In this document: positions 1-64,000 of the stretch, one piece after another
Position numbering within the stretch: position 1 is the stretch's first letter
Layout: each line of letters opens with the position of its first letter
Assembly (NCBI GenBank): GCA_017617935.1
Contig: JAFZVF010000104.1
Span: 1 to 64,000, forward strand
DNA: 64,000 nt
Reading direction: 5' to 3'
DNA from: Clostridiales bacterium
Lineage (GTDB): Bacteria > Bacillota > Clostridia > Saccharofermentanales > Saccharofermentanaceae
Made by a program: the position numbers and the translations under genes
The notes under the pieces: generated by a model
What the model saw: only the letters and a program-made list of their open reading frames with translations
Database searches by the model: none
What the model was told of the DNA's origin: nothing

Positions 1-30
1 CTTGCACTCAAAGGTTCTCTTTAGTGCAAG
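1..30. terminator. Inverted repeat at the window edge, possible terminator
   Basis: An 8-bp perfect inverted repeat (CTTGCACT at 1-8, AGTGCAAG at 23-30) is followed by GCTTTCTT on the plus strand. It could be the terminator of a gene left of the window, but the T run is interrupted and the upstream gene is not visible. Confidence 0.3.
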
Positions 31-97
31 GCTTTCTTATGAAATACAGAGCTCTTCGCCTTTTGAGGGTGGCAAGAGTAAGAAATGAGGAACAATT

Positions 98-1669
98 ATG
101 GACATGGCAGTAAAGATCATCTTTCTGGTAGTCTTTTTCGCCGTAATGATCGCTATCGGATTACTTACGCGCAAGAAGGCAAACAGCGTTGAAGGCTTCG
201 TTTTGGGCGGAAGAAACGCAGGACCCTGGCTCACCGCTTTCGGTTACGGAACTTCCTATTTCTCCGCAGTCGTCTTCATCGGATATGCAGGACAGTTCGG
301 CTGGAAATACGGTGTCGCATCCACCTGGATCGGTATCGGAAACGCAGTCATCGGTTCGCTTCTTGCATGGATCGTCTTAGGCAGAAGAACGAGGGTCATG
401 ACCAAGCATTTAAGCTCAAAGACAATGCCTGACTTCTTCGGAAAGAGATTTGACAGCAAGGCTCTCAGGATCACCGCAGCTCTCATCTCATTCATCTTCC
501 TTATCCCCTACACTTCTTCAGTCTATAACGGTCTTTCCAGACTCTTCGGAATGGCCTTCTCCATTGACTATAAGGTCTGCATCATCGTCATGGCGGCTCT
601 CACATGCGTTTACGTCATCCTTGGCGGATACATGGCAACCGTCGTTAACGACCTCGTACAGGGCATCATCATGCTCTTCGGCATCAGCGCGGTAATCGTT
701 TCCGTTCTCAACAACAACGGCGGTTTCATCGGTGCTCTCACAACGCTCTCACAGCAGCCTTCTGACCTTCCCGTCACACAGGGAATGCAGGGCGCTTTCG
801 TTTCATTCTTCGGACCTGACCCGCTCAACCTCTTCGGCGTCATCATCCTCACTTCACTCGGTACCTGGGGTCTTCCCCAGATGGTCGGCAAGTTCTATGC
901 CATCAAGGATGAGAAGTCCGTCAAGGCAGGAACGATCATCTCCACGATCTTCGCATTCATCGTCGCTGGCGGCTGCTACTTCTTAGGCGGTTTCGCAAGG
1001 CTTTACAAGGACGATCCGGCAATCTACAAGCAGGACGGTTCAGTCCTTTACGACTCCATCATCCCTGAGATGCTCAAGGCCCTCCCTTCCATCCTCATCG
1101 GCGTCGTAATCGTTCTCGTTCTTTCAGCTTCTATGTCCACTCTGTCTTCACTCGTTCTCACATCAAGCTCGACAGTTACGCTTGACCTCATCGAACAGAT
1201 CAAGCCCAAGCAGAACGAAGACAAAAAGAAGAGGGAAAAGACACAGCTCATCACGATGCGTCTGCTCCTCGTCTTCTTCATCGCAGTATCGGTACTCCTC
1301 TCCCTTAACCCTCCGACGTTCATCGCGCAGCTCATGGGTTATTCCTGGGGCGCTCTTGCAGGAGCATTCCTTGCACCGTTCCTCTGGGGCCTTTACTGGA
1401 AGAAGACGACCAAGATCTCCGTTTGGGCTTGCTTCATCTTCGGCGTCGGCTTCACGGTTGCAAACATGTTCCTCAAGTTCATCGCTTCACCCATCAACGC
1501 CGGTGCGGTAACGATGGTCGCAGGACTCATTATCGTACCTCTCGTAAGCCTTATCACGCCCAAGCTCTCTTCCGAAAAGGTCGACGGCATCTTCTCCTGC
1601 TATGATGAAAAGGTCACCATCGAGAAGAGATATTCACTTCCTGAGGAAGCACCCGCAGACGAAGTCTGA
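98..1669 (+). CDS. Sodium:solute symporter (SSS/PutP family)
   Basis: Predicted symporter that uses the Na+ gradient to bring a small solute across the cytoplasmic membrane; the solute cannot be read from sequence. The 523-residue protein is hydrophobic almost throughout, starting with IIFLVVFFAVMIAIGLLT near residue 7, and carries the early family loop GFVLGGRNAGPWLTAF around residues 33-48. Its length fits SSS members of 12-14 spans, and the C-terminal tail is short and charged. The ATG has a GAGGA ribosome site six bases upstream; an in-frame ATG two codons later is the only close alternative. The gene stands alone and ends at a clear intrinsic terminator. The family call is firm, the substrate unknown. 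Confidence 0.9.
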   Translation: MDMAVKIIFLVVFFAVMIAIGLLTRKKANSVEGFVLGGRNAGPWLTAFGYGTSYFSAVVFIGYAGQFGWKYGVASTWIGIGNAVIGSLLAWIVLGRRTRVMTKHLSSKTMPDFFGKRFDSKALRITAALISFIFLIPYTSSVYNGLSRLFGMAFSIDYKVCIIVMAALTCVYVILGGYMATVVNDLVQGIIMLFGISAVIVSVLNNNGGFIGALTTLSQQPSDLPVTQGMQGAFVSFFGPDPLNLFGVIILTSLGTWGLPQMVGKFYAIKDEKSVKAGTIISTIFAFIVAGGCYFLGGFARLYKDDPAIYKQDGSVLYDSIIPEMLKALPSILIGVVIVLVLSASMSTLSSLVLTSSSTVTLDLIEQIKPKQNEDKKKREKTQLITMRLLLVFFIAVSVLLSLNPPTFIAQLMGYSWGALAGAFLAPFLWGLYWKKTTKISVWACFIFGVGFTVANMFLKFIASPINAGAVTMVAGLIIVPLVSLITPKLSSEKVDGIFSCYDEKVTIEKRYSLPEEAPADEV

Positions 1670-1690
1670 TCAGAACTTAAACCGCTTTTT

Positions 1691-1721
1691 AGGACTGCTT
1701 CATAAGAGGCAGTCCTTTTTT
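1691..1721 (+). terminator. Intrinsic terminator after the symporter gene
   Basis: 8-bp stem AGGACTGC (1691-1698) / GCAGTCCT (1709-1716) with a 10-base loop, running into six T. It lies about 20 bases after the symporter stop. Confidence 0.85.
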
Positions 1722-1760
1722 ATTGATCCTGATTTTTGATTCTGCACAAAACAAAATATC

Positions 1761-1793
1761 TTGACATTTATCCGGGTATTTCCAAAATATAAT
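1761..1793 (+). promoter_or_regulatory. Candidate promoter for the zinc-ribbon membrane protein pair
   Basis: A consensus TTGACA (1761-1766) is followed by TATAAT at 1788-1793. The 21-base spacing is too long for a standard sigma-A promoter; AAAATA at 1784-1789 would give 17. The AT-rich position between a terminator and the next gene supports a promoter, but the exact -10 is uncertain. Confidence 0.45.
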
Positions 1794-1838
1794 AAGACAG
1801 TTTTAAAGCAAAGGCTTTAAGCCTAAAGGAGTATTGGG

Positions 1839-2375
1839 ATGTATCTTAATCATGGAAGACTGGCTGCTTACAGAGCAGCCAACAAGATAATCATAGCAGG
1901 ATGCGGAATATCGGCATTCTTCAATTTGGTATTCATACTCTTCATCGCGATATCAAACCACTTCGAACACGGACTTGCCGAACTGCTCCTGTGCCTGTTC
2001 ACGTTCGGACTCATGTCCATAAAGATAGGAATCATCGCCTGGAGAGCTCTTATGATCAAAAGGCTTTCGAAGTGCATGATCTACAACTCGATCATCGAAG
2101 AAGATCACGACGGCATCATCGCCTACAGTTCCTTCGCGAAAATGACAGGCCTTTCTGAAGCATATGTAATCAGGGATATCATGTGGCTCGTAAGAGAAAA
2201 GTACCTGATCAACATTACAGTCGGAAGGACTGCCGTCAGAGTGGATCTTCTTTCTGACGAAAGAGAATTCGTAACGGTCGTCTGCCCTACTTGCGGAGCT
2301 CATAACACGATCCGCAGAAACGGCGGCGGAAGGTGCGACCATTGCGGTACCTTCATGAGAGTAAAGGAGAATTAA
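1839..2375 (+). CDS. Membrane protein with C-terminal zinc ribbon (paralog 1)
   Basis: Function not recognised. The 178-residue protein has two membrane spans (about residues 18-40 and 50-75), a soluble middle segment (about 90-145) that reads like a small winged-helix fold (SSFAKMTGLSEAYVIRDIMW, then a basic beta-rich stretch), and a C-terminal zinc ribbon with CPTC at 149-152 and CDHC at 166-169, spaced CxxC-13-CxxC. The ribosome site AAAGGAG precedes the ATG. The next gene begins on the base after its stop and encodes the same architecture, so the two are a duplicated, probably co-translated pair. A membrane-anchored regulatory or sensing role is possible but not shown. Confidence 0.75.
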   Translation: MYLNHGRLAAYRAANKIIIAGCGISAFFNLVFILFIAISNHFEHGLAELLLCLFTFGLMSIKIGIIAWRALMIKRLSKCMIYNSIIEEDHDGIIAYSSFAKMTGLSEAYVIRDIMWLVREKYLINITVGRTAVRVDLLSDEREFVTVVCPTCGAHNTIRRNGGGRCDHCGTFMRVKEN

Positions 2376-2966
2376 ATGTATCAGAATAAAAACAGAGGTA
2401 TTGTAGCTACCATTATCTGGTGCGTAGTCAGCGGCATTTGCGTAATGCCCGCTGTTGTCCTGTGGGGAATTTCATTCGACACCAAGACTTACCAGAAGCT
2501 TGATGATCCGGTTTTATTCAGGGTTATGTATCTGGTATTTGCAATAGCGTTTACGGCACCGATCGTAGTGTTCTTTTACAAAGCGATCCAATCCGGATAC
2601 GTAAGACACATCAGCGATCTGTTTACTGCTGACGCTGACGGTTTCGTTCCGGTTTCAGAACTCGCGAGAGCCCTGGGAAAGACCGAAGATTATACGATCA
2701 ATAAGATCAATAATCTTATCCGCAAGGGTTATCTCATCAACTGCAATTACAGCGCAAACCAGAGGGCATTTCTCCTGTCAGACAAGATTGGCGCACCCAC
2801 CACAATGTATCAGGGGGCTCCCGCAAACAATCCGTTCATCGGCGTCCATTGCCCCGGCTGTGCCGCGAGCCTAAAGATAAGATCCAACACGATGGGCACG
2901 TGCCCTTACTGCGGAAGACTGATAGTCGCTCCATCGTTTGATCCGAACACGAACAAGTTCAGATAA
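2376..2966 (+). CDS. Membrane protein with C-terminal zinc ribbon (paralog 2)
   Basis: Paralog of the preceding gene, starting directly after its TAA; the GGAG ribosome site lies inside the upstream gene's last codons. The 196-residue product repeats the layout: two membrane spans (about residues 9-32 and 50-70), a winged-helix-like middle (VSELARALGKTEDYTINKIN, about 90-140, aligning with paralog 1 up to the shared ending LLSD), and a zinc ribbon CPGC (159-162) / CPYC (176-179) with the same 13-residue spacing. It has a longer C-terminal tail than paralog 1. The two proteins may form a heterodimer in the membrane, which is inference. No known family name was recognised. Confidence 0.75.
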   Translation: MYQNKNRGIVATIIWCVVSGICVMPAVVLWGISFDTKTYQKLDDPVLFRVMYLVFAIAFTAPIVVFFYKAIQSGYVRHISDLFTADADGFVPVSELARALGKTEDYTINKINNLIRKGYLINCNYSANQRAFLLSDKIGAPTTMYQGAPANNPFIGVHCPGCAASLKIRSNTMGTCPYCGRLIVAPSFDPNTNKFR

Positions 2967-2974
2967 ATAAAGAA

Positions 2975-3010
2975 AAGGGGTTCACTTCAAAAAGTGAACC
3001 CCTTATTGTT
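2975..3010. terminator. Bidirectional terminator between convergent genes
   Basis: 13-bp perfect stem (2975-2987 with 2992-3004) and 4-base loop. On the minus strand the stem runs into TTTTCTTT, serving the ACT gene; on the plus strand into TTATTGTTT, serving the zinc-ribbon pair. Confidence 0.85.
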
Positions 3011-3024
3011 TCGATTAAATCCTG

Positions 3025-3447
3025 TTACTGGAGATCTTCCATGCCCATAGTCTTAACGCCTGCTGCGTTAAGGAGAGCTTCAGCCTTTGCATTGTCATTT
3101 GTCTTGATCGCGATTGGAGCGCCCTCTCCGTCAAGCGAGAGGCCGTAGATGTAGCTGATGTTGATACCAGCAGCATGGATCATTGCAACGACCTTTGCAA
3201 GGCTTCCTACGGCGTCAGGAACAACTACGGCGATGACCTCGTCGATACGTGCGGCAAAGCCAGCATCCTTGAGGATCTGCTTGGCATTGTCAGGATCCTT
3301 GGTAATGAGACGGAGCACGCCGTATTCCATCGTGTCAGCAAGGCTTGCCGAGAGGATGTCGATACCGCCCTGTGCAAGGATCTTCAAGACCTGGTCGAGT
3401 CTTCCTTCAGTGTTCTCCAAGAAAACCGATAACTGCTTTACGAACAT
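3025..3447 (-). CDS. Tandem ACT-domain protein
   Basis: A 140-residue protein made of two ACT domains (about residues 3-70 and 72-140), each with the beta-alpha-beta-beta-alpha-beta rhythm and a Gly-containing ligand turn (EGRLDQVLKIL; VGSLAKVVAMIHAAGINI). ACT domains bind amino acids to regulate enzymes. It is the last gene of an operon with iorA, iorB, a thioesterase and paaK, and similar ACT proteins accompany phenylacetate-CoA ligase in many anaerobes. An aromatic amino acid or aryl acid as ligand is therefore a fair inference, not something seen. The start has a GGGAGG ribosome site. Confidence 0.85.
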   Translation of the reverse strand: MFVKQLSVFLENTEGRLDQVLKILAQGGIDILSASLADTMEYGVLRLITKDPDNAKQILKDAGFAARIDEVIAVVVPDAVGSLAKVVAMIHAAGINISYIYGLSLDGEGAPIAIKTNDNAKAEALLNAAGVKTMGMEDLQ

Positions 3448-3465
3448 AGTGGTACCTCCCTCTCA

Positions 3466-4767
3466 TTATTGATAAAGCTTGCGCTTGTCTGTAACGTGCT
3501 TGCTCTTTCCGTCGAAGTGCTCAAGGCCGTTGGGTTCAACGAGCTTGACCTTCGCATTGAGGCCGATCGCCTGCTTGAGCTTGTCGTGAACTGCCTTGGA
3601 GAGCTTCTCCAGAGACTTGATCTCGTCAGTGAATGCGTTCTCTGCAACCTCGACCTGAACCTCAAGCGTGTCGTTGTTGTCGATACGGTCAACTACGAGC
3701 ATGTAGTGAGGCGTAAGGCCGTCTACCGTGAGGAGAGCAGCCTCTACCTGTGAAGGGAAAACGTTTACGCCGCGGATGATGAGCATGTCGTCAGATCTGC
3801 CTCTGAAGCGCTGGATCCTTGCCATCGTACGTCCGCACTCGCACTTGTCGTACTCGATCGAAGTAAGGTCCTTCGTTCTGTAACGGATGAGAGGCATTCC
3901 TTCCTTGGTAAGGTTGGTGATGACGAGCTCGCCGTCAGAACCCTTGGGAAGCTGCTTCTGTGTTGCAGGATCGATGATCTCGGGCAGGAAGTGGTCTTCC
4001 CAGATGTGAAGTCCTTTGTGGTATTCGCAGTCGCAGGCAACGCCCGGGCCCATCATCTCGGTGAGTCCGTAGATGTCGTATGCTTTGATGTGGAGCCTTG
4101 CCTCCATCTGGTCACGCATCTCGTTTGTCCAAGGCTCAGCGCCGCAGATTGCGCTCTTGAGCTTGATCTTGTCGATGAGGCCTGCCTTCTCCAAGTCCTC
4201 TGCAACGTGCAGGAGATATGAAGGCGTGCAGGCGATCGAAGTAACGTCACAGTCGATCATCATGTCGATGAGCTTCTGGGTATTGCCCGTGGACATGGGG
4301 AGAACCAATGCTCCAAGGTACTCTGCACCGTAGTGTGCGCCAAGGCCGCCAGTGAAAAGGCCGTAGCCGTAGCCAACCTGGATGATGTCATCCCTCGTAA
4401 TGCCTGCCATAGAAAGGCATCTTGCAACGCACTCAGCCCAGATGTCGATGTCGCGTCTAGTATAGACGGCGATCTTGGGCTTTCCCGTTGTACCGGAGGA
4501 CGCATGGACACGGACAAGTTCTGATCTCGGAACGGCAGAAAGGCCAAACGGATAAGTGTCTCTCAGATCCTGATACGTCGTGTAAGGCAGCTTATCGAGG
4601 TCTTCGATGCCCTTGATGTCGCCGGGCTCCAAACCTACTGCCTGCATCTTCTTGCGGTAGTACTCAACGTTGTGATATACGCGGTTTACCTGTTTGACAA
4701 GTCTTGCGCTCTGCAGCGCTTCGATCTCGTCACGCGACATGCACTCCTTTGCTTCATTCCAAATCAT
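3466..4767 (-). CDS. paaK: Phenylacetate-CoA ligase (AMP-forming)
   Basis: Predicted to activate phenylacetate or a related aryl acid with ATP and CoA to aryl-acetyl-CoA, AMP and PPi, or to run the reverse way. The 433-residue length is typical. The adenylate-forming signature ASSGTTGKPK lies near residue 90, the YGLTEMMGPG motif near residue 233, and the C-terminal hinge region (IRGVNVFPSQVEAAL) near residue 335. It sits downstream of the ferredoxin oxidoreductase iorAB, whose product is an aryl-acetyl-CoA, and of a hotdog thioesterase, so the operon can interconvert aryl acids and their CoA esters. The ribosome site GGAGGG precedes the ATG. Substrate specificity (phenyl-, hydroxyphenyl- or indole-acetate) is not decidable. 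Confidence 0.93.
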   Translation of the reverse strand: MIWNEAKECMSRDEIEALQSARLVKQVNRVYHNVEYYRKKMQAVGLEPGDIKGIEDLDKLPYTTYQDLRDTYPFGLSAVPRSELVRVHASSGTTGKPKIAVYTRRDIDIWAECVARCLSMAGITRDDIIQVGYGYGLFTGGLGAHYGAEYLGALVLPMSTGNTQKLIDMMIDCDVTSIACTPSYLLHVAEDLEKAGLIDKIKLKSAICGAEPWTNEMRDQMEARLHIKAYDIYGLTEMMGPGVACDCEYHKGLHIWEDHFLPEIIDPATQKQLPKGSDGELVITNLTKEGMPLIRYRTKDLTSIEYDKCECGRTMARIQRFRGRSDDMLIIRGVNVFPSQVEAALLTVDGLTPHYMLVVDRIDNNDTLEVQVEVAENAFTDEIKSLEKLSKAVHDKLKQAIGLNAKVKLVEPNGLEHFDGKSKHVTDKRKLYQ

Positions 4768-4792
4768 AAATGGTGCCCTCCTAACGGGGTGT

Positions 4793-5218
4793 TTATTTCC
4801 GTGCGGTCTTGAAACCGTTGACGATTATTAAAGCGAGTTCCTTGCCTTCCTTGTCAAAGACTTTGACCTCGTAAAGGCAGATCGATCTTCCGTCCTTGAC
4901 TATGTCAGCCCTGCAAGTTACCTTGCCGCCCATCCAGGGCCTCAGAAAATTGATCTGAGCTGATTGGGTAACGGTCATCACGTCGGAATCGAGAACGCAG
5001 TTCTCAGCTACGGCAAAAGCGAAATCGGCAAGCGTATAATAAACGGCGCCCATAAGCCCTCCGACGGCATTCACGTGCCTGCCGTCAGGCTCAAGGCTAA
5101 CCTCGCTGTGACCCTTTTCCGCTTTTTCGATGACTATTCCGGTAACTTCCGTAGCGTACTTGTCGCCTTCGAAAAACTTTCTTACCTCTTCGAGACTTGC
5201 CATATTATTTTGCAGCAA
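4793..5218 (-). CDS. PaaI-type hotdog-fold thioesterase
   Basis: A 141-residue hotdog-fold protein that probably hydrolyses an aryl-acetyl-CoA ester. The family motif is visible around residues 48-70 (HVNAVGGLMGAVYYTLADFA), where Asp in TLAD is the usual catalytic acid. Its start overlaps the end of iorB by 14 bases and it has only a weak ribosome site, so translational coupling is likely. It stands between the oxidoreductase that makes the acyl-CoA and the ligase that can make or break it. It could salvage CoA or release aryl acids as fermentation products. Confidence 0.87.
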   Translation of the reverse strand: MLQNNMASLEEVRKFFEGDKYATEVTGIVIEKAEKGHSEVSLEPDGRHVNAVGGLMGAVYYTLADFAFAVAENCVLDSDVMTVTQSAQINFLRPWMGGKVTCRADIVKDGRSICLYEVKVFDKEGKELALIIVNGFKTARK

Positions 5219-5780
5219 GTCCCATCTCGAAAGCCTTCATGTTGAGCTCAAGGAACTTGGCGGGAACGGAAGCCTCAACGGCCTTGATCCACTCTTCCTT
5301 GCTGATCTCAGAGACGTACTTTGAGAAAACGCCCATGAGAACGATGTTCGTAGCCTTTGAAGAACCGGCCTGCTCGGCGATCGTGAGAGCGTCGATGGCG
5401 TCAACCTTAGCGCCTGCCGCTTCCATCTTGGAGATGAGCTCGGTCGGATATTCTGCCGTACCTGCGATAACGGGCATCGGATCTATCTGCTGGGAATTGG
5501 TTACGATCTGTCCGCCGGGTTTGAGGAACTGAACGTATCTTGCAGCTTCGAGGAGCTCGAAGGAGATGATGTAATCAGCCTCACCCTTGTCGATGATCGG
5601 AGAATTTACCTTGTCGCCGAACTTGACGTAAGTAACGACGCTTCCGCCTCTCTGGCTCATTCCATGAACCTCGGAGACCTTTACGTCGTAACCCTTGTCC
5701 ATAGCGGCTCTGCCCAAAAGCTTACTGGCGAGGAGCGAACCCTGTCCGCCTACGCCTACTATCATTATGCTTGTTACCAT
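5205..5780 (-). CDS. iorB: Indolepyruvate ferredoxin oxidoreductase, beta subunit
   Basis: Small subunit (191 residues) of the thiamine- and ferredoxin-dependent aryl-pyruvate oxidoreductase. It opens with the nucleotide-binding-like turn VGVGGQGSLLASKLLG of the pyruvate-oxidoreductase gamma domain and contains the family stretch HGMSQRGGSVVTYVKFG near residue 40. The ATG at 5780 is chosen because it has a GGAGG site upstream and because the frame farther upstream is only the antisense-free tail of iorA read out of frame. It overlaps iorA by 7 bases. With iorA it converts aryl pyruvates (from Phe, Tyr, Trp transamination) plus CoA to aryl-acetyl-CoA, CO2 and reduced ferredoxin. Confidence 0.93.
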   Translation of the reverse strand: MVTSIMIVGVGGQGSLLASKLLGRAAMDKGYDVKVSEVHGMSQRGGSVVTYVKFGDKVNSPIIDKGEADYIISFELLEAARYVQFLKPGGQIVTNSQQIDPMPVIAGTAEYPTELISKMEAAGAKVDAIDALTIAEQAGSSKATNIVLMGVFSKYVSEISKEEWIKAVEASVPAKFLELNMKAFEMGLAAK

Positions 5781-7528
5781 TTGATTTCCTCCCCTGCCAA
5801 TGTCTCGAATGCGCCAAACTTGCAGAGCTCGCTGCAGACCTTGCAGCCGAAGCACTGAGTCACGTCGACGTGAGCGTGTCCGTCCTTGAATGAGATCGCA
5901 GGACAACCGAGCTTCATGCACGCCTTGCAGGACTTGCACTTGTCGGCGTTAACCTGGATGGGCTCACCGCGCTTGACCTTCTTGAGAAGTGCGCAAGGTC
6001 TTCTGGAAATGATGACTGAAGGCTCTTCCGCTTCAAGCTCTTCCTTAACTGCCTGCTCGGCTTCAGCAAGGTTGTAAGGATCAACTACCCTTACCCTGTT
6101 GATGCCCATTGCGCGTACGAGGGCTTCAAGGTCGATCTTTCCAGCCGGGTCGCCACGGAGGTTGAAGCCCGTCGTAGGATTCTGCTGGTGTCCAGTCATG
6201 CCCGTGATGGAGTTATCAAGGATTATGACGGTTGAATTCGTCTGGTTGTATGCGATGTTTGCAAGACCAGTCATGCCTGAATGCATGAAAGTGGAGTCGC
6301 CGATGACGGCTACGGTCTTCTTCTCAGCTTCAGCACCCAAAGCCTTGTTGAAGCCATGGAGGGAGCTGATGGAAGCGCCCATGCACTCCGTCGTGTCGAT
6401 TGCACAGAGCGGCGGAGTAGCGCCGAGCGTGTAGCATCCGATGTCGCCCAAGACAGTGAGCTTGAGCTTTGAAAGAACGTAGAACATGCCTCTGTGAGGG
6501 CATCCTGCGCACATGGCCGGAGGTCTTCCGGGAAGTCCTTCGATCGGCTTGCAGGAAGGCTTTTCAGGAAGTCCGAGGCTTGTGGCGATGAGTCCCTGAG
6601 AGAACTCGTCGATAAGCGGGAAGACGTCCTTTCCGACAACCTCAAGACCCATCGTCTTGCAGTGCGTCTCAATGATTGGATCAAGCTCTTCAACGACGAC
6701 GAGCTTATCTACCTTTGCCGCGAAATCCTTGATCATTTTAACGGGAAGCGGATTGATGAGACCGATCTTGAGTACGGGATACTTGTCTCCGAAAACTTCC
6801 TTAACGTACTGATATGAAGTAGAGGACGTGATGATACCCATTGAGTTGTCAGAGCCTTCCTCAACGCGGTTGAGCTTTGAAGTCTCAGCAAACTCTATGA
6901 GCTTTAAGGTCCTCTCCTCAACGATCGGATGGCGCTTTTTGGCGTTTGCGGGGACCATGACGTACTTGCCGGCATCCTTAACGTAAGGCTTTACGGCAAT
7001 CTCAGTTCTCTCGCCAAGCTCAACTACGGACTGGGAGTGAGCGACTCTCGTGCACATCTTGATGAGTACGGGAGTGTCAAACTTCTCGGAAATGTCGTAA
7101 GCTGCGATAACGAAATCCTTTGCCTCCTGGGAATCAGCCGGTTCGAGCATAGGCATCTTAGCTGCGATCGCATAGTGCCTTGAATCCTGCTCGTTCTGTG
7201 ATGAGTGCATTCCCGGATCGTCAGCGACAAGGATGACCATTCCGGCGTTAACGCCCGTATAGCTCATTGTGAAGAGCGGGTCTGCAGCGACGTTGAGTCC
7301 AACGTGCTTCATTGCGCAGTAAGACCTCTTGCCTGCCCTGGACGCACCAAAAGCGGTCTCCATAGCGACCTTTTCGTTCGGCGCCCATTCGCAGTAGATC
7401 TCTTCAAACTTTGCGGCCTCCTCGGTCGTCTCGGTAGACGGAGTTCCCGGATAAGAGCTCGCGACTGCCACACCGGCCTCATAAAGGCCTCTTGCGATGG
7501 CTTTGTTTCCAAGCATTAGTTCTTTCAT
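5774..7528 (-). CDS. iorA: Indolepyruvate ferredoxin oxidoreductase, alpha subunit
   Basis: Large subunit (584 residues) carrying the pyrimidine- and pyrophosphate-binding domains for thiamine diphosphate, with the GDIGCYTLG...GAS segment near residues 357-385 and GDSTFMHSG near 408. The C-terminus holds two [4Fe-4S] cluster motifs (CKSCKACMKLGCP and CFGCKVCSELC, about residues 530-570). Oxidises indole-, phenyl- or hydroxyphenyl-pyruvate to the aryl-acetyl-CoA with ferredoxin as acceptor, an oxygen-sensitive reaction of anaerobes. First gene of the five-gene ior operon; the sugar dehydrogenase gene lies only 37 bases upstream on the same strand, so read-through is possible. The ribosome site GAGGAG is strong. 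Confidence 0.95.
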   Translation of the reverse strand: MKELMLGNKAIARGLYEAGVAVASSYPGTPSTETTEEAAKFEEIYCEWAPNEKVAMETAFGASRAGKRSYCAMKHVGLNVAADPLFTMSYTGVNAGMVILVADDPGMHSSQNEQDSRHYAIAAKMPMLEPADSQEAKDFVIAAYDISEKFDTPVLIKMCTRVAHSQSVVELGERTEIAVKPYVKDAGKYVMVPANAKKRHPIVEERTLKLIEFAETSKLNRVEEGSDNSMGIITSSTSYQYVKEVFGDKYPVLKIGLINPLPVKMIKDFAAKVDKLVVVEELDPIIETHCKTMGLEVVGKDVFPLIDEFSQGLIATSLGLPEKPSCKPIEGLPGRPPAMCAGCPHRGMFYVLSKLKLTVLGDIGCYTLGATPPLCAIDTTECMGASISSLHGFNKALGAEAEKKTVAVIGDSTFMHSGMTGLANIAYNQTNSTVIILDNSITGMTGHQQNPTTGFNLRGDPAGKIDLEALVRAMGINRVRVVDPYNLAEAEQAVKEELEAEEPSVIISRRPCALLKKVKRGEPIQVNADKCKSCKACMKLGCPAISFKDGHAHVDVTQCFGCKVCSELCKFGAFETLAGEEIKW

Positions 7529-7565
7529 GTGAACGTCTCCTCTGTATAAACTGCTTATATGCGGA

Positions 7566-8894
7566 TCAAAGTCTCCAGAACCTCAGGCCGGAAGCCTTAA
7601 GCTCATCCATCCTGTAAAGGCTCTTAACGTCGATAAGGACCTTCTCGTCATTCTTGAGCTCGGGCTTGAACAGTTCCTTGATCTGGAGCATTGACATGTT
7701 CCTGAATTCGTTGTGGCCTACCGCGACGATTACGCAGTCTGCCTTCGGGATCTTGTCGAAATCCACGAGGTCAACGCCGTACTCGTGCTTTGCCACCTCG
7801 GCGTCAGCCCAGGAATCGGTTACGACGGGATTGATCTCATATTCCTTAAGTCTGTTGATGATGTCTACGACCTTTGAGTTACGCGTGTCGGGGCAGTTCT
7901 CCTTGAATGTGATGCCGAGGACTACGACCGTTGCCTTCTTAGGAGCAAGGCCTGCCTCGATCATCTGCTTGATCGCCGCATCTGCGACGTAACCGCCCAT
8001 GCTGTCATTAACCTTACGGCCGTTTAAGATGATCTGGCTGTGATAGCCGAGCATCTCCGCGCAGTTCGTAAGATAGTAAGGGTCAACGCCGATGCAGTGG
8101 CCGCCTACGAGACCCGGCTTGAAGCCCAGTGCATTCCACTTGGAGTTCATTCCGTAGAGGACTTCGTTCGTGTCGATTCCGATCTTGTCGCAGATGATCG
8201 CGATCTCGTTCATGAATGCGATGTTGATGTCCCTCTGGGAGTTCTCAACGACCTTTACTGCCTCGGCAGTCTTGATGTCTGATACAGGCACGGTGCCCGC
8301 CTTGATGACAATGTCATAGACCTTCTTGATCTCTTCTGCGGACTCCTTGTCCATGCCGGATACGACCTTGCGGATCGTAGTGAGAGTATGGACCCTGTCG
8401 CCCGGGTTGATACGCTCGGGTGAATAACCGATCTTCCAGTCAACGCCGCACTTGAGGCCCGACTCCTTCTCGATTATCGGAACGCAGACGTCTTCGGTAA
8501 CGCCCGGATAAACGGTTGATTCGAATACTACGATCGTTCCGGGAGCCAGGTTCTGACCAACAGTCCTTGAAGCGCCCTCAACGGGTCTTAAGTCAGGCGT
8601 CGTGTCCTTGTTTACCGGTGTGGGAACGGCTACGACTATGAACCTTGCTTCCTTGAGCTTGGATGCGTCAGAAGTGAATTCGACGGTCGTGTTCTTGATC
8701 GCTTCACCGACTTCGTTAGTTGCGTCGATGCCGTTTGCGTATTCCTGAACGCGCTTCTCGTTTATATCGAATCCGATGACCTTGATGTGCTTTGCAAACT
8801 CAACGGCTATCGGCATTCCGACGTAGCCCAAGCCGACCAGCGCAAGCTTCTCGGTTCCTGATATAAGTCCCTGGTAGATGTCGTCAAATTTCAT
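7566..8894 (-). CDS. UDP-N-acetylhexosamine 6-dehydrogenase (WbpA/TviB-like)
   Basis: NAD-dependent nucleotide-sugar dehydrogenase, 442 residues, which oxidises C6 of a UDP-sugar to the uronic acid. N-terminal Rossmann motif VGLGYVGMP (residues 21-29), middle helical domain with VKVVENSQRDINIAFMNEIA, and the catalytic-Cys motif GGHCIGVDPYY near residue 263. This motif context favours UDP-GlcNAc/GalNAc dehydrogenases over UDP-glucose dehydrogenase. The neighbouring aminotransferase and Gfo/Idh oxidoreductase match the trio used to make 2,3-diamino-uronic sugars (WbpA-WbpB-WbpE). The start has a strong AAAGGAG site. The exact sugar is inferred. Confidence 0.9.
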   Translation of the reverse strand: MKFDDIYQGLISGTEKLALVGLGYVGMPIAVEFAKHIKVIGFDINEKRVQEYANGIDATNEVGEAIKNTTVEFTSDASKLKEARFIVVAVPTPVNKDTTPDLRPVEGASRTVGQNLAPGTIVVFESTVYPGVTEDVCVPIIEKESGLKCGVDWKIGYSPERINPGDRVHTLTTIRKVVSGMDKESAEEIKKVYDIVIKAGTVPVSDIKTAEAVKVVENSQRDINIAFMNEIAIICDKIGIDTNEVLYGMNSKWNALGFKPGLVGGHCIGVDPYYLTNCAEMLGYHSQIILNGRKVNDSMGGYVADAAIKQMIEAGLAPKKATVVVLGITFKENCPDTRNSKVVDIINRLKEYEINPVVTDSWADAEVAKHEYGVDLVDFDKIPKADCVIVAVGHNEFRNMSMLQIKELFKPELKNDEKVLIDVKSLYRMDELKASGLRFWRL

Positions 8895-8929
8895 TCTGAT
8901 CGCTCCTTTGTCTTTGGTTCCAAATTATT

Positions 8930-10057
8930 TTACAAGCATGCCTTTATGGCTTCAACTACAGACTTAACGTCCTCTTCGCTCTTGTAAGGATCGAGAGGAA
9001 GGCTCAATACAGTGTCGCAGATCTCAACCGTTACGGGGCAGTCGGCTTCAGCGCTGTACGTTCCCGCGAACGCGCCCTGCTTGTGCATGGGCTTCTTGTA
9101 GTAGATCATGGAAGGTATTCCCTGCTCCTTGAGCTTAGCCTGCAGAGCAGCCCTGTCAACGTTCTTTGGAAGCCTTACCGTGTACTGTGCCCATGAAGAG
9201 AGATAATCTTCAGGGATAACCGGAAGTACAAGATCAGTTCCTGCAAACATGTCGGTATAGAGCTTTGCAACCTTGTTGATGTCAGCAAGCTCGTAATCTG
9301 CGAACGCCTTGACCTTTACCTTGAGGATCGCTGCCTGGACGGTATCCAGACGGCTGTTCATTCCGATGCGGACATTGTCGTACTTGTCAGAGCCCTTGCC
9401 GTGAACGGCATAAGACCTTAAGAGGTCCGCCCATTCGTCGTTGTCAGTAAAGATCGCGCCGCCGTCGCCATAGCAGCCTACGGGCTTTGCCGGGAAGAAC
9501 GAAGTGGTGGATATGTCACCGAAAGAGCATGCCTTTTTGCCGTGCAGTTCGCCGCCGAAGCCCTGCGCGCCGTCTTCGAGGAGATACAGGCCGTACTTCT
9601 TGCAGATGGGCCTGATCTTGTCGAAATCGGCGGGAAGACCGAAAAGGTCAACCGCGATGACTGCCTTGGGAGTGAACTTGCCGTCAGACAAGACCTTTTC
9701 GATGGCCTTTTCGAGCTTTGCGGGATCAATGTTGTAGGTCTCGGGATCGACGTCAACAAAAACAGGCGTTGCGCCGACTGCGCCGACGACCTCGCCTGAG
9801 CTGAAGTAAGTGAAATCCGGTACGAAAACCACGTCGCCCGCTCCGATGCCCCATGCCATGAGGGGGAGCTGCAGTGCATCGGTTCCGTTTGCGCAGGAGA
9901 TGCAGTGCTTTACGCCGCAGTATTCAGCGAGGAGCTGTTCCAACTCCTTTACGACGGGACCTCCGATGAACTGGGCCTTTGTGCAGGCGTCTTCAATGCC
10001 TGCGTCGATTTCCTTCTTAAGTACCTGGTACTGTTTCTTGAGATCTCTGTATTCCAT
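8930..10057 (-). CDS. PLP-dependent sugar aminotransferase (DegT/DnrJ/EryC1/StrS)
   Basis: A 375-residue aminotransferase that would place an amino group on a keto nucleotide-sugar using glutamate and pyridoxal phosphate. Seen: EDGAQGFGGELHGK (cofactor-binding Asp, near residue 165) and the Schiff-base lysine in SFFPAKPVGCYGDGG (near residue 190). It matches the WbpE-like branch of the family. It lies 4 bases downstream of the oxidoreductase gene and 35 upstream of the dehydrogenase gene, so the three are one transcription unit. Likely acts on the 3-keto intermediate made by the oxidoreductase. Confidence 0.92.
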   Translation of the reverse strand: MEYRDLKKQYQVLKKEIDAGIEDACTKAQFIGGPVVKELEQLLAEYCGVKHCISCANGTDALQLPLMAWGIGAGDVVFVPDFTYFSSGEVVGAVGATPVFVDVDPETYNIDPAKLEKAIEKVLSDGKFTPKAVIAVDLFGLPADFDKIRPICKKYGLYLLEDGAQGFGGELHGKKACSFGDISTTSFFPAKPVGCYGDGGAIFTDNDEWADLLRSYAVHGKGSDKYDNVRIGMNSRLDTVQAAILKVKVKAFADYELADINKVAKLYTDMFAGTDLVLPVIPEDYLSSWAQYTVRLPKNVDRAALQAKLKEQGIPSMIYYKKPMHKQGAFAGTYSAEADCPVTVEICDTVLSLPLDPYKSEEDVKSVVEAIKACL

Positions 10058-10061
10058 AGGA

Positions 10062-11138
10062 TCAGAACGTTCCTTTCATGTCAGTGCTTGCAAAGTCCTC
10101 GAGAGGGAGCTTTACGGGCTGACCGGTCTTCATTGACTTGTAGATCGCGAGGATCATCTCAAGCGCGTTCCTGCCTGCAACGGCGTCTACATAGGGCTTG
10201 TGATGGTTGGTGATGGAATCCATGACGTCTGCGAAAAGGCTTGTGTGGCCGTTGCCGTAAACGTTGCTCGTGGCTTCCTTGAGTTCCTTGTTTGCAAGGT
10301 CTTCTTCGCTTTCGTCAGCGAAATCCCAGACGTCGATGTTGTTCGTGGAGGTTCCGCCGATCTTGACGGTTCCCTTCTCGCCGAACAGGTAGAGGGTCTC
10401 TTCGAGATTCTTGGGATAAACGTTTGTCGTTCCCTCGATGGTTGCAACAGCGCCGTTCTTGAAGGTGACTACTGCCATTCCGACGTCCTCAGCCTCGAGA
10501 TAGTGGTGGAACTGCTGACGGGTCACGCCGTAAACGGATTCAACCTCGCCGCCCATCATCCATCTGAGCAGGTCGATGCCGTGGATGCACTGGTTCATGA
10601 GGCATCCGCCGTCATCCTGCCAGGTGCCCCTCCAGGGAGCCTGATCGTAATATGCCTTGTTGCGGTTCCATCTGACGTGGATGCTTCCGTGGGAAATGGT
10701 ACCGAACCTGCCAGCTTCAAGAGCCGTCCTCATCTTCTGTACGGCAACATTGAACCTGTTCTGGTGGCATGCGGAAACGACTACGCCCTTCTCCTCCGAG
10801 CGCCTGATGATCTCGTCAGCGTCAGCGATGTTCATTGCCATGGGCTTTTCGATGATGACGTTGATGCCGTGATCGATGCAGTAGAGCGCGATCTCAGCGT
10901 GGATTCCCGAAGGAGTGGCGATTGAGATAAGCTCGATGTCGGGGTGCTCCTCGATCATCTGCTTGTAGTCGGTGTATCTGGCAATGGCGTCCTTGTTATT
11001 GGGCTCCTGCTTTCCGAAAAGGATATCGATATTCTCGGGAACAGTGTCACATGCGGCAACAAACTCGAGATTGTTGTTGTTCACCGCCTTAACGTGGTTT
11101 ACCGCGATCCTTCCGCATCCGATCAGTGCATATTTCAT
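10062..11138 (-). CDS. Gfo/Idh/MocA-family oxidoreductase (WbpB-like)
   Basis: NAD(P)-dependent sugar oxidoreductase of 358 residues. Rossmann motif IGCGRIAVNHVKAV at the N-terminus, the family EKPMAMN motif near residue 97, and a C-terminal alpha/beta domain with HGIDLLRWMMGG near 185. In WbpB-type pathways this enzyme oxidises C3 of the UDP-uronic acid so that the adjacent aminotransferase can aminate it. Gene order oxidoreductase-aminotransferase-dehydrogenase supports this. The start has an AGGAGAG site. No acetyltransferase (WbpD) is found in the cluster, so the final sugar may be an unacetylated 3-amino form or the enzyme is elsewhere. Confidence 0.9.
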   Translation of the reverse strand: MKYALIGCGRIAVNHVKAVNNNNLEFVAACDTVPENIDILFGKQEPNNKDAIARYTDYKQMIEEHPDIELISIATPSGIHAEIALYCIDHGINVIIEKPMAMNIADADEIIRRSEEKGVVVSACHQNRFNVAVQKMRTALEAGRFGTISHGSIHVRWNRNKAYYDQAPWRGTWQDDGGCLMNQCIHGIDLLRWMMGGEVESVYGVTRQQFHHYLEAEDVGMAVVTFKNGAVATIEGTTNVYPKNLEETLYLFGEKGTVKIGGTSTNNIDVWDFADESEEDLANKELKEATSNVYGNGHTSLFADVMDSITNHHKPYVDAVAGRNALEMILAIYKSMKTGQPVKLPLEDFASTDMKGTF

Positions 11139-11166
11139 CTGTTTCTCTCCTTATGTCTTTACCCGG

Positions 11167-12285
11167 TCAGCCGAGTATTTCGTTATACAGTTCAACAAGC
11201 TTTTTGGCGTCAGTCTCCCAATTGTAGTCCCTTTCGACCGCCATCCTGGCATTCCGGCCCATGGTTACAGCTTCATCCGCGTTATTATATATATAATTAA
11301 TCGCATTTACAATTTCATCGACGTTTTCGGCATGGACGGCGATGCCGCAATGGTTCTCCTCAAGGAAGTCCTTCAATGACGGCGGAACGACCGAACCGAT
11401 TATCGGCAGCCCGAAGGAACCGTATTCATAGACCTTTGTCGGAAGGTTCGTCAGGTCCCTGTACTGTCCGACGTTGTGCAGGACGGAAAAGCCGATGGCA
11501 GACTCCTTTAAGATGTCCTTCACCTCGCCGTGCTTTACCACTCTCCTGTAATCAACGCAGGAATATTCAGGCATCAGCTTGAGGGTTTCCATGTAGGAAT
11601 CCGAGATCGGGCCTGCCAGAATCACCCTGGAGCCGGTCCTGTAGCCCGCGATGACCATCTCGGTGATGCCACGGGCAGCCGTAAGCGCGCCCACCTGGCA
11701 GATCGTCTTTTTGGGAAGGTTCTCTCTGACGTCCACGTCCCTGTCGCTTCCAAGGATGGGAAGATTGCCGATTACGACGTCCCTCTTGGAACGGCCGGTG
11801 AATATCGTGGTGCCGTCAGGGTTCTGCGCGGGGAAAATGACCGCGTCCACCTTCCTGGCGACCTTGGATTCATAGTTAAGGAACCACTTGGCGACGGGCT
11901 TTCTGATTATGCCCGGAATGTAAGTCTTTATGCTGATCTGCTTGTAGCAGTCCTCGTGGCTGTCATAGACGACGTGCTTTCCCGCTTTCGCAAGCTTCAA
12001 GCCGTATGGAAGGAGTTCGGGATCGTGAAAATGGTATATATCCGCATTGAGCTCTAACGCTTTCTTGTAAACGGCCTTGGCGCCCTTAGTCATGCGTGCC
12101 TTCCTGCCCGAGAACGTCATGCCTGTCGAAATGATGTTTACGCCGTTAACGGTCTCGTCGGCCTTTTTGTCGTTAACGACAAGGCTGACCTGAAATCCCG
12201 CCCTTGCCAAAGAAGTGCATTCTTTTTCAAGGATGCGCGGATCATATCTCGGGTGTGCGCTTGTCATGTGACAGACTTTATACAT
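11167..12285 (-). CDS. Family 4-type glycosyltransferase (GT-B fold)
   Basis: A 372-residue GT-B glycosyltransferase that probably transfers a sugar during surface-glycan assembly at the cytoplasmic face of the membrane. N-terminal half begins YKVCHMTSAHPRYDPRILEK and contains DIYHFHDPELLPYG; the C-terminal half shows TKVYEYGSFGLPIIGS, the donor-binding E-x7-E-like region. The ATG at 12285 is preferred because AGAGGAG lies 8 bases before it; an upstream in-frame start would add 15 residues without family character. It is the first gene of the nucleotide-sugar operon, 106 bases after the LCP gene. Confidence 0.88.
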   Translation of the reverse strand: MYKVCHMTSAHPRYDPRILEKECTSLARAGFQVSLVVNDKKADETVNGVNIISTGMTFSGRKARMTKGAKAVYKKALELNADIYHFHDPELLPYGLKLAKAGKHVVYDSHEDCYKQISIKTYIPGIIRKPVAKWFLNYESKVARKVDAVIFPAQNPDGTTIFTGRSKRDVVIGNLPILGSDRDVDVRENLPKKTICQVGALTAARGITEMVIAGYRTGSRVILAGPISDSYMETLKLMPEYSCVDYRRVVKHGEVKDILKESAIGFSVLHNVGQYRDLTNLPTKVYEYGSFGLPIIGSVVPPSLKDFLEENHCGIAVHAENVDEIVNAINYIYNNADEAVTMGRNARMAVERDYNWETDAKKLVELYNEILG

Positions 12286-12390
12286 TCGAGCCTCTCCTCT
12301 GCGGAAATCCCGCCTGCATAATACTACCACAAGAGCCTTTAATTAAAAATAATATATAAGTGAAAAATCGGCGAATTCCGTCAGGGAATT

Positions 12391-13965
12391 TTAGAGCGTT
12401 TCGCCCGCCATCAGCCGCTTGATATTGGTCTTTGCCGTGTTGACGGACTTTTGGTCGGGCTTCATTACGTAGGATTTGAGCTTCGGTGCGGAATAAGTCG
12501 TTTCAGAGCCGTTCGTACCCGTAACCGCATAAGAGGTGATCTTCCACTCCGCCATGTCGTTCAACTGCATCTTAACGAGTTTTTCGACGTCGGAAGTCGG
12601 CATGCTCGTCTTGAACATGCCCGAAAGCGCCTTCATAATCCCGCTGTAATTCTTCAAAAGCTTGGATTTTGAGGCTGTCAGCTTCTTGATCATGGCAGTT
12701 ACTATGCGCATCTGGTTCTGTCCGCGCATGTTGTCGCCGGTGGCAAACGAATGACGCTCCCTTGCGTATACAAGGGCTTCCTTGCCGTTCAGCGTGATCG
12801 TGCCCTTCTTGAACTTGTATCCTACCGACGAGAACGCCTGCGGATTGTCGATCGTGATGCCTCCCAACTGGTCAACGAGAGTCTCTAGGCCCGTGAAGTT
12901 GATCTGTGCGGAATAGTCGACCTTGCAGTCGTAAAGGTCAGCCAGGCCCTTCATGGAGCATTCAACGCCGTAGAGGCCAAGGTGCGTGAGCTTGTCGCGC
13001 TCGCCCGTGTCGCTCTTCGGATTCGGAACGTAATAGTCACGTGGCGTGTTGAGCAGGAGTATCTGCTTCGACTTGGGATTGACTACCATGAGGATGTTGA
13101 CGTCGCTCCTGGAAGTCTTGAACTTCTTGCTCCTCGTGTCAGAGCCGCTCAGATAAACGATGAACGGAGTGTTCGTAATGCTTCCCTCTCCGGAATCGTC
13201 TTCAGTAGCAGCCTTCTCGCTCTCAAAGGTCTTCTCAGGCTCCGTGGGAATGAACTTCATGTCGGCCGTACTGACCTCGTACTCACGGATCAGTCTGAGC
13301 CTGTCTGAAACGTCTTCAAACTCTTCAGTTTCCGACAGTATCTCCACCTGCGCCGAGCTTACGATGACCGCGTCTACATCCCCGTTGTAAAGGGCGTCTA
13401 TCAACTCGCCTTCAGATTCGAATTCCTTTGACCTGACGGAAACTCCGGTCTCGGAAGACATCTTGTTCAATGCGGCTTTTGAATAACCGCCGTTTGAACC
13501 CTTTGCGATGCCGACCACGTAATTCTTACAGTCCGAAGCGCTCTTTGCCGGATCCGAATAAGTCACGTAGAGATTCATCATCGCCAGCGTCGCTTCCGCG
13601 GCATTGGCCTCTTCCGTGGCCGCAACCTCGTTTATCGTCTTCTTGACGCCGTCCATGCCCTTATAGCCTACAAGGCTTACAAAACAGATGAAAGCCGCGA
13701 GCATGACCGCGACGACGCGCTTTGTCAAACCGGCAACGGAGACCGATCTTTTCAAGCCCACGAAGAGCAGGAGCGCGCTGACCATAAGAAGCAGCCAGAG
13801 CATTATTCCGAGCGCAATGATATATTTGTCAGGGACTATTCCGAGCGAAAAGGCCTTGAAGAAAAGAACGCCCGAGGCAATCGCCTGAACAATGAAGACT
13901 ATCGCCGAAAAGCCAGTTATCACGGCTTTTCCGGCCGTTTCTCCGGATTTCTCACTGCCGCTCAT
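12391..13965 (-). CDS. LytR-CpsA-Psr (LCP) family glycan ligase
   Basis: Predicted membrane enzyme that transfers a lipid-linked glycan onto peptidoglycan outside the cell. Three N-terminal membrane spans are followed by an extracellular accessory region (about residues 130-250) and the LCP catalytic domain (about 255-430) with SGSDTRSKKFKTSRSDVNIL, LNTPRDYYV and ARERHSFATGDNMRGQNQMR, the Arg/Asp residues that bind polyprenyl pyrophosphate. The ATG at 13965 overlaps the vanZ-like gene by 14 bases; a TTG at 14004 is an alternative start that would add 13 residues with a CxxC. Neighbouring sugar-nucleotide and glycosyltransferase genes fit the role of attaching their glycan. Confidence 0.9.
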   Translation of the reverse strand: MSGSEKSGETAGKAVITGFSAIVFIVQAIASGVLFFKAFSLGIVPDKYIIALGIMLWLLLMVSALLLFVGLKRSVSVAGLTKRVVAVMLAAFICFVSLVGYKGMDGVKKTINEVAATEEANAAEATLAMMNLYVTYSDPAKSASDCKNYVVGIAKGSNGGYSKAALNKMSSETGVSVRSKEFESEGELIDALYNGDVDAVIVSSAQVEILSETEEFEDVSDRLRLIREYEVSTADMKFIPTEPEKTFESEKAATEDDSGEGSITNTPFIVYLSGSDTRSKKFKTSRSDVNILMVVNPKSKQILLLNTPRDYYVPNPKSDTGERDKLTHLGLYGVECSMKGLADLYDCKVDYSAQINFTGLETLVDQLGGITIDNPQAFSSVGYKFKKGTITLNGKEALVYARERHSFATGDNMRGQNQMRIVTAMIKKLTASKSKLLKNYSGIMKALSGMFKTSMPTSDVEKLVKMQLNDMAEWKITSYAVTGTNGSETTYSAPKLKSYVMKPDQKSVNTAKTNIKRLMAGETL

Positions 13966-14545
13966 TTGACTGCACTTTCCGCATGTTTCCGTTTTTGCCG
14001 CCAAACCTTCTCACCAGCAAAACGATGATGAAGATGAAACCGTATCCGAGCAAGGCTCCAGTCGCATTGCAGAGAATGTCGTCGACCGTAAAGACGCCGA
14101 CCAGAAGATACAGCTGCAGTCCTTCTATAATGCACGTGAAAAGCAAGGCAAAGGCCATGCTGATGAGGAACCTGACGAACTTGTAGGCCTTTTCGTTCTT
14201 CCAAGGCCTGATGGGGCGCGTCTTAAGATCGATCGCGCACAAGAGCATTCCGAGCGGCGTGAACAGAAGGACGTTCTCTACCATCTCCCGCCTGCCGCTC
14301 GAAAACAGCTCGAAAGAATACTTTCTTTCGTTAAATACGCCTCTTGCAAGAACGTTGGAAGTCAGGATCAGGTATATATAGCAAATGACAAGCGCCATCA
14401 GGGCCTTTTCGGCAGCCTTGCGTCCCGGCGTCAGGATGACCAGCGCCAGGAACATGAATACGAGAAGCGTGGCGGCGGGATCCTCCACCGCAAACCTTAT
14501 CGCATTGTTGATATAGCTAAACACGTCATCTATTAATGTTTCCAT
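13952..14545 (-). CDS. VanZ-family membrane protein, probably leaderless
   Basis: A 197-residue polytopic protein with about five membrane spans and the VanZ signature NVLLFTPLGMLL (about residue 85) and GLQLYLLVGVFTVDDILCNA (about 140-160). VanZ-like proteins are linked to teicoplanin resistance and envelope functions, but the biochemical role is poorly known. The ATG at 14545 is chosen because a TTGATA-N16-TATAAT promoter places the transcription start on its A; there is no ribosome site. A GTG-type or ATG start six codons upstream (14563) would lie within the promoter. Co-directional with and overlapping the LCP gene. Confidence 0.82.
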   Translation of the reverse strand: METLIDDVFSYINNAIRFAVEDPAATLLVFMFLALVILTPGRKAAEKALMALVICYIYLILTSNVLARGVFNERKYSFELFSSGRREMVENVLLFTPLGMLLCAIDLKTRPIRPWKNEKAYKFVRFLISMAFALLFTCIIEGLQLYLLVGVFTVDDILCNATGALLGYGFIFIIVLLVRRFGGKNGNMRKVQSNERQ

Positions 14546-14551
14546 GCGGCA

Positions 14552-14579
14552 ATTATATATCAAAGAACCAAATTATCAA
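14552..14579 (-). promoter_or_regulatory. Promoter of the VanZ-like gene, predicted leaderless start
   Basis: TTGATA (14579-14574) and TATAAT (14557-14552) with a 16-base spacer. Exactly six bases (TGCCGC) separate the -10 box from the ATG at 14545, so +1 is expected on the start codon's A. Confidence 0.7.
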
Positions 14580-14669
14580 AAAGAGAGATGGGCAAAACAC
14601 AGGCAGCGAAGTAAACAATGCGGTATTTTGCGGTATTATAGTCTCAGAAAAGCATTTGGGGGTAAGACC

Positions 14670-15971
14670 ATGGCAGTCCTTACGGTAAACGAATTCGAAT
14701 TCTTAAGAAAGCTCATATCCATCGAAAGCACGGGAGGAGACGCCCTGCCCGGAAAGCCTTACGGCGAGGGGCCTTACGAGGCCCTTGAGTTCTTCCTCGG
14801 GAAGGCGGAGGAATGCGGAATGAGGACCGGGATCCTTGACGGCCGCGTCGGCTGGTGCGAGTTCGGCCCCGAATCTTCATCCAAGATCTTTGGCATCATA
14901 TGCCACTTGGACGTGGTCCCCGCAGGCGACGGTTGGGAAACGGATCCGTTTGACTTAACCTTCGACGGCAGGCGCTTCAAGGGCCGCGGCATCGTTGACG
15001 ACAAAGGTCCTGCGGCAGCGGCGTTTTTCGCAATGAGAAGGCTTATGGAATCAGGCTTTGAACCGCCCGTAAGAATAAGGCTCATACTTGGTACCGACGA
15101 AGAGCGCTCATGCTCATGCGTGGAATACTACGCGGAACATGGTGAGCTCCCCACTTTCGCGATCACCCCTGACGCCGAATTCCCGGTCATCTTCGCGGAG
15201 AAAGGCATTATGCACGTAAAGGTCTCAGGACCCGCTTCCATAGTTTCCGCGGCAGCAGGGAGCGCCGCCAACATGGTTCCCGCTTCAGCTTGGATGAACT
15301 CAGGAAGCGGCAAGGTCACGGCGGAAGGAAAGACCGCTCACGCGTCAAGGCCCGAGCTCGGCGTAAACGCGATATTCGAGTTGTGCAAAAAACTTGCCGA
15401 AAACGGCTTCAACTTCAAGAAGTCTCCCCTTCTTGACTTCATCAACAGCGAGATCGTCCCCTGCAAGGCTTATGAATACACGGGATGCTCGGTAAAGGAC
15501 GTTTCCGGCACCATAACGGCAAATCCTTCGATCCTCAAATGCAACAAGGACTTGGAATCCCTGGTGATCGACATAAGGTGTCCGATAACTTACGAGATGG
15601 AGGACGTAACCTCTTACATGGCTTCCCTGGCGTCAAAATACGGTCTTAACTGCAGCACGATCACGAAGATGGCTCCCGTCTGCAAGGACAAGGACTCAAA
15701 GGAGATAGGCATCCTCACCGACGTTTGGAAGGAGAACATGTCCAAGTACTACGGTTTTGAGGAATCGTTCATTGAAAAATACGCTGAGCCCCTCGCTATC
15801 GGCGGTGGAACCTACGCACGCCACATACCCAATACAATCGCGTTTGGCCTTCAGGCCCCTTGGCAGGAAGACCTCTGCCATCAGGCAAACGAGTCACGCC
15901 GCCTGTCCGATTTCGAAGCAGACATCGACGTGATAACGGAAGCGATAAAGCGCCTCTCTTCCGAAATCTGA
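14670..15971 (+). CDS. M20-family metallodipeptidase (PepV-like)
   Basis: A 433-residue zinc peptidase predicted to cleave dipeptides or short peptides in the cytoplasm. Metal-binding motifs seen: ICHLDVVPAGDGW (His-x-Asp, about residue 75), GRGIVDDKGP (bridging Asp, about 107), and LGTDEERSCS (catalytic Glu-Glu, about 142); a lid domain inserts between about 190 and 330. The family's C-terminal His is in GGGTYARHIPN. The ATG at 14670 has GGGGG as ribosome site; in-frame sequence farther upstream lies in the divergent promoter region and is not coding. Convergent with the NlpC/P60 gene that follows, 27 bases apart. Confidence 0.9.
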   Translation: MAVLTVNEFEFLRKLISIESTGGDALPGKPYGEGPYEALEFFLGKAEECGMRTGILDGRVGWCEFGPESSSKIFGIICHLDVVPAGDGWETDPFDLTFDGRRFKGRGIVDDKGPAAAAFFAMRRLMESGFEPPVRIRLILGTDEERSCSCVEYYAEHGELPTFAITPDAEFPVIFAEKGIMHVKVSGPASIVSAAAGSAANMVPASAWMNSGSGKVTAEGKTAHASRPELGVNAIFELCKKLAENGFNFKKSPLLDFINSEIVPCKAYEYTGCSVKDVSGTITANPSILKCNKDLESLVIDIRCPITYEMEDVTSYMASLASKYGLNCSTITKMAPVCKDKDSKEIGILTDVWKENMSKYYGFEESFIEKYAEPLAIGGGTYARHIPNTIAFGLQAPWQEDLCHQANESRRLSDFEADIDVITEAIKRLSSEI

Positions 15972-15998
15972 TCCTTTAAGCGAATAATCCGAACGGCG

Positions 15999-17240
15999 TC
16001 AGATGAATCTGCGTGCCGCGATGACGTCCTTCTTCTGGGCCAGATTGACCTTGATGACGCCCGTCCTTGCATTTGAAGCGTGCACCATCTTGCCTCCGCC
16101 AACGTAGATTCCAACGTGATCGGCCTTGCCGTTATGGTCATGGTCGAAGAAGATGAGGTCTCCCGTCTGAAGAGCGCTAAGGCTTACCTTCCTTCCGCGG
16201 TGCATCTGCATGTTCGCACCGTGAGGGAGGCTGATGTTGTAGTACTTGCTGTAGCAGTACATTGTGAATCCGGAACAGTCAAAGCCTGAAGGCGTGGAAC
16301 CGCCGTAAACGTATCTGCATCCGACGAAACCGCTGACGTATCTTGCAAAGCCCGAAAGCCTCATGTATCTGAGCTGTGCCGCAGACGGCTTTGGCGTAGG
16401 CGTGGGAGTTGCCTTCTTGCCCGTTGCGGTCAAAGGATAGTTGACGCAGAGGTCAGCCTTGACGTACCAGCCCTTGTCCGACTTGATCCAGCCGTTAGAG
16501 GTCTTGGAGGCGACGACGATCTCCGTTCCCGTCTTGAGTGTTGAGATCTTGGAATAGGTCAGGCCCGGACCAGAACGGGTGTTGAGCGAGCAGGTCGCGT
16601 AAACGCAGTTCTTCTTGGGCTGCGGTATGTAATATCTCTGGGGTTTCGGTGACGGAGTGGGCGTGCTTACCTTTTTGGACGAAACGCACTTTGAGAGCAC
16701 GTATCCCTTGCCGCCGCTCTTAAGCCTTATGTAGGACCATTCTCCCGCATATGATATGCGGACGATCTTTGAGCCCTTCCTGTAGTTTACGAGCACCTTT
16801 GAGTTGACGTTCGGAAGCGCATAAACCTTGGTCAGCGTGTCCTTCGTCCAAACGTACTTTCCGTCATAGTTTTCCTGGTTTTCATCGTCTCCGGGATCTT
16901 CGTCTCCGCGGACCTTCTTGGCGACCTCTTCATAGTTGGCGGGTGCCGTTATCGTGTAATCGTCAATGTTGAAGACTTCAGGATTCTCAAATCTTACCTT
17001 GTCGGATTCTTCCTCCGTGTCGGCTTCCTCGGCAAGGCGCTCGGCCGCTTCCTCTTCTTCCCTTGTCATTACCTTTGCGTTTGCGTATCTGTTGGAATTG
17101 GAAACGCTTGCATAAAGAAGCGATGGCGACTGGAGGTGGACGTCTATCTCGGGGCCTGCTCCGCCGCCGAAATCAAGAAGCGCCAAAGTCGTGACTGCCG
17201 TGAGTATGCTTGTAATGATCTTAAGAGTTCTAGTATTCAA
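15999..17240 (-). CDS. Secreted SH3b-NlpC/P60 peptidoglycan hydrolase (copy 1)
   Basis: Exported cell-wall hydrolase, 413 residues, predicted to cut peptide stems of peptidoglycan. N-terminal hydrophobic segment (about residues 7-24), an acidic family-specific region with DYTITAPANYEEVAKKVR (about 93-110), two bacterial SH3 domains (about 128-190 and 212-266), a TPTPTPKP linker and a C-terminal NlpC/P60 domain (about 305-413). Catalytic residues: Cys in FDCSGF, His in DHVGIYVG, and a third polar site, His in MVHAS. A DHDHNGKAD loop precedes the catalytic His strand. The start is TTG, on the base after the upstream paralog's stop. Confidence 0.92.
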   Translation of the reverse strand: MNTRTLKIITSILTAVTTLALLDFGGGAGPEIDVHLQSPSLLYASVSNSNRYANAKVMTREEEEAAERLAEEADTEEESDKVRFENPEVFNIDDYTITAPANYEEVAKKVRGDEDPGDDENQENYDGKYVWTKDTLTKVYALPNVNSKVLVNYRKGSKIVRISYAGEWSYIRLKSGGKGYVLSKCVSSKKVSTPTPSPKPQRYYIPQPKKNCVYATCSLNTRSGPGLTYSKISTLKTGTEIVVASKTSNGWIKSDKGWYVKADLCVNYPLTATGKKATPTPTPKPSAAQLRYMRLSGFARYVSGFVGCRYVYGGSTPSGFDCSGFTMYCYSKYYNISLPHGANMQMHRGRKVSLSALQTGDLIFFDHDHNGKADHVGIYVGGGKMVHASNARTGVIKVNLAQKKDVIAARRFI

Positions 17241-18533
17241 TCAGAGTATCCTTCTTACCATGAGAACGTCCTTGAGCTTGCTGACGGCTACGCACTTAAC
17301 GCCCGTCTTGACTCCGGAAGCGTGGACCATCTCGCCGTTTCCGACGTAAAGTCCTACGTGATCCGCCTTGCCGTTGTGGTCATGGTCAAAATAAATTATG
17401 TCGCCGACCTGCATGCTGTCAAAGGAAACCTTTGTGCCATACTTGGTCTGCATGTTGGCTCCGTGAGGGAGCTTGATGTTGTAGTAATTCTTATAGCAGT
17501 ACATCGTGAAGCCCGAGCAGTCAAAGCCTGAAGGAGAAGCGCCGCCTGAAACGTACTTGCAGCCAACGAAGCTCCTGATGTACTTGGCGAAACCGCCGGA
17601 CTTGTCTCCCCTCTTAATGTTTGACGAAGATGAAGAAGACGAAGACGACTTCGGCTTGGGCGTCGGCGTAGGCGTGTTCTTCTTTGTGGAAGCGGAAGGT
17701 GCCTTGGTGGTCGTAAGCGAGCTTAAGACGTACCAGCCCTTGTCGGACTTTAGCCAGCCGTTGCTCGTTTTTGCAACGACCTTGATGGCCGTGCCTGCCT
17801 TTATGGTGGAAACCTTCGAATAAGAGATTCCCGGACCGCTCCTGGTGTTGATCGAAGAAGTCGCGTAAACGGTCTTGTTCTCAGATTTCGTGGTGATCTT
17901 CGGCTTGGGTGTTGCCGTCGGCTTCTTTTTCTTCGGTTTTGGAGAAGGAGACGGAGTAGGCGTGGGCGTGGGAGTAGCGACTTTTGAAGTGGACAGAACT
18001 GACGAAGGCACGTAACCCTTCACACCGCTTGCCAATCTCACGTAAGACCAGTCAGCGGAATATGAGATCCTGATCATGCGGGTACCCTTGCCCACTTCAG
18101 CCACGGTCTTTGAGGAAGTGCTTTCCTGTGCGTATATCTTTGCGGATCCCTTTACCCAAACGGAATTTCCGTCGTATTGATCCTTGTTTTCGTTTTCACC
18201 CTGCTCGTCCTTCCTGAGATTGTTTGCGATCTCCTCATAATTGGCAGGAGCGGTAATGGTATAGTTGTCCAGACTGAAGAATTCGGAATTGTAGATGCGG
18301 TAAGCATCGGCCTCTTCCTCGGTGTCAGCCTCCTCGGCAAGGCGGTCCGCTTCTTCCAGCTTTGCGATCACGTCGGCATTGGCATATCTTCCCGCCATGC
18401 TGACATAGACGAGCGACGGGCTCTGGAGATTGATCTTCTCAGTCTCCGGATCCTGTTCACCTATGTTGAGGAAGCCAAAAGTGCATACCGCACTAATGAC
18501 TCCGCACATTAGCTTGACCGCCGGCTTGTACAA
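17241..18533 (-). CDS. Secreted SH3b-NlpC/P60 peptidoglycan hydrolase (copy 2)
   Basis: Paralog of the neighbouring hydrolases, 430 residues, with the same order: N-terminal membrane/signal segment, acidic region ending in YTITAPANYEEIANNLR, SH3-like domain 1 (about 140-195), a TPTPTPTPSPSPKPKKK linker, SH3 domain 2 (about 225-280), a Ser-rich spacer and an NlpC/P60 domain (about 320-430) with FDCSGF, DHVGLYVG and MVHAS. It begins with TTG, eight bases after a GGAGG site. The long basic proline linker is its main difference. It is the first of two directly abutting genes (copy 1 starts one base after its stop), so both are translated from one mRNA. Confidence 0.92.
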   Translation of the reverse strand: MYKPAVKLMCGVISAVCTFGFLNIGEQDPETEKINLQSPSLVYVSMAGRYANADVIAKLEEADRLAEEADTEEEADAYRIYNSEFFSLDNYTITAPANYEEIANNLRKDEQGENENKDQYDGNSVWVKGSAKIYAQESTSSKTVAEVGKGTRMIRISYSADWSYVRLASGVKGYVPSSVLSTSKVATPTPTPTPSPSPKPKKKKPTATPKPKITTKSENKTVYATSSINTRSGPGISYSKVSTIKAGTAIKVVAKTSNGWLKSDKGWYVLSSLTTTKAPSASTKKNTPTPTPKPKSSSSSSSSSNIKRGDKSGGFAKYIRSFVGCKYVSGGASPSGFDCSGFTMYCYKNYYNIKLPHGANMQTKYGTKVSFDSMQVGDIIYFDHDHNGKADHVGLYVGNGEMVHASGVKTGVKCVAVSKLKDVLMVRRIL

Positions 18534-18692
18534 TTTACAGACCTCCGTATATAAGTCGAGAGTTAATTTATTTTAACATCCGTTGACCGCATTTCCGCGC
18601 AAAACCTAGGCAGAACGGCGTTTTGTAACCTTTTTGACATTAAAATGCCGCAAATTCAGAGCATTTGAAGATGAGAAACGCGAAAATGCAAA

Positions 18693-18718
18693 CAAAAAGG
18701 ACGTGTGATGCGCGTCCT
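18693..18718 (-). terminator. Intrinsic terminator after the small lipoprotein gene
   Basis: On the minus strand a 6-bp stem AGGACG/CGTCCT (18718-18698) leads into TTTTTG. It lies 28 bases after the lipoprotein stop and separates it from the copy 2 hydrolase. Confidence 0.65.
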
Positions 18719-18745
18719 CTGTCAAAGCATTCTGATCTTCTGCGC

Positions 18746-19261
18746 TTATCCGAAAATGTAAAGGAAAGTCACCTGGTTTTGCGTCGCCAGGTAAAGGTTG
18801 ATCGGGATCGACTTGGCCGAATCCCCTGATTTGAAAGTAACGAAATACCTGATGTAGCTCATCATCCTCAATTCATTGGCATACTGGTGTTCCTGATATC
18901 TCGGAACGTCCACGGAAGAAACGGCTTGCGGCCTTCCCAACTTCTCGGCAAGGAAATTTGAAAGCTCGTCCTCCTTACCCTCTTTAACCTGGATCTTGAT
19001 CTTTCCGTAAGACTCGGAAGCCAGGGCGTCATTCGATATCTCGGCTCCGTCAATGAATCCGTCGTCAATGTCAAAGCCAAGCATTTCCTGAATGCTCTTA
19101 TGGATGTCGACCTGCTTTCTGCTCTGACTTCCATTGGTTCCGGAAGTTTCACCGGAAGTTCCGCCGGAGCATGAGCAAAGGGGAAGGATGCAGCAAAAAG
19201 CCAATACAACGGCGATTACGCGCGCTGCCGACTTTTTCCCAGTCAAAGCCTTATTGAACAT
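18746..19261 (-). CDS. Predicted lipoprotein of unknown function
   Basis: A 171-residue lipoprotein: basic N-terminus, hydrophobic signal and lipobox LCSC with the acylated Cys near residue 31, then a Gly/Ser/Thr-rich stretch and a soluble domain of about 120 residues that I do not recognise. It lies 12 bases downstream of copy 3 of the NlpC/P60 hydrolases and is probably co-transcribed with it, followed by its own terminator. A role as partner or inhibitor of the wall hydrolases is possible, but this rests on position only. The ribosome site AGGAG supports the ATG. Confidence 0.75.
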   Translation of the reverse strand: MFNKALTGKKSAARVIAVVLAFCCILPLCSCSGGTSGETSGTNGSQSRKQVDIHKSIQEMLGFDIDDGFIDGAEISNDALASESYGKIKIQVKEGKEDELSNFLAEKLGRPQAVSSVDVPRYQEHQYANELRMMSYIRYFVTFKSGDSAKSIPINLYLATQNQVTFLYIFG

Positions 19262-19273
19262 TGAAAACTCCTA

Positions 19274-20281
19274 TCAGCGGATCCTTCTGACCATCAGGAT
19301 GTCCTTAACGTTGCTGACGCTGACGCATACGACGCCATACTTAACGCCGGACGCGTGGACCATCTGTCCGCCGCCTACGTAGATTCCTACGTGATCGGCC
19401 TTTCCGTTGTGGTCATGGTCAATGAAGATGATGTCGCCGACCTTCGCGCTGCCAAGGCTTACCTTGTGACCATAGGAGCTCTGCATGTTTGCTCCGTGAG
19501 GAAGCCTTATGCCGTAGTACGCCCTGTAGCAGTACATCGTGAAGCCTGAACAGTCAAAACCTGAAGGAGAAGCACCGCCGGGTACGTATTTGCAGCCGAC
19601 GTAGCGTCTGACGAAACTGCCGAAACCGCCACCCCTGCTTGAGCTTCCGCTCTTTGAAGACGACTTCGACTTAGAGCTTGAATTACTGCTGCTGCGCCTG
19701 ACGGGCTTCGGAGTGGGGGTGGGCGTATTTACCTTCTTTGAAGAAAGGTTCTTCGAGAGGATGTAACCCTTCTGATTGTTTCCGAACCTTATGTAGGACC
19801 ATTCGCCGGAATATGAGATCCTTATGGCCTTGGTAGCCTTTTTAAACTGCGCAACGACCTTGGAATTGGTATTGGCGTTTGCATAGACCTTGGAAATGGT
19901 GTCCTTCGTCCATACGAACTTGCCGTCGTAATTGTCCTGATCGGGATCGTCCTCTTCACCGCGGACCCTCTTGGCTACGTCTTCATAATCGGCGGGCGCG
20001 GTAATGGTGTAATCTTCAAGACTTAACGTTTCAGGATTGTTGAACCTTGCGGCAGCGGCTGCGGCCTCAGTGTCGGCCTCTTCCGCTTCACGGTTGTCAT
20101 CATCATCTTCGGGCATGACGTTTGCATTGGCATATCTGTTGGACATGCTGGCATAGATGAGCGACGGGCTCTGGAGGTTGACCCTCTCATTTCCCATGCT
20201 CTTGTCATCCAGGCTAAGGCTGACCAATGTGATCGTAGCGCCTAAGATGCCGCAGAATATTCTGACCAATACTTTAAACAA
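19274..20281 (-). CDS. Secreted SH3b-NlpC/P60 peptidoglycan hydrolase (copy 3)
   Basis: Shortest of the three paralogs (335 residues), with only one SH3-like domain (about residues 120-180). It keeps the N-terminal hydrophobic segment, the LQSPSLIYASMSNRYANA stretch, the acidic region with DYTITAPADYEDVAKRVR, a Ser/Lys-rich spacer, and an NlpC/P60 domain (about 225-335) with FDCSGF, DHVGIYVG and MVHAS. The start is TTG, seven bases after a GGAGG site, as in the other copies. Loss of one SH3 repeat compared with copies 1 and 2 suggests diversification after duplication. Confidence 0.92.
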   Translation of the reverse strand: MFKVLVRIFCGILGATITLVSLSLDDKSMGNERVNLQSPSLIYASMSNRYANANVMPEDDDDNREAEEADTEAAAAAARFNNPETLSLEDYTITAPADYEDVAKRVRGEEDDPDQDNYDGKFVWTKDTISKVYANANTNSKVVAQFKKATKAIRISYSGEWSYIRFGNNQKGYILSKNLSSKKVNTPTPTPKPVRRSSSNSSSKSKSSSKSGSSSRGGGFGSFVRRYVGCKYVPGGASPSGFDCSGFTMYCYRAYYGIRLPHGANMQSSYGHKVSLGSAKVGDIIFIDHDHNGKADHVGIYVGGGQMVHASGVKYGVVCVSVSNVKDILMVRRIR

Positions 20282-20332
20282 ACCCTAACCTCCGCTTTTT
20301 AAGCCGCCAAGATATGAACGCAACTTCGATAC

Positions 20333-20361
20333 ATTATACACGCAATTCATCTGAAATATAA
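20333..20361 (-). promoter_or_regulatory. Weak candidate promoter of the NlpC/P60 copy 3 gene
   Basis: TATAAT (20338-20333) lies about 50 bases upstream of the TTG start. The hexamer 17 bases farther up, TTATAT, is a poor -35 match, so only the -10 is convincing. Confidence 0.35.
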
Positions 20362-20407
20362 ATGAAATATTCTTGACATATTGTCCGGGGCTGGATTTTA
20401 GGCTGAA

Positions 20408-21781
20408 TCAGTACAACTGGTAAGAGTTAAGATAGTACAATTCGCTATTGCTTACTATTGTGTATCTATGCTGCATATTACGCTGGACTTTTTGTTCCGT
20501 ATACTGCAAAGCCACCCAGCTGCCGTTTACGTATCCCAAATAATCAGCGCCTTCTTCCCAATGACGGCTCTTTTTTGCAATGTAGACCTTGGAGCCGCTA
20601 TAGGTGGCGCCCCAGCCTTCACTGTTTTTCTCATAGCCGTCCGGAATCTCCGGTTCAGAAGAAGTCGGCTTTGTGGTAGTGGTGGTAGTTGTCGCCTTTG
20701 TAGTCGTAGACGGCTCGGACTCAGGCGTAGTTTCCGGAGTCGTTTCAGGTGCGGTTTCCGGAGTCGTTTCAGGAGTGGACTCTGGGGTTGACTCAGGCGT
20801 TGTCTGCGTCACCTCGGGAGTAGTCTTCTTGGTCGGCTTGGGGGTAGCCGTGGCCTTGGGCTTCGGCGTGGGCGTTGCCGTAGGCTTTGCGGTAGTTGAT
20901 TCCGTCACCGTCGTGGACTCGGTAGTCTCAGACGGAGCAGCCGTGGTGGTCGTTGTCGTAACCTCCTCCGTAGTCGTCGTTGGCGCCTCGGTCGTAGGAA
21001 CGGTTGTCTCTTCAGCCTGAGCAGATTTCCTCTGGAAGCTGTCCTTTTGCCAATTGTTCGCATCGCAGACGCGCTTGGCGAGAGCTTCATTCTCAGCGAT
21101 CCTCGAAGCCGCAAATTTAGGCAGATTGGCCTCAGTTACCTTGCTAAGTTCGAAGGCAACGCTGTCCTGGACCCTGTCGAAATACAGATAAACCTTGATC
21201 TCCTGGCCTGATTCAACCAAGGCGGTCTTGGTCTCGCCCGTCTCGGGGTTCGTTGCGGACACTTCAACCGCTCCGTCAGTGATGAGTAGCGCCTCCCTGC
21301 CGTCTGCGGCGTCATAGTAGACCATTCCGGAAGTGCCCCTGATGCCTGCGGTCATGGTCGAAGTCTTTATCTCGAACTTCTCATCGGCCTTGAGCTTCTC
21401 AGTAACGTTGAAAAACACCGCGCCCTTGGTGAGTTTGAGTTCCAGTTGCTTGTTCTTTTTCTTGAACTCGGCGCGGCTGTCGTTCTGGAGGGTGACTATC
21501 TTGGTGTTGTCCAATCCTACGGAAGCAAGTCCGTCAGCCCCCGTATTCAAGGCATCGCCGGACTGGAATCTGACGTTGGCCATAACGGGTTTCGTCGCGC
21601 CCTTGGCGTCCTCTATGTTGACGGCGCCTTCAACGCGGATAAGACGCATCGTGGTCGCCACGTATCCCCTTCTGGCGAATACTATGCAAAGCACGGCGGC
21701 TGCCACTATCACAATGGCTGCGGCCGCGATAATGATCTTCTTAAGATTCGACATGTTTTTGAACGAGTCAGTCAGAGACAT
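20408..21781 (-). CDS. Membrane-anchored FecR-domain protein with Thr-rich stalk
   Basis: A 457-residue protein with a single N-terminal membrane span (about residues 17-38), an extracellular FecR domain (about 45-190; FQSGDALNTGADGLASVGL and MTAGIRGTSGMVYYD are typical), a helical region, then about 130 residues of low-complexity Thr/Glu/Pro repeats such as TTPESTPETTPE and a TPTPKPKATATPKP segment, and a small C-terminal domain. In Gram-negatives FecR relays signals to a sigma factor; no sigma factor gene is nearby, so a structural or wall-sensing role is more likely here. The ATG at 21781 is chosen because GAGGT lies nine bases before it; a GTG at 21790 is too close to that site. Confidence 0.82.
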   Translation of the reverse strand: MSLTDSFKNMSNLKKIIIAAAAIVIVAAAVLCIVFARRGYVATTMRLIRVEGAVNIEDAKGATKPVMANVRFQSGDALNTGADGLASVGLDNTKIVTLQNDSRAEFKKKNKQLELKLTKGAVFFNVTEKLKADEKFEIKTSTMTAGIRGTSGMVYYDAADGREALLITDGAVEVSATNPETGETKTALVESGQEIKVYLYFDRVQDSVAFELSKVTEANLPKFAASRIAENEALAKRVCDANNWQKDSFQRKSAQAEETTVPTTEAPTTTTEEVTTTTTTAAPSETTESTTVTESTTAKPTATPTPKPKATATPKPTKKTTPEVTQTTPESTPESTPETTPETAPETTPETTPESEPSTTTKATTTTTTTKPTSSEPEIPDGYEKNSEGWGATYSGSKVYIAKKSRHWEEGADYLGYVNGSWVALQYTEQKVQRNMQHRYTIVSNSELYYLNSYQLY

Positions 21782-21838
21782 ACGTTTCACACCTCAGGTT
21801 TTCCTTACAAATTCGCGTGCCCAAAACACGCCCGCGAC

Positions 21839-21847
21839 ATTATATCA
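21839..21847 (-). promoter_or_regulatory. Extended -10 promoter of the FecR-domain gene
   Basis: TGATATAAT (21847-21839), an extended -10 element with TG one base before a perfect TATAAT. No good -35 is visible. Leader length to the ATG is about 50 bases. Confidence 0.55.
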
Positions 21848-21919
21848 CTTAATCTCGGAAGTGGAATTCCATTTTGAAAGTGGTGAAAAAATGTTAACCC
21901 CGTTGACTCAATTCCAAAT

Positions 21920-21948
21920 GAAAAAGGCCCGGGATCGCTCCCGGGCCT
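21920..21948 (-). terminator. Intrinsic terminator after the lipoprotein pair
   Basis: A 10-bp GC-rich stem (21925-21934 with 21939-21948) around a 4-base loop; on the minus strand it runs into TTTTTC. It lies 22 bases after the stop of the 21971-23374 gene. Confidence 0.9.
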
Positions 21949-21970
21949 AAAAGAACAACTTCGGTCATTC

Positions 21971-23374
21971 TTACTTCTTCCAGTTCACTCCGATATCGGC
22001 AAGTGATGTATCCATATCTGACATACCATATTCTATGCTTGCCAAGAAGTTCTCATGGTGTTCCCAAAGCTTGTCTATGATCTGATCTTTCGTGTAGTAT
22101 GTGCATCCGTCGGCTTCAAAAGACTTCTTGAGCTTGTCAATATTCGCCTTTTTCCCCCATGCATCGGATGCGATACCCTTTTTATTTGCAACACTCAGAT
22201 TGACCGATGCGTATTTCTTTAAAGATTCTTTTGATTCAAACACCTTGTCGTACTCACCGGGTTTAGCCTTTATCTCCACCCGATAGCGGTATTTCGGTGT
22301 AACGACTCCTTTACCGATAGAAATATCTTTCATATCAAACCAATATGACATAGTGACAGTGATCTTCTTTGTCTTTTTAGTTGATGCATCGTCAATATTA
22401 ACCATGAATTGTTCGGATTCATCACTATAAGCCTCAGTCGGCGAAACATAATATAGTCCAGCATACTTCTTCTTGGCTTTATTCCCGGGAACGAGTCCTG
22501 CAACATACTGCACATAATCATCGGGCTTAAGCATCGAAGCAGATTTCTGACCATATACCGAACGCCAGTCTTTTCTGGTCATGTTGCCCATAACGCCAAC
22601 AGCATTATAAAAATACTCAGTCCATGGTTTCTTGCCTTGGGTGCTGATTCCGTTCTTGTATTCAAGAGTTTTAGTGACTGCTTTATCGAAGCTCATCAGC
22701 TGCGCAGGATCAACCGCTCTGTATTTTGTACCCAGATTAATACCAAGGTCCTCAAGTTTGAGACCCAGCTCAGGAAAAGCCTTATCCGCTAATGCTATGA
22801 ACCTGGAATAGAATATCGGAAGATCTTTTTTTATGTCTTCCTTATGATCCACATAGGCAGATCTGTTGGAATACTGTATATATGTGCCTGAATCGTCAAT
22901 AAGATCGTCAATGAATCTTTCAATATTGTCTATAACGGGATCTCCGCTTCCGCTTAAGCGCTGGTCTTCTTTATAGATCAAGTCAAAAGATATTTCCGCG
23001 GTACGCTTACCGGATCTAAGACGGACATCGAACGTTGATCCGTTGCTTAACGCATAACTAAAGCGCAGGACACCGTCGTCAACAGAATAATTCCCGCCGC
23101 CTCTGACACCATCAGCATAGATCCAGACCGAGTTCTTTCCTTCCGGTTCTTTGGAAGCATAAAGATCCGCAACCTTCTTCATGTTGTCCACGTTGATCTC
23201 AGGATCTGCCTTCGTTTGAGAAGGCTCAGTCTCAGAGGCCGTAGTGTTCGTGGTCGCTTCCGTCTGAGTTGTCGACTCTGTTGTTGCCGACGTTTCAGTC
23301 ACCTGGTTGCAACCGCAAAGAATGAATGATGACGCCAAAGCAGCGCAAAGCAATTTTGTTACGAGTTTTTTCAT
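21971..23374 (-). CDS. Predicted lipoprotein, paralog A
   Basis: A 467-residue lipoprotein with lipobox LCGC (acylated Cys near residue 22), a Thr/Ser/Glu-rich linker (about 25-60) and a large extracellular domain of unknown type. It shares the end (GVNWKK), the EINVDN motif after the linker, LGTKYR and KNGIS with its neighbour 23460-24854, so the pair arose by tandem duplication. Function not recognised; a solute-binding or surface role is possible. Its leader resembles that of paralog B but no promoter is obvious, so read-through from paralog B is likely. The ribosome site is GGGGGA. Confidence 0.78.
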   Translation of the reverse strand: MKKLVTKLLCAALASSFILCGCNQVTETSATTESTTQTEATTNTTASETEPSQTKADPEINVDNMKKVADLYASKEPEGKNSVWIYADGVRGGGNYSVDDGVLRFSYALSNGSTFDVRLRSGKRTAEISFDLIYKEDQRLSGSGDPVIDNIERFIDDLIDDSGTYIQYSNRSAYVDHKEDIKKDLPIFYSRFIALADKAFPELGLKLEDLGINLGTKYRAVDPAQLMSFDKAVTKTLEYKNGISTQGKKPWTEYFYNAVGVMGNMTRKDWRSVYGQKSASMLKPDDYVQYVAGLVPGNKAKKKYAGLYYVSPTEAYSDESEQFMVNIDDASTKKTKKITVTMSYWFDMKDISIGKGVVTPKYRYRVEIKAKPGEYDKVFESKESLKKYASVNLSVANKKGIASDAWGKKANIDKLKKSFEADGCTYYTKDQIIDKLWEHHENFLASIEYGMSDMDTSLADIGVNWKK

Positions 23375-23459
23375 TTTTCAATCCCCCTTAATCTTAAAAA
23401 ACTCTATCCCTAACATGGCCATATCCCGGGAACCGTCTCGGGACAAGTCATCAACCGTT

Positions 23460-24854
23460 TTACTTCTTCCAGTTAACGCCTATATCTGAAAGTGAAGTAC
23501 CCATTCCGGACAAACCGTGATCAAGGCTTGCCAGGAAGTTCTCATGATGTTCCCAAAGAATATCGATCAGTTCATTCTGGGTATAGTATTTGCATCCGTC
23601 AGCTTCAAAAGACTTCTTCATTTTGTCATTAAACGCCTTTTTACCTGACAAAGATTTTATCTTACCCTTCTTGTTGCTGAGAAGCAGTTGGACTTTGACG
23701 TATTTCTTAAGAGATTCCTTTGACTCAAAAACCTTGCCGTATTGACCGGGTGCAGCTGATATCGTTACCCAATAAGTATATTTCGAAGTGTAGATTCCTT
23801 TCCCGAGAGAAATGTCCTTCTGGTATAACTCATAGCGCATTGAAACGCTAACCTTCTTTTTCTTTTTTGTTGAAGTGTTATTCACGTAAATCCAAAATGA
23901 TTCGCCAGGTTCCTTAGCGTCGTCAGACATCTTGTGATATAACATCTCACCGTACTTCTTATCGGTTGCGGAATACTGAACGTAGTCATTCTGTGTGAGC
24001 ATCGATGAGGATTTCTCGCCGTATGCCGAATGCCAGCCTTTGCCGGTCATGCCGCCCAACTTGCCGACGGCGTTATAGTAGAACTCCGTCCAAACCTTCT
24101 TCTTATTTGCACTTACGCCGTTTTTATAAGTATTAGGATTGGCAACCGTTGTCTCCATGCTGGTCGTCTGCGTATAATCGACCGATCTGTATTTGGTGCC
24201 AAGCCTGACGCCGAGATCTTCATACTTAAGGCCGAGTTCAGGGAAAGCCTGGTCAGCATAAGCAATAAACCTTGCATATAAGATCGGCAGATCCTTCTTT
24301 ACCTGCTCAGCATAAGCATCCAAAGTCATATCGTTGTAGATGTGGAATTTTTCCTTTTCATTCGCGATTACGGCATCGATGAAAGACTCCAATCCATCTA
24401 TCGAAGTTTGACCGGTCAATAGAATATTCGTCTTCATGCCCTTGAAGTCCAAACTCAAAGTAACGTCCATCGTACGCTTTCCTGACAGGATGCTTGTCGA
24501 GATCGATGAACCGTAGCCTGAATGATATCCAAAATGTACTGAGCCATCACCATTTACATGGTACATGGCAGAGCCTCTTATACCATCAGTCTTAATGGTT
24601 ACCGCATGAGAACCGTCAGGCTCTTTGGATTTATAAAGATCCGTGACCTTTATCACGTTGTCCACGTTGATCTCCGGACGGTCATCCACCGTAGTCTGAA
24701 CCGGCTCCGTCTCGGCCGTGGTCGTGGTCACTTCCGTCTGAGTTTCAGTCTCACTTGTAACTGTAGCCGTCGGTTCAGTTGCCTGATTGCAACCGCAAAG
24801 TACGACTGATGACAGCAAGATTCCGCAAAGCAGTTTTGATACGAGTTTTTTCAT
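23460..24854 (-). CDS. Predicted lipoprotein, paralog B
   Basis: Paralog of the downstream gene: 464 residues, identical start MKKLV-KLLC-type signal, lipobox LCGC, Thr/Glu-rich linker, the EINVDN motif, and shared blocks such as AFPELGLKYEDLGVRLGTKY and WEHHENFLASL near the C-terminus. No enzymatic motif was found. It is the promoter-proximal member of the pair, with a TTGCCA-N17-TATTAT promoter about 94 bases upstream and an AAGGAGG ribosome site. Both copies appear intact, which suggests each is kept by selection. Confidence 0.78.
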   Translation of the reverse strand: MKKLVSKLLCGILLSSVVLCGCNQATEPTATVTSETETQTEVTTTTAETEPVQTTVDDRPEINVDNVIKVTDLYKSKEPDGSHAVTIKTDGIRGSAMYHVNGDGSVHFGYHSGYGSSISTSILSGKRTMDVTLSLDFKGMKTNILLTGQTSIDGLESFIDAVIANEKEKFHIYNDMTLDAYAEQVKKDLPILYARFIAYADQAFPELGLKYEDLGVRLGTKYRSVDYTQTTSMETTVANPNTYKNGVSANKKKVWTEFYYNAVGKLGGMTGKGWHSAYGEKSSSMLTQNDYVQYSATDKKYGEMLYHKMSDDAKEPGESFWIYVNNTSTKKKKKVSVSMRYELYQKDISLGKGIYTSKYTYWVTISAAPGQYGKVFESKESLKKYVKVQLLLSNKKGKIKSLSGKKAFNDKMKKSFEADGCKYYTQNELIDILWEHHENFLASLDHGLSGMGTSLSDIGVNWKK

Positions 24855-24947
24855 TTCAAGTCCTCCTTAACCCTTTAAAACCCTATCCCTACCTAGCCTT
24901 CGTCCGCCAAACGCATCCGCGCCCGACCGCGAAAAAGCCCTGATACA

Positions 24948-24976
24948 ATAATACACGTATCTTGCTGTGTTGGCAA
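24948..24976 (-). promoter_or_regulatory. Promoter of the lipoprotein pair
   Basis: TTGCCA (24976-24971) and TATTAT (24953-24948) with a 17-base spacer on the minus strand, giving a leader of about 90 bases before paralog B. Confidence 0.6.
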
Positions 24977-25078
24977 AGATTTTTGATATTGAAAACTGCA
25001 CAAACCGAACGGCTGTTTCTTGGGAACGATTACCGCACCAAGGAAGCGGTCAATCCTTGTGAGAAGCCTGCAGGATGC

Positions 25079-26305
25079 TTACATCCGCAGACCAGACATA
25101 GGAACGATAAGCGAAAAGACGCATTCTTCGCCTTGGTTTGCGCACATGAGGACGTAGATCCTCTTACCGTTTACATCGTTCAAAACTCCATTAAAAGTCG
25201 AAAAACCCGCCGTGCTTCCGCCATGTAAGATCCACTCATCCATCTGCTGCCAGCCGAAGCCGTAATCATCGACGAAATTCATCATCTCATTCATAGATCC
25301 CTCGCTCAGGAGATAACCTCCGAACAAGGCTCTGTGGTACTTAAGAAGATCGACCACGGATGAATGAACGTCGCCACAGCCTTTGCTTGAATTAAACTCG
25401 TTATACCATGCGTTTTTCTTTATCGAAGCCTGAACGTTTCCGTTTTTCATACAAGTCGTATCGGTCATGCCGCAGGGTTTGAAAACGGTCTCTTCCATGA
25501 ATCTGGCGTAAGACATGCCGCTCTTCTTTTCGATGATCTCGGCAAGGAGCGTGTAATTCGTATTCGAATAATCAAACTTTTTGTCCTGCTCAAAGGCGGG
25601 TTTCCTGCAAAACGCCTGTTCCACTATCTTGTCGCCGTACTTATCGAAAAAGCCATTGAAACCCTCTTCTGTGACAAGGCCCATGCCGGCGAGCTCAGAA
25701 CCCGTTTCTTCGCCCCAGAAACCCGCCGGATCATTGACGAAATCGTGAATGCCCGAACGCATGCGCAAAAGGTTCCTGACCGTAATCGGGGCAACCTCGC
25801 TGTAGAAAGGGCATGAACCGTATTCGGGGAAGAAATCGCCCAGCGTATCGTCAAGCTTTATCTTTCCGTCTTCAACAAGCTTCATGATGCATACGGCGGT
25901 CATGGACTTGGTTACGGAACCGATCTCGTACGTCGTATGCGGAGTGACTTCGTTACCGTCCCTGTCCTTAAGACGCGTACCGGAAGCCAGGATGACGTCA
26001 TCATCCGTCGCAATGATTATGGATCCCCTGACACTGACGTTATCCTTTATCTGGTTTCTGAGCTTCCCAAGTTTAACCTTATACTGCTCGTCTTCGTTGA
26101 TCCAGATATTTCCCTCTATATTATTGAGCTTCTTTATCTGTTCATCTACATTGAGAAGTTCCCGGGGAATCTCCCTCTTGGTCTGCTGCGCCGTCTCACT
26201 TGTCGTTGCTTCGTGCTTGGCTTCTGAACAAGACGGCAGACATGATGCCATCATGACGCAGGCAAGCAAAAGGCAAAGCGTTTTTCTGATACGTACGGAT
26301 TTCAT
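25079..26305 (-). CDS. Serine hydrolase lipoprotein, beta-lactamase class C fold
   Basis: A 408-residue exported lipoprotein (lipobox LPSC near residue 26) of the class C beta-lactamase / D-Ala-D-Ala peptidase fold. Catalytic SxxK is SVTK in YEIGSVTKSM (about residue 117) and the YxN motif is YSN in KFDYSNTNYTLLAEI (about 225); near the C-terminus LHGGSTAGF replaces the KTG box. Such proteins may act as esterases, peptidases or true beta-lactamases; the fold does not tell which. The ATG at 26305 starts a proper signal peptide, whereas in-frame sequence upstream adds non-signal residues. It follows the MFS gene by 38 bases and may share its regulated transcript. Confidence 0.88.
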   Translation of the reverse strand: MKSVRIRKTLCLLLACVMMASCLPSCSEAKHEATTSETAQQTKREIPRELLNVDEQIKKLNNIEGNIWINEDEQYKVKLGKLRNQIKDNVSVRGSIIIATDDDVILASGTRLKDRDGNEVTPHTTYEIGSVTKSMTAVCIMKLVEDGKIKLDDTLGDFFPEYGSCPFYSEVAPITVRNLLRMRSGIHDFVNDPAGFWGEETGSELAGMGLVTEEGFNGFFDKYGDKIVEQAFCRKPAFEQDKKFDYSNTNYTLLAEIIEKKSGMSYARFMEETVFKPCGMTDTTCMKNGNVQASIKKNAWYNEFNSSKGCGDVHSSVVDLLKYHRALFGGYLLSEGSMNEMMNFVDDYGFGWQQMDEWILHGGSTAGFSTFNGVLNDVNGKRIYVLMCANQGEECVFSLIVPMSGLRM

Positions 26306-26343
26306 ATAAGTCACCCCGGGTTCGTGATATCTAAATAATAACA

Positions 26344-27642
26344 CTACCCTGAATGATCCAATTCCAGGTACACCGTTTTCCTCATGCGGGTAATACTTAA
26401 CAGGACGCCGGTTATACCAACGATGAAGAATAACACTGCAATTCCTGAACCGCTGCCGGAGCCGAAAAACCTTGAAAGAACACTTTGCACCGGTGACTCT
26501 GTTTTCATAAAAGGTTCGAAAATATAATCGGCCAGATAGCCTGACAGAAGCAGTCCAACAGGATTGGTGCAGTTCTTAAGCGTATCGTGAGCCGAGAACA
26601 CCCTGCCCTGCATTTGGACCGGCACTTTCTCACGAAGGATCACCGTAAGGTTTGCCCCCATGATGACGGCCGCAGTATAACCCATGAAATTGCTGATGCT
26701 CCAGACCGCCGGATGAGCCGAAAGACTCATTACCACTTCGGTAAAACAAATAAACGCACAGGCAAGGAAAATCAATCGGGCCTTTTTCTTTACAGGCTTA
26801 AGCAATGTCATAACTATGCTGCCGATAAGGATTCCGGCAGACGTCGCGACCTGAACCATGCCCAACACCCTTTGATCATTGCCGCTCCTGCCGAGAACAA
26901 AAGGCGCCAGAAGACCGTCGTTTCCTAGTTTTGCCAGCAGATTGACAACTGCAATGAACAAAGTCAGATGAAGTAATGCTTTGTTTTCGCGCAGGAACCC
27001 GATGCCGTCCCTGCAGCTTTTGAGGAACGGCTCGTTCTCGCCATTCCCGCGTGCATTTTCGGGGATCTTGACAAGAAACAGCAGTACAAAAAACGCAACA
27101 GCAAAACTTGCCAGATCGCATATAAGAACAAGTCTCAATCCGCCTGCAACCAAAAGGATGCTTCCGAGTGCAGGTGCAAGAATAGACACTATCGAACCGG
27201 TTATTCCCTGAAGCCCGCCGATCCTTGCGTAATGCTTTTGCGGAACGATCAGGCTTATGGCAACAAAAGATGCGGATTCCTGAAAAGAATTCATGAAACT
27301 GAGAACTATATTGATAAGATAAAGATGCCATATCTCAAGCATCGAACCTGTGTGAAGACCTAACACTATAAGTGAGCCGGTGGCGGCGATCAGATCGGCC
27401 GTCAGCATGATCCGTTTCTTGTTCCTGCGGTCAACATAAGTTCCTGCGATGAATCTGAAAAGTATAGTCGGCAGGAACATGCAAAAAGCAAGCATCGTAA
27501 CGCTTGAGGCCATACCGGTCTTCTGATATGCCCAGATTACCAATGCATAATCGGTCATGGCTGTTCCAAGTTCAGATACGGTCTGTGACAGCCATAAAAG
27601 CAGAAAGCTTTTAAGTTCTTTAATTGTGGATAGTTTATTCAT
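26344..27642 (-). CDS. MFS efflux transporter with leader-peptide control
   Basis: A 432-residue major facilitator with about 12 spans, of the branch containing macrolide-type (Mef) and EntS-like exporters: WLSQTVSELGTAMTDYALVIW in span 1, and the conserved loop GTYVDRRNKKRIML between spans 2 and 3. Likely exports a drug or other small hydrophobic molecule using the proton gradient. The gene is preceded by a leader peptide ORF and competing RNA segments that include its own ribosome site GGGAGC, a layout typical of antibiotic-induced resistance genes, which strengthens the drug-efflux reading. Substrate unknown. Confidence 0.88.
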   Translation of the reverse strand: MNKLSTIKELKSFLLLWLSQTVSELGTAMTDYALVIWAYQKTGMASSVTMLAFCMFLPTILFRFIAGTYVDRRNKKRIMLTADLIAATGSLIVLGLHTGSMLEIWHLYLINIVLSFMNSFQESASFVAISLIVPQKHYARIGGLQGITGSIVSILAPALGSILLVAGGLRLVLICDLASFAVAFFVLLFLVKIPENARGNGENEPFLKSCRDGIGFLRENKALLHLTLFIAVVNLLAKLGNDGLLAPFVLGRSGNDQRVLGMVQVATSAGILIGSIVMTLLKPVKKKARLIFLACAFICFTEVVMSLSAHPAVWSISNFMGYTAAVIMGANLTVILREKVPVQMQGRVFSAHDTLKNCTNPVGLLLSGYLADYIFEPFMKTESPVQSVLSRFFGSGSGSGIAVLFFIVGITGVLLSITRMRKTVYLELDHSG

Positions 27643-27795
27643 AACTTTGCTCCCGGAATAATGATTTGATTATCCTTGCGCAAAGTCTGAGCAGACGATA
27701 CGTTATCAGTTGCTCCGTGAAGGCATCGTCTTTTAGACCTTGCGCGGAGCAATAGCATCTGCTGCTAAAGAAATTCCTCTGTCAGTATGCTCCAT
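27643..27795 (-). promoter_or_regulatory. Candidate translational attenuator of the MFS gene
   Basis: Four short segments on the minus-strand RNA: (1) GGAGCA at 27793-27788, inside the leader's first codons; (2) UUGCUCCG at 27752-27745, inside the leader's late codons; (3) CGGAGCAA at 27717-27710; (4) GGGAGCAA at 27654-27647, the ribosome site of the MFS gene. Segment 2 is complementary to 1 (6 bp), 3 (8 bp) and 4 (7 bp). In addition the leader's last codons (GCGCAAGGUCU) can pair over 11 bases, one a G-U, with AGACUUUGCGC at 27691-27681, and AGACGAU with AUCGUCU inside that stem. A ribosome stalled on the leader would change which pairing of segment 2 is available and so open or close segment 4. 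Confidence 0.6.
27733..27795 (-). CDS. Regulatory leader peptide (20 aa) upstream of MFS gene
   Basis: A 20-codon ORF, beginning MEHTDRGISL and ending APRKV, with an AGAGGA ribosome site nine bases before its ATG. It starts about 42 bases after the predicted transcription start and ends 90 bases before the MFS ATG. Its codons 14-17 contain the segment that is complementary to the MFS ribosome site, so its translation should affect MFS translation. The peptide itself shows no known stalling motif by eye, although the Arg-Lys near its end recalls basic residues in some macrolide stall peptides. Short ORFs arise by chance, so the call rests on the combined layout. Confidence 0.6.
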   Translation of the reverse strand: MEHTDRGISLAADAIAPRKV

Positions 27796-27843
27796 ATATT
27801 TATATCCTCTTATTCAACTTAAAGTTCATAGTCTAACGCCTTC

Positions 27844-27852
27844 ATTGTACCA
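27844..27852 (-). promoter_or_regulatory. Extended -10 promoter of the leader-MFS transcript
   Basis: TGGTACAAT (27852-27844) is an extended -10 element. It predicts a start near 27837 and a leader of about 195 bases. No clear -35. Confidence 0.55.
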
Positions 27853-27980
27853 AATTGCAAACTAATCATATATCGAAGGCATGAAAGCAAAAAGCTTTAC
27901 TGGAAATAAAAATCAAAGATAACTTTATAAGGATCGAATAATCCTTGTGAGCGGACTTCCTCACAAGCATTCAAATGAAT

Positions 27981-28043
27981 AAAACCTCTTCTTGCGATTT
28001 CCGCACAAGCGAAGCGCGGAGGACCTTAGCAAGAGGAGGTTTT
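27981..28043 (-). terminator. Terminator of the tRNA cluster
   Basis: A long hairpin on the minus strand: AAAACCTCCTCTTGC (28043-28029) pairs with GCAAGAAGAGGTTTT (27995-27981) except at one position, followed by a T-rich tail. It lies just after tRNA-Lys. Confidence 0.75.
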
Positions 28044-28052
28044 ATGAATTCT

Positions 28053-28128
28053 TGGTGGCTCACTGGAGGCTCGAACTCCAGACCCCTTGATTAAAAGTCA
28101 AGTGCTCTACCGACTGAGCTAGTGAACC
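28053..28128 (-). tRNA. tRNA-Lys (anticodon TTT)
   Basis: 76-base cloverleaf with encoded CCA. The acceptor GGTTCAC pairs with GTGAGCC (one G-U), the anticodon loop is CTTTTAA within stem TTGA/TCAA, and the T arm contains GGAGTTCGAGCCTCC. Last gene of a three-tRNA transcript. Confidence 0.95.
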
Positions 28129-28131
28129 ATA

Positions 28132-28206
28132 TGGCTGGGGTGGCAGGATTCGGACCTGCGAATGCGGGAGTCAAAGACCCGTGCCTTACCCCTTGGCTAC
28201 ACCCCA
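28132..28206 (-). tRNA. tRNA-Gln (anticodon TTG)
   Basis: 75-base cloverleaf with encoded CCA: acceptor TGGGGTG/CACCCCA, D stem GCC/GGC, anticodon loop CTTTGAC, T arm with GTCCGAATC. The last pair of the anticodon stem (31-39) reads T-T rather than a Watson-Crick pair. Three bases from tRNA-Lys. Confidence 0.92.
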
Positions 28207-28231
28207 GTGAGGGGAGCACGAAAAGAAAAAA

Positions 28232-28309
28232 TGGGGTGGGATATGGGATTCGAACCCATGATTTCTAGTGCCACAAACTAGCGCTCTAACCAGCTGAACT
28301 AATCCCACC
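28232..28309 (-). tRNA. tRNA-His (anticodon GTG)
   Basis: Cloverleaf with encoded CCA and discriminator C73: acceptor GTGGGAT/ATCCCAC, anticodon loop TTTGTGG, T arm GGGTTCGAATCCC. The base before the acceptor is G, supplying the extra G-1 that histidyl-tRNA synthetase needs. First of the three tRNAs. Confidence 0.95.
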
Positions 28310-28328
28310 ATGTTTTTCGTGCCTTGAA

Positions 28329-28357
28329 ATTATAAATGTAAGCCCTATTCAAGTCAA
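28329..28357 (-). promoter_or_regulatory. Promoter of the Lys-Gln-His tRNA transcript
   Basis: TTGACT (28357-28352) and TATAAT (28334-28329) with a 17-base spacer, about 13 bases before the expected start upstream of tRNA-His. Near-consensus, as usual for tRNA promoters. Confidence 0.85.
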
Positions 28358-28366
28358 GCAGATTTA

Positions 28367-28396
28367 TTGCTAACCATGCCTTACTTGTACTATAAT
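28367..28396 (+). promoter_or_regulatory. Promoter of argJ
   Basis: TTGCTA (28367-28372) and TATAAT (28391-28396) with an 18-base spacer on the plus strand, giving a leader of about 25 bases with AAGGAAG as ribosome site. Divergent from the tRNA promoter about 30 bases away. Confidence 0.7.
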
Positions 28397-28427
28397 CTGC
28401 AAGATAAATATATAAGGAAGTGTCACC

Positions 28428-29666
28428 ATGGATAACGAAAACATCGAATCTTACATAACAATGCCTTCCGGCTTCAAAGCAGCCGGCGTTGCTTGCGGCC
28501 TCAAGACCGATATGGGCAATTCCGGCCCCATGGATCTTCTGGACCTCAATATGGTCGAGTCAGACGTCCCCGCAGTAGTTGCAGGCGTTTACACGAAGAA
28601 CCTCATCAAGGGACACTCCCTTCAGCGTACGATCCGCGTTATCGATACCGGCGTAAAGGTCCGCGCCCTGGTAGTCAACTCCAAGAATGCCAACGCGTGC
28701 GTTGGCCCCAAGGGTTATCACGATGCGGTTGCCATAGCCGAAGCTGCCGCTAAGGAGCTCGGATGCACTCCTGACGAAGTCCTCACGGCTTCAACGGGCA
28801 CGATCGGAATCCGTCTCAACACGGAAAAGGTCATTTCCGCCATCCCCAAGCTCGTCTCTTCCCTTGCAACTGACCCTGAGTCTGCTCACAGAGCCGAGAA
28901 GGCCATGATGACCACAGATACAGTTCCGAAGGAAGTTTCCGCCAAGCTTACGCTCTCAGGAGGCAAGGAGATCACTATCGCAGGCATGGCAAAGGGTTCA
29001 GGCATGATCTGCCCTAATCTGGGAACAATGATAGTCGTCTTCACCACCGACGCCGCGATTTCTAAGGAACTGCTCCAGCCCATGCTGGTCCGCGCCGTTT
29101 CACACACCTTCAACCGTGTTTCCGTTGACGGCGACACTTCCTGCTGCGATATGGTAGTAGTTCTCGCAAACGGTACATCAGGAGTTTCCATTGCCGAGGA
29201 CAGTGACGATCTCAAGATCTTCGAAGAAGCCCTTACCTCCCTGTCCCTTGATCTTTCCCGCATGATCGCCTCCGACGGCGAGGGCGCTTCAAAGTTCATC
29301 GAAGTCATCTGCCGCGAGGCAAAGACCGCTGAAGACGCAAAGCTCGTTGTTACGGCTGTTGCGAAGTCTCCGCTGGTAAAGACCGCCGTTTTCGGCGAGG
29401 ATGCGAACTGGGGCCGCATCATAACGGCTGCAGGCTACTCCGGAGCTGATTTCGATCCCGACAAGGTCAACATCCGTCTGGCAGGCCTTCTCGTCTGCAA
29501 GGACGGACAGGCTACAGACTATTCCGAGGAAGAAGCATCTGAGCTCGTCAAGCAGCACGACGTCAAGATCGAGATCGACCTCAACCAAGGCGAATTTGAA
29601 GACCGTATGTTCTCATGCGACTTCTCATACGATTACGTAAAGATAAACGGAAGCTACAGGACCTGA
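28428..29666 (+). CDS. argJ: Bifunctional ornithine acetyltransferase / N-acetylglutamate synthase
   Basis: Makes N-acetylglutamate and recycles the acetyl group from N-acetylornithine in arginine synthesis. The 412-residue precursor matches ArgJ over its length (GVYTKNLIKGHS, NSKNANACVG, NWGRIITAAGYSGA). ArgJ cleaves itself to give alpha and beta chains before a nucleophilic Thr in the KGSGMI-PN-[AG]-TM region. Here the site reads PNLGTM instead of the common PNMATM, keeping the Thr but with Gly before it. No other arginine genes adjoin it. It has its own promoter and terminator. No gene for N-acetyltransferase ArgA would be needed if it is truly bifunctional. Confidence 0.95.
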   Translation: MDNENIESYITMPSGFKAAGVACGLKTDMGNSGPMDLLDLNMVESDVPAVVAGVYTKNLIKGHSLQRTIRVIDTGVKVRALVVNSKNANACVGPKGYHDAVAIAEAAAKELGCTPDEVLTASTGTIGIRLNTEKVISAIPKLVSSLATDPESAHRAEKAMMTTDTVPKEVSAKLTLSGGKEITIAGMAKGSGMICPNLGTMIVVFTTDAAISKELLQPMLVRAVSHTFNRVSVDGDTSCCDMVVVLANGTSGVSIAEDSDDLKIFEEALTSLSLDLSRMIASDGEGASKFIEVICREAKTAEDAKLVVTAVAKSPLVKTAVFGEDANWGRIITAAGYSGADFDPDKVNIRLAGLLVCKDGQATDYSEEEASELVKQHDVKIEIDLNQGEFEDRMFSCDFSYDYVKINGSYRT

Positions 29667-29686
29667 GCCTGTAACTTCCGTCTTTT
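29647..29686 (+). terminator. Terminator overlapping the end of argJ
   Basis: A 14-base stem (29647-29660 with 29668-29681, one mismatch) that includes the last argJ codons and stop, followed by CTTTTG. Closes the plus-strand argJ unit against the convergent ABC genes. Confidence 0.7.
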
Positions 29687-29688
29687 GT

Positions 29689-31716
29689 TTACGAAACGAT
29701 CTTATAGTAAGCGTTTGACGTGAGCTTGTATATCGCCGCGTAGAACACCCCGCAGATCAGTACGCAGACCACCGCGCAGTTTATCAGCAGCGGCATGTTG
29801 TCGTGACCGAACAGCAGCAGGAGCTTGTGTATTATCGGCAGTACCGCCGCAAGGTGCATGCACGCAACAACGATCGGGATCAGGAATACCGTGAACATCT
29901 GTGAGTTGATGCTCTTCTTGATGTTCTCTTTTGTCATTCCGACCTTCTGCATGATGCCGAATCTCGACTGATCCTCAAAACCTTCGGAGATCTGCTTGTA
30001 GTAGATGATGAGAACGCAGGATACGAGGAAGATTATGCTCAAAAGGATCCCCAGGAAGAACAGGCCTCCGAAAGTCTCAATGAAATCGTTTCTCTGGTCT
30101 TCCCTGCTGTCACAGTAGTTTATGAAACGATCATCCGAAAGCTCTTCGTGCATGAACTTGTTGAGCTTCTTCCCGAGCTCGATCTGGCGCTCTTTGTCAA
30201 GATCGGTGTCAAAATCGTAGATCCAGTACCAAGCGAGCATGGGCGAACCCGTAGGGTCTTTGTAATCCGCATAAAGAGATGCAACCTTGTCAAGGTCTTC
30301 TACTATAACGTAGATCGTTGACACTACCGAAGTTGCAACCGGATTTCTGAGCCCGTGCTTTGAATTGTCGCCGCTTTTGACCACGCTGAACTCTTCTTTT
30401 CCAATCTGTAAGTCACTGCCTAAAGATATCTTTCCGTCAGTAACCGCCAATACTTTTCCTTCAGGCAGGACCTCATTCTTACCGGTCAGTCTGTTGTAGG
30501 TTTCCAGATTGAAGAAGTAAGCCTGAACGACTTTGTCGTAATCGATGGTGGTGAAGTTTTCAAGAGGGTTTACGTCGAGCTTGAGACAGCCGTTCTCGTA
30601 ATAACCGGTAAGGCAGTAATTGAAGAAAATGGTTTCGTTCTTTATGGCCGCGCCGTATTCCTTTGTTATTTCATCTATTCCGGTTTTTACTCTGCCGAAG
30701 GTCTTAACATATTCCTTGTCGTATCCGTACTTGGACGCATATGCATTGATCTGTCTCGGATAGTGGTTCTGCAAAGTCTCTTCCCTGTTAATGTAAAGTG
30801 CGGACGACGAAGAGATCATGACTAGGATCATGGTGAGAAGGATGCATATCGAAGCAAGGCTCGCGCCGTTCCTCTTCATTCTGTATGCCATCGAAGAAAC
30901 CGATACAAAGTGGTTTGTCTTGTAGTAGTACTTCCTGTTCTTCTGCAGGATCCTGCAAAGCATTACCGAACCTGCGATGAGAACGAGATACGTTCCGATG
31001 ATCGTCAGGATCACTGCTATGAAGAACCATATAAGTGCAGACAGCGGCTGCTGGATCCTGATCGCGATATAGTATCCTGAAGCAAGGATAAGGAAACCCA
31101 GGATCCCTATGACCCAGTTGGCCTTCGGAGGCTTTTCTCCCGCCTTGTCGGCATGGATGAGATTTATCGTGCTCGCAAATCTGACACGCCTTACCGCATT
31201 AAGGAAGATCAGGAAGAAGATAAGGCTGTAAACGATGACGGTAACGGCAATCGAAGAAACCGACAGATTGAATCTGTAGTTCACCTCGGCGGCGATGAGC
31301 TTGGAAAATCCCAGTTCTGCGATCTTTGAAAGGCCAATGCCCACAACGAGGCCACCCGCCATGGCAATAAGCCAGGAGATCAGCGTTTCGAAAAAAATGA
31401 TCCTTCCAAGGTTCCTTCTGTTCATTCCCAAAACGCTGTAAAGACCGAATTCCTTAAGTCTTCCCTTCACAAGCGTTGACTGCGTGTAGAACAAAAATAT
31501 CGTTCCGAAGACTGCCATTATGTACGTTCCGAAACGCAGAAACTCTCTTGCGGTAGTAGCTCCCTCAAAGTTTCTGAGGAGGTCTGAGAATCCGAGCAGG
31601 TGCATGATGTAGAACAATGCGACCATCAGGATGCTGGTGACATAGTACGGAATATAGAGCCGTCCGTTCTTTCTGATTCCGTCGGCTGCTATCTTGGGAT
31701 ATAGACCTGCCTTCAT
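29689..31716 (-). CDS. BceB-like ABC transporter permease (FtsX fold)
   Basis: A 675-residue permease with about ten spans and one large extracellular domain (about residues 315-545) between spans 7 and 8, the arrangement of BceB-type exporters that detoxify cell-wall-active peptides. FtsX/MacB-like segments are visible after span 1 and near the C-terminus (FGIMQKVGMTKENIKKSINS). It overlaps the ATPase gene by four bases (ATGA), so the two are translationally coupled. With the upstream two-component genes and the BceR-type box before the ATPase gene it forms a peptide-sensing and resistance module. The specific peptide is unknown. Confidence 0.9.
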   Translation of the reverse strand: MKAGLYPKIAADGIRKNGRLYIPYYVTSILMVALFYIMHLLGFSDLLRNFEGATTAREFLRFGTYIMAVFGTIFLFYTQSTLVKGRLKEFGLYSVLGMNRRNLGRIIFFETLISWLIAMAGGLVVGIGLSKIAELGFSKLIAAEVNYRFNLSVSSIAVTVIVYSLIFFLIFLNAVRRVRFASTINLIHADKAGEKPPKANWVIGILGFLILASGYYIAIRIQQPLSALIWFFIAVILTIIGTYLVLIAGSVMLCRILQKNRKYYYKTNHFVSVSSMAYRMKRNGASLASICILLTMILVMISSSSALYINREETLQNHYPRQINAYASKYGYDKEYVKTFGRVKTGIDEITKEYGAAIKNETIFFNYCLTGYYENGCLKLDVNPLENFTTIDYDKVVQAYFFNLETYNRLTGKNEVLPEGKVLAVTDGKISLGSDLQIGKEEFSVVKSGDNSKHGLRNPVATSVVSTIYVIVEDLDKVASLYADYKDPTGSPMLAWYWIYDFDTDLDKERQIELGKKLNKFMHEELSDDRFINYCDSREDQRNDFIETFGGLFFLGILLSIIFLVSCVLIIYYKQISEGFEDQSRFGIMQKVGMTKENIKKSINSQMFTVFLIPIVVACMHLAAVLPIIHKLLLLFGHDNMPLLINCAVVCVLICGVFYAAIYKLTSNAYYKIVS

Positions 31717-32477
31717 TTCAGATCACCTCCTTGAGCCAGAAGGTTCAAGGTATCGGAGATCTTCTGATACATCTGCGTATCGGTAGAATCACCCCTGTAG
31801 ATCTGATGGAATATGATGCCGTCCTTGATGAACATGACGCGGGAAGCGTGGCTGGCGGCCTTTGTGGAGTGCGTGACCATGAGTATCGTCTGACCCATCT
31901 TGTTAACTTTGGAAAAGAGTTCCAGAAGTTCGTCGGACGACTTGGAATCAAGCGCACCGGTTGGCTCGTCTGCAAGGATCATCTTCGGGCTCGTGATAAG
32001 CGCTCTGGCAACGGCAGCCCTCTGCTTCTGTCCGCCTGAAACTTCATAAGGGTATTTCTTAAGAATGTCCGTTATGCCAAGAGACGGAGCTATCTGCGAA
32101 AGCCTTTCGCTCATGTCCTGATGTCTTTTACCCGCGAGAACAAGCGGAAGATAGATGTTGTCTTCGATCGTAAACGTATCGAGGAGATTGAAATCCTGGA
32201 ACACATATCCCAAGTTGTCTCTGCGGAACTCCGCGATAGCGGATTCCTTTATCGTTGAAAGATTCATTCCGTCTAAGATGACGGTTCCGGCAGTAGCCTT
32301 ATCCAATGCCGCAAGGATGTTGAGGAGCGTCGTCTTTCCTGATCCCGACTCACCCATGATGGCGACGTACTCGCCTTTTTCCACTGTGAAATTGACGTTC
32401 TTCAGCGCTTCAACCGAAGTGCCTCCGCGGCGTGCCTTATATATTTTCTTTACACCTGTGACTTCAAGCAAACTCAT
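31713..32477 (-). CDS. BceA-like ABC transporter ATPase
   Basis: A 254-residue ATP-binding subunit of the permease next to it. Walker A GESGSGKTT (about residue 38), signature YEVSGGQKQRAAVARAL (about 142), Walker B ILADEPTGALD (about 167) and a downstream His in VTHS. The family is the MacB/LolD/Bce group. A GGAAG ribosome site precedes the ATG, and the promoter region holds a TATACT -10 and a TTACA-N4-TGTCA operator. In Bce modules ATP hydrolysis by this subunit both frees lipid II-cycle targets from peptides and drives signalling through the kinase. Confidence 0.95.
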   Translation of the reverse strand: MSLLEVTGVKKIYKARRGGTSVEALKNVNFTVEKGEYVAIMGESGSGKTTLLNILAALDKATAGTVILDGMNLSTIKESAIAEFRRDNLGYVFQDFNLLDTFTIEDNIYLPLVLAGKRHQDMSERLSQIAPSLGITDILKKYPYEVSGGQKQRAAVARALITSPKMILADEPTGALDSKSSDELLELFSKVNKMGQTILMVTHSTKAASHASRVMFIKDGIIFHQIYRGDSTDTQMYQKISDTLNLLAQGGDLK

Positions 32478-32508
32478 AACTGTACTTCCTTTCGTTTAAG
32501 TCAGCCAC

Positions 32509-32514
32509 AGTATA
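32509..32514 (-). promoter_or_regulatory. -10 box of the ABC operon promoter
   Basis: TATACT on the minus strand, about 32 bases before the ATPase ATG. The matching -35 position (TGGAGC) is poor, which fits a promoter that needs the activator bound just upstream. Confidence 0.5.
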
Positions 32515-32558
32515 GAAAACATGAAAATACCGCTCCATTGAATCTGCTTACCAATTCC

Positions 32559-32572
32559 TTACAAGATTGTCA
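32559..32572 (-). promoter_or_regulatory. Candidate BceR-type response-regulator box
   Basis: TTACA-N4-TGTCA as read on the plus strand, close to the TNACA-N4-TGTAA box known for BceR-like regulators. It also lies inside a second inverted repeat, CAAGAT-N6-ATCTTG (32562-32579). The position, about 25 bases upstream of the -35 area, suits activation of the ABC genes by the regulator encoded at 34863-35543. Confidence 0.6.
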
Positions 32573-32590
32573 CATCTTGAATTATACCAA

Positions 32591-32616
32591 AGAAAAGCTC
32601 CCCTTTCGGGGAGCTT
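32591..32616 (-). terminator. Terminator after the 32623-33450 lipoprotein gene
   Basis: A 9-bp stem (32595-32603 with 32608-32616) and 4-base loop, followed on the minus strand by TTTTCTTTGG. It separates the lipoprotein gene from the ABC operon promoter. Confidence 0.85.
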
Positions 32617-32622
32617 GAAGCG

Positions 32623-33450
32623 TCAGATCGTTGTGTAAATGTCATTGTAAGTAAACTGCGTAGGAGCCTTCATCTGGCGTAGCAGGAAGCATTTCTTTCC
32701 CTTGGAATTTACATAAGGGATCGCGCTGTTGATGGACTTGGATGCGATGGCCTTGTTGTACATGTCCTTGTCAGACTTGTTCTTGCTGTAGTTCGGGATG
32801 TTGGTGGTCCACCATTTCTTGACGGCCGCCGTTACCTTCGATTTGAAGGCGCTTTCCTTCATATTCCAGATCTTCAGCATCTCGGCTTTTGTAAGCTTTT
32901 TGCCCGTCTCTCTTGAAACGTTGTAAACATAGTAGTTGCAGCCATCCTTGCCTGCGTCAAGATTGACCGTGACAAATATCGAGACATAGTTCTTTGCGAC
33001 ATAATAAGTGTACTTGACCACGCTGTCATTCTTCTTGCAGATCGGACCGAACTTATCAGCGATCTCCTTGTTTACGGCAGAAGTGCTGACGCCTTTGATC
33101 GTAACCTTCGGATACTTGGTGGTGAATTTCTGTTTGCCTGACGTAAAAGACCTGCTGTAAGCATTTGTAACGGTCGTCTTTCCCAGAGTCCTGGCCGTCG
33201 TTGCGGCAGTACTTTCCTTAGTCGTCTCCGGAGCCTCCGTCTCAGTGGTTGATTCCGTAGTCGTTTCCTCCGAAGTCGTCGTTTCTTCGGTGGTGGTTTC
33301 TTCAGGCGTTGTTTCTTCAGTGGTCGTCTCTGAAGTTGTTGTAGTCACAGTAGTAATCTCAGATGATGGCGTCGGTTTCTTTGAGTTGCACGCCGCCAAA
33401 GAAAGCAAAGTGCATGACGCCATCAGAATGGCAAGTATCTTTTTATTCAT
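32623..33450 (-). CDS. Lipoprotein with Thr/Glu-rich stalk and RsiV/DUF3298-like domain
   Basis: A 275-residue lipoprotein. Lipobox LAAC (Cys near residue 21) is followed by a stalk of about 55 residues rich in Thr and Glu (TTEETTPEETTTEE type) and a soluble domain of about 180 residues. Its segments NAYSRSFTSGKQKFTTKYPK and LTKAEMLKIWNMKESAFKS resemble DUF3298/RsiV-like extracellular domains, a tentative assignment. The ATG at 33450 is chosen because GGGAGG lies just before it; five upstream in-frame residues are not needed. It sits between the sensor kinase and the ABC genes of the Bce-like module, so a periplasm-side sensing or decoy role is conceivable. Confidence 0.72.
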   Translation of the reverse strand: MNKKILAILMASCTLLSLAACNSKKPTPSSEITTVTTTTSETTTEETTPEETTTEETTTSEETTTESTTETEAPETTKESTAATTARTLGKTTVTNAYSRSFTSGKQKFTTKYPKVTIKGVSTSAVNKEIADKFGPICKKNDSVVKYTYYVAKNYVSIFVTVNLDAGKDGCNYYVYNVSRETGKKLTKAEMLKIWNMKESAFKSKVTAAVKKWWTTNIPNYSKNKSDKDMYNKAIASKSINSAIPYVNSKGKKCFLLRQMKAPTQFTYNDIYTTI

Positions 33451-33465
33451 TTGTTTTCCTCCCAA

Positions 33466-33810
33466 TTAACTGTCGGAAACGAGACCCATCTGGCCGACAA
33501 TGCATGCGGCAAGTCCAACGTAATCATTGCACTGTCCTGTCGCCTTGCCGCGGAGTTCTGCGCATGTCAGATATCCATATCTTTCAGTGAACTGCTTTTC
33601 AAATACTCCGATCTGCTCATCAGTTCCGCCTGATTCCCTGATATACTGCTCTGCCGCAAGTACGGCTCCGCATTTGCCGCCCTCAGATCTCGGACGTGGG
33701 GCAATGGTCCTGTTCTTATCGTTTCCGAGACAGAGCGCATCGTAAACTGCCATCGCGCAGTTCATTCCGCTATTGTGATTATTTCTTGCAACCGTCTCGT
33801 AATCGATCAT
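33466..33810 (-). CDS. C_GCAxxG_C_C-type small redox-like protein
   Basis: A 114-residue protein with the conserved cysteine pattern of the C_GCAxxG_C_C family: NCAMAVYDAL near the start, GGKCGAVLAAEQ in the middle, then CAELRG and CNDYVGLAACIVGQM. Members are thought to bind a metal cluster or act in redox chemistry; no reaction is known to me. The ATG at 33810 follows a GGAGGG site by 11-12 bases, a bit long; ATG at 33819 is the alternative but lies too close to it. Placed between the Bce-like kinase gene and the lipoprotein gene, 15 bases from the latter, so probably co-transcribed with it. Confidence 0.75.
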   Translation of the reverse strand: MIDYETVARNNHNSGMNCAMAVYDALCLGNDKNRTIAPRPRSEGGKCGAVLAAEQYIRESGGTDEQIGVFEKQFTERYGYLTCAELRGKATGQCNDYVGLAACIVGQMGLVSDS

Positions 33811-33903
33811 GAACAGCATTACCCTCCGCCGTTTTCCAAAGCAATTATATACATTATGTGCAGATTCTTTTAGGCAAAAAACACGCAAAACCGCAGATCA
33901 GGA

Positions 33904-34866
33904 TCACTCGATCCCGACGGGTCTCGCTCTTAAGTCCAGGATCATTTTCGTGCCTTCACCGACCTTTGATTCGGCAGAGATCTTATGACCGAGGTTGTCG
34001 CAGATACGCTTGCAGAGATAAAGGCCTATGCCGCTCGCCCTCTTGTCTTCCCTGCCGTTAAAGCCCGTGTAACCGTTTTCAAATATCCTGGGCAGATCCT
34101 CAGCACCGATACCTATTCCGCTATCCTCAATGCACAGTATTCCGGGCTCGTTCATATAGATGCGCACCGATCCTTCCGAGGTATATTTGACCGCGTTTGA
34201 AATGATCTGTTCAACAATAAAAGAAAGCCATTTCGAATCAGTGACGGCTTTATAGTTTACCGGTTCATATTCAAGCTTCAGTTTCTTCAATATAAACTCT
34301 CTCGAAAACTTGCGGATGGCAGGTTTGATTATCTCATCGATATCGTATTCCTTTATCAGATAGTCGGTGTTATCCGAATCGAGCCTCAAGAACGTAAGCA
34401 CCATTTCCACATACGCTTCGATGCGGTTTAGATCACCCATGAGCCTTCTTGCGGAATCTGTGTCTTCAGACTGAAGATTGAGTCTCATAGCGGCGATCGG
34501 TGTCTTTATCTGGTGCGCCCAGACCGTATAGTATTCGACCATGCCGGTATAGTCAGAGGAAGCCTTCTGCTCTGCCACTTTGGATTCTTCGCGCAGCTTC
34601 TCTATTATGAACTGATAGTCCTCTTCAAACTGGTTTTTCGGCGCGGGAAGTTCTTCTGAAAGGATCCTTTCATGGCGCTTTATATAAAATACGAAATCGA
34701 GCGCCAATGCAATAATACCGATGACGAGCGTCAGTATCAGCGGATACAAAACCGCGATCGGCGGCATGTCGAAAAGCAGATAAGATGAAGCAAATATACC
34801 CATTACCGCGGCGCAGGTAACGAACAGCTTTACGCGGTATTTCAGATAGCTTTTAAAAAGCTTCAT
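33904..34866 (-). CDS. BceS-like intramembrane-sensing histidine kinase
   Basis: A 320-residue sensor kinase. Two spans near the N-terminus (about residues 13-30 and 37-57) are joined by only a few residues, typical for BceS-type kinases that sense through the partner ABC permease, not a periplasmic domain. The phosphoacceptor His is in WAHQIKTPIAAMRLN (about 122), the N box in QIISNAVKYTSEG (about 222) and G boxes in EDSGIGIG and ASGIGLYLCK. It overlaps the response regulator gene by four bases. Its likely partner transporter is the ABC pair at 29689-32477. Confidence 0.93.
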   Translation of the reverse strand: MKLFKSYLKYRVKLFVTCAAVMGIFASSYLLFDMPPIAVLYPLILTLVIGIIALALDFVFYIKRHERILSEELPAPKNQFEEDYQFIIEKLREESKVAEQKASSDYTGMVEYYTVWAHQIKTPIAAMRLNLQSEDTDSARRLMGDLNRIEAYVEMVLTFLRLDSDNTDYLIKEYDIDEIIKPAIRKFSREFILKKLKLEYEPVNYKAVTDSKWLSFIVEQIISNAVKYTSEGSVRIYMNEPGILCIEDSGIGIGAEDLPRIFENGYTGFNGREDKRASGIGLYLCKRICDNLGHKISAESKVGEGTKMILDLRARPVGIE

Positions 34867-35543
34867 TCCTCATCCTCCAGGATGTATCCGACTCCGAACT
34901 TCGTCTTTATGAAATCTGTCAAACCGGCATTTTCCAAAGTCTTTCTGAGCCTTCCGACATTAACTGTAAGCGTGTTCTCATCGACAAAGCTGTCTGTCTC
35001 CCAAAGCGCTTCCATAAGTTTCTCGCGGCTGACGACCTTGTTCTTGTTCTGCATGAGGACCAAGAGTATCTTGTACTCGTTTCTCGCGAGCTCGATCTTC
35101 TTTCCTTCATAGGTCAGGGAATTGTCGTTCGTATTTAAGACCGCACCCTTGGCCTTCAGAATAAAAGAACCCTGGTTGAAGTCATATGCCCTTCTGAGGA
35201 GCGCCTGAACCTTGGCTATAAGGATGCTTTGGTCAAAGGGCTTGGGGATGTAGTCGTCCGCACCCATGTTCATCGCCATGATTATGTTCATGTTGTCGGT
35301 CGCCGATGAAATGAATATTATCGGAACGCTCGAGGTCTTCCTGATCTCCTGGCACCAGTGATATCCGCCCATGTAAGGCAGCGTAATGTCCATTATTATC
35401 AGATGGGGCTCAAGTCCATTTATCTCGCCCATCACATTGCGGAAATCGGAAACGGTATGAACCTCCATCTCCCATGCCGCAAGGCACTGCGAGATGCCGT
35501 CAGCTATCCCCTTGTCATCTTCAACCACATAGATCTTATACAT
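34863..35543 (-). CDS. OmpR/PhoB-family response regulator (BceR-like), leaderless
   Basis: A 226-residue regulator: receiver domain (about 1-115) with acidic pocket VEDDKG, phospho-Asp in LIIMDITLPYMGG (about residue 51) and Lys in IPKPFD; and a winged-helix DNA-binding domain (about 130-226). Expected to bind the TTACA-N4-TGTCA box before the ABC genes. There is no ribosome site; an extended -10 TGATATAAT ends seven bases before the ATG, so the mRNA should start at the start codon. First gene of the kinase-regulator pair and divergent from the 35577 gene. Confidence 0.93.
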   Translation of the reverse strand: MYKIYVVEDDKGIADGISQCLAAWEMEVHTVSDFRNVMGEINGLEPHLIIMDITLPYMGGYHWCQEIRKTSSVPIIFISSATDNMNIIMAMNMGADDYIPKPFDQSILIAKVQALLRRAYDFNQGSFILKAKGAVLNTNDNSLTYEGKKIELARNEYKILLVLMQNKNKVVSREKLMEALWETDSFVDENTLTVNVGRLRKTLENAGLTDFIKTKFGVGYILEDEE

Positions 35544-35549
35544 GGTGTA

Positions 35550-35558
35550 ATTATATCA
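35550..35558 (-). promoter_or_regulatory. Extended -10 promoter of the response regulator gene
   Basis: TGATATAAT (35558-35550), then six bases (TACACC) and the ATG at 35543. The A of ATG is at +1 by the usual spacing. The intergenic space is only 33 bases and is shared with the divergent promoter. Confidence 0.65.
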
Positions 35559-35561
35559 CTG

Positions 35562-35570
35562 TGCTAAACT
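35562..35570 (+). promoter_or_regulatory. Extended -10 promoter of the phosphatase-fold gene
   Basis: TGCTAAACT (35562-35570), then six bases (AGTCAC) and the ATG at 35577. It is back to back with the response regulator's -10, three bases apart, and also predicts a leaderless mRNA. The -10 is a weaker match (TAAACT). Confidence 0.5.
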
Positions 35571-35576
35571 AGTCAC

Positions 35577-36704
35577 ATGGATTACGCAAGACCTGATTAC
35601 GGCAACTGCCTTGTAAACTTAAGCAACTCCATCCTTAAGGCTTTCGGAGCGGAAACGACCGCGCCAACTCTTAAGATGGCAGACAAGCTCCTTGAAAGTG
35701 ATTACAAGAACGTTGTAATTCTGCTCATGGACGCGATGGGCACTTCCGTAATGGAAAAGCACCTTGCGCCTGACGGGTTCCTCCGTTCGCATTTCAAAGG
35801 CACTTACAGCTCGGTCTTCCCTCCGACGACCGTCGCCGCGACGACTTCCATGCTGTCAGGCCTCTACCCAAACGAGCACGGCTGGCTCGGCTGGGACGTG
35901 TACTATCCTGAGCTTGATAAGAACGTAACCGTTTTCACGAACACTGACCAGACAACCGAAGATGAGAGCGGCAATCCCACACAAGCAATTCCTGCAGCTG
36001 ATTTTCATGCGGGTTTCAGGTATTGTCCTTACAAAAACATAATCGACAAGATAAACGAAGCGGGCGGAAAGGCTTATGCTTCAAGCCCTTTCATGGAACC
36101 TTTCCCACAGGAACTGGACGAAGTCTTGGGCCGCATCGAAAGCCTCTGCAAAGAACCCGGCAGGAAGTTCATTTATTCTTACTGGCCCGAGCCTGACCAC
36201 ACGATGCACCTTAAAGGCCCTGACAGCGCTGAAGCCCGCGACGTTCTGATCGAACTCGAGAACCGTTTGGAGCAATTTGCAAGAGGCCTTTCCGATACGC
36301 TTCTTCTAATCACCGCGGACCACAGCCAGATTGAGTGCGAAAACCACTGCCTCTTGGATTATCCCGAAATAATGAGACGCTTAGTCGGAATGCCTTCGAT
36401 AGAGCCGCGTACGCTTAGTTTCCGGGTAAAGGATGAATATAAGAAAGACTTTCCTGAAGTATTCAGGAAAACCTTTGGCGACAAGTTCTGGATCCTCACA
36501 AAGGAAGAGATCATAGAGAAAAAGCTTTTCGGCATCGGAAAGGATCACGAACTGTTTTCCGGCATGCTCGGAGACTATATCTGCATATCGGTATCCGATG
36601 CGGCGGTATTCCTGACGCATGCGGAAATGAACATGATGCCGGGCGGTCACGCCGGCCTTACAAAAGCAGAACTTGAGATACCCTTGATCGCAGTATCCAA
36701 ATAA
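35577..36704 (+). CDS. Alkaline-phosphatase-superfamily hydrolase (phosphodiesterase/pyrophosphatase type)
   Basis: A 375-residue protein of the alkaline phosphatase fold, closest in look to type I phosphodiesterase / nucleotide pyrophosphatase proteins. Metal and nucleophile motifs are ILLMDAMGTSVMEK (Asp, about residue 51), the nucleophilic Thr in FPPTTVAATTSMLSG (about 82), SYWPEPDHTMH (Asp/His, about 200), LLITADHSQ (Asp-His, about 243) and a final His in MPGGHAGL (about 355). No signal peptide, so it acts inside the cell, on an unknown phosphate ester. The start has no ribosome site and fits a leaderless mRNA. It is divergent from the Bce-like regulator. Confidence 0.85.
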   Translation: MDYARPDYGNCLVNLSNSILKAFGAETTAPTLKMADKLLESDYKNVVILLMDAMGTSVMEKHLAPDGFLRSHFKGTYSSVFPPTTVAATTSMLSGLYPNEHGWLGWDVYYPELDKNVTVFTNTDQTTEDESGNPTQAIPAADFHAGFRYCPYKNIIDKINEAGGKAYASSPFMEPFPQELDEVLGRIESLCKEPGRKFIYSYWPEPDHTMHLKGPDSAEARDVLIELENRLEQFARGLSDTLLLITADHSQIECENHCLLDYPEIMRRLVGMPSIEPRTLSFRVKDEYKKDFPEVFRKTFGDKFWILTKEEIIEKKLFGIGKDHELFSGMLGDYICISVSDAAVFLTHAEMNMMPGGHAGLTKAELEIPLIAVSK

Positions 36705-36788
36705 CACAATGCGGCTGTCGCACAAGTAAGCTTCCCGCTTTCATGGCTATTCCCGATATTGAAGGTCAAATATTACGGAAATAACTGA

Positions 36789-36831
36789 AAATACCTATAA
36801 AATGAGCAAACCGAGATTTTTATAGGTATTT
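36789..36831 (+). terminator. 14-bp inverted repeat after the phosphatase-fold gene
   Basis: A perfect 14-bp inverted repeat (36789-36802 with 36818-36831) around a 15-base loop. It is AT-rich, so a weak terminator at best; it may instead be a protein-binding dyad. This and the hairpin at 36863-36888 are the only structures I see in the 345-base gap between the convergent genes; the rest is AT-rich and without an ORF I can support. Confidence 0.4.
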
Positions 36832-36858
36832 CAATCATCTTCAAAGTTTTGGAAATGC

Positions 36859-36888
36859 AAAAGGGCTGTTGCTATTACACAACAGCCC
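36859..36888 (-). terminator. Candidate terminator of the surface-protein operon
   Basis: 9-bp stem GGGCTGTTG (36863-36871) / CAACAGCCC (36880-36888). On the minus strand it is followed by TTTTGC. It is about 160 bases beyond the stop of the 37050-39149 gene, so it may close that operon. Confidence 0.55.
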
Positions 36889-37049
36889 CCTTGTAACGGA
36901 CAAATACAGAAAGGAAGGTCAATACCCATATCCTTTTTGCAAGCGAATTGTATCAATGGATCAGGCCAACGTCTGTCTGTTTGCGGGTATGTTTTTATTT
37001 TTTATGTGGAAACTGCCCGTTGCCTTCCTTTTTTAGTGCAAATGACGGA

Positions 37050-39149
37050 TCATTTTCTCTTAAGGTAGTGTTTGGGGTCCTTTGCCCATTCTTCGACGTC
37101 CAGGTATCTGAAACACGGTACCACATATTTGATCTTGCCGGCGATCTTCGGCGTCATGCCGTCAAATATGATGTCATGTCCGTACTCATCCTTTCCGCAA
37201 TAGAAGAAGATGTCGCCGTGATAAGTACTGCAATCACAAAGCATGTCTCCAGGCTTTATATTCTTGTAGGCAATGACCTTGCCGGTCTTGAATGCAAGAT
37301 AATGCGAGTTATATCTGACCGTCTTCTTGTGGTAATTCTTGAATAGCCAGACCGCAAATCCGGTACAGTCAGCTCCTTTCTTTGACTTTCCGCCAAGCTT
37401 ATAAGGCCAGGTTGAAGAGATCTGATAGTAATAGTATCCGCTCTTGTGGTAGTTGGCATTTATATAATTGGTAACGCTCTCGCTCTCCTTGAATTTATTA
37501 AGACACCAGGTTGCGAATGCGTTGTTTGTCGTAATAATCTTCTGTTTGGGGAAGTCCTTCATCCTGAGAACGCTCTTATCCGTATCGGAAGTAACGTCAT
37601 AAAGGTTCGCGGCAGGAGTCTGGCCTTTTTTGAGCACCACGATCTGAATCGCGGAAATGGTATTTCCCAGCTCGTCAGTACCGCATCTCAGTCCGTCCTT
37701 GGTCCAGGCCATCCAGCCGTACTTGGAAGTCCTGACCCTGTAGAAGATGCTGTAAGCATCGTTATACGAATAGAATTCTTCAGCATTATTCTCTTCATCG
37801 TAGTAATACCATCCGTAATAGAGGGCTATCCTGATGCTCTCGATATTCTTGCCCAAGTCGATTATCCTCAGGTCAAATTTGCAGTCATAGGGATCGCTGT
37901 TGTCATAAACGTCGTCGCCGAAGTAAGGCTTGTCAGCGGCAAGATCCAGCCTGCTGTCATCCACCTTTACTCCGACTGCAATTCCGGTAATGGGTGCTGA
38001 AGCGTCCAGGACCTCACCGTCAGAAACTATCTTCGACCATCCGTCCGCGGTCTTGACCGCATAAGACACTTTTGCGCCTTCAGGCATCTTGAAGATTCCC
38101 CTGCCGGGCAGGATCGGAGTACCGGGCGTGATAACCGATATGTCGACGTTGCTCTTGATCCCATTCACTTCACCGGGAGCCTTTCCGCCCTTTGCCACAA
38201 GGATTACCTGGATCGCTTCCAGGCTGTATGGAAGGTTTTGGGTACCGGCAGTACCGCCGTTGTTTGCCCAGTCAAGCCAGCCGAATTCAGGAACGTATAC
38301 GCGGTAGTAAACGTCGTAATGGTTTGCAGCTTCACCCGTGAGCTTGATGGCTACCGCATTGATCTTCTTGCCTTGGATCCCGCTTGTCTCGCCGTTTGAG
38401 GACCAGTTGGAATCCCATTCGGAATCTTTTTTGTAAGTACGGTAAGCGATGCCTCCCTTGTACTGGTTGCCCGAAAGGTTCAGCTCGAGGCAGTCGATCT
38501 GCTTGCCCTTGCCTGCAGCGCCTGCCACGCCGCCGTTATTGGACCATTTGGTTCCCCAGCCGCTGCCGTCTCTGTGAACTCTGTAGTTGACGCTTGTAGT
38601 TGCTTCAGTATCCAAACTGACTATGCGTATCTTTATCTGTTCGATCTTTTTGGACCCGCCGATCGAACCTGCAACCGCGCCGTCTGAAACAAAGCCCTGG
38701 ACGTTGCCGTCTTTTTCGAGAAGTACGGCATATTCGACCTTGTAGCTCTCTGCGAGTTTTCCCGTAAGCTCCATTTTTACGGCTTCTATCCTCAACGCCT
38801 TGTTTTTCATTCCGGCGTCTTCGCCGGCATTCTTATATTCCTGCCAGCCTTTGCTCTGAACGTAGACGCTGTATTTGAGGGAACCCGAGATTCCGTTCGT
38901 ATCGCCGAGCTTAACGTTTATCGCTTCGATCGGCATGTACGGATCGTTGGGTTTTTCCCGTCCCTTTAAAGTAAGCGTTGAGGTCGAGGCGTCCCAGTCG
39001 CCCGCTATCTCACCGTATTTTTGAACGCTGGAAGTACCCGACAGCGTAATGTTTTCTGCAGCAGCCACTTTGGCAGCGCCCGCGATTCCAAGCACGATGC
39101 TTGTCGTGAGCACTAAGGAAACGGCTTTAACGAAATTCCTGATATTCAT
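37050..39149 (-). CDS. Secreted ChW-repeat protein with NlpC/P60-like domain
   Basis: A 699-residue exported protein: signal peptide (cut near AAAE, about residue 31), six or seven ChW-type repeats (clostridial hydrophobic repeats with conserved Trp, e.g. YRVYVPEFGWLDWANNGGTA) from about residue 80 to 510, and a C-terminal domain (about 540-699) with GADCTGFAVWLFKNYH (candidate catalytic Cys) and TYHGDIFFYCG (candidate His) like NlpC/P60 or related amidases. The domain lacks the usual family spacing, so the enzyme class is tentative. ChW repeats bind surface or polymer substrates. It follows a BspA-like gene by 45 bases and has a GGAGG ribosome site, so the two are probably one operon of surface proteins. 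Confidence 0.82.
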   Translation of the reverse strand: MNIRNFVKAVSLVLTTSIVLGIAGAAKVAAAENITLSGTSSVQKYGEIAGDWDASTSTLTLKGREKPNDPYMPIEAINVKLGDTNGISGSLKYSVYVQSKGWQEYKNAGEDAGMKNKALRIEAVKMELTGKLAESYKVEYAVLLEKDGNVQGFVSDGAVAGSIGGSKKIEQIKIRIVSLDTEATTSVNYRVHRDGSGWGTKWSNNGGVAGAAGKGKQIDCLELNLSGNQYKGGIAYRTYKKDSEWDSNWSSNGETSGIQGKKINAVAIKLTGEAANHYDVYYRVYVPEFGWLDWANNGGTAGTQNLPYSLEAIQVILVAKGGKAPGEVNGIKSNVDISVITPGTPILPGRGIFKMPEGAKVSYAVKTADGWSKIVSDGEVLDASAPITGIAVGVKVDDSRLDLAADKPYFGDDVYDNSDPYDCKFDLRIIDLGKNIESIRIALYYGWYYYDEENNAEEFYSYNDAYSIFYRVRTSKYGWMAWTKDGLRCGTDELGNTISAIQIVVLKKGQTPAANLYDVTSDTDKSVLRMKDFPKQKIITTNNAFATWCLNKFKESESVTNYINANYHKSGYYYYQISSTWPYKLGGKSKKGADCTGFAVWLFKNYHKKTVRYNSHYLAFKTGKVIAYKNIKPGDMLCDCSTYHGDIFFYCGKDEYGHDIIFDGMTPKIAGKIKYVVPCFRYLDVEEWAKDPKHYLKRK

Positions 39150-39194
39150 TTGAAACCTCCGAATTTAAGCAGATGTCCGTTTTCGCAGTCAGGA

Positions 39195-41003
39195 TCACTT
39201 AACCTTGATCTTGAAGGTGACTTCCTGCCAATCGGACGCCTTGTATTCGCTGTTTCCCGTTGACATGATCTTGATCTTTATGGCATAAGTGCCTTTCTTG
39301 GTCTTCTTTTTAACGGTTATGGCTCCGGTCGTCTTGTTGATCGTGAAGTTGCTCTTGCCGGAAAGCTTGATGCAGTCAAGTCCCGTGCCGCTCGGAGTGA
39401 TGGTGAGCACTTTTCCGGTAGCAACCGTCTGAGCCTTCTTCTTCAAGGCCTTGGCCTTAAGGGTCGCCGTCTTGCCGCTGACCGTAAAGGGATTGTCCAC
39501 AAGGTGAATGATCTTGTTCAGATCCGTGCAATTGGCAAAGACGTTCGAGCTAAGCTTGTCATGCAGCGCTTGCGTAAGGCTAACGGTATTAAGGCTGCCG
39601 CAATCCGCGAAAGCATAGTCTCCTACTGAATCCACGCTGTCCGGGATGATCAGGGCCTCAACTCTGCAGCATGCCGCAAAAGCTTTCTCACCTATTGTCT
39701 TAACGCCGTAACCGATCGTCAGGCATCTGAGCCTTGTGCAGCCCTGGAACGCACCGTCCCCGATCGTTTCCACACTGCCCGGGATCGTTATTGCCGTAAG
39801 GTATTGGTTTCCATTAAACGCATTGGCTTCTATCGTCTTTACGCCATAACCCATCGAGACTACGTCAAGGTAGGTGCAGTTTTCAAAAGCGGATTCTCCG
39901 ATCGTGTCCACGCTGCCCGGGATGGTGACTTTGTCAAGGCAATGGCAGTTGCGGAAAGCTTCCGCTTCAATACCGGTCACGCCGCTTGCGATCGTGATCG
40001 TGCGGAGTCTGTAGCAATCAGAGAATGCCTGAGTGCTGATCGTGTTAACCGTTCCCGGGATCGTTATGCTCTTGAGGGAGTAGCAATGCGTAAACGCGCA
40101 GGAACCGATCTCCTTTACGCCACTGGCGATCGTAACGCTTGCAAGTTCCTCGCATGCCTGGAACGCATTGTCGCCAATCTTGGTAACGGACTTGGGAATG
40201 GAGACCTTGGCAAGGCTGAAACAGCAGGCAAAAGCAGTGCTTCCAATCGTTTTCACGCCGGAAGGGATGGTGATCGCCTTAAGGTGGGTGCAGCTTTCAA
40301 AAGCCGAAGTTCCAATCTTCGTTATTGTGGAAGGAACGGTAACGCTCGTAAGCTTTTCAAAGTTTTTGAACGCGTAATCAGAGATCGAGGTCACGTTTTT
40401 GGCTATGACGACCTTGGTGATCTCATTGCGGTATTGATACCAGGGGTAGGCGTCAGGCGAGCCCTTGTCGGTCATAGCGCCTTTTCCGCTTATGGTCAGA
40501 GTGTAAGTCGCGTCGTCGTATTTCCAGGACAGGTCATCAAGCATGCCCTCTTTGCCATCGTCAGCTTTCGGAGCCTTTCTGTCTGATGAAGCTGGAACCT
40601 CTTCCTTGGCTTCAGGTTGCTTTTCTTCAGGCTCGGAAGGTTCAGCAGGCTCTTCGGGAGCAGTTTCCGAAGGCTTTACGGCTTCCGTTTCCTCAGGCTC
40701 CTTTTCGCCTGATTCAGAAGGTTCTGACGGCTCCGTTTCCTCAGGCGCCTTAGTCTCTTCAGGCTCTTTTTCTTCAGTTTCAGCTGGAACGGCCTCTTCC
40801 GTCTGCTCGGGCTGCTTCTCGGCAGGCGCTTCCGTTTCCTTAACTTCCGGTTTGGCGGTTTCCTTTTCCTCGGGCTCCGTCGTCTCTACGACTTCAGTCT
40901 CCTCCGGCTCGTAATCCAAGCCTTTTGCAAATACCGCGGCGGGCATCATGCCGACCGTCATTGATACAGCTACAAAACCTGCCAGTAAACGTTTCCGATT
41001 CAT
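39195..41003 (-). CDS. BspA-like leucine-rich-repeat surface protein
   Basis: A 602-residue exported protein: signal peptide (about 1-26), a Glu/Pro/Thr-rich stalk (about 30-150), about twelve BspA-type (LRR_5) leucine-rich repeats of roughly 23 residues (about 155-470, e.g. ITIPSGVKTIGSTAFACC), and a C-terminal Ig-like beta domain (about 500-602). Such proteins bind host or food surfaces, fibronectin-like ligands or other cells. No LPXTG anchor is visible at the C-terminus, so attachment may be by other means. It probably heads a two-gene operon with the ChW protein. The start has an AAGGAGG site. Confidence 0.88.
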   Translation of the reverse strand: MNRKRLLAGFVAVSMTVGMMPAAVFAKGLDYEPEETEVVETTEPEEKETAKPEVKETEAPAEKQPEQTEEAVPAETEEKEPEETKAPEETEPSEPSESGEKEPEETEAVKPSETAPEEPAEPSEPEEKQPEAKEEVPASSDRKAPKADDGKEGMLDDLSWKYDDATYTLTISGKGAMTDKGSPDAYPWYQYRNEITKVVIAKNVTSISDYAFKNFEKLTSVTVPSTITKIGTSAFESCTHLKAITIPSGVKTIGSTAFACCFSLAKVSIPKSVTKIGDNAFQACEELASVTIASGVKEIGSCAFTHCYSLKSITIPGTVNTISTQAFSDCYRLRTITIASGVTGIEAEAFRNCHCLDKVTIPGSVDTIGESAFENCTYLDVVSMGYGVKTIEANAFNGNQYLTAITIPGSVETIGDGAFQGCTRLRCLTIGYGVKTIGEKAFAACCRVEALIIPDSVDSVGDYAFADCGSLNTVSLTQALHDKLSSNVFANCTDLNKIIHLVDNPFTVSGKTATLKAKALKKKAQTVATGKVLTITPSGTGLDCIKLSGKSNFTINKTTGAITVKKKTKKGTYAIKIKIMSTGNSEYKASDWQEVTFKIKVK

Positions 41004-41138
41004 GCAAATCTTCCTCCTTGAGTGCTGAAACAGTGACTATTAGTCCTAGTTTAATTTGGGTATATCACACTCCTCGGTTGAACACTACAAACCTTATTGA
41101 AAGGAAAAGAACATGTAAAGAAACTGACAAAATAGGCG

Positions 41139-41168
41139 AAAAAAGAGCGCCTCGCAATCGAGACGCTC
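41139..41168 (-). terminator. Terminator of tig
   Basis: 10-base stem (41145-41154 with 41159-41168, one mismatch) and 4-base loop, followed on the minus strand by TTTTTTCG. It lies 35 bases after the tig stop. Confidence 0.85.
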
Positions 41169-41202
41169 CTTAAGTCATGTCACGTTGATTGAAGGAACCG
41201 CC

Positions 41203-42717
41203 TTACTCCTTGGAAGCTTCCTCGGAATCGTCAGCCTTAGCCTTCTTGGCTCTGGTCTTCTTAGGCTTTTCCTCGCCCTCGGCAGGTGCTTCCTCAGCCT
41301 TCTTTGTAGTCTTCTTGGCAGCAGTCTTCTTTGCGGGCTTCTCTTCAGCAGCATCATCTGCCTTTGCAGTCTTCTTGGCTGCAGTCTTCTTGGCAGGCTT
41401 CTTCTCTTCAGCGGGCTCTGCATCAGGTTCCTTAGGCTCAACCTTTACTGCCTTGGAAGCAAGATATTCAACGGTCTTTCTAGCGCGGATGGAATCCTTG
41501 ATAAAGGAAGCGTCCTCGCCAACGGACTTCTTAACCTGCTCAACGTCGATCTTGTAAGCTTCGGAGATCGTCTTGACCTCTTCTTCGTAATCAGCGTCGG
41601 TTACCTCAGGATTGGGGATCTCAGTGATCTTCTCGATAACGAGTGAAGACTTGACCCTTACGCGTGCCATGGGCTCAAGGGACTTCTTGAATTCTTCCAT
41701 GGACTGGCCGAGATACTGCAGATACATTGAAAGCTCGATGCCCTGGCTGCTCATGCGTGCCGCCTGGTCCTGAGTCATCTGCTCAACCTCGTTGTCGATC
41801 ATGGGCTGAGGGATCTCGATCTCGCAGTTGTCGCATACCGCACGAACGGTCTCGTTCTCGAAAGCGGCCTTGTTGTCCTTGGCAGCCTTTTCTTCCTTGT
41901 TCTTGCGGATGTCAGCCTTGAGCTCGTCAAGAGTGTCGAACTCGGAAACATCCTTTGCGAACTCGTCGTCGATCGCGGGAACGACTTCGGTCTTGATTGC
42001 GTGGATCTTTACGTTGAAAGTGGCGTCAGCGCCCTTGAGGTCTTCAGAGTGATAATCCTCAGGGAACTTGACTTCGATGGTGAACTCATCACCCTCGCTG
42101 TGGCCTGCGACCTGCTCCTCGAATCCGGGGATGAAGGAGTGGGAACCGAGCTTGAGGTTGTAGCCCTCGCCCTTGCCGCCTTCGAAAGCGACGCCGTCCT
42201 TGAAGCCCTCGTAGTCGATCGTGACAGTATCGCCTTCAGCTGCGGGACGGTCGGAAACTTCCTCGAGGGAGGAATTGCGCTTAGCCATACGCTCGAGCTC
42301 ATCCTCAACGTCCTTGTCCGTTACTTCGATGTCCTTATAAGGAACTTCAACGCCCTCGTACTTGCCGAGCTCGAACTCAGGCTTAACGTATACGGTGATC
42401 GTGTACTTGAGGCCGTTCTCATCAAGGCCGGTAACGTCCATCATGGGACGGGAGATGACCTGGAGGCTGTGCTCCTTAACTGCCTCGGGATACTGCTTGT
42501 TAGCGATCTCGTTCATAGCATCATCATAGAGGACGCCCTCACCGTAGTACTGGCAGACCAGCTGGTAAGGAACCTTTCCCTTACGGAAACCGGGAACCTG
42601 GAAACGGCCCTTGTTCTTGTTGTAAGCCTGCTTAAGGGCAGCCTTCCACTCCTCAATTCCGGCCTCAAGGCTGATAACTACCTGTGAGTGCTCTTTTTTC
42701 TCAATCGTGGATGCCAT
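41203..42717 (-). CDS. tig: Trigger factor with a long basic C-terminal tail
   Basis: Ribosome-bound chaperone and peptidyl-prolyl isomerase for new chains. Seen in order: ribosome-binding domain with the signature FRKGKVP (about residue 44), FKBP-like isomerase domain (about 155-240; GDTVTIDYEGFKDGVAFEGG), and the helical C-terminal arms to about residue 430. Normal trigger factors are about 430 residues. This one is 504 because of a tail of about 75 residues rich in Lys, Ala and Glu with the motif PAKKTAAKKT twice, like a histone H1 or HupB tail. It stands alone, with no clpP/clpX nearby. Promoter and terminator are both visible. Confidence 0.95.
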   Translation of the reverse strand: MASTIEKKEHSQVVISLEAGIEEWKAALKQAYNKNKGRFQVPGFRKGKVPYQLVCQYYGEGVLYDDAMNEIANKQYPEAVKEHSLQVISRPMMDVTGLDENGLKYTITVYVKPEFELGKYEGVEVPYKDIEVTDKDVEDELERMAKRNSSLEEVSDRPAAEGDTVTIDYEGFKDGVAFEGGKGEGYNLKLGSHSFIPGFEEQVAGHSEGDEFTIEVKFPEDYHSEDLKGADATFNVKIHAIKTEVVPAIDDEFAKDVSEFDTLDELKADIRKNKEEKAAKDNKAAFENETVRAVCDNCEIEIPQPMIDNEVEQMTQDQAARMSSQGIELSMYLQYLGQSMEEFKKSLEPMARVRVKSSLVIEKITEIPNPEVTDADYEEEVKTISEAYKIDVEQVKKSVGEDASFIKDSIRARKTVEYLASKAVKVEPKEPDAEPAEEKKPAKKTAAKKTAKADDAAEEKPAKKTAAKKTTKKAEEAPAEGEEKPKKTRAKKAKADDSEEASKE

Positions 42718-42761
42718 GTTATATCCTCCAAAATATTAATAAATAAATTAACCGAGTAAGA

Positions 42762-42791
42762 ATTGTATCACAGCAAGTGCTGTTTTTGCAA
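42762..42791 (-). promoter_or_regulatory. Promoter of tig
   Basis: TTGCAA (reading the plus-strand bases at 42791-42786) and TACAAT (42767-42762) on the minus strand, spacer 18 bases, with TG one base before the -10. An imperfect dyad CAGCA-N2-TGCTG (42771-42782) lies in the spacer. Confidence 0.6.
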
Positions 42792-42804
42792 TAAAAATAT
42801 GGGA

Positions 42805-43329
42805 TTACAAGACCTTTACCTGTACTCCGCCCAAAACGTCAAGGCAGGCCTGGTGGAGCTTGGGGTCAAAAGACGCCGTAAGCTTTGAATCCACTACTAT
42901 CTCCGCCTCGGGAGCGGCTGCCTTTGCGAGCATCGCGTTCGAAATGACGCAGATGTTTGAAACAAGTCCGCAAACCTCGATCGACGAGTATTCAGAAGCG
43001 TTCTTTGCAACGTATTCCGCGAGTTCCAAAGACCCGAAAGTGGGCTTTTCGAATGCAATGCAGCCGGAAAGGGGGCCTTCAAGCTCATCGGCAAGCTTAA
43101 AGCCGTCAGAACCCTTTATGCAGTGAGGAACGGGGAGATTTCTGCCTTCCTGGGTGTTCATGTAGTCGGGAGTGTGCGTGTCGAGCGTATAGACGACTTC
43201 ATCGCCAGAAGCCTTGTAAGAGGCAATGCGCTCGATTATCCCGGGAATGATGGCGTCAGCGCCTTCAAAGCCGAGTGCGCCGTCAATGAAATCCTTCTGG
43301 CAGTCAACAACGATAAGCAGTCTCTTCAT
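42805..43329 (-). CDS. Isochorismatase/nicotinamidase-like cysteine hydrolase
   Basis: A 174-residue cysteine hydrolase of the isochorismatase fold. Catalytic triad readable as Asp in VVDCQKDF (residue 9), Lys in FEKPTFGS (about 94) and Cys in VCGLVSNICVISNA (about 126); metal-binding Asp/His in TLDTHTPDYM resemble nicotinamidase (PncA). A role in NAD salvage (nicotinamide to nicotinate) is the first guess, but relatives hydrolyse other amides. Length fits nicotinamidase-type members. It lies between tig and tRNA-Arg on the same strand, with its start preceded by a GGAGG site. Confidence 0.85.
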   Translation of the reverse strand: MKRLLIVVDCQKDFIDGALGFEGADAIIPGIIERIASYKASGDEVVYTLDTHTPDYMNTQEGRNLPVPHCIKGSDGFKLADELEGPLSGCIAFEKPTFGSLELAEYVAKNASEYSSIEVCGLVSNICVISNAMLAKAAAPEAEIVVDSKLTASFDPKLHQACLDVLGGVQVKVL

Positions 43330-43351
43330 AGGTCAAACCTCCGTCAGGTAA

Positions 43352-43382
43352 TAAAAAAGCTGCCGCGAACCGCAACAGCTTT
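43352..43382 (-). terminator. Terminator of tRNA-Arg
   Basis: On the minus strand AAAGCTG (43382-43376) pairs with CAGCTTT (43362-43356), with GCG/CGC inside the loop, and ends in TTTTTT. Directly after the tRNA. Confidence 0.75.
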
Positions 43383-43387
43383 GTATC

Positions 43388-43464
<77 letters not shown>

Positions 43465-43496
43465 GTATAAGCACCGGTTTCCCGAAATGCCTATTT

Positions 43497-43525
43497 ATAA
43501 TATTACTTGCCCGCTTGAATGTCAA
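43497..43525 (-). promoter_or_regulatory. Promoter of tRNA-Arg
   Basis: Consensus TTGACA (43525-43520) and TATTAT (43502-43497) with a 17-base spacer. Its -35 shares one base pair with the -35 of the divergent phosphatase promoter. Confidence 0.75.
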
Positions 43526-43543
43526 TCAAAACTTGATTAGAAT
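43515..43543 (+). promoter_or_regulatory. Promoter of the tyrosine phosphatase gene
   Basis: TTGAAT (43515-43520) and TAGAAT (43538-43543) with a 17-base spacer on the plus strand. Opposes the tRNA-Arg promoter with abutting -35 boxes. Confidence 0.55.
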
Positions 43544-43572
43544 AATCGCCGTAAAAAGAGGTGCTTATTACT

Positions 43573-44307
43573 GTGTACAATCCGGACGATCAGCTTATAA
43601 CAAGTCTTAGTCTTCCAAACTGCCGCGAGCTCGGCGGAATGCCCTTGGAAGGCGGAAAGACCTTCAGAAAAGGCGTCTTCATCAGGTCAAGTTCGCCCGA
43701 AAAGCTTACGGCCGAACAGCTCCAGACGGTTAAGGACTACGGCGTCAAATGCGTGGTTGACCTCCGCGCCGAGGCTGAACTCAAGGATTACGGCAATCCG
43801 TTTCAAAACGACCCCGACGTTGACTTCCGCTTCGTTTCGCTCTTCCCGGGTGACCCCAACAATCTAAGCGACGAGCTGCTCGACTTCATCCGCAAAAGGC
43901 ATTTGGGCGACTATTACGTCAGGATCTGCGAAGACCTTGGCAATGACGTCGTCAAGGCCATGAGATACCTTCTTGACTCCAAGGGTCTCACTCTTTTTCA
44001 CTGCACCCACGGAAAAGACCGCACGGGCACCATCACAGCCCTGCTCTACCTGCTGGCGGGCGCTTCACGCGAAAACATAATCCTTAACTATGAGGCTTCC
44101 TACAAATATCTCGAAAAGCTTCTTGAACGCAGAATGGCCAAAATGCCGGATGACATGAAGCATCTTCTCAGGTCGGACAGGCTCAATATGGAGATCTTCC
44201 TCGACTACGTTGACGAAAGATGGAACGGAGACATATCTGAATTCTTCAGGTTCAACGGAATGACCGACGAAGAGATTAGCCGGCTAAAAGCCAAGTGCGT
44301 TGAATAA
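43573..44307 (+). CDS. Tyrosine-protein phosphatase (Y_phosphatase3 / DSP type)
   Basis: A 244-residue cysteine-dependent phosphatase. The P-loop HCTHGKDRTG (about residue 144) carries the nucleophilic Cys and Arg, and the general acid region and N-terminal NCRELGGMPLEGGKTFRKG fit the bacterial Tyr-phosphatase group including IphP-like enzymes. No signal peptide, so cytoplasmic; targets may be phosphotyrosine proteins or phosphoinositide-like substrates. The GTG at 43573 is preferred because AGAGG lies 11 bases before it; GTG at 43561 overlaps that site. It is convergent with the next gene, nine bases apart. Confidence 0.88.
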   Translation: MYNPDDQLITSLSLPNCRELGGMPLEGGKTFRKGVFIRSSSPEKLTAEQLQTVKDYGVKCVVDLRAEAELKDYGNPFQNDPDVDFRFVSLFPGDPNNLSDELLDFIRKRHLGDYYVRICEDLGNDVVKAMRYLLDSKGLTLFHCTHGKDRTGTITALLYLLAGASRENIILNYEASYKYLEKLLERRMAKMPDDMKHLLRSDRLNMEIFLDYVDERWNGDISEFFRFNGMTDEEISRLKAKCVE

Positions 44308-44316
44308 CCTTCTACT

Positions 44317-45642
44317 TCAGGAGGTCTTGGAAGAAACCTCTCCAAGGCGAATCTTGGAAACGTTCTTGTTCTCATCGAATTCAAACTCAAGCTTGTAAGT
44401 GCCGTCCGTCGTCTCAAACGTGTAGACGTAATCGGTCTCGTCGATCATGGGATAGACAAGCAGGAGCTCGGAGATGTTCATTCCGACGAACAAACGCCCG
44501 TCAAAAGTCGACGAGGGGGTCTCCGCGTCGTAATTGTAGATCGAGATGGACACGAGCTTTGCGGAATTCCAAGTGCCGTCCGCCGTGGGCGTTCCCTCGA
44601 AATGGAGCATGACGCCGTTGAACGCGAGCAGAATGTCGGCATGTCTCTTTCTCCTTGAGGTGTCCACCATCTGGATGACCGGTTCGCCGAAAAGGTTAAT
44701 GATATCGGTCTTCGTGTAAGTAAGTCCGCATCTGAGGACGGGCGTGCCCTTCAGGCAGAATTCGACCTCGTCACCCTGCGAAACAAACGCGTCTTCGATG
44801 TAGAACGCTCCGTCAGCCCTTCTGTAGAGGTTGACGGTCCTCGCGATAATGTTCTCGCCCGAAGCATCGAGCGTCTCAGGGATCTCATAGCTGATGAGCG
44901 TCGGCAGGAATGACTTCAGCTTGAATTCCCTGACCGAACTCCTGACGCGGAGCTTGTAGTAATCGATGAGGTAAGCGGCCTTTGAGGTGATGACCGACGA
45001 GATGTAGATGTCGTCATTGAGCATCGGCTTGATTATCGATTCCAGGCCCGCCGTATTGCCGTCGCTGATCATCTTGAAATAATGCGCGATGTAATCGTAG
45101 GCTTCGACCGACTTGGTCGCGTAGTCGTTTGCGAGCATGTAAGCTCCGTCCTTGTAGGACAGCGCGAACCTGCAGGGATTGTTCTTGTCGTAATCGACCT
45201 CGTAAATGAGTTCGACCAGGGTCAGTCCTGAATAAGACTTCAACGAAACGGCGTTTGAACCGGCCTTTTCATCAGCCTGTGCAAAGATCTTCGCAGTCTC
45301 CTCTTCCGAAAGGAACTTGAAGGCCGTGATCTTGCCGTGTCTTTCGGACATCGTCCTCAAGATCTCGCAATACTGCATGAATACCGTGTAAGACATGCCG
45401 TCGAGTTGTTCTTCAGGAATCGATGAATAGCTGTCGGCCACGTTGTCGCCGCTCTTGATGGCGCTGCTGACCAGGCGGGCAAGTTCCGGACCGGAAATGA
45501 ATTCACTATGCGTGTCAAAACGCTTTTGGATCGACTGGACTATGTCACACGATGAAAGCGAAAACATGACGGCAACGGCCAAAAGCAGTGCAATGGCCCT
45601 CTGCCCCAAAAGTTTTCCGGCACGTGTGGTCCTTCCGGTCAT
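44317..45642 (-). CDS. Predicted lipoprotein of unknown function
   Basis: A 441-residue protein with a signal and lipobox LSSC (Cys near residue 32) and no domain I recognise. The C-terminal part is rich in beta-strand-like segments (LVSISIYNYDAETPSSTFD; YTFETTDGTYKLEFEFDE). It is the last gene after rlmB on the same strand; the ATG at 45642 overlaps no coding sequence but lies inside the TAG-TG-ATG junction with rlmB, and the GGAGG site falls in rlmB's last codons, so translation is coupled. An unrelated housekeeping neighbour (rlmB) gives no hint of function. Confidence 0.75.
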   Translation of the reverse strand: MTGRTTRAGKLLGQRAIALLLAVAVMFSLSSCDIVQSIQKRFDTHSEFISGPELARLVSSAIKSGDNVADSYSSIPEEQLDGMSYTVFMQYCEILRTMSERHGKITAFKFLSEEETAKIFAQADEKAGSNAVSLKSYSGLTLVELIYEVDYDKNNPCRFALSYKDGAYMLANDYATKSVEAYDYIAHYFKMISDGNTAGLESIIKPMLNDDIYISSVITSKAAYLIDYYKLRVRSSVREFKLKSFLPTLISYEIPETLDASGENIIARTVNLYRRADGAFYIEDAFVSQGDEVEFCLKGTPVLRCGLTYTKTDIINLFGEPVIQMVDTSRRKRHADILLAFNGVMLHFEGTPTADGTWNSAKLVSISIYNYDAETPSSTFDGRLFVGMNISELLLVYPMIDETDYVYTFETTDGTYKLEFEFDENKNVSKIRLGEVSSKTS

Positions 45643-45644
45643 CA

Positions 45645-46451
45645 CTATCCCTCCGATCTCCTGTGCCTTGCAGCCTCAAACACTATGACGCCGGCAGCAA
45701 CCGCGGCATTAAGGCTGTTCACGTGTCCGACCATCGGTATCTCAACGGTGAAGTCGCAGCATTTGCGCACTCCGTCCCTCATGCCGTCGCCTTCGCTTCC
45801 GATAACGATAACAAGGTTTCCCGAATAATCGGCCTTGTCATATGAAATGTCACCGTTCATGTCAGTTCCGCAAACCCAGAAGCCCTCTTTTTCCTTAAGG
45901 TTCCTGAGCGTCTGTGCAAGATTCGTAACCCTGGCGACGGGAACGTATTCCATCGCGCCAGCAGAGGCTTTCGCGACCATGGAATCGAGAGAGACCGAAC
46001 GCCTCTCCGGAATTATGACTCCGTCTATCCCGCAACAATCCGCGATCCTCAAAACGGAACCGAGGTTATATGCATCCTTTATCTCGTCCAAAGCTATGAG
46101 AAGCGGCGCCCTGCCTTCTTCCCTGGCCTTGCTCAGTATGTCGTCAAGATCGGCATACTCGTGAGGCGCGACCGTGGCAATTACTCCCTGATGGTTGTGC
46201 GTCGTGCTGATGCGGTCCAAAACGTTTCTTGGAGCTCTCGTGATGACTATCCCCTTCTTGTTTGCCTCATCGAGGATCTTTGCAAGCGCGGGCTCAAGAC
46301 GCCTTCCGCCTTCGGGCTTTAATATCCACATTCGGTTGAAGGTCCTGCCTGCGGCAAGGGCTTCCGTGACCGCGTTGCGGCCTTCGATCTTGTCACCGGA
46401 CACGTTGTTCGATCTGTTTTTTTCGCCGCGTCTGTCGTCCAAATTACTCAT
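45645..46451 (-). CDS. rlmB: 23S rRNA (guanosine-2'-O-)-methyltransferase
   Basis: A 268-residue SPOUT (TrmH/RlmB) methyltransferase that uses SAM to methylate a guanosine ribose in 23S rRNA. N-terminal substrate-binding domain (about 22-95) then the knotted domain with LIALDEIKDAYNLGSVLRIA (motif 1, about 115), VIVIGSEGDGMRDGVRKCCD (motif 2, about 218) and IPMVGHVNSLNAAVAAGVI (motif 3, about 238). It follows mrnC with an 8-base overlap, the standard cysS-mrnC-rlmB order of Bacillota. Confidence 0.95.
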   Translation of the reverse strand: MSNLDDRRGEKNRSNNVSGDKIEGRNAVTEALAAGRTFNRMWILKPEGGRRLEPALAKILDEANKKGIVITRAPRNVLDRISTTHNHQGVIATVAPHEYADLDDILSKAREEGRAPLLIALDEIKDAYNLGSVLRIADCCGIDGVIIPERRSVSLDSMVAKASAGAMEYVPVARVTNLAQTLRNLKEKEGFWVCGTDMNGDISYDKADYSGNLVIVIGSEGDGMRDGVRKCCDFTVEIPMVGHVNSLNAAVAAGVIVFEAARHRRSEG

Positions 46452-46887
46452 CTCCCGTATCGTCTGTCTCGATCTCGTTGATCGGCTTAATGCCGTCCGC
46501 TATCTCAAAGCTTCTTTGGATGATGTATTCCATCCTGGCCTCCTGGTTGTCCATGAAGAGGTAACCGATGAGGGCCTCAAATCCCGTAGCGTACATGTAG
46601 TCCGCATGCGAAGCGTTCTTGGAAGCCGCGTGGGGATTGGAATTCTTGCCCCTGCGGAAATAATCCGTCTCGGTCTCCGTCAGCTCATCCATAAGCTGCC
46701 TGGAGATCTCCGCCTGAGCCTCTGCGGAAACGTACTTGATGGTGCGCTTGTGAAGCTTGTTGTTGTTTCCCGCACCATAGCTCGAAGCGTGACACCTCGC
46801 ATAGACCTCGTAAACGGCATCGCCGATGTACGCCAGCACGAGCGGCGAGACTTCACGAAGATCGGATGCTATGAAAGGCTTTATCAT
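46444..46887 (-). CDS. mrnC: Mini-ribonuclease 3
   Basis: A 147-residue RNase III catalytic domain without the double-strand RNA-binding domain, as expected for Mini-III, which matures 23S rRNA ends. The conserved acidic core is visible in LVLAYIGDAVYEVYARCH (about residue 15) and in SHADYMYATGFEALIGYLFM (about 100), with Glu in EARMEYII. It lies 12 bases downstream of cysS and overlaps rlmB, so one transcript is likely. Confidence 0.95.
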   Translation of the reverse strand: MIKPFIASDLREVSPLVLAYIGDAVYEVYARCHASSYGAGNNNKLHKRTIKYVSAEAQAEISRQLMDELTETETDYFRRGKNSNPHAASKNASHADYMYATGFEALIGYLFMDNQEARMEYIIQRSFEIADGIKPINEIETDDTGDE

Positions 46888-46899
46888 GTAAACGCTCCG

Positions 46900-48318
46900 T
46901 TACTTGATCTTCTCGAGCTGCGGACCCTTGGGGGTGTCCTTGATGCTGTAGCCCAAAGCCGTGATCTCATCCCTGATCCTGTCGGCTTCAGCGAAGTTCT
47001 TTTCCTTCTTTGCGGCCGCGCGCTTTTCGGCAAGTTCCTTGACTTCTTCCGGAATCTCTTCCTTTGCCTCGTCAAGCGTTACACCAAGGACTCCCGTAAG
47101 TTCGGTAATCTTGTCTGATGCGAGCTTCAACGCTTCAGCGGAAGCATCGTCCGCCGCAAGCGCCCTGTTCGCCTCGCTTACGAGGTTAAAGATGTCGGTA
47201 ATGGCATCGGCGGTATTGAGATCGTCGTCCATGTGAGCAACAAAGCTGTCTTCAGCCGCCTTGACGGCTTCCTTTAGCTTTGCGGTTGTCTCAGAATCGG
47301 AAGGATGAGAATCCGCGCCGTTCTCGAGCGCGAACTTGATCTGCGAGACGCAGTTGCTGATCCTTCCGAGGCTCGTCTGAGCTGCGGCCAGAAGCTCATC
47401 AGAGAAATTGATGGGGCTCCTGTAGTGTCCGAGCAGGATGAAGAATCTGATGACGTTATACGGGTACTTCTTGACAATGTCCCTGATCGTGAAGAAATTG
47501 CCAAGGGACTTGCTCATCTTCTCGCCGTCGATGTTGACAAATGCGTTGTGTACCCAGAAGTTAGCCAGCGGGCAGCCGTTTGCGGCCTCACTCTGCGCGA
47601 TCTCATTCTCGTGATGGGGGAATATCAGGTCCTGTCCGCCGCCATGAATGTCAATGGTCTGGCCGAGGAACTGATTGATCATGGCAGAGCATTCGATGTG
47701 CCAGCCGGGTCTTCCTTCGCCCCACGGAGAACCCCATGAGGGCTCGCCTTCCTTCTTGAACTTCCAAAGCGCGAAATCGCCCGGATTCTTCTTGCCTTCA
47801 TAATTGGCCTTTCTCTCGCCGCCGCCTGCAACGAGCTCGTCGAGCTTGTAGTGGGAGAGTTTGCCGTAGTCTTCCTTCTTGGAAACGTCGTAGTAAACTC
47901 CGTCGCCTTCGATCACATAGGTGAAGCCCTTCTCCTCCATCGACTTGATCAGGGCGATTATCGCCTTGATCGAATGCGTAGCGCGGGGCTGGGCGCTCTG
48001 GCGTTTGATGTTGAGGCCGTCAGCGTCAACGTAATATTCCTTGATGAACCTGTCAGCCAGCTGCTCGACGGTGATGCCTTCCTCGTTAGCGCGGTTGATC
48101 ATCTTGTCGTCGATGTCGGTGAAGTTCTGAACGAAGGTAACGTCGTAGCCCCTGTACTCGAGATATCTCCTTAACGTATCGAAAGTAACGAAAGGCCTTG
48201 CGTTTCCGAGGTGGAAATAGTTGTAGACCGTCGGACCGCAAGCGTACATCTTGACCTTACCGGGTTCGATCGTCTTGAAGTCTTCCTTGTATCTTGTAAG
48301 CGTGTTGTAAAGTTTCAT
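46900..48318 (-). CDS. cysS: Cysteinyl-tRNA synthetase
   Basis: Class I aminoacyl-tRNA synthetase of 472 residues. HIGH motif as YFHLGNARP (about residue 34), zinc-site CGPTVY near residue 27 with later Cys/His in HIECSAM and HHENEIAQSE, KMSKS in GEKMSKSLGNF (about 265), and the C-terminal anticodon-binding region. First of the cysS-mrnC-rlmB genes. Upstream lies an RNA of about 270 bases that ends in a terminator, with about 110 bases left before the ATG, so expression may be controlled by attenuation. Confidence 0.96.
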   Translation of the reverse strand: MKLYNTLTRYKEDFKTIEPGKVKMYACGPTVYNYFHLGNARPFVTFDTLRRYLEYRGYDVTFVQNFTDIDDKMINRANEEGITVEQLADRFIKEYYVDADGLNIKRQSAQPRATHSIKAIIALIKSMEEKGFTYVIEGDGVYYDVSKKEDYGKLSHYKLDELVAGGGERKANYEGKKNPGDFALWKFKKEGEPSWGSPWGEGRPGWHIECSAMINQFLGQTIDIHGGGQDLIFPHHENEIAQSEAANGCPLANFWVHNAFVNIDGEKMSKSLGNFFTIRDIVKKYPYNVIRFFILLGHYRSPINFSDELLAAAQTSLGRISNCVSQIKFALENGADSHPSDSETTAKLKEAVKAAEDSFVAHMDDDLNTADAITDIFNLVSEANRALAADDASAEALKLASDKITELTGVLGVTLDEAKEEIPEEVKELAEKRAAAKKEKNFAEADRIRDEITALGYSIKDTPKGPQLEKIK

Positions 48319-48423
48319 GTCAATTCTCCTTGTAATGCAGATATTTCAGTCATTTGCCGTTGTAACATCGACAACAGGTACATCGGAAGCCTGAACGTCT
48401 TCCACTGCAAGGAAAAACGGGGC

Positions 48424-48463
48424 ATAAAAAAACGACACCCGCCGCCATACGGGCAGCAGGATC
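48424..48463 (-). terminator. Terminator between the unidentified RNA and cysS
   Basis: A 9-bp stem on the minus strand (48460-48452 with 48446-48438, two G-U pairs, stable only on this strand), extended by GAT/GTC pairing, then seven T. About 108 bases before the cysS ATG. Its place upstream of a tRNA-synthetase gene makes it either an attenuator or the 3' end of a small RNA. Confidence 0.8.
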
Positions 48464-48697
48464 ACGAGAAACCCTCTGTTTTGCTCCGTTAAGTATTACC
48501 AAGCGATTTTTCTCTTTCCATCCTGGTCAAAATAAACGACCCGAACATAGCAGACTCTGATTGACACCCGGATATCCAGGGCTGATGCTCTGCGCCTGAC
48601 TTCAATAGTCCAACTTACAAGGCTTTATTTCCACCAAACGGTCCAAGCTCATAATTATGTCATGTAGGTCCAATTTAGAGGCCACAATGCTAAGGTC
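48426..48697 (-). ncRNA. Unidentified structured RNA or cysS leader
   Basis: Transcript predicted from a strong promoter to the terminator above, about 272 bases. No ORF with a good ribosome site was seen. Possible stems: GACUAUUGA with UCAAU-N3-AGUC, CCUGG-AUAU-CCGGG, GGUC...GACC and a CAUAAUUAUG palindrome. I could not find the T-box sequence or any RNase P, SRP, tmRNA or common riboswitch signature. The remaining sequence from 48319 to 48425 holds only the cysS ribosome site and no convincing promoter. Could be a T-box variant, a 6S-like RNA or new. Confidence 0.45.
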
Positions 48698-48703
48698 ACC
48701 TTA

Positions 48704-48731
48704 ATTATAAAACAACGTGCGGGTATTTCAA
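48704..48731 (-). promoter_or_regulatory. Strong promoter upstream of the cysS leader/RNA
   Basis: TTGAAA (48731-48726) and TATAAT (48709-48704) with a 16-base spacer on the minus strand. The start is expected near 48697. Confidence 0.75.
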
Positions 48732-48789
48732 ATATAAAAAGGCATTTGCAACAATATCGCAACAATTCTTGCGGTTTTTAAACCTTGGC

Positions 48790-49590
48790 TCAGAAAGGTT
48801 CATCCAGCTTGATCTGCCTGCTCCCAGCGAACGCGGCGCAAAGGACCTTTTCCGCGCCAGCCTCGTACAGCGCCGCCGCAGCCTCATGAAGCGTAAAGCC
48901 CGTTGTGACGACGTCATCCACCACGATCACGGTCATTCCCGTCAGATCCCACTCCTCCGATACCCCGAAAGCCCCCGTCACGTTTGCGATGCGGGCAAGG
49001 TTTCCCTTAAGCTCGGTCTGCCTGTTGGTGTTGCGGTTCCTGTATAAGACGTCGTCAGCGTACGGGATTCCCAATATGGCTGAAGCGGGCTTGGCGATCT
49101 CGGCTGCCTGATTGAACCCTCGTTCCTTCATTCTCTTTGGCGAAAGCGGCACGGGTACGATCAGATCCGCATGGACGGAGTCGCTCGCCATGAATGTTCC
49201 CAGAAGGCACCCGAAAAGCCTGGCCAGACATGGCTTTTTGCCAAACTTGATCATGGGCATGGCGCGCTTCACCATTCCTTCGTAAGCAAGCGGCAGGTAA
49301 AGTGGCAATCCGGGACAAGGATCGCCGTCATAAGGATCGGAAAGGCACAAGAGCCAGCGCTTGTCACTCTCATACGGAGCAAGAGATGACAGGCATTTTC
49401 CGCAGACGTGAAGCCCCGAGGGCTTTCCGGAAAGAGCCTCCGAGAAATCCTCGTATTTTGAAAACCGGTCATCGGCATCCGCGAGCCTTCCGCATATGCA
49501 ACAGCACTTCGGGAACGCAAAATCCAGCATTTCCTTCAGGTATGACGAAAACAGGGAGATTCCTCCCCTTAAGGCATTTGAACAAGTCAT
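48790..49590 (-). CDS. comF: ComF-family phosphoribosyltransferase-like protein
   Basis: A 266-residue protein of the ComFC/GntX group. An N-terminal zinc-finger-like region has CCCICG (about residue 30) with a second Cys pair HVCGKC (about 75); the C-terminal half is a phosphoribosyltransferase fold with the PRPP loop VIVVDDVVTTGFTL (about residue 225). Such proteins are needed for DNA uptake in competent Bacillota. It follows recD2 by three bases; the ATG at 49590 lacks a good ribosome site, so coupling to recD2 is likely. The real start might be ATG at 49530. Confidence 0.85.
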   Translation of the reverse strand: MTCSNALRGGISLFSSYLKEMLDFAFPKCCCICGRLADADDRFSKYEDFSEALSGKPSGLHVCGKCLSSLAPYESDKRWLLCLSDPYDGDPCPGLPLYLPLAYEGMVKRAMPMIKFGKKPCLARLFGCLLGTFMASDSVHADLIVPVPLSPKRMKERGFNQAAEIAKPASAILGIPYADDVLYRNRNTNRQTELKGNLARIANVTGAFGVSEEWDLTGMTVIVVDDVVTTGFTLHEAAAALYEAGAEKVLCAAFAGSRQIKLDEPF

Positions 49591-49593
49591 AGA

Positions 49594-51903
49594 TCAGAGT
49601 CCCCGTTTGTGGTCGACTATCGCAAGAAGTTCCTTCAGCGAAGTCGAACGTTCCTCCATATGCGTTCCCTTCAGGAAGCGCGACAAAACGTCCGCCGAAT
49701 CGATTATCGTCACCTTCGACCGGCCTCTCGTAACGGCGGTGTAAAGCAGGTTCCTTTTGTAGAGCAGCGCGTTCATCCTGCCGAGCAGGATTATCACGTG
49801 CTCAAACTCGCATCCCTGCGACTTATGAACGGTCACGGCATAGGCAAGCTCGATGTCCTCAAGCATTTTCTTCGTGTATTTGACGGTCTTGCCGTCATCA
49901 AATAACACGGTCATTGTCCCTTCGATCGGATCGACGCCTTCAACGATGCCCATCTCGCCGTTAAAGACTCCCTGCTCGGTCTCTCCCGTCACCGGATCGA
50001 GCCACTCGGCTGAGTAGTCGTTTCTGGTCTGCATGACGCGGTCCCCTTCAAAGAACGAAGTCGAAGAGCCGCGCTTTACCGCAGGCAGATCGTCCCTTCC
50101 TCCCGCTTCGGCAACAAACACGTCTTGAAGCATCGCGTTGAGCTTCACCGTGCCAAGCAAAACGTTCTCGTTCTTGGTCGGAGTAAGGAACACGGCGTCC
50201 TCGTTCCTCATTCCCTTGAGCATGGCCTTGACCCTCTCGAAGGCCTCTTCGTCGTTGGAGGTCTTGATGATCTCAAAGTCAGTCCCGTCCGCGATCAGAG
50301 GCTCTCCATTCAATATCCTGTAGGCGTTTGACGCGATCGAGCTGTCATCGTTCTGACGGTGCGTGAACGTCAGCCTGGCCGAAGGGACCGACCTGGCCGA
50401 AAGCAGGTCTCTCAACACGTTTCCGCATCCGACGGAAGGCAGCTGGTCAGGGTCTCCGACAAGTATCAGCGAAGTTGATTCGTCAGTAGCGTCAAGAAGC
50501 CTTTCAAAAAGCTCCGTATCCACCATCGACATCTCGTCGATCACGATGACGCGGGCCTTGATGGTGTCCGTGTGATCGTGAATGAAATAAGTGGTTCCCG
50601 TCATGCCATCGATAGGCTTGACGCCAAGCATCCTGTGTATCGTGGCCGCAGGGCTCCCCGTCGATTCGGCAAGCCTTTTCGCCGCCCTTCCCGTAGGAGC
50701 CGCGAACACGCAGGTAATGTTCTTTTCGCGGAAATAATCGGCCAGGATTCCCATGATCGTGGTCTTTCCCGTGCCCGGACCGCCCGTGACTATGCAGAAC
50801 GGACAGTACATGCAAAGATACAATGCATTCAGCTGCGCCTCGTCCAAGACAAGTCCCAGCTTGTCCGCATATTTGGCCATGATGTGGTCGGATTCTGCCT
50901 TTAAAGGAGCCTTCACCTTCTTGGAAAGGAACTTCTCGATCCTTTTCTTGATGGCCGCCTCAGCCTTGAAAAAGTGCATTGGCGAGATGAACGCTTCAGT
51001 ATCGAGGGGATCCGTTGCGGAGCACTTGTCGTCCGCGAAGCTGAATACCGCGATCTCCTTATTGTCCACGGCCATCTGGCACGCAGCCGGATATATCTCC
51101 GAGAACTGATCCGAAGTAAGCTTGGCGCATTCTCCTGCGTTAAGCATCGTAAAGGCCTTTTTCCTTACCTGAACGGGCCTTAACTTAGTTGACTTCGTGT
51201 CATCGCAAACGGCTTCGGCCGCGGCTGAAATGGCGGCCGCCGCCCTTATGGTCGAATTCGTGTCAAAGCCTGATTCCATGGCGATCTTGTCACACAGGGA
51301 AAAGTCGGCTATTCCCTTCGCAAGAAGAACGTAAGGGTTTTCCTTTATCTTCTCTACGGAAAGCTCTCCCATTCCGTAAAGGGTCTTTACCTGTTCCTGC
51401 GTAAGGCCGAGCTTGCGGGCTGCCAAGCCTTCCCTGAAGAAATCCTCTTTTTCGGAAACGATATCGCAAAACGACATCGCCTTCTCTTTAGTCAGATTCT
51501 TGACCTTTTTGGAAGCCTTCTCGGGATCGTTTAACAGGACGTCCAGCACTTCTTCGCCGAACTCTTCAACGAGAGCCGCGGAAATGGCCTTTCCCAGACC
51601 GGTTATATTGTCGGCCAGGAAGGTCGCAATCAGTACGGTCTCGTTGTCTCCATCCTCTGCAGGCTTTATCGAAGACAGCTTAACCTGGACGCGTTCGTTC
51701 CAGAGCGTCACTTTGCCCGAGATAACGTAGGTTCCGCCTTCGATGACGTCGATCTTCGACGTACCTGCAGCCATGAACCTGCCGTCGGTCATGAACGACA
51801 CGAAATTGCTCTTCGTTCTTGGGCAGAAAACCTTAACGGCCTTGACAGTCAGATCCGTTACCTGCTGCCCAACGTCATCTGTAGACAGCAACGCACGGGA
51901 CAT
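49594..51903 (-). CDS. recD2: RecD2-type ATP-dependent DNA helicase
   Basis: A 769-residue SF1B helicase of the RecD2/TraA type, without RecB/RecC partners. N-terminal OB-like and helix-hairpin-helix region (about 1-320), Walker A in VTGGPGTGKTTIMGI (about residue 382), motif II region VIDEMSMVD (about 460), the GDPDQLPSVG motif III (about 490) and motif VI VTVHKSQGCEFEHV with YTAVTRGR (about 695-735). It acts in DNA repair and mismatch processing and moves 5' to 3'. Starts two bases after the metK stop, so metK-recD2-comF are one operon under the SAM riboswitch, an unusual pairing. Confidence 0.93.
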   Translation of the reverse strand: MSRALLSTDDVGQQVTDLTVKAVKVFCPRTKSNFVSFMTDGRFMAAGTSKIDVIEGGTYVISGKVTLWNERVQVKLSSIKPAEDGDNETVLIATFLADNITGLGKAISAALVEEFGEEVLDVLLNDPEKASKKVKNLTKEKAMSFCDIVSEKEDFFREGLAARKLGLTQEQVKTLYGMGELSVEKIKENPYVLLAKGIADFSLCDKIAMESGFDTNSTIRAAAAISAAAEAVCDDTKSTKLRPVQVRKKAFTMLNAGECAKLTSDQFSEIYPAACQMAVDNKEIAVFSFADDKCSATDPLDTEAFISPMHFFKAEAAIKKRIEKFLSKKVKAPLKAESDHIMAKYADKLGLVLDEAQLNALYLCMYCPFCIVTGGPGTGKTTIMGILADYFREKNITCVFAAPTGRAAKRLAESTGSPAATIHRMLGVKPIDGMTGTTYFIHDHTDTIKARVIVIDEMSMVDTELFERLLDATDESTSLILVGDPDQLPSVGCGNVLRDLLSARSVPSARLTFTHRQNDDSSIASNAYRILNGEPLIADGTDFEIIKTSNDEEAFERVKAMLKGMRNEDAVFLTPTKNENVLLGTVKLNAMLQDVFVAEAGGRDDLPAVKRGSSTSFFEGDRVMQTRNDYSAEWLDPVTGETEQGVFNGEMGIVEGVDPIEGTMTVLFDDGKTVKYTKKMLEDIELAYAVTVHKSQGCEFEHVIILLGRMNALLYKRNLLYTAVTRGRSKVTIIDSADVLSRFLKGTHMEERSTSLKELLAIVDHKRGL

Positions 51904-51904
51904 T

Positions 51905-53098
51905 TCAGATACCGGCCTTCTCCCTTATGAGTGCCGCCTTGTCGGTCTTCTCCCAAGGAAGATCGATATCCGTTCTTCCGAAGTGACCGTAGCTTGCGGT
52001 CTGCGCATAGATGGGTCTTCTGAGGTCAAGGTCGCGGATGATCGCCGCGGGCCTCAAATCGAATACCGACCTGACGATCTCGGTGATCTTCTCATCAGGG
52101 ATCTTTCCAGTACCAAAGGTATCGACCATTACGGAAACAGGCTCTGCCACGCCGATCGCGTAAGCAACCTGAACCTCGCACTCCGAAGCGATTCCGGAAG
52201 CAACTATGTTCTTTGCGACGTAACGCATCATGTAGGATGCCGAACGGTCAACCTTCGTAGGGTCCTTTCCGGAGAAGGCTCCGCCGCCGTGACGGGCAAA
52301 TCCGCCGTAAGTGTCAACGATGATCTTTCTTCCCGTAAGTCCTGAGTCGCCCTGAGGGCCTCCGATAACGAAGCGTCCCGTAGGATTGACGAAGATCTTG
52401 GTGTTGCCGTCAACCAGCTCGGCAGGGATTACGGGTGCGATGACCTGTTCCTTAACGAACTTCTCGAGTTCTTCGGAAGAAACGTCTGCACTGTGCTGAG
52501 TTGAAATGACGATCGCATCGATCCTCTTGACCTTGTTGCCGTCGTATTCAACGGTGACCTGGCTCTTTCCGTCAGGCCTCAGGAAATCTACAACCTTTGT
52601 CTTGCGGACTTCGGCCAGGCGTCTCGTAAGCTTGTGGGCAAGCGATACGGGAAGCGGCATGAGCTCTTCCGTGTCATCGTTTGCATAACCGAACATCATT
52701 CCCTGGTCGCCTGCACCGGTATCAAGTTCGTCGCTTCCGCCGTGGCGGGCCTCAAATGACTTGTTGACGCCCATCGCGATATCTGCGGACTGCTCGTCGA
52801 TCGAAGTAAGGACGGCGCAGGAATTGTAGTCGAAACCTACCTCACTGCTGTCGTAACCGATCTCCTTGAGCCTTCCTCTGACGATGGAGGGAATGTCAAC
52901 GTAAGCGGACGTCGTAATCTCACCCATTACCAGTACCATTCCTGTGGTCGCGCAAGTCTCGCATGCAACGCGGGCCTGGCTGTCCTCTGCAAGGATCGCG
53001 TCAAGGATTGAATCAGAGATCTGATCGCAGACCTTGTCGGGATGTCCCTCTGTAACCGACTCCGAAGTAAAGAGCCACTTGCCTGTTCTGTTTCTCAT
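51905..53098 (-). CDS. metK: S-adenosylmethionine synthetase
   Basis: Makes SAM from methionine and ATP. The 397-residue sequence carries the standard motifs: [18 protein letters not shown] (about residue 17), [12 protein letters not shown] (about 130) and [16 protein letters not shown] (about 270). Expression is expected to fall when SAM is high, since a SAM-I riboswitch with its own terminator lies in the leader. A GGAAAGGA site precedes the ATG. Downstream recD2 and comF would be affected by the same control. Confidence 0.97.
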
Positions 53099-53130
53099 AA
53101 AGATCCTTTCCGTTCAATGCTCTTTGCCAA

Positions 53131-53160
53131 AAGAAAACGCCTTCCCCGAAAGGAAGGCGT
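53131..53160 (-). terminator. SAM riboswitch expression-platform terminator
   Basis: 9-bp stem ACGCCTTCC (53160-53152) / GGAAGGCGT (53145-53137) on the minus strand, followed by TTTTCTTTT, 33 bases before metK. Forms when SAM is bound. Confidence 0.88.
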
Positions 53161-53179
53161 ACGCTTTTTTATAAACGTT

Positions 53180-53292
53180 CCTCATCTTTCAGGTCGCCTG
53201 ATTTGGTTTCCTGCCGGATTTGGCACCGCTGCTTTCCGCGGTTGCCGGGCTTCACTGGGCCGGTTCCCTCTAGCCTCTCTTGATAAGCAATG
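53180..53292 (-). promoter_or_regulatory. SAM-I (S-box) riboswitch upstream of metK
   Basis: Minus-strand RNA with the S-box core in order: CUUAUCAAGAGAGG, GAGGGA, GGCCC, UGAAGCCCGGCAACC, GGUGCCAAAUCC and the closing GAUGAGG that pairs with the first stem. Binds SAM and permits the terminator at 53131-53160. Match to the family consensus is very good. Confidence 0.95.
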
Positions 53293-53319
53293 AACTCAAA
53301 TAATTGTTTTTGCGGCTTA

Positions 53320-53348
53320 ATTGTACATATACGGGTGGTGGTTGTAAA
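53320..53348 (-). promoter_or_regulatory. Promoter of the metK operon
   Basis: TTTACA (53348-53343) and TACAAT (53325-53320) with a 17-base spacer on the minus strand, giving a leader of about 215 bases that holds the riboswitch. Confidence 0.7.
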
Positions 53349-53463
53349 GCGAAAAACGAGGGTTATTTCCAAGCCTGTCCTCAAAATCGTTTCCGAAACC
53401 TCAAATTCCTAATAAAAAGAATTAAATATTACGCCCCGATTTTGCCCTAAACGCGCTTTTTCC

Positions 53464-53496
53464 TTGTCGGTTTTTGTCGGTTTTTGTCGGTAAAAT
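53464..53496 (+). repeat. Three 10-bp-phased TTGTCGG repeats before the Tad operon
   Basis: TTGTCGG occurs at 53464-53470, 53474-53480 and 53484-53490, exactly 10 bases apart (one helical turn), joined by TTT and followed at 53491 by TAAAAT, a -10-like box. The stretch may be a binding site array for a regulator of the operon that starts at 53570. No other promoter is visible. Confidence 0.55.
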
Positions 53497-53569
53497 CAGC
53501 CCCTTGGAGCGTTTACAATTCGAGTCAAGCAAAGAACTCAGACAACGAATCAGCAAAGGAGGCAACCAC

Positions 53570-54556
53570 ATGGCGTTTTCGATAAAGATATACGAAAAGG
53601 ACAAGTACGTGTACGCGCTGATGAAGGCCCGTATCGGATCATTGTACCCTGAAGCCTACATAACGGATCCTTATCTCGAAGAAAGGACCGATACTGACGG
53701 CGACATGTTTGGAGAGTTTACCAAGGTACTCTACAACCCCAAACAGTTCGGCGAGGATTTCGGTCTTGAACCTCCGGAAGAAGCGATTCGCTCGCTTCAG
53801 GAATGCCTGGACAGGCCCGTACCGACATTGGATCCTGACGGGTTGGTCAACTGCAGGAACGTATGCAAAGCTTTGGGGATAGACCCTTCACAAGAAGGCG
53901 ATCCTCACCTGATTGCCGAAGCATCCTCAAGAGGAAGGCTTGAAGTCCTCATTCCCTTCGTCTACATCAGCGATCGCGAAAACTACATCAAGAACAACTA
54001 CGGCGACATGACCGATGCGGACCTCTCTTTGAGGCTTGACTTCACCAGCAGGCTGAGGGTCCCCGAAGACGATGGCGCGGGCATCTCTTCAGGCAACATG
54101 ACCGGACTTTTGGAAGCGTGCGTCTCGCGAAGGTTTGAACCCGATGACGTACTCAAATACTGCAGCCGTAACGGCATGGGCTTCCTGACTCCGGGTACCA
54201 CCAAGGGCGATGACGACGTCTACGATCTCGGGAGCGCCAAATGCAGGATCCTTTTGGACAAATGCAGACAGCTTGTTTCCGATGAGAACCGGAAGATAAA
54301 CGTTTTGGCGATCGCCGAAGGCTTCAGATCGGCAGAGCTTCCCCTACTCGTTTCCGAATGCGACAAAGTTACCGTCTTGTTCTCAGGCAGGGACAGGAAC
54401 GAGGAAACGGCCGCGTCTGGATTGATCAGTTCGATCAGCAAGGCTTTGACTCACGGGGAAGTGGTTTTGGATTATGCAGATGCGGGTTCGTTTGAAGGCA
54501 AGATAAAGCCAATGTTGACTGACGGCAATCAGGAAGCTGACGGAGCCGCCGTATGA
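53570..54556 (+). CDS. Tad-locus protein, possible degenerate TadZ/CpaE-like
   Basis: Function uncertain. The 328-residue soluble protein begins with a segment of beta-alpha pattern (SIKIYEKDKYVYALMKARIG) reminiscent of the pseudo-receiver part of TadZ/CpaE proteins, and ends with a stretch (NVLAIAEGFRSAELPLLVSE, then KVTVLFSGRDRNEET) that resembles the tail of a MinD-like ATPase, but no Walker A motif is present. It heads the Tad operon and overlaps the tadA start by four bases (ATGA). A pole-localising or scaffolding role as in TadZ is plausible from position only. The ATG has an AAAGGAGG site; an in-frame upstream start at 53474 lies inside the TTGTCGG repeats and is rejected. Confidence 0.7.
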   Translation: MAFSIKIYEKDKYVYALMKARIGSLYPEAYITDPYLEERTDTDGDMFGEFTKVLYNPKQFGEDFGLEPPEEAIRSLQECLDRPVPTLDPDGLVNCRNVCKALGIDPSQEGDPHLIAEASSRGRLEVLIPFVYISDRENYIKNNYGDMTDADLSLRLDFTSRLRVPEDDGAGISSGNMTGLLEACVSRRFEPDDVLKYCSRNGMGFLTPGTTKGDDDVYDLGSAKCRILLDKCRQLVSDENRKINVLAIAEGFRSAELPLLVSECDKVTVLFSGRDRNEETAASGLISSISKALTHGEVVLDYADAGSFEGKIKPMLTDGNQEADGAAV

Positions 54557-55746
54557 ACAAGACCGCAGACCTGGACGCGATAAAGGAGCAGCTCACCTAT
54601 TGCGTGTTGAACGCGATAAGGAACGAGAGCGACCCGACGGATGACAGGCTGAAGGAGATAATCGCCGACGTCATCAGCAGCACCGAGTCCGTAAAGATGC
54701 CACTGGCCGAAAAGCGTGACATGGCAAAGCGCGTCTTCAACTCGCTCAGGAGAATGGACGTCATCGAGCCGCTGATGCAGGATCCGACCATTACCGAGAT
54801 AATGGTGAACGGCCCGGACAAGATCTTTTACGAGCGCGGCGGAAGGCTGTACAAGTCTGACATCAAGTTCAAGGACGAAGAAACGCTCAAGACCGTCATC
54901 TCGTGCTTCTTCGCAAACAGGAACCGTCCACTCAACGAAGCCAATCCCATATCGGACCTAAGGCTCCCCGACGGGTCCAGGGCGAACGCCGTCCTTCCAC
55001 CGATAGCGTCCCAGACAACGGTGACGATCAGAAAGTTCACGGGCATCTCGCACGACATCGTCACGCTGATCAGACAAGGCTTCATAAGCGAAGAGGCGGC
55101 AAGGTTTTTAAGCAATTGTGTAAGAAACAAGAAGACGATTTTCCTGAGCGGCGGAACCGGGAGCGGAAAGACTACGTTCTTAAACTCGTTGTCCTCGTTC
55201 ATCCCCAAGGATGAAAGGGTCGTAACCATTGAGGATTCAGCCGAACTCAACCTTCAGGGGATCGACAATCTGGTGCGTATGGAAGCAAGGCTGCCGGGGC
55301 CTGACGGTTCAGGCGAAGTAAACATAGGAATGATGATACGCGCGTCATTGAGGATGCGCCCGGATCGGATCATAGTTGGAGAAGTGAGAGGATCCGAGTC
55401 CGCCGACATGATGAACGCCCTTAACACGGGCCATCCCGGATCAATGTGCACGGGCCATGCGAACTCTTGCTTTGAGATGCTCGAAAGACTGACGGGAATG
55501 GTCATGGCAGGATCCAACCTCCCATACGACGCGATAGTCACCCAACTGTCGATGGGAATAGACATAATCCTTCACATCTCAAGGAGCCGTGAAGGAAGAA
55601 GATACATAGACGAGATCTGTAGCGTGCTGCCTTCGGAAGGCCACGAATACAAGCTCAAAACGTTATATCTGAACAAAGGAGGAAAAGGTCTTGAACGCGT
55701 CTGCACTGACGAAGAACTCAGAGACATCATGGCTTACAAGGCTTAA
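54553..55746 (+). CDS. tadA: TadA/CpaF-type pilus assembly ATPase
   Basis: Hexameric secretion ATPase that powers pilin assembly at the inner face of the membrane. The 397-residue protein has an N-terminal helical domain with EPLMQDPTITEIMVNGPDKI (about residue 75-94), Walker A in FLSGGTGSGKTTF (about 198-207), the Asp box ERVVTIEDSAEL and Walker B region RPDRIIVGEVRG (about 274), and a His box in GHPGSMCTGHANS. This is the CpaF branch. Genes before and after overlap it, so the operon is tightly coupled. Confidence 0.95.
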   Translation: MNKTADLDAIKEQLTYCVLNAIRNESDPTDDRLKEIIADVISSTESVKMPLAEKRDMAKRVFNSLRRMDVIEPLMQDPTITEIMVNGPDKIFYERGGRLYKSDIKFKDEETLKTVISCFFANRNRPLNEANPISDLRLPDGSRANAVLPPIASQTTVTIRKFTGISHDIVTLIRQGFISEEAARFLSNCVRNKKTIFLSGGTGSGKTTFLNSLSSFIPKDERVVTIEDSAELNLQGIDNLVRMEARLPGPDGSGEVNIGMMIRASLRMRPDRIIVGEVRGSESADMMNALNTGHPGSMCTGHANSCFEMLERLTGMVMAGSNLPYDAIVTQLSMGIDIILHISRSREGRRYIDEICSVLPSEGHEYKLKTLYLNKGGKGLERVCTDEELRDIMAYKA

Positions 55747-57262
55747 GCCGGGTTCCATGAAGCCGTGTACGGTATTTCTTTTGAAGACCGTATGGGTCTA
55801 TCCGTTTTTTGCTGCCGGACTTTTCATGGCGTCCTCCCTGTTCATATCCTCTACAAGGATCAGGTTGATCACATCCATATTATTGGGCATCTTCCCGTGG
55901 AAGGAAGCCATGAAGAAACTGTTCTCCAACGGCTACCGCCACACGAGGACGCAGCTTCTTGTGATGCTTCAGGTCCTTTGCACAAGCGTGTCGAGCGGCT
56001 ATTCGATCGAGAAGTCCCTGCTGATGATGCGCCCGGTCATCGAGCACACCTTTGGCAGACGCTGCATGCTTATAAAGCCGCTTATAAACCTTGAAAACGA
56101 CCTGAAGCTTCACATAAGCCTGGAGAGATCGCTTAATTCATTTGCTGAAGCGGTCAGATTTCCTGAAACGGTGCCAATATTCCACGCTCTGGCGATCTCA
56201 GGCGAGATTGGGAACAACAGTCTCGCGATTTTAAGGAGTTCCTGTCAGATGCTCTCGGAAATGAACGCCGTGCAAAGCGACATCGCCGCCCAAAACGCAG
56301 GCAAAAACGCGGAAGCGGCAATGCTGTGCGCGATGCCGTTCACCGTCACCTTCGCGCTCAATTACATGAGCCGCGACTATATAGACATGGCCCGCCGAAC
56401 AAACCTGGGCTCCGTACTTTTGGCAATAGCATTCGGCATATGCGTAATCGCATGCGCGATGCTTTTAAGATACATGTCCCACGATTCCGGAAGGAGGATA
56501 CGCTCTTCAGCCAGTCTTGGCTTTGATGACTCTTTAAAGGTTTCCCCCAACTACCCATTGACTTCCCTCTTCAGGCGTATCCTTCCTACCGGATTCATTA
56601 CCTCGAGGCACGAGCTCTTCAACGAGCTGTCGGTCAACCCGCGGCTTGCTTATGAGCAGTACCTTAAAAAGCAGATCCTGATCTGTGCGGCTTCCGGGCT
56701 CATCGGACTGGCAGTCCTGATAAAGCTTGGGAGGAATCCGTGTTTAGCCCTCCCTTTTGTGGTTGTGATGGCAGTGCTCGGAAGCCGCGAGGTCAGATCT
56801 GAAGTCGAGCGCAAAAGAGAAGACCTAATGACGGACATCCCACTCTTCATGTGTCTGATGTCCACTCTTTTGGAAGCCGGAATGCAGCTTCCGAAAGCGA
56901 TCGAGATCTGCGCCAAGGCGTTCGGCGACAACAAGAGCCTGTCTCTGGAAATAAAGAATCTGAGGGCAATGATGCTGTCCGGCGTGTCCGCTTCGGAGGC
57001 AGTCGAAAGGTTCTCTTTGAGGATACAGATCCCGGAAGCCCAATCAGCGCTTCTGCTGGTTGCCAGATACGACAGACTGGGCACTTCAGAAGTACTGAAT
57101 CTCCTTCAGCTTCAGGCGTCTTCCTGCTGGAACCTCTGCAGGAACGCAGCCAGAAAGAAGCAGGAGCGTGAAGCTCTGGGGCTCTTGCTGCCAATGACCC
57201 TTGATTTCGTCAGCGTCCTCATGGTCGCAATGACACCGGCAATTATTTCACTTGGCATATAA
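55691..57262 (+). CDS. TadB-TadC fusion, pilus inner-membrane platform
   Basis: A single 523-residue protein with two GspF-type halves. The first (about residues 55-260, with TRTQLLVMLQVLCTSVSSGY and LAISGEIGNN) resembles TadB; the second (about 350-523, with LFMCLMSTLLEAGMQLPKAI, VARYDRLGTSEVLNLLQLQA and a final span MTLDFVSVLMVAMTPAIIS) resembles TadC. TadB and TadC are usually separate proteins. The start is TTG at 55691, with an AAAGGAGG site 6-7 bases before it, overlapping tadA by 56 bases; the ATG at 55757 is a possible later start with a weak site. The platform would be a homo-oligomer of one fused subunit. Confidence 0.82.
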   Translation: MNASALTKNSETSWLTRLKPGSMKPCTVFLLKTVWVYPFFAAGLFMASSLFISSTRIRLITSILLGIFPWKEAMKKLFSNGYRHTRTQLLVMLQVLCTSVSSGYSIEKSLLMMRPVIEHTFGRRCMLIKPLINLENDLKLHISLERSLNSFAEAVRFPETVPIFHALAISGEIGNNSLAILRSSCQMLSEMNAVQSDIAAQNAGKNAEAAMLCAMPFTVTFALNYMSRDYIDMARRTNLGSVLLAIAFGICVIACAMLLRYMSHDSGRRIRSSASLGFDDSLKVSPNYPLTSLFRRILPTGFITSRHELFNELSVNPRLAYEQYLKKQILICAASGLIGLAVLIKLGRNPCLALPFVVVMAVLGSREVRSEVERKREDLMTDIPLFMCLMSTLLEAGMQLPKAIEICAKAFGDNKSLSLEIKNLRAMMLSGVSASEAVERFSLRIQIPEAQSALLLVARYDRLGTSEVLNLLQLQASSCWNLCRNAARKKQEREALGLLLPMTLDFVSVLMVAMTPAIISLGI

Positions 57263-57283
57263 AAACAAATGGAGGTATGAAAA

Positions 57284-57457
57284 ATGAAAAAAAGAACAAA
57301 GCGAATCAACAAAAAAGGCATGGGAACGGTCGAGATAGTCATCATCATCGCCGTCCTCGTCTCTCTTGCACTGCTGTTCAGGGAAGGCCTCATGAGCTAT
57401 GGCAAGAAGATCATCAACTACTGTTTTGACGATACCAAGATTCAATCGGCGTTCTGA
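57284..57457 (+). CDS. Flp-type (type IVb) pilin precursor
   Basis: A 57-residue prepilin. A basic leader ends in Lys-Gly, followed by MGTVE, then a hydrophobic stretch (IVIIIAVLVSLALLF). Cleavage after that Gly puts the required Glu at position +5 of the mature pilin, as in Flp pilins. The mature peptide is about 45 residues with a short C-terminal tail. Ribosome site GGAGG, spacing eight bases. It lies between the tadBC and FHA genes, and is the only pilin-like gene in this locus. No prepilin peptidase (TadV) is found in the window. Confidence 0.85.
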   Translation: MKKRTKRINKKGMGTVEIVIIIAVLVSLALLFREGLMSYGKKIINYCFDDTKIQSAF

Positions 57458-57459
57458 TT

Positions 57460-58800
57460 ATGTTGATCAAAAAAGGTCCCTTCGGATATTTCGCAGTTGA
57501 ACGGTTCGATTCTCCCGAATGCATATTCAGTTATGCCGGTGAAGTAATTGACAGAAATCGTTCCGGATGCCTCCTGCCTTGCAGTATTGACGTGAGCGGC
57601 ATTTCATCATCCGCATATTTTGACTTTTCAGGCCTGATATCGGTCAGGCAGTCCGGAAGTGCCTTGCTTCACGGATCCCGTCGTTCCAAAAAGCTCTCGA
57701 AGATCCTGGATGAAAGAAGAAGATCCGCAGGCGACTTTTTTTGTTCGATCCCAGTTTTCCTGGACAATCTGATCAGCCCCGCGGCATTTGTGCTTGATCC
57801 TGATTACGTTTTTACCGATGAAGACGGTTCATATATAAAGTTCTGTCTTCTGCCTTTCAAGAACCCGCCGGATCTGATGCGTCTGTCAGCACTGAACGCT
57901 GAGCGTCTTGAAACGCTGTTGGCAGAGCCGTTCTTTGACGGCGTGCTGACAAATGACGAGAAGCAGGAACTGATCTACAGCGTAAAAACAGATGACGAAT
58001 CCCTGTTTCTCAAATGCGCGAGACGGATACGCGATTCAAATGCCGTTCTCCAAACTGCTGAAGACTTCCGGACAACTGCGCCAAGGCATCTTCCGGGCAG
58101 AAATACTGACATGCGCGGCAAAGCAGTTCAGGTTAACAAATCTCCTAAGGCCATTTCAGAACTCTGGTGGTCATGGGCCAGCGCCGTGGCGTCAGGAATC
58201 TGCATGAAGTTTTCGGGTCTGATTCCGGCAATCCTCTTCTTCCTTGTGTCAGGAGTAATCCTTATAAGGTTCCTGATGAGCCGCAGGATGAAAAAACGCG
58301 AGGAGAAGAGCGATGAAGGATCAGTCTCAGGCATTAGGAGCATGATTCTGTTTTCAGAAGCAGACGAAGGCAACGATAATGGTGCAATGAGCGACCAGAC
58401 CGGAATGGACTTGAAGCCTTCGCATCCCGTGACGCCGCTTGTTACGGGAACCCTCACTTCGGTTGAAACAAAGGACGGGAAGGCCGTTTCTTATTCGGTA
58501 ATGATGGACAGGACGACTATTGGGTCTGACGTCTTCCTTTCGGACATCGTCATAGACGATCCTTCGGTAGACGCGCTGCACGCGATAATCTACCTTAGCG
58601 GGAAATCTTTTTACATAAGCGACTGTTCAAGGAAGGGAACGACTTACATCGATGACAAGAAGACCGGCATTGGAAGAAAATGCGAGATAAAGAACGGTCA
58701 GAAGATAACCGTGGGAAATGTGGATTTCAGATTTAAAGTCCTTTTTCCTTCAGCTGGGCAAGCCTGGACTTCTGAGAATCAGACCCGTATCGCTCAATGA
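57460..58800 (+). CDS. FHA-domain membrane protein of the Tad locus
   Basis: A 446-residue protein with an N-terminal alpha/beta domain of about 190 residues (seen in several clostridial FHA proteins, DUF6382-like), one membrane span near 240-265 (FSGLIPAILFFLVSGVILIR), a charged linker and a C-terminal FHA domain (about 345-430, with DRTTIGSDVFLSDIVIDDPS and ISDCSRKGTTYIDDKK) that binds phosphothreonine. A Ser/Thr kinase partner is implied but none is in the window. No ribosome site; it starts two bases after the pilin stop and is probably coupled. Its last 68 bases overlap the convergent atpC gene. Confidence 0.83.
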   Translation: MLIKKGPFGYFAVERFDSPECIFSYAGEVIDRNRSGCLLPCSIDVSGISSSAYFDFSGLISVRQSGSALLHGSRRSKKLSKILDERRRSAGDFFCSIPVFLDNLISPAAFVLDPDYVFTDEDGSYIKFCLLPFKNPPDLMRLSALNAERLETLLAEPFFDGVLTNDEKQELIYSVKTDDESLFLKCARRIRDSNAVLQTAEDFRTTAPRHLPGRNTDMRGKAVQVNKSPKAISELWWSWASAVASGICMKFSGLIPAILFFLVSGVILIRFLMSRRMKKREEKSDEGSVSGIRSMILFSEADEGNDNGAMSDQTGMDLKPSHPVTPLVTGTLTSVETKDGKAVSYSVMMDRTTIGSDVFLSDIVIDDPSVDALHAIIYLSGKSFYISDCSRKGTTYIDDKKTGIGRKCEIKNGQKITVGNVDFRFKVLFPSAGQAWTSENQTRIAQ

Positions 58801-59211
58801 AGCGCATTCTTGCAAGGGATCTGTCCACAACGCGTTTGACGTCTTCTGCATAGACCTGGCCAACGCCCTCTTTGTCCTGCTTTTCAAGCTCGATCATGCC
58901 GTTGCGATAGGATTCGAATATCTGTCTGACCTTGATCTCTTCAGGCCACTCGGCGGAGTTGCAGATGACGATTATGGCCTTCTGGTTAATCTCGGCATAC
59001 CCTTCCGAGATGACGAAGTGCTTCACTTCTTCGTCGATCCTGATCGAACAAGTCCCTGGGAAGAGCGCGGCAACGAACGGAGTGTGACCCGCCATGACGC
59101 CGAATTCGCCGTCAATGGTGGGCATGCTTGCAGAACTGACCATGCCCTCAAAGAAAGTCTTTTTCGGGGTGATGATGATCAAATATATCTTGTGACTAAC
59201 ATCTTCAGCCA

Positions 59212-59212
<1 letters not shown>
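58733..59212 (-). CDS. atpC: ATP synthase F1 epsilon subunit
   Basis: Regulatory subunit of the F1 central stalk, 159 residues, a little longer than usual. N-terminal beta-sandwich (about 10-90; SSASMPTIDGEFGVMAGHTP and FVISEGYAEINQKAIIV) and a C-terminal helical hairpin. It starts on the last base of the atpD stop (TAATG). Its 3' end is covered by the FHA gene on the other strand for 68 bases, which is unusual for an essential operon. Confidence 0.93.
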
Positions 59213-60687
<1,475 letters not shown>

Positions 60688-60750
60688 TTAATTCCTCTTC
60701 CTTGTCAAAGCCTTTATTTCATTGGATGTAACAGTGTTACACGGTTTGTC

Positions 60751-61689
60751 TTAAATCTTTCCCGCCTGCTCGGCGCCGTTTACGATCTCGGTAAGTTCGG
60801 TCGTGATCCTCGCCTGACGGGCGCGGTTGCTGAGAATGTCGAGCTTCTTCATCATTTCCCTTGCGTTGTCGTTAGCGTTCTGCATCGCGGTAAGCCTTGC
60901 GGTCTGCTCGCTGGCATACGCGTCGACCATCGCACCGAAGACCATCGCGTTAGCATAGGAATCGATGAGATAATCGAAGACCGCGTTAACGTCCGGGAAG
61001 TATTCGACTTCCGAACCGGAGTCAACAGCCATTCCCGCGTCATTCACGTTGTCCGGAAGGATCTTGGAGATGGACTTCATGTCGACCGGGAAAAGCCTGA
61101 CAGCCCTCGGCAGCATCTTTACGGACGATTCCATGTGCGTATAGAGCAGATAGATGAGATCGTAGTCCTTGCTGAGGAACTTCCTCTTCATTATGGAGCT
61201 TACGACGCGCGCATCGGAAAAAGTAGGCTCCGCGATCGGGTAGGAGAATTCCTTGTTGCAGACGTATCCGTGACGCTCGAGCTTTTCCCTTGCAAGGCGA
61301 CCGAAAACGTTGAGCTCATAAATCGTCTGAAGTCCCTTGCCCGTGTTGTCGACGATCTTCTTCTGAATATGGTTCTCCGTGATGGTGACCATGTTGTTGT
61401 TGTACGCACCGGCAAGGCCCTGATCTCCGGAAAGCACATAGTAGCCTATCTTCCAGGTCTCGCCTTCCTCCTTTTGGTTAAGGACGAAGAACGGGTTGTT
61501 GATGTCTGGGAAGTGGGTGCAGATGTCCTGCATGCTCTCGACGCAGATCCTGAAGAAAGGGTACATGGATTCCTGAAGCGCAAGGGAACGACGCATCTTC
61601 GCACCGCTGACGAGCTGCATGGCGCTGGTCATCTGGCTTATGTCGGTGATGCTCTTTTGTCTTTTCTTAATGGCGCTAAAGGTTTCCAT
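60751..61689 (-). CDS. atpG: ATP synthase F1 gamma subunit
   Basis: Central rotor shaft, 312 residues, near the usual 285-310. Long N- and C-terminal helices form the coiled coil: KRQKSITDISQMTSAMQLVS at the start and ARLTAMQNANDNAREMMKKL near the end. The middle Rossmann-like domain contains LSGDQGLAGAYNNNM (about residue 82), typical of AtpG. Spacing is 35 bases to atpA and 66 to atpD. Confidence 0.96.
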   Translation of the reverse strand: METFSAIKKRQKSITDISQMTSAMQLVSGAKMRRSLALQESMYPFFRICVESMQDICTHFPDINNPFFVLNQKEEGETWKIGYYVLSGDQGLAGAYNNNMVTITENHIQKKIVDNTGKGLQTIYELNVFGRLAREKLERHGYVCNKEFSYPIAEPTFSDARVVSSIMKRKFLSKDYDLIYLLYTHMESSVKMLPRAVRLFPVDMKSISKILPDNVNDAGMAVDSGSEVEYFPDVNAVFDYLIDSYANAMVFGAMVDAYASEQTARLTAMQNANDNAREMMKKLDILSNRARQARITTELTEIVNGAEQAGKI

Positions 61690-61724
61690 AGCTTGTTAAA
61701 GACCCGTTCCCGAGCGGGACCTCA

Positions 61725-63698
61725 TCAGTCCTCCTCCCGGTATTCAGTATGCTCTTCGAGGAACATCTCCTTGAACTCCTCATAGGAACTGTCGATGTCC
61801 GCCTTTATCTGGTCGGTCAGAACGCCTTCTTCGGAGATGGACTCGGAAATGTTCTGGTGGCGTTCGTTTGCATCTTCGATAAACGCGACTATGAATTCGT
61901 TGATGTCTTCCTTTGCGAGGAAGTTCAGCTTGTCGGTCGTGGCAATGTAGAGGATCATGACCTCTTCGGCCATCGTCCAGGACTTGAACTGTTCCTGCTT
62001 GAGGACTTCGTTAAGAACGGAACCCCTCTTGATCTGCAACTGCGTGTTCTCATCCAGGTCAGAACCGAACTGTGAGAACGAAGCCATTTCACGGGCCTGG
62101 GCAAGCGAGATCCTCAGAGGACCCGCAACCTTCTTGATCGCCTTCGTCTGAGCGGCACCGCCTACACGGGATACCGACAGACCGACGTTGACGGCAGGCC
62201 TCTGACCGGAGAAGAAAAGCTCCGGTGAAAGGTAGATCTGACCGTCAGTGATAGATATGACGTTCGTTGGGATGTACGCTGAAATGTCGTTGCCCAAGGT
62301 CTCTACGATGGGGAGCGCGGTAATCGAGCCGCCGCCCAACTCTTCGGACAGTTTCGCAGAGCGCTCCAAAAGTCTCGAGTGCAGATAGAAGACATCGCCC
62401 GGATAAGCTTCCCTTCCCGGAGGTCTCCTTAAGAGCAGCGAGATGGCCCTGTATGCCTGAGCGTGCTTGGAAAGGTCGTCATATACGATAAGGACGTCCT
62501 TATGGTAGTCGTACATGAACTTCTCGGCTATAGCGCATGCCGAGAAAGGCGCTATGTACTGCATCGCGGCGGAATCCGAAGCGGAAGCCGCAACGATGAC
62601 GGTATAATCGAGCGCGCCCTTGCGGGAAAGGAGGTTGGCCGTAGAAACGATGGTGCTCATCTTCTGACCGATGGCCACGTAAACACAGATCATGTCCTTG
62701 CCCTTCTGGTTGAGGATCGTATCGATCGCGATGGCCGTCTTGCCCGTCTGGCGGTCTCCGATTATAAGCTCACGCTGGCCCCTGCCTATCGGGGTAAGCG
62801 CGTCTATGGCGGTAATGCCGGTCTGAAGCGGAGTGTCGACCCTTGACCTGTCGGTAACGCCCGGAGCCGGTGACTCAACGGGGCGCTTGTCGACGTATCT
62901 GATCATGCCCTTGCCATCGATCGGGCGGCCCAAAGGGTCAACGACACGGCCAAGCAAACCGTTTCCGACGGGTACCGAAACGGTCGTCATGGTACGCTTG
63001 CAGCTCATGCCTTCTACAACGGTATCCTCACCCGTAAGGATGACGACGCCGACTTTCGTCTTCTCAAGGTTCATCGCGATGCCCGCGGCACCGGAAGAAA
63101 ATGAAATAAGCTCATCTGACATGCAGTGACGGAGTCCCGTTACGGTCGCAACGCCGTCGCTTACGGCGCTGACCGTACCGATCTCGTCTATCATGTCGCT
63201 CGAGCTCAAGGCTTCCTCAACGCGCTTGTCGAACTCTGAATCGTCAAGTTGCCAGAGCTCGGCATTGTCAAGGCTCGGACCGGACGTCTCGGGGAAAAGG
63301 CTTAACGCTTCCTCGATGTCCTTTCTGACCTCCTTTGTCGAGAAAAGCAGTGAATCAGGCGTTTCCTCGTCTGAAGATGACGAAGGGGCCTTGATCTCTG
63401 AAGAATCGGAAACCTTGAAGCTGTCCGCCCTGGTACGCTTGATGAAGGCGTTGATTCGGCCGAGCTGGCCTTTGACGGAATAGTCGTAACGGTTTCCGTG
63501 ATAGTAGATTATAAAGCCGCCGATAAGCTCGGGCTTTAATTCGATCATCAAACGGTAGGAAGTGATCTCATAACGCGTCGCAAACTTCGCGGCAATGCGC
63601 TCAAGCTTATCCTCAGGGATGTCTCCTGCGGTCTCAATCCTCAGGATCGTTCCCTTCGGCTTGGGTTTCTGTCCCTTGTCAGGAAAAGCGCTACTCAC
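61725..63698 (-). CDS. atpA: ATP synthase alpha subunit with fused delta C-terminal domain
   Basis: A 657-residue fusion. Residues about 152-657 are a complete F1 alpha subunit ([21 protein letters not shown], Walker A GDRQTGKT at 314-321, [20 protein letters not shown] near the C-terminus). Residues about 17-88 align by eye with the C-terminal domain of the delta subunit (AtpH): the family ending DGSVRGRLERL reads [10 protein letters not shown], preceded by [13 protein letters not shown] for GVIIRAGDMVID. A Ser/Glu-rich linker (89-150) joins them. The delta N-terminal helical domain is absent, and no separate atpH lies between atpF and atpA. The GTG start overlaps atpF by eight bases and has GAGG upstream. 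Confidence 0.85.
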
Positions 63699-64000
63699 CC
63701 TTCCTCACCTCTGCATCAACGAAGACGTCCGTGTGCTTCTGAGCGGAAGCCAGCAGTTCGCTTCTAGGAACGGCATCACCTATAACGTGCTCCGCGATCT
63801 CGACTGCAAGATCGGTAATGTCGTCCTTCATGTTTTCAAGCGCGACGCGCTTCATGCGCGCGCAGTCGTCTTCAGCCCTTTCAAGGATCTTCTGGGCCTC
63901 GGTGTTGGCCTTCTCGATGACGGCTTCGTGAGTCTTGCCGGCATTCTCCCTGGCCTCTTCGATTATCTGTGCCGCCTGTGATTTGGCGTCATCTATGGTC
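63691..64000 (-). CDS. atpF: ATP synthase Fo b subunit (3' part, cut by window edge)
   Basis: The last 102 codons of atpF run from the window's right edge to TAG at 63691-63693. The sequence is a long charged helix ([20 protein letters not shown], later [17 protein letters not shown]), typical of the peripheral stalk b subunit, with no membrane part visible because it is upstream. The next gene, the delta-alpha fusion, starts eight bases before its stop; b normally binds the delta C-terminal domain, which here is on the alpha chain. Confidence 0.88.

Follow-up and report, generated by a model that had tools for sequence, protein, structure and literature searches.

A leader ORF with competing RNA helices, probably an antibiotic-responsive translational attenuator, precedes a Mef-like efflux gene and other genes in Clostridia

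The region upstream of a Mef-like MFS transporter gene in a Clostridiales genome is very likely a ribosome-mediated translational attenuator, which would free the efflux gene when an antibiotic stalls the ribosome at codon 12–13 of a short leader ORF. The inducer is probably a ribosome-targeting antibiotic acting at the peptidyl-transferase centre (PTC); we infer both the induction and the identity of the drug. We conclude that the element represents a new, widespread family within a known kind of switch. A first-pass annotation of the window (the whole 64,000-nt stretch of DNA that was analysed) had proposed a leader-peptide attenuator at this place, and the observation is genuine and larger than first described.

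All features of the locus lie on the minus strand. The extended −10 promoter element that had been proposed (TGgTACAAT, 27844–27852) was borne out, as was the leader ORF, MEHTDRGISLAADAIAPRKV (27733–27795; 20 codons, 21 with the stop), with its Shine-Dalgarno sequence (SD) AGAGGA at 27805–27810. Comparable −10 elements, judged by eye, lie upstream of several relatives' leaders, and SDs are present before the leader in relatives too. The MFS gene (26344–27642) has its start codon at 27642 and the SD GGGAGC at about 27654–27649. Its product matches MFS_1, and also TIGR00900 (195 bits) and the Mef models, in each of the latter below the cut-off. Against the Mef(A) model the protein scores 108.9 bits, short of the curated cut-off of 675 for the Mef macrolide efflux pumps. 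A PF00144 beta-lactamase-fold lipoprotein gene (25079–26344) starts close behind the MFS gene; its suggested co-induction finds no support in conserved linkage, since in the examined relatives the two genes are not neighbours. Farther along, at 21971–24854, the window encodes two tandem paralogous lipoproteins of 467 and 464 aa.

The 218-nt RNA folds at −59.1 kcal/mol (z −4.2), and none of 200 shuffled sequences folded as well. Six segments are kept in the same order in relatives across Clostridia: 1 (leader 3′ end), a, 2, a′, 3, and 4 (MFS SD). Segment 1 (GCUCCGCGCAAGGUCU, 27735–27750) runs from the last leader codons into the stop and switches between segments 2 and 3. Segment 2 (CUUCACGGAG, 27713–27722; its CGGAGC lies within 27712–27722) is the OFF-fold partner of segment 1, while segment 3 (CAGACUUUGCGC, 27678–27689, with AGACUUUGCGC at 27678–27688) pairs with segment 1 in the ON fold or with segment 4 in the OFF fold. 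Segment 4 (GGAGCAAAGU, 27644–27653) comprises the MFS SD and spacer; in the OFF fold, segment 3 masks it. Segments a (AGACGA, 27726–27731) and a′ (UCGUCU, 27693–27698) pair with each other in the ON fold. The numbered segments rest on covariation, and a and a′ on the pair counts and covariation of a:a′.

A register scan and pair counts on an alignment of 34 sequences (A1) defined three helices. Helix 1:2 has 10 pairs; 3:4 has 7 and takes in the final base of the SD together with the spacer; 1:3, again with 10 pairs, encloses hairpin a:a′. In A1, the fold 1:2 plus 3:4, in which the SD is masked, is 92% paired, with ten double-change pairs and 63 cells against 16.9 in shuffled alignments. The fold 1:3 plus a:a′, in which segment 3 does not hold the SD, is 91.6% paired, with nine pairs and 38 double-change cells against 10.7. 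On a second alignment (A2), which was fitted to 1:2 and 3:4 only and thus built without 1:3, the latter helix still showed 38 double-change cells against 6.4 shuffled. Segment 1 is shared by helices 1:2 and 1:3, and segment 3 by 1:3 and 3:4; the two folds are therefore mutually exclusive, and both are under selection. Mutually exclusive folds, one masking the SD, mark a ribosome-mediated translational attenuator. So does a short leader ORF with its own SD upstream of the regulated gene, a feature to which the conserved ORF and its synonymous variation point.

It should be noted that the unconstrained minimum-energy fold of the window is 1:3 plus 1:4, not 1:2 plus 3:4; the SD is masked there too. 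The pairings listed in the first-pass annotation were partly wrong, and segment 3, hairpin a:a′, and helix 3:4 had been overlooked. The pairing stressed there, between the CUCC of segment 1 and the transporter SD (GGGAGCAA), is always possible (1:4 is 96% paired), yet it shows no covariation. A pairing with the leader start (GGAGC, codons 1–3) is not conserved, with relatives beginning AUGGUACAC, AUGAAACAU, or AUGAAACUU. In place of the supposed mid-leader partner, the conserved one is segment 2, located past the leader stop.

Orthologues were gathered from the window's own family and from named clostridial genomes. Nearly all have an ORF of 12–28 codons just before the gene, followed by the same order of segments. 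Each of the 32 genomes of the family whose MFS match reaches E ≤ 1e-40 also has a hit to the covariance model R1, many of them having been used to build it; the window, likewise among the building sequences, matches with an E of about 1e-14. The element is absent in one Lachnospiraceae relative (L048), in several distant MFS relatives, archaeal ones included, and upstream of a CatA relative on a Pusillibacter plasmid. A lack of conservation of the ORF and pairings had been named beforehand as refuting; instead, the ORF, the peptide, and the competing helices are kept with compensatory changes, and this supports the reading as a translational attenuator. A DNA search with the element returned the window itself and one 43-nt chance-like match. 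Rfam placed no family on the window element, even at permissive thresholds (E ≤ 5), none of 12 related loci matched at the gathering score, and no description of the element was found in the open-licence literature.

The position of the stall was modelled by masking a ribosome footprint at each leader codon in 50 elements and computing pair probabilities. Helix probabilities served as the read-out, SD accessibility over 4 nt having been discarded as poor. The second fold was favoured only by stalls 3–4 codons before GCUCC. In the model, only with the P-site codon 10–13 nt before CUCC does 1:2 collapse, can 1:3 form, and does 3:4 open. There, the probability of 3:4 falls to 0.29–0.48, from about 0.9 at later codons, and one codon later it is back at 0.79–0.90. 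In the frame-0 group with the P site at −12, the modelled probabilities were 0.77 for 1:3 and 0.08 for 3:4. For the window, the modelled opening stall lies at codons 10–13 for footprints of +13 to +17, and the opening is moderate, the free fraction of the start region going from 0.43 to 0.66 in the thermodynamic model. As a positive control, ermC opened from around codon 8–9 in the same calculation; the known ermC stall codon is codon 9.

The peptide points to the same place. In the window subgroup, five of codons 3–13 (HTDRGISLAAD) vary, all synonymously, against a chance fraction of about 0.24, whereas codons 2, 14, and 15 change freely. In the sister subgroup, three changes are synonymous and one exchanges Ser and Ala. 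Since codons 3–13 vary synonymously only and codons 14 and 15 freely, peptide conservation ends at Asp13 (27757–27759), the very codon that RNA folding alone places in the P site and the predicted P-site codon of the inducing stall.

We propose that, when the drug is absent, the leader would be either freely translated or untranslated, segment 1 would pair with 2 (or with 3 and 4, as in the window's own minimum-energy fold), and segment 3 would pair with 4, masking the MFS start site. In its presence, a ribosome arrested with leader codon 12–13 (Ala/Asp) in the P site would cover GCUCC and block 1:2 and 1:4, leaving the 3′ half of segment 1 free. This half, together with hairpin a:a′, would then pair with segment 3, segment 4 would be released, and the efflux pump would be translated; presumably, the pump then exports the inducer.

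The residue preceding the predicted P-site codon may tell which drug is sensed. Among 67 distinct leaders that share a frame, 65 were counted at codon −4 (A12 in the window), which encodes the penultimate residue of the stalled chain: Cys occurs in 33, Ala in 13, Thr in 4, Gly in 2, and Ser in 1 (82% small). At other unpaired positions close by in the upstream leader, small residues make up 6–23% (−8 to −5, −3, and −1), or 45% at −2; positions 0 and +2 fall inside segment 1. At −4 they are encoded by several codon families. Ribosome stalling by chloramphenicol and linezolid is strongest when the penultimate residue is Ala, followed by Ser or Thr (PMC8987054), and the pattern read from our leaders is reminiscent of this rule. 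A phenicol-like drug is our tentative first guess for the inducer, a best guess and not a demonstration, because Cys, the commonest residue at −4, is outside the reported A/S/T list. The MLCHxxIDLS leaders and those associated with CD3324-family genes have no small residue before the predicted stall codon and read segment 1 in another frame; their inducing drug may differ from that of the rest. Two further codons were seen to be biased. At codon −3 of frame-1 elements, Ile is AUU in 34/35 and AUC in none (MFS genes use AUU in 43%), and codon −2 is GNN in 66/67 leaders, a constraint at the codon or RNA level.

A survey of genomes, partly metagenome-assembled, detected elements with covariance models across many clostridial genera. 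R1 matched 33/188 genomes of the order, 23/391 of the class, and 6/398 of the phylum sample, and R2 matched 45/117 genomes of one other clostridial family, with several copies in some. The next gene in 95 loci encodes a CD3324-family small protein (42), an MFS transporter (31), or a CatA-like protein (2); the remaining loci include five ABC-F genes and one Cfr gene, and further copies were cut by the gene finder. Behind elements, curated models confirmed an Lsa, which scores 767 bits against a cut-off of 750, and a Cfr, with 624 bits against 550. The CatA-like protein scored 210, below its cut-off of 270, and retains the HHxxxDG motif; a Vat-like gene (locus L116) is separated from its element by a small gene. 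Since the elements also precede CatA-like, Lsa-family ABC-F, Cfr, and Vat-like genes, antibiotic control is supported indirectly, and the downstream set is that expected under an antibiotic-inducible switch.

The CD3324-family HTH proteins, of about 90 aa, are encoded directly behind their elements (loci L110–L183). The genes that often come next encode an acetyltransferase (Vat-like, GNAT), a metallo-hydrolase, an ABC-F-like protein, a methyltransferase, a nucleotidyltransferase, or a kinase; these assignments were made by eye, apart from that of the Vat-like protein in L116. These CD3324-led sets are candidate uncharacterised inducible resistance cassettes. Three other arrangements were observed. 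On one contig, two separate attenuators belong to a Cfr gene and to an Lsa-type ABC-F gene upstream of it (L178 and L179). Elsewhere, an attenuator lies directly before a PF00144-type serine hydrolase with the same fold as the window's lipoprotein (L173), and another is joined to a C-terminal remnant of an MFS gene, apparently through a deletion (L115). We lean, with some reserve, towards a single evolutionary family over Clostridia, modularly attached to MFS, CatA-like, Lsa ABC-F, Cfr, Vat-like, and CD3324-led cassettes, in which the RNA segments are kept whatever frame crosses them and the pre-stall leader codons are exchanged so as to adjust drug specificity. Per-genome E-values of the distant members (CD3324, Lsa, Cfr) run from 1e-8 to 1e-4, compatible with common descent and with convergence.

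The downstream genes also bear on a variant of the same switch, in which the window's inducer is a macrolide-type drug sensed in the exit tunnel by HTDRGISLAAD. Among named resistance pumps, the MFS protein is nearest to the macrolide Mef models, and conservation spans about 10 residues leading up to the stall codon, as opposed to the short local motif of 12-codon leaders. However, at 109 against 675 bits the Mef similarity is far under the cut-off, Ala occupies position −4 in the window group too, which fits the A/S/T rule, and the CatA-like, Lsa, Cfr, and Vat-like genes behind elements act on PTC drugs. We consider a macrolide-type inducer unlikely, though worth keeping in mind.

Sensing of charged-tRNA supply through codon pausing during amino-acid starvation, as in biosynthetic operons, could account for the AUU bias at codon −3 and for the frequent Cys at −4. 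Yet the leaders have no run of a single amino acid, Cys is missing from the window leader, and C, A, T, S, and G interchange at −4; moreover, the downstream genes are for efflux and antibiotic resistance, not biosynthesis, and we regard this explanation as highly improbable. Equally improbable is that the ORF is incidental to a ligand-binding riboswitch or to a structured RNA bound by a protein. The strong structure and covariation would suit this reading, and the different frames across segment 1 between groups indicate that this segment is conserved as RNA. Nevertheless, the unpaired upstream half of the leader changes synonymously only, the leaders carry SDs, the modelled footprint falls where peptide conservation stops, and Rfam gave no match. 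Least probable of all is transcription attenuation with hairpin 3:4 as an intrinsic terminator: although the cplR and vmlR leaders join a terminator with SD masking (PMC10201436), no terminator-like site was called in 27640–27760, and helix 3:4 holds the SD, followed by the start codon and no U tract.

Translational attenuation by a stalled leader ribosome has several known counterparts. In Gram-positives, Clostridia included, uORF stalling controls the PTC-resistance genes cplR, vmlR, and lsaA through uORFs of 3–4 codons (MRI, MIN, MAGN) (PMC10201436, PMC9226507); clostridial cplR combines the MRI uORF with a terminator (PMC10201436). The elements described here instead have at least 12 codons, no terminator, and the conserved segments 1/2/3/4. 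The toiL uORF of E. coli topAI senses several ribosome-targeting drugs, relieving downstream repression, but it differs in organism, sequence, and target gene and is not induced by chloramphenicol (PMC12121999). With ermC/ermCL of pE194, the window element shares a short leader ORF, competing helices, and a masked SD of the downstream gene, which a stalled ribosome frees in ermC and is predicted to free here. Its leader peptide is unrelated (ermCL is MGIFSIFVIS), and in the window element the 3′ end of the leader ORF does the switching, pairing with 2 or 3, while a:a′ forms a nested hairpin. R2 found no match in pE194, which places the element outside the ermC/ermCL family, and none in pC194 cat or the catA7/catA8 plasmid loci tested. 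The cat-86 and cmlA leader attenuators are chloramphenicol-inducible and have a phenicol-type stall context, A/S/T before the P-site residue, with Asp at the P site in both (MVKTD in cat-86, KNAD in cmlA). The window's AAD agrees with both points, with Ala before an Asp at the predicted P site; the RNA architecture is different.

Known antibiotic-sensing attenuators have mostly been described gene by gene. Here, one architecture detectable with a covariance model stands before Mef-like, CatA-like, Lsa, and Cfr genes as well as dozens of uncharacterised clostridial gene sets. The leader peptides form a natural series for probing the nascent-chain rules of PTC antibiotics, such as whether a Cys at −1 can stand in for Ala, and drug-inducible reporters could be obtained from the element. 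To our knowledge, inducible resistance is poorly known in Clostridia, and the element offers a sequence handle for locating such genes. As a modular family with frame-independent RNA segments, the switch, if our reading is true, would be usable as a marker for unknown resistance genes.
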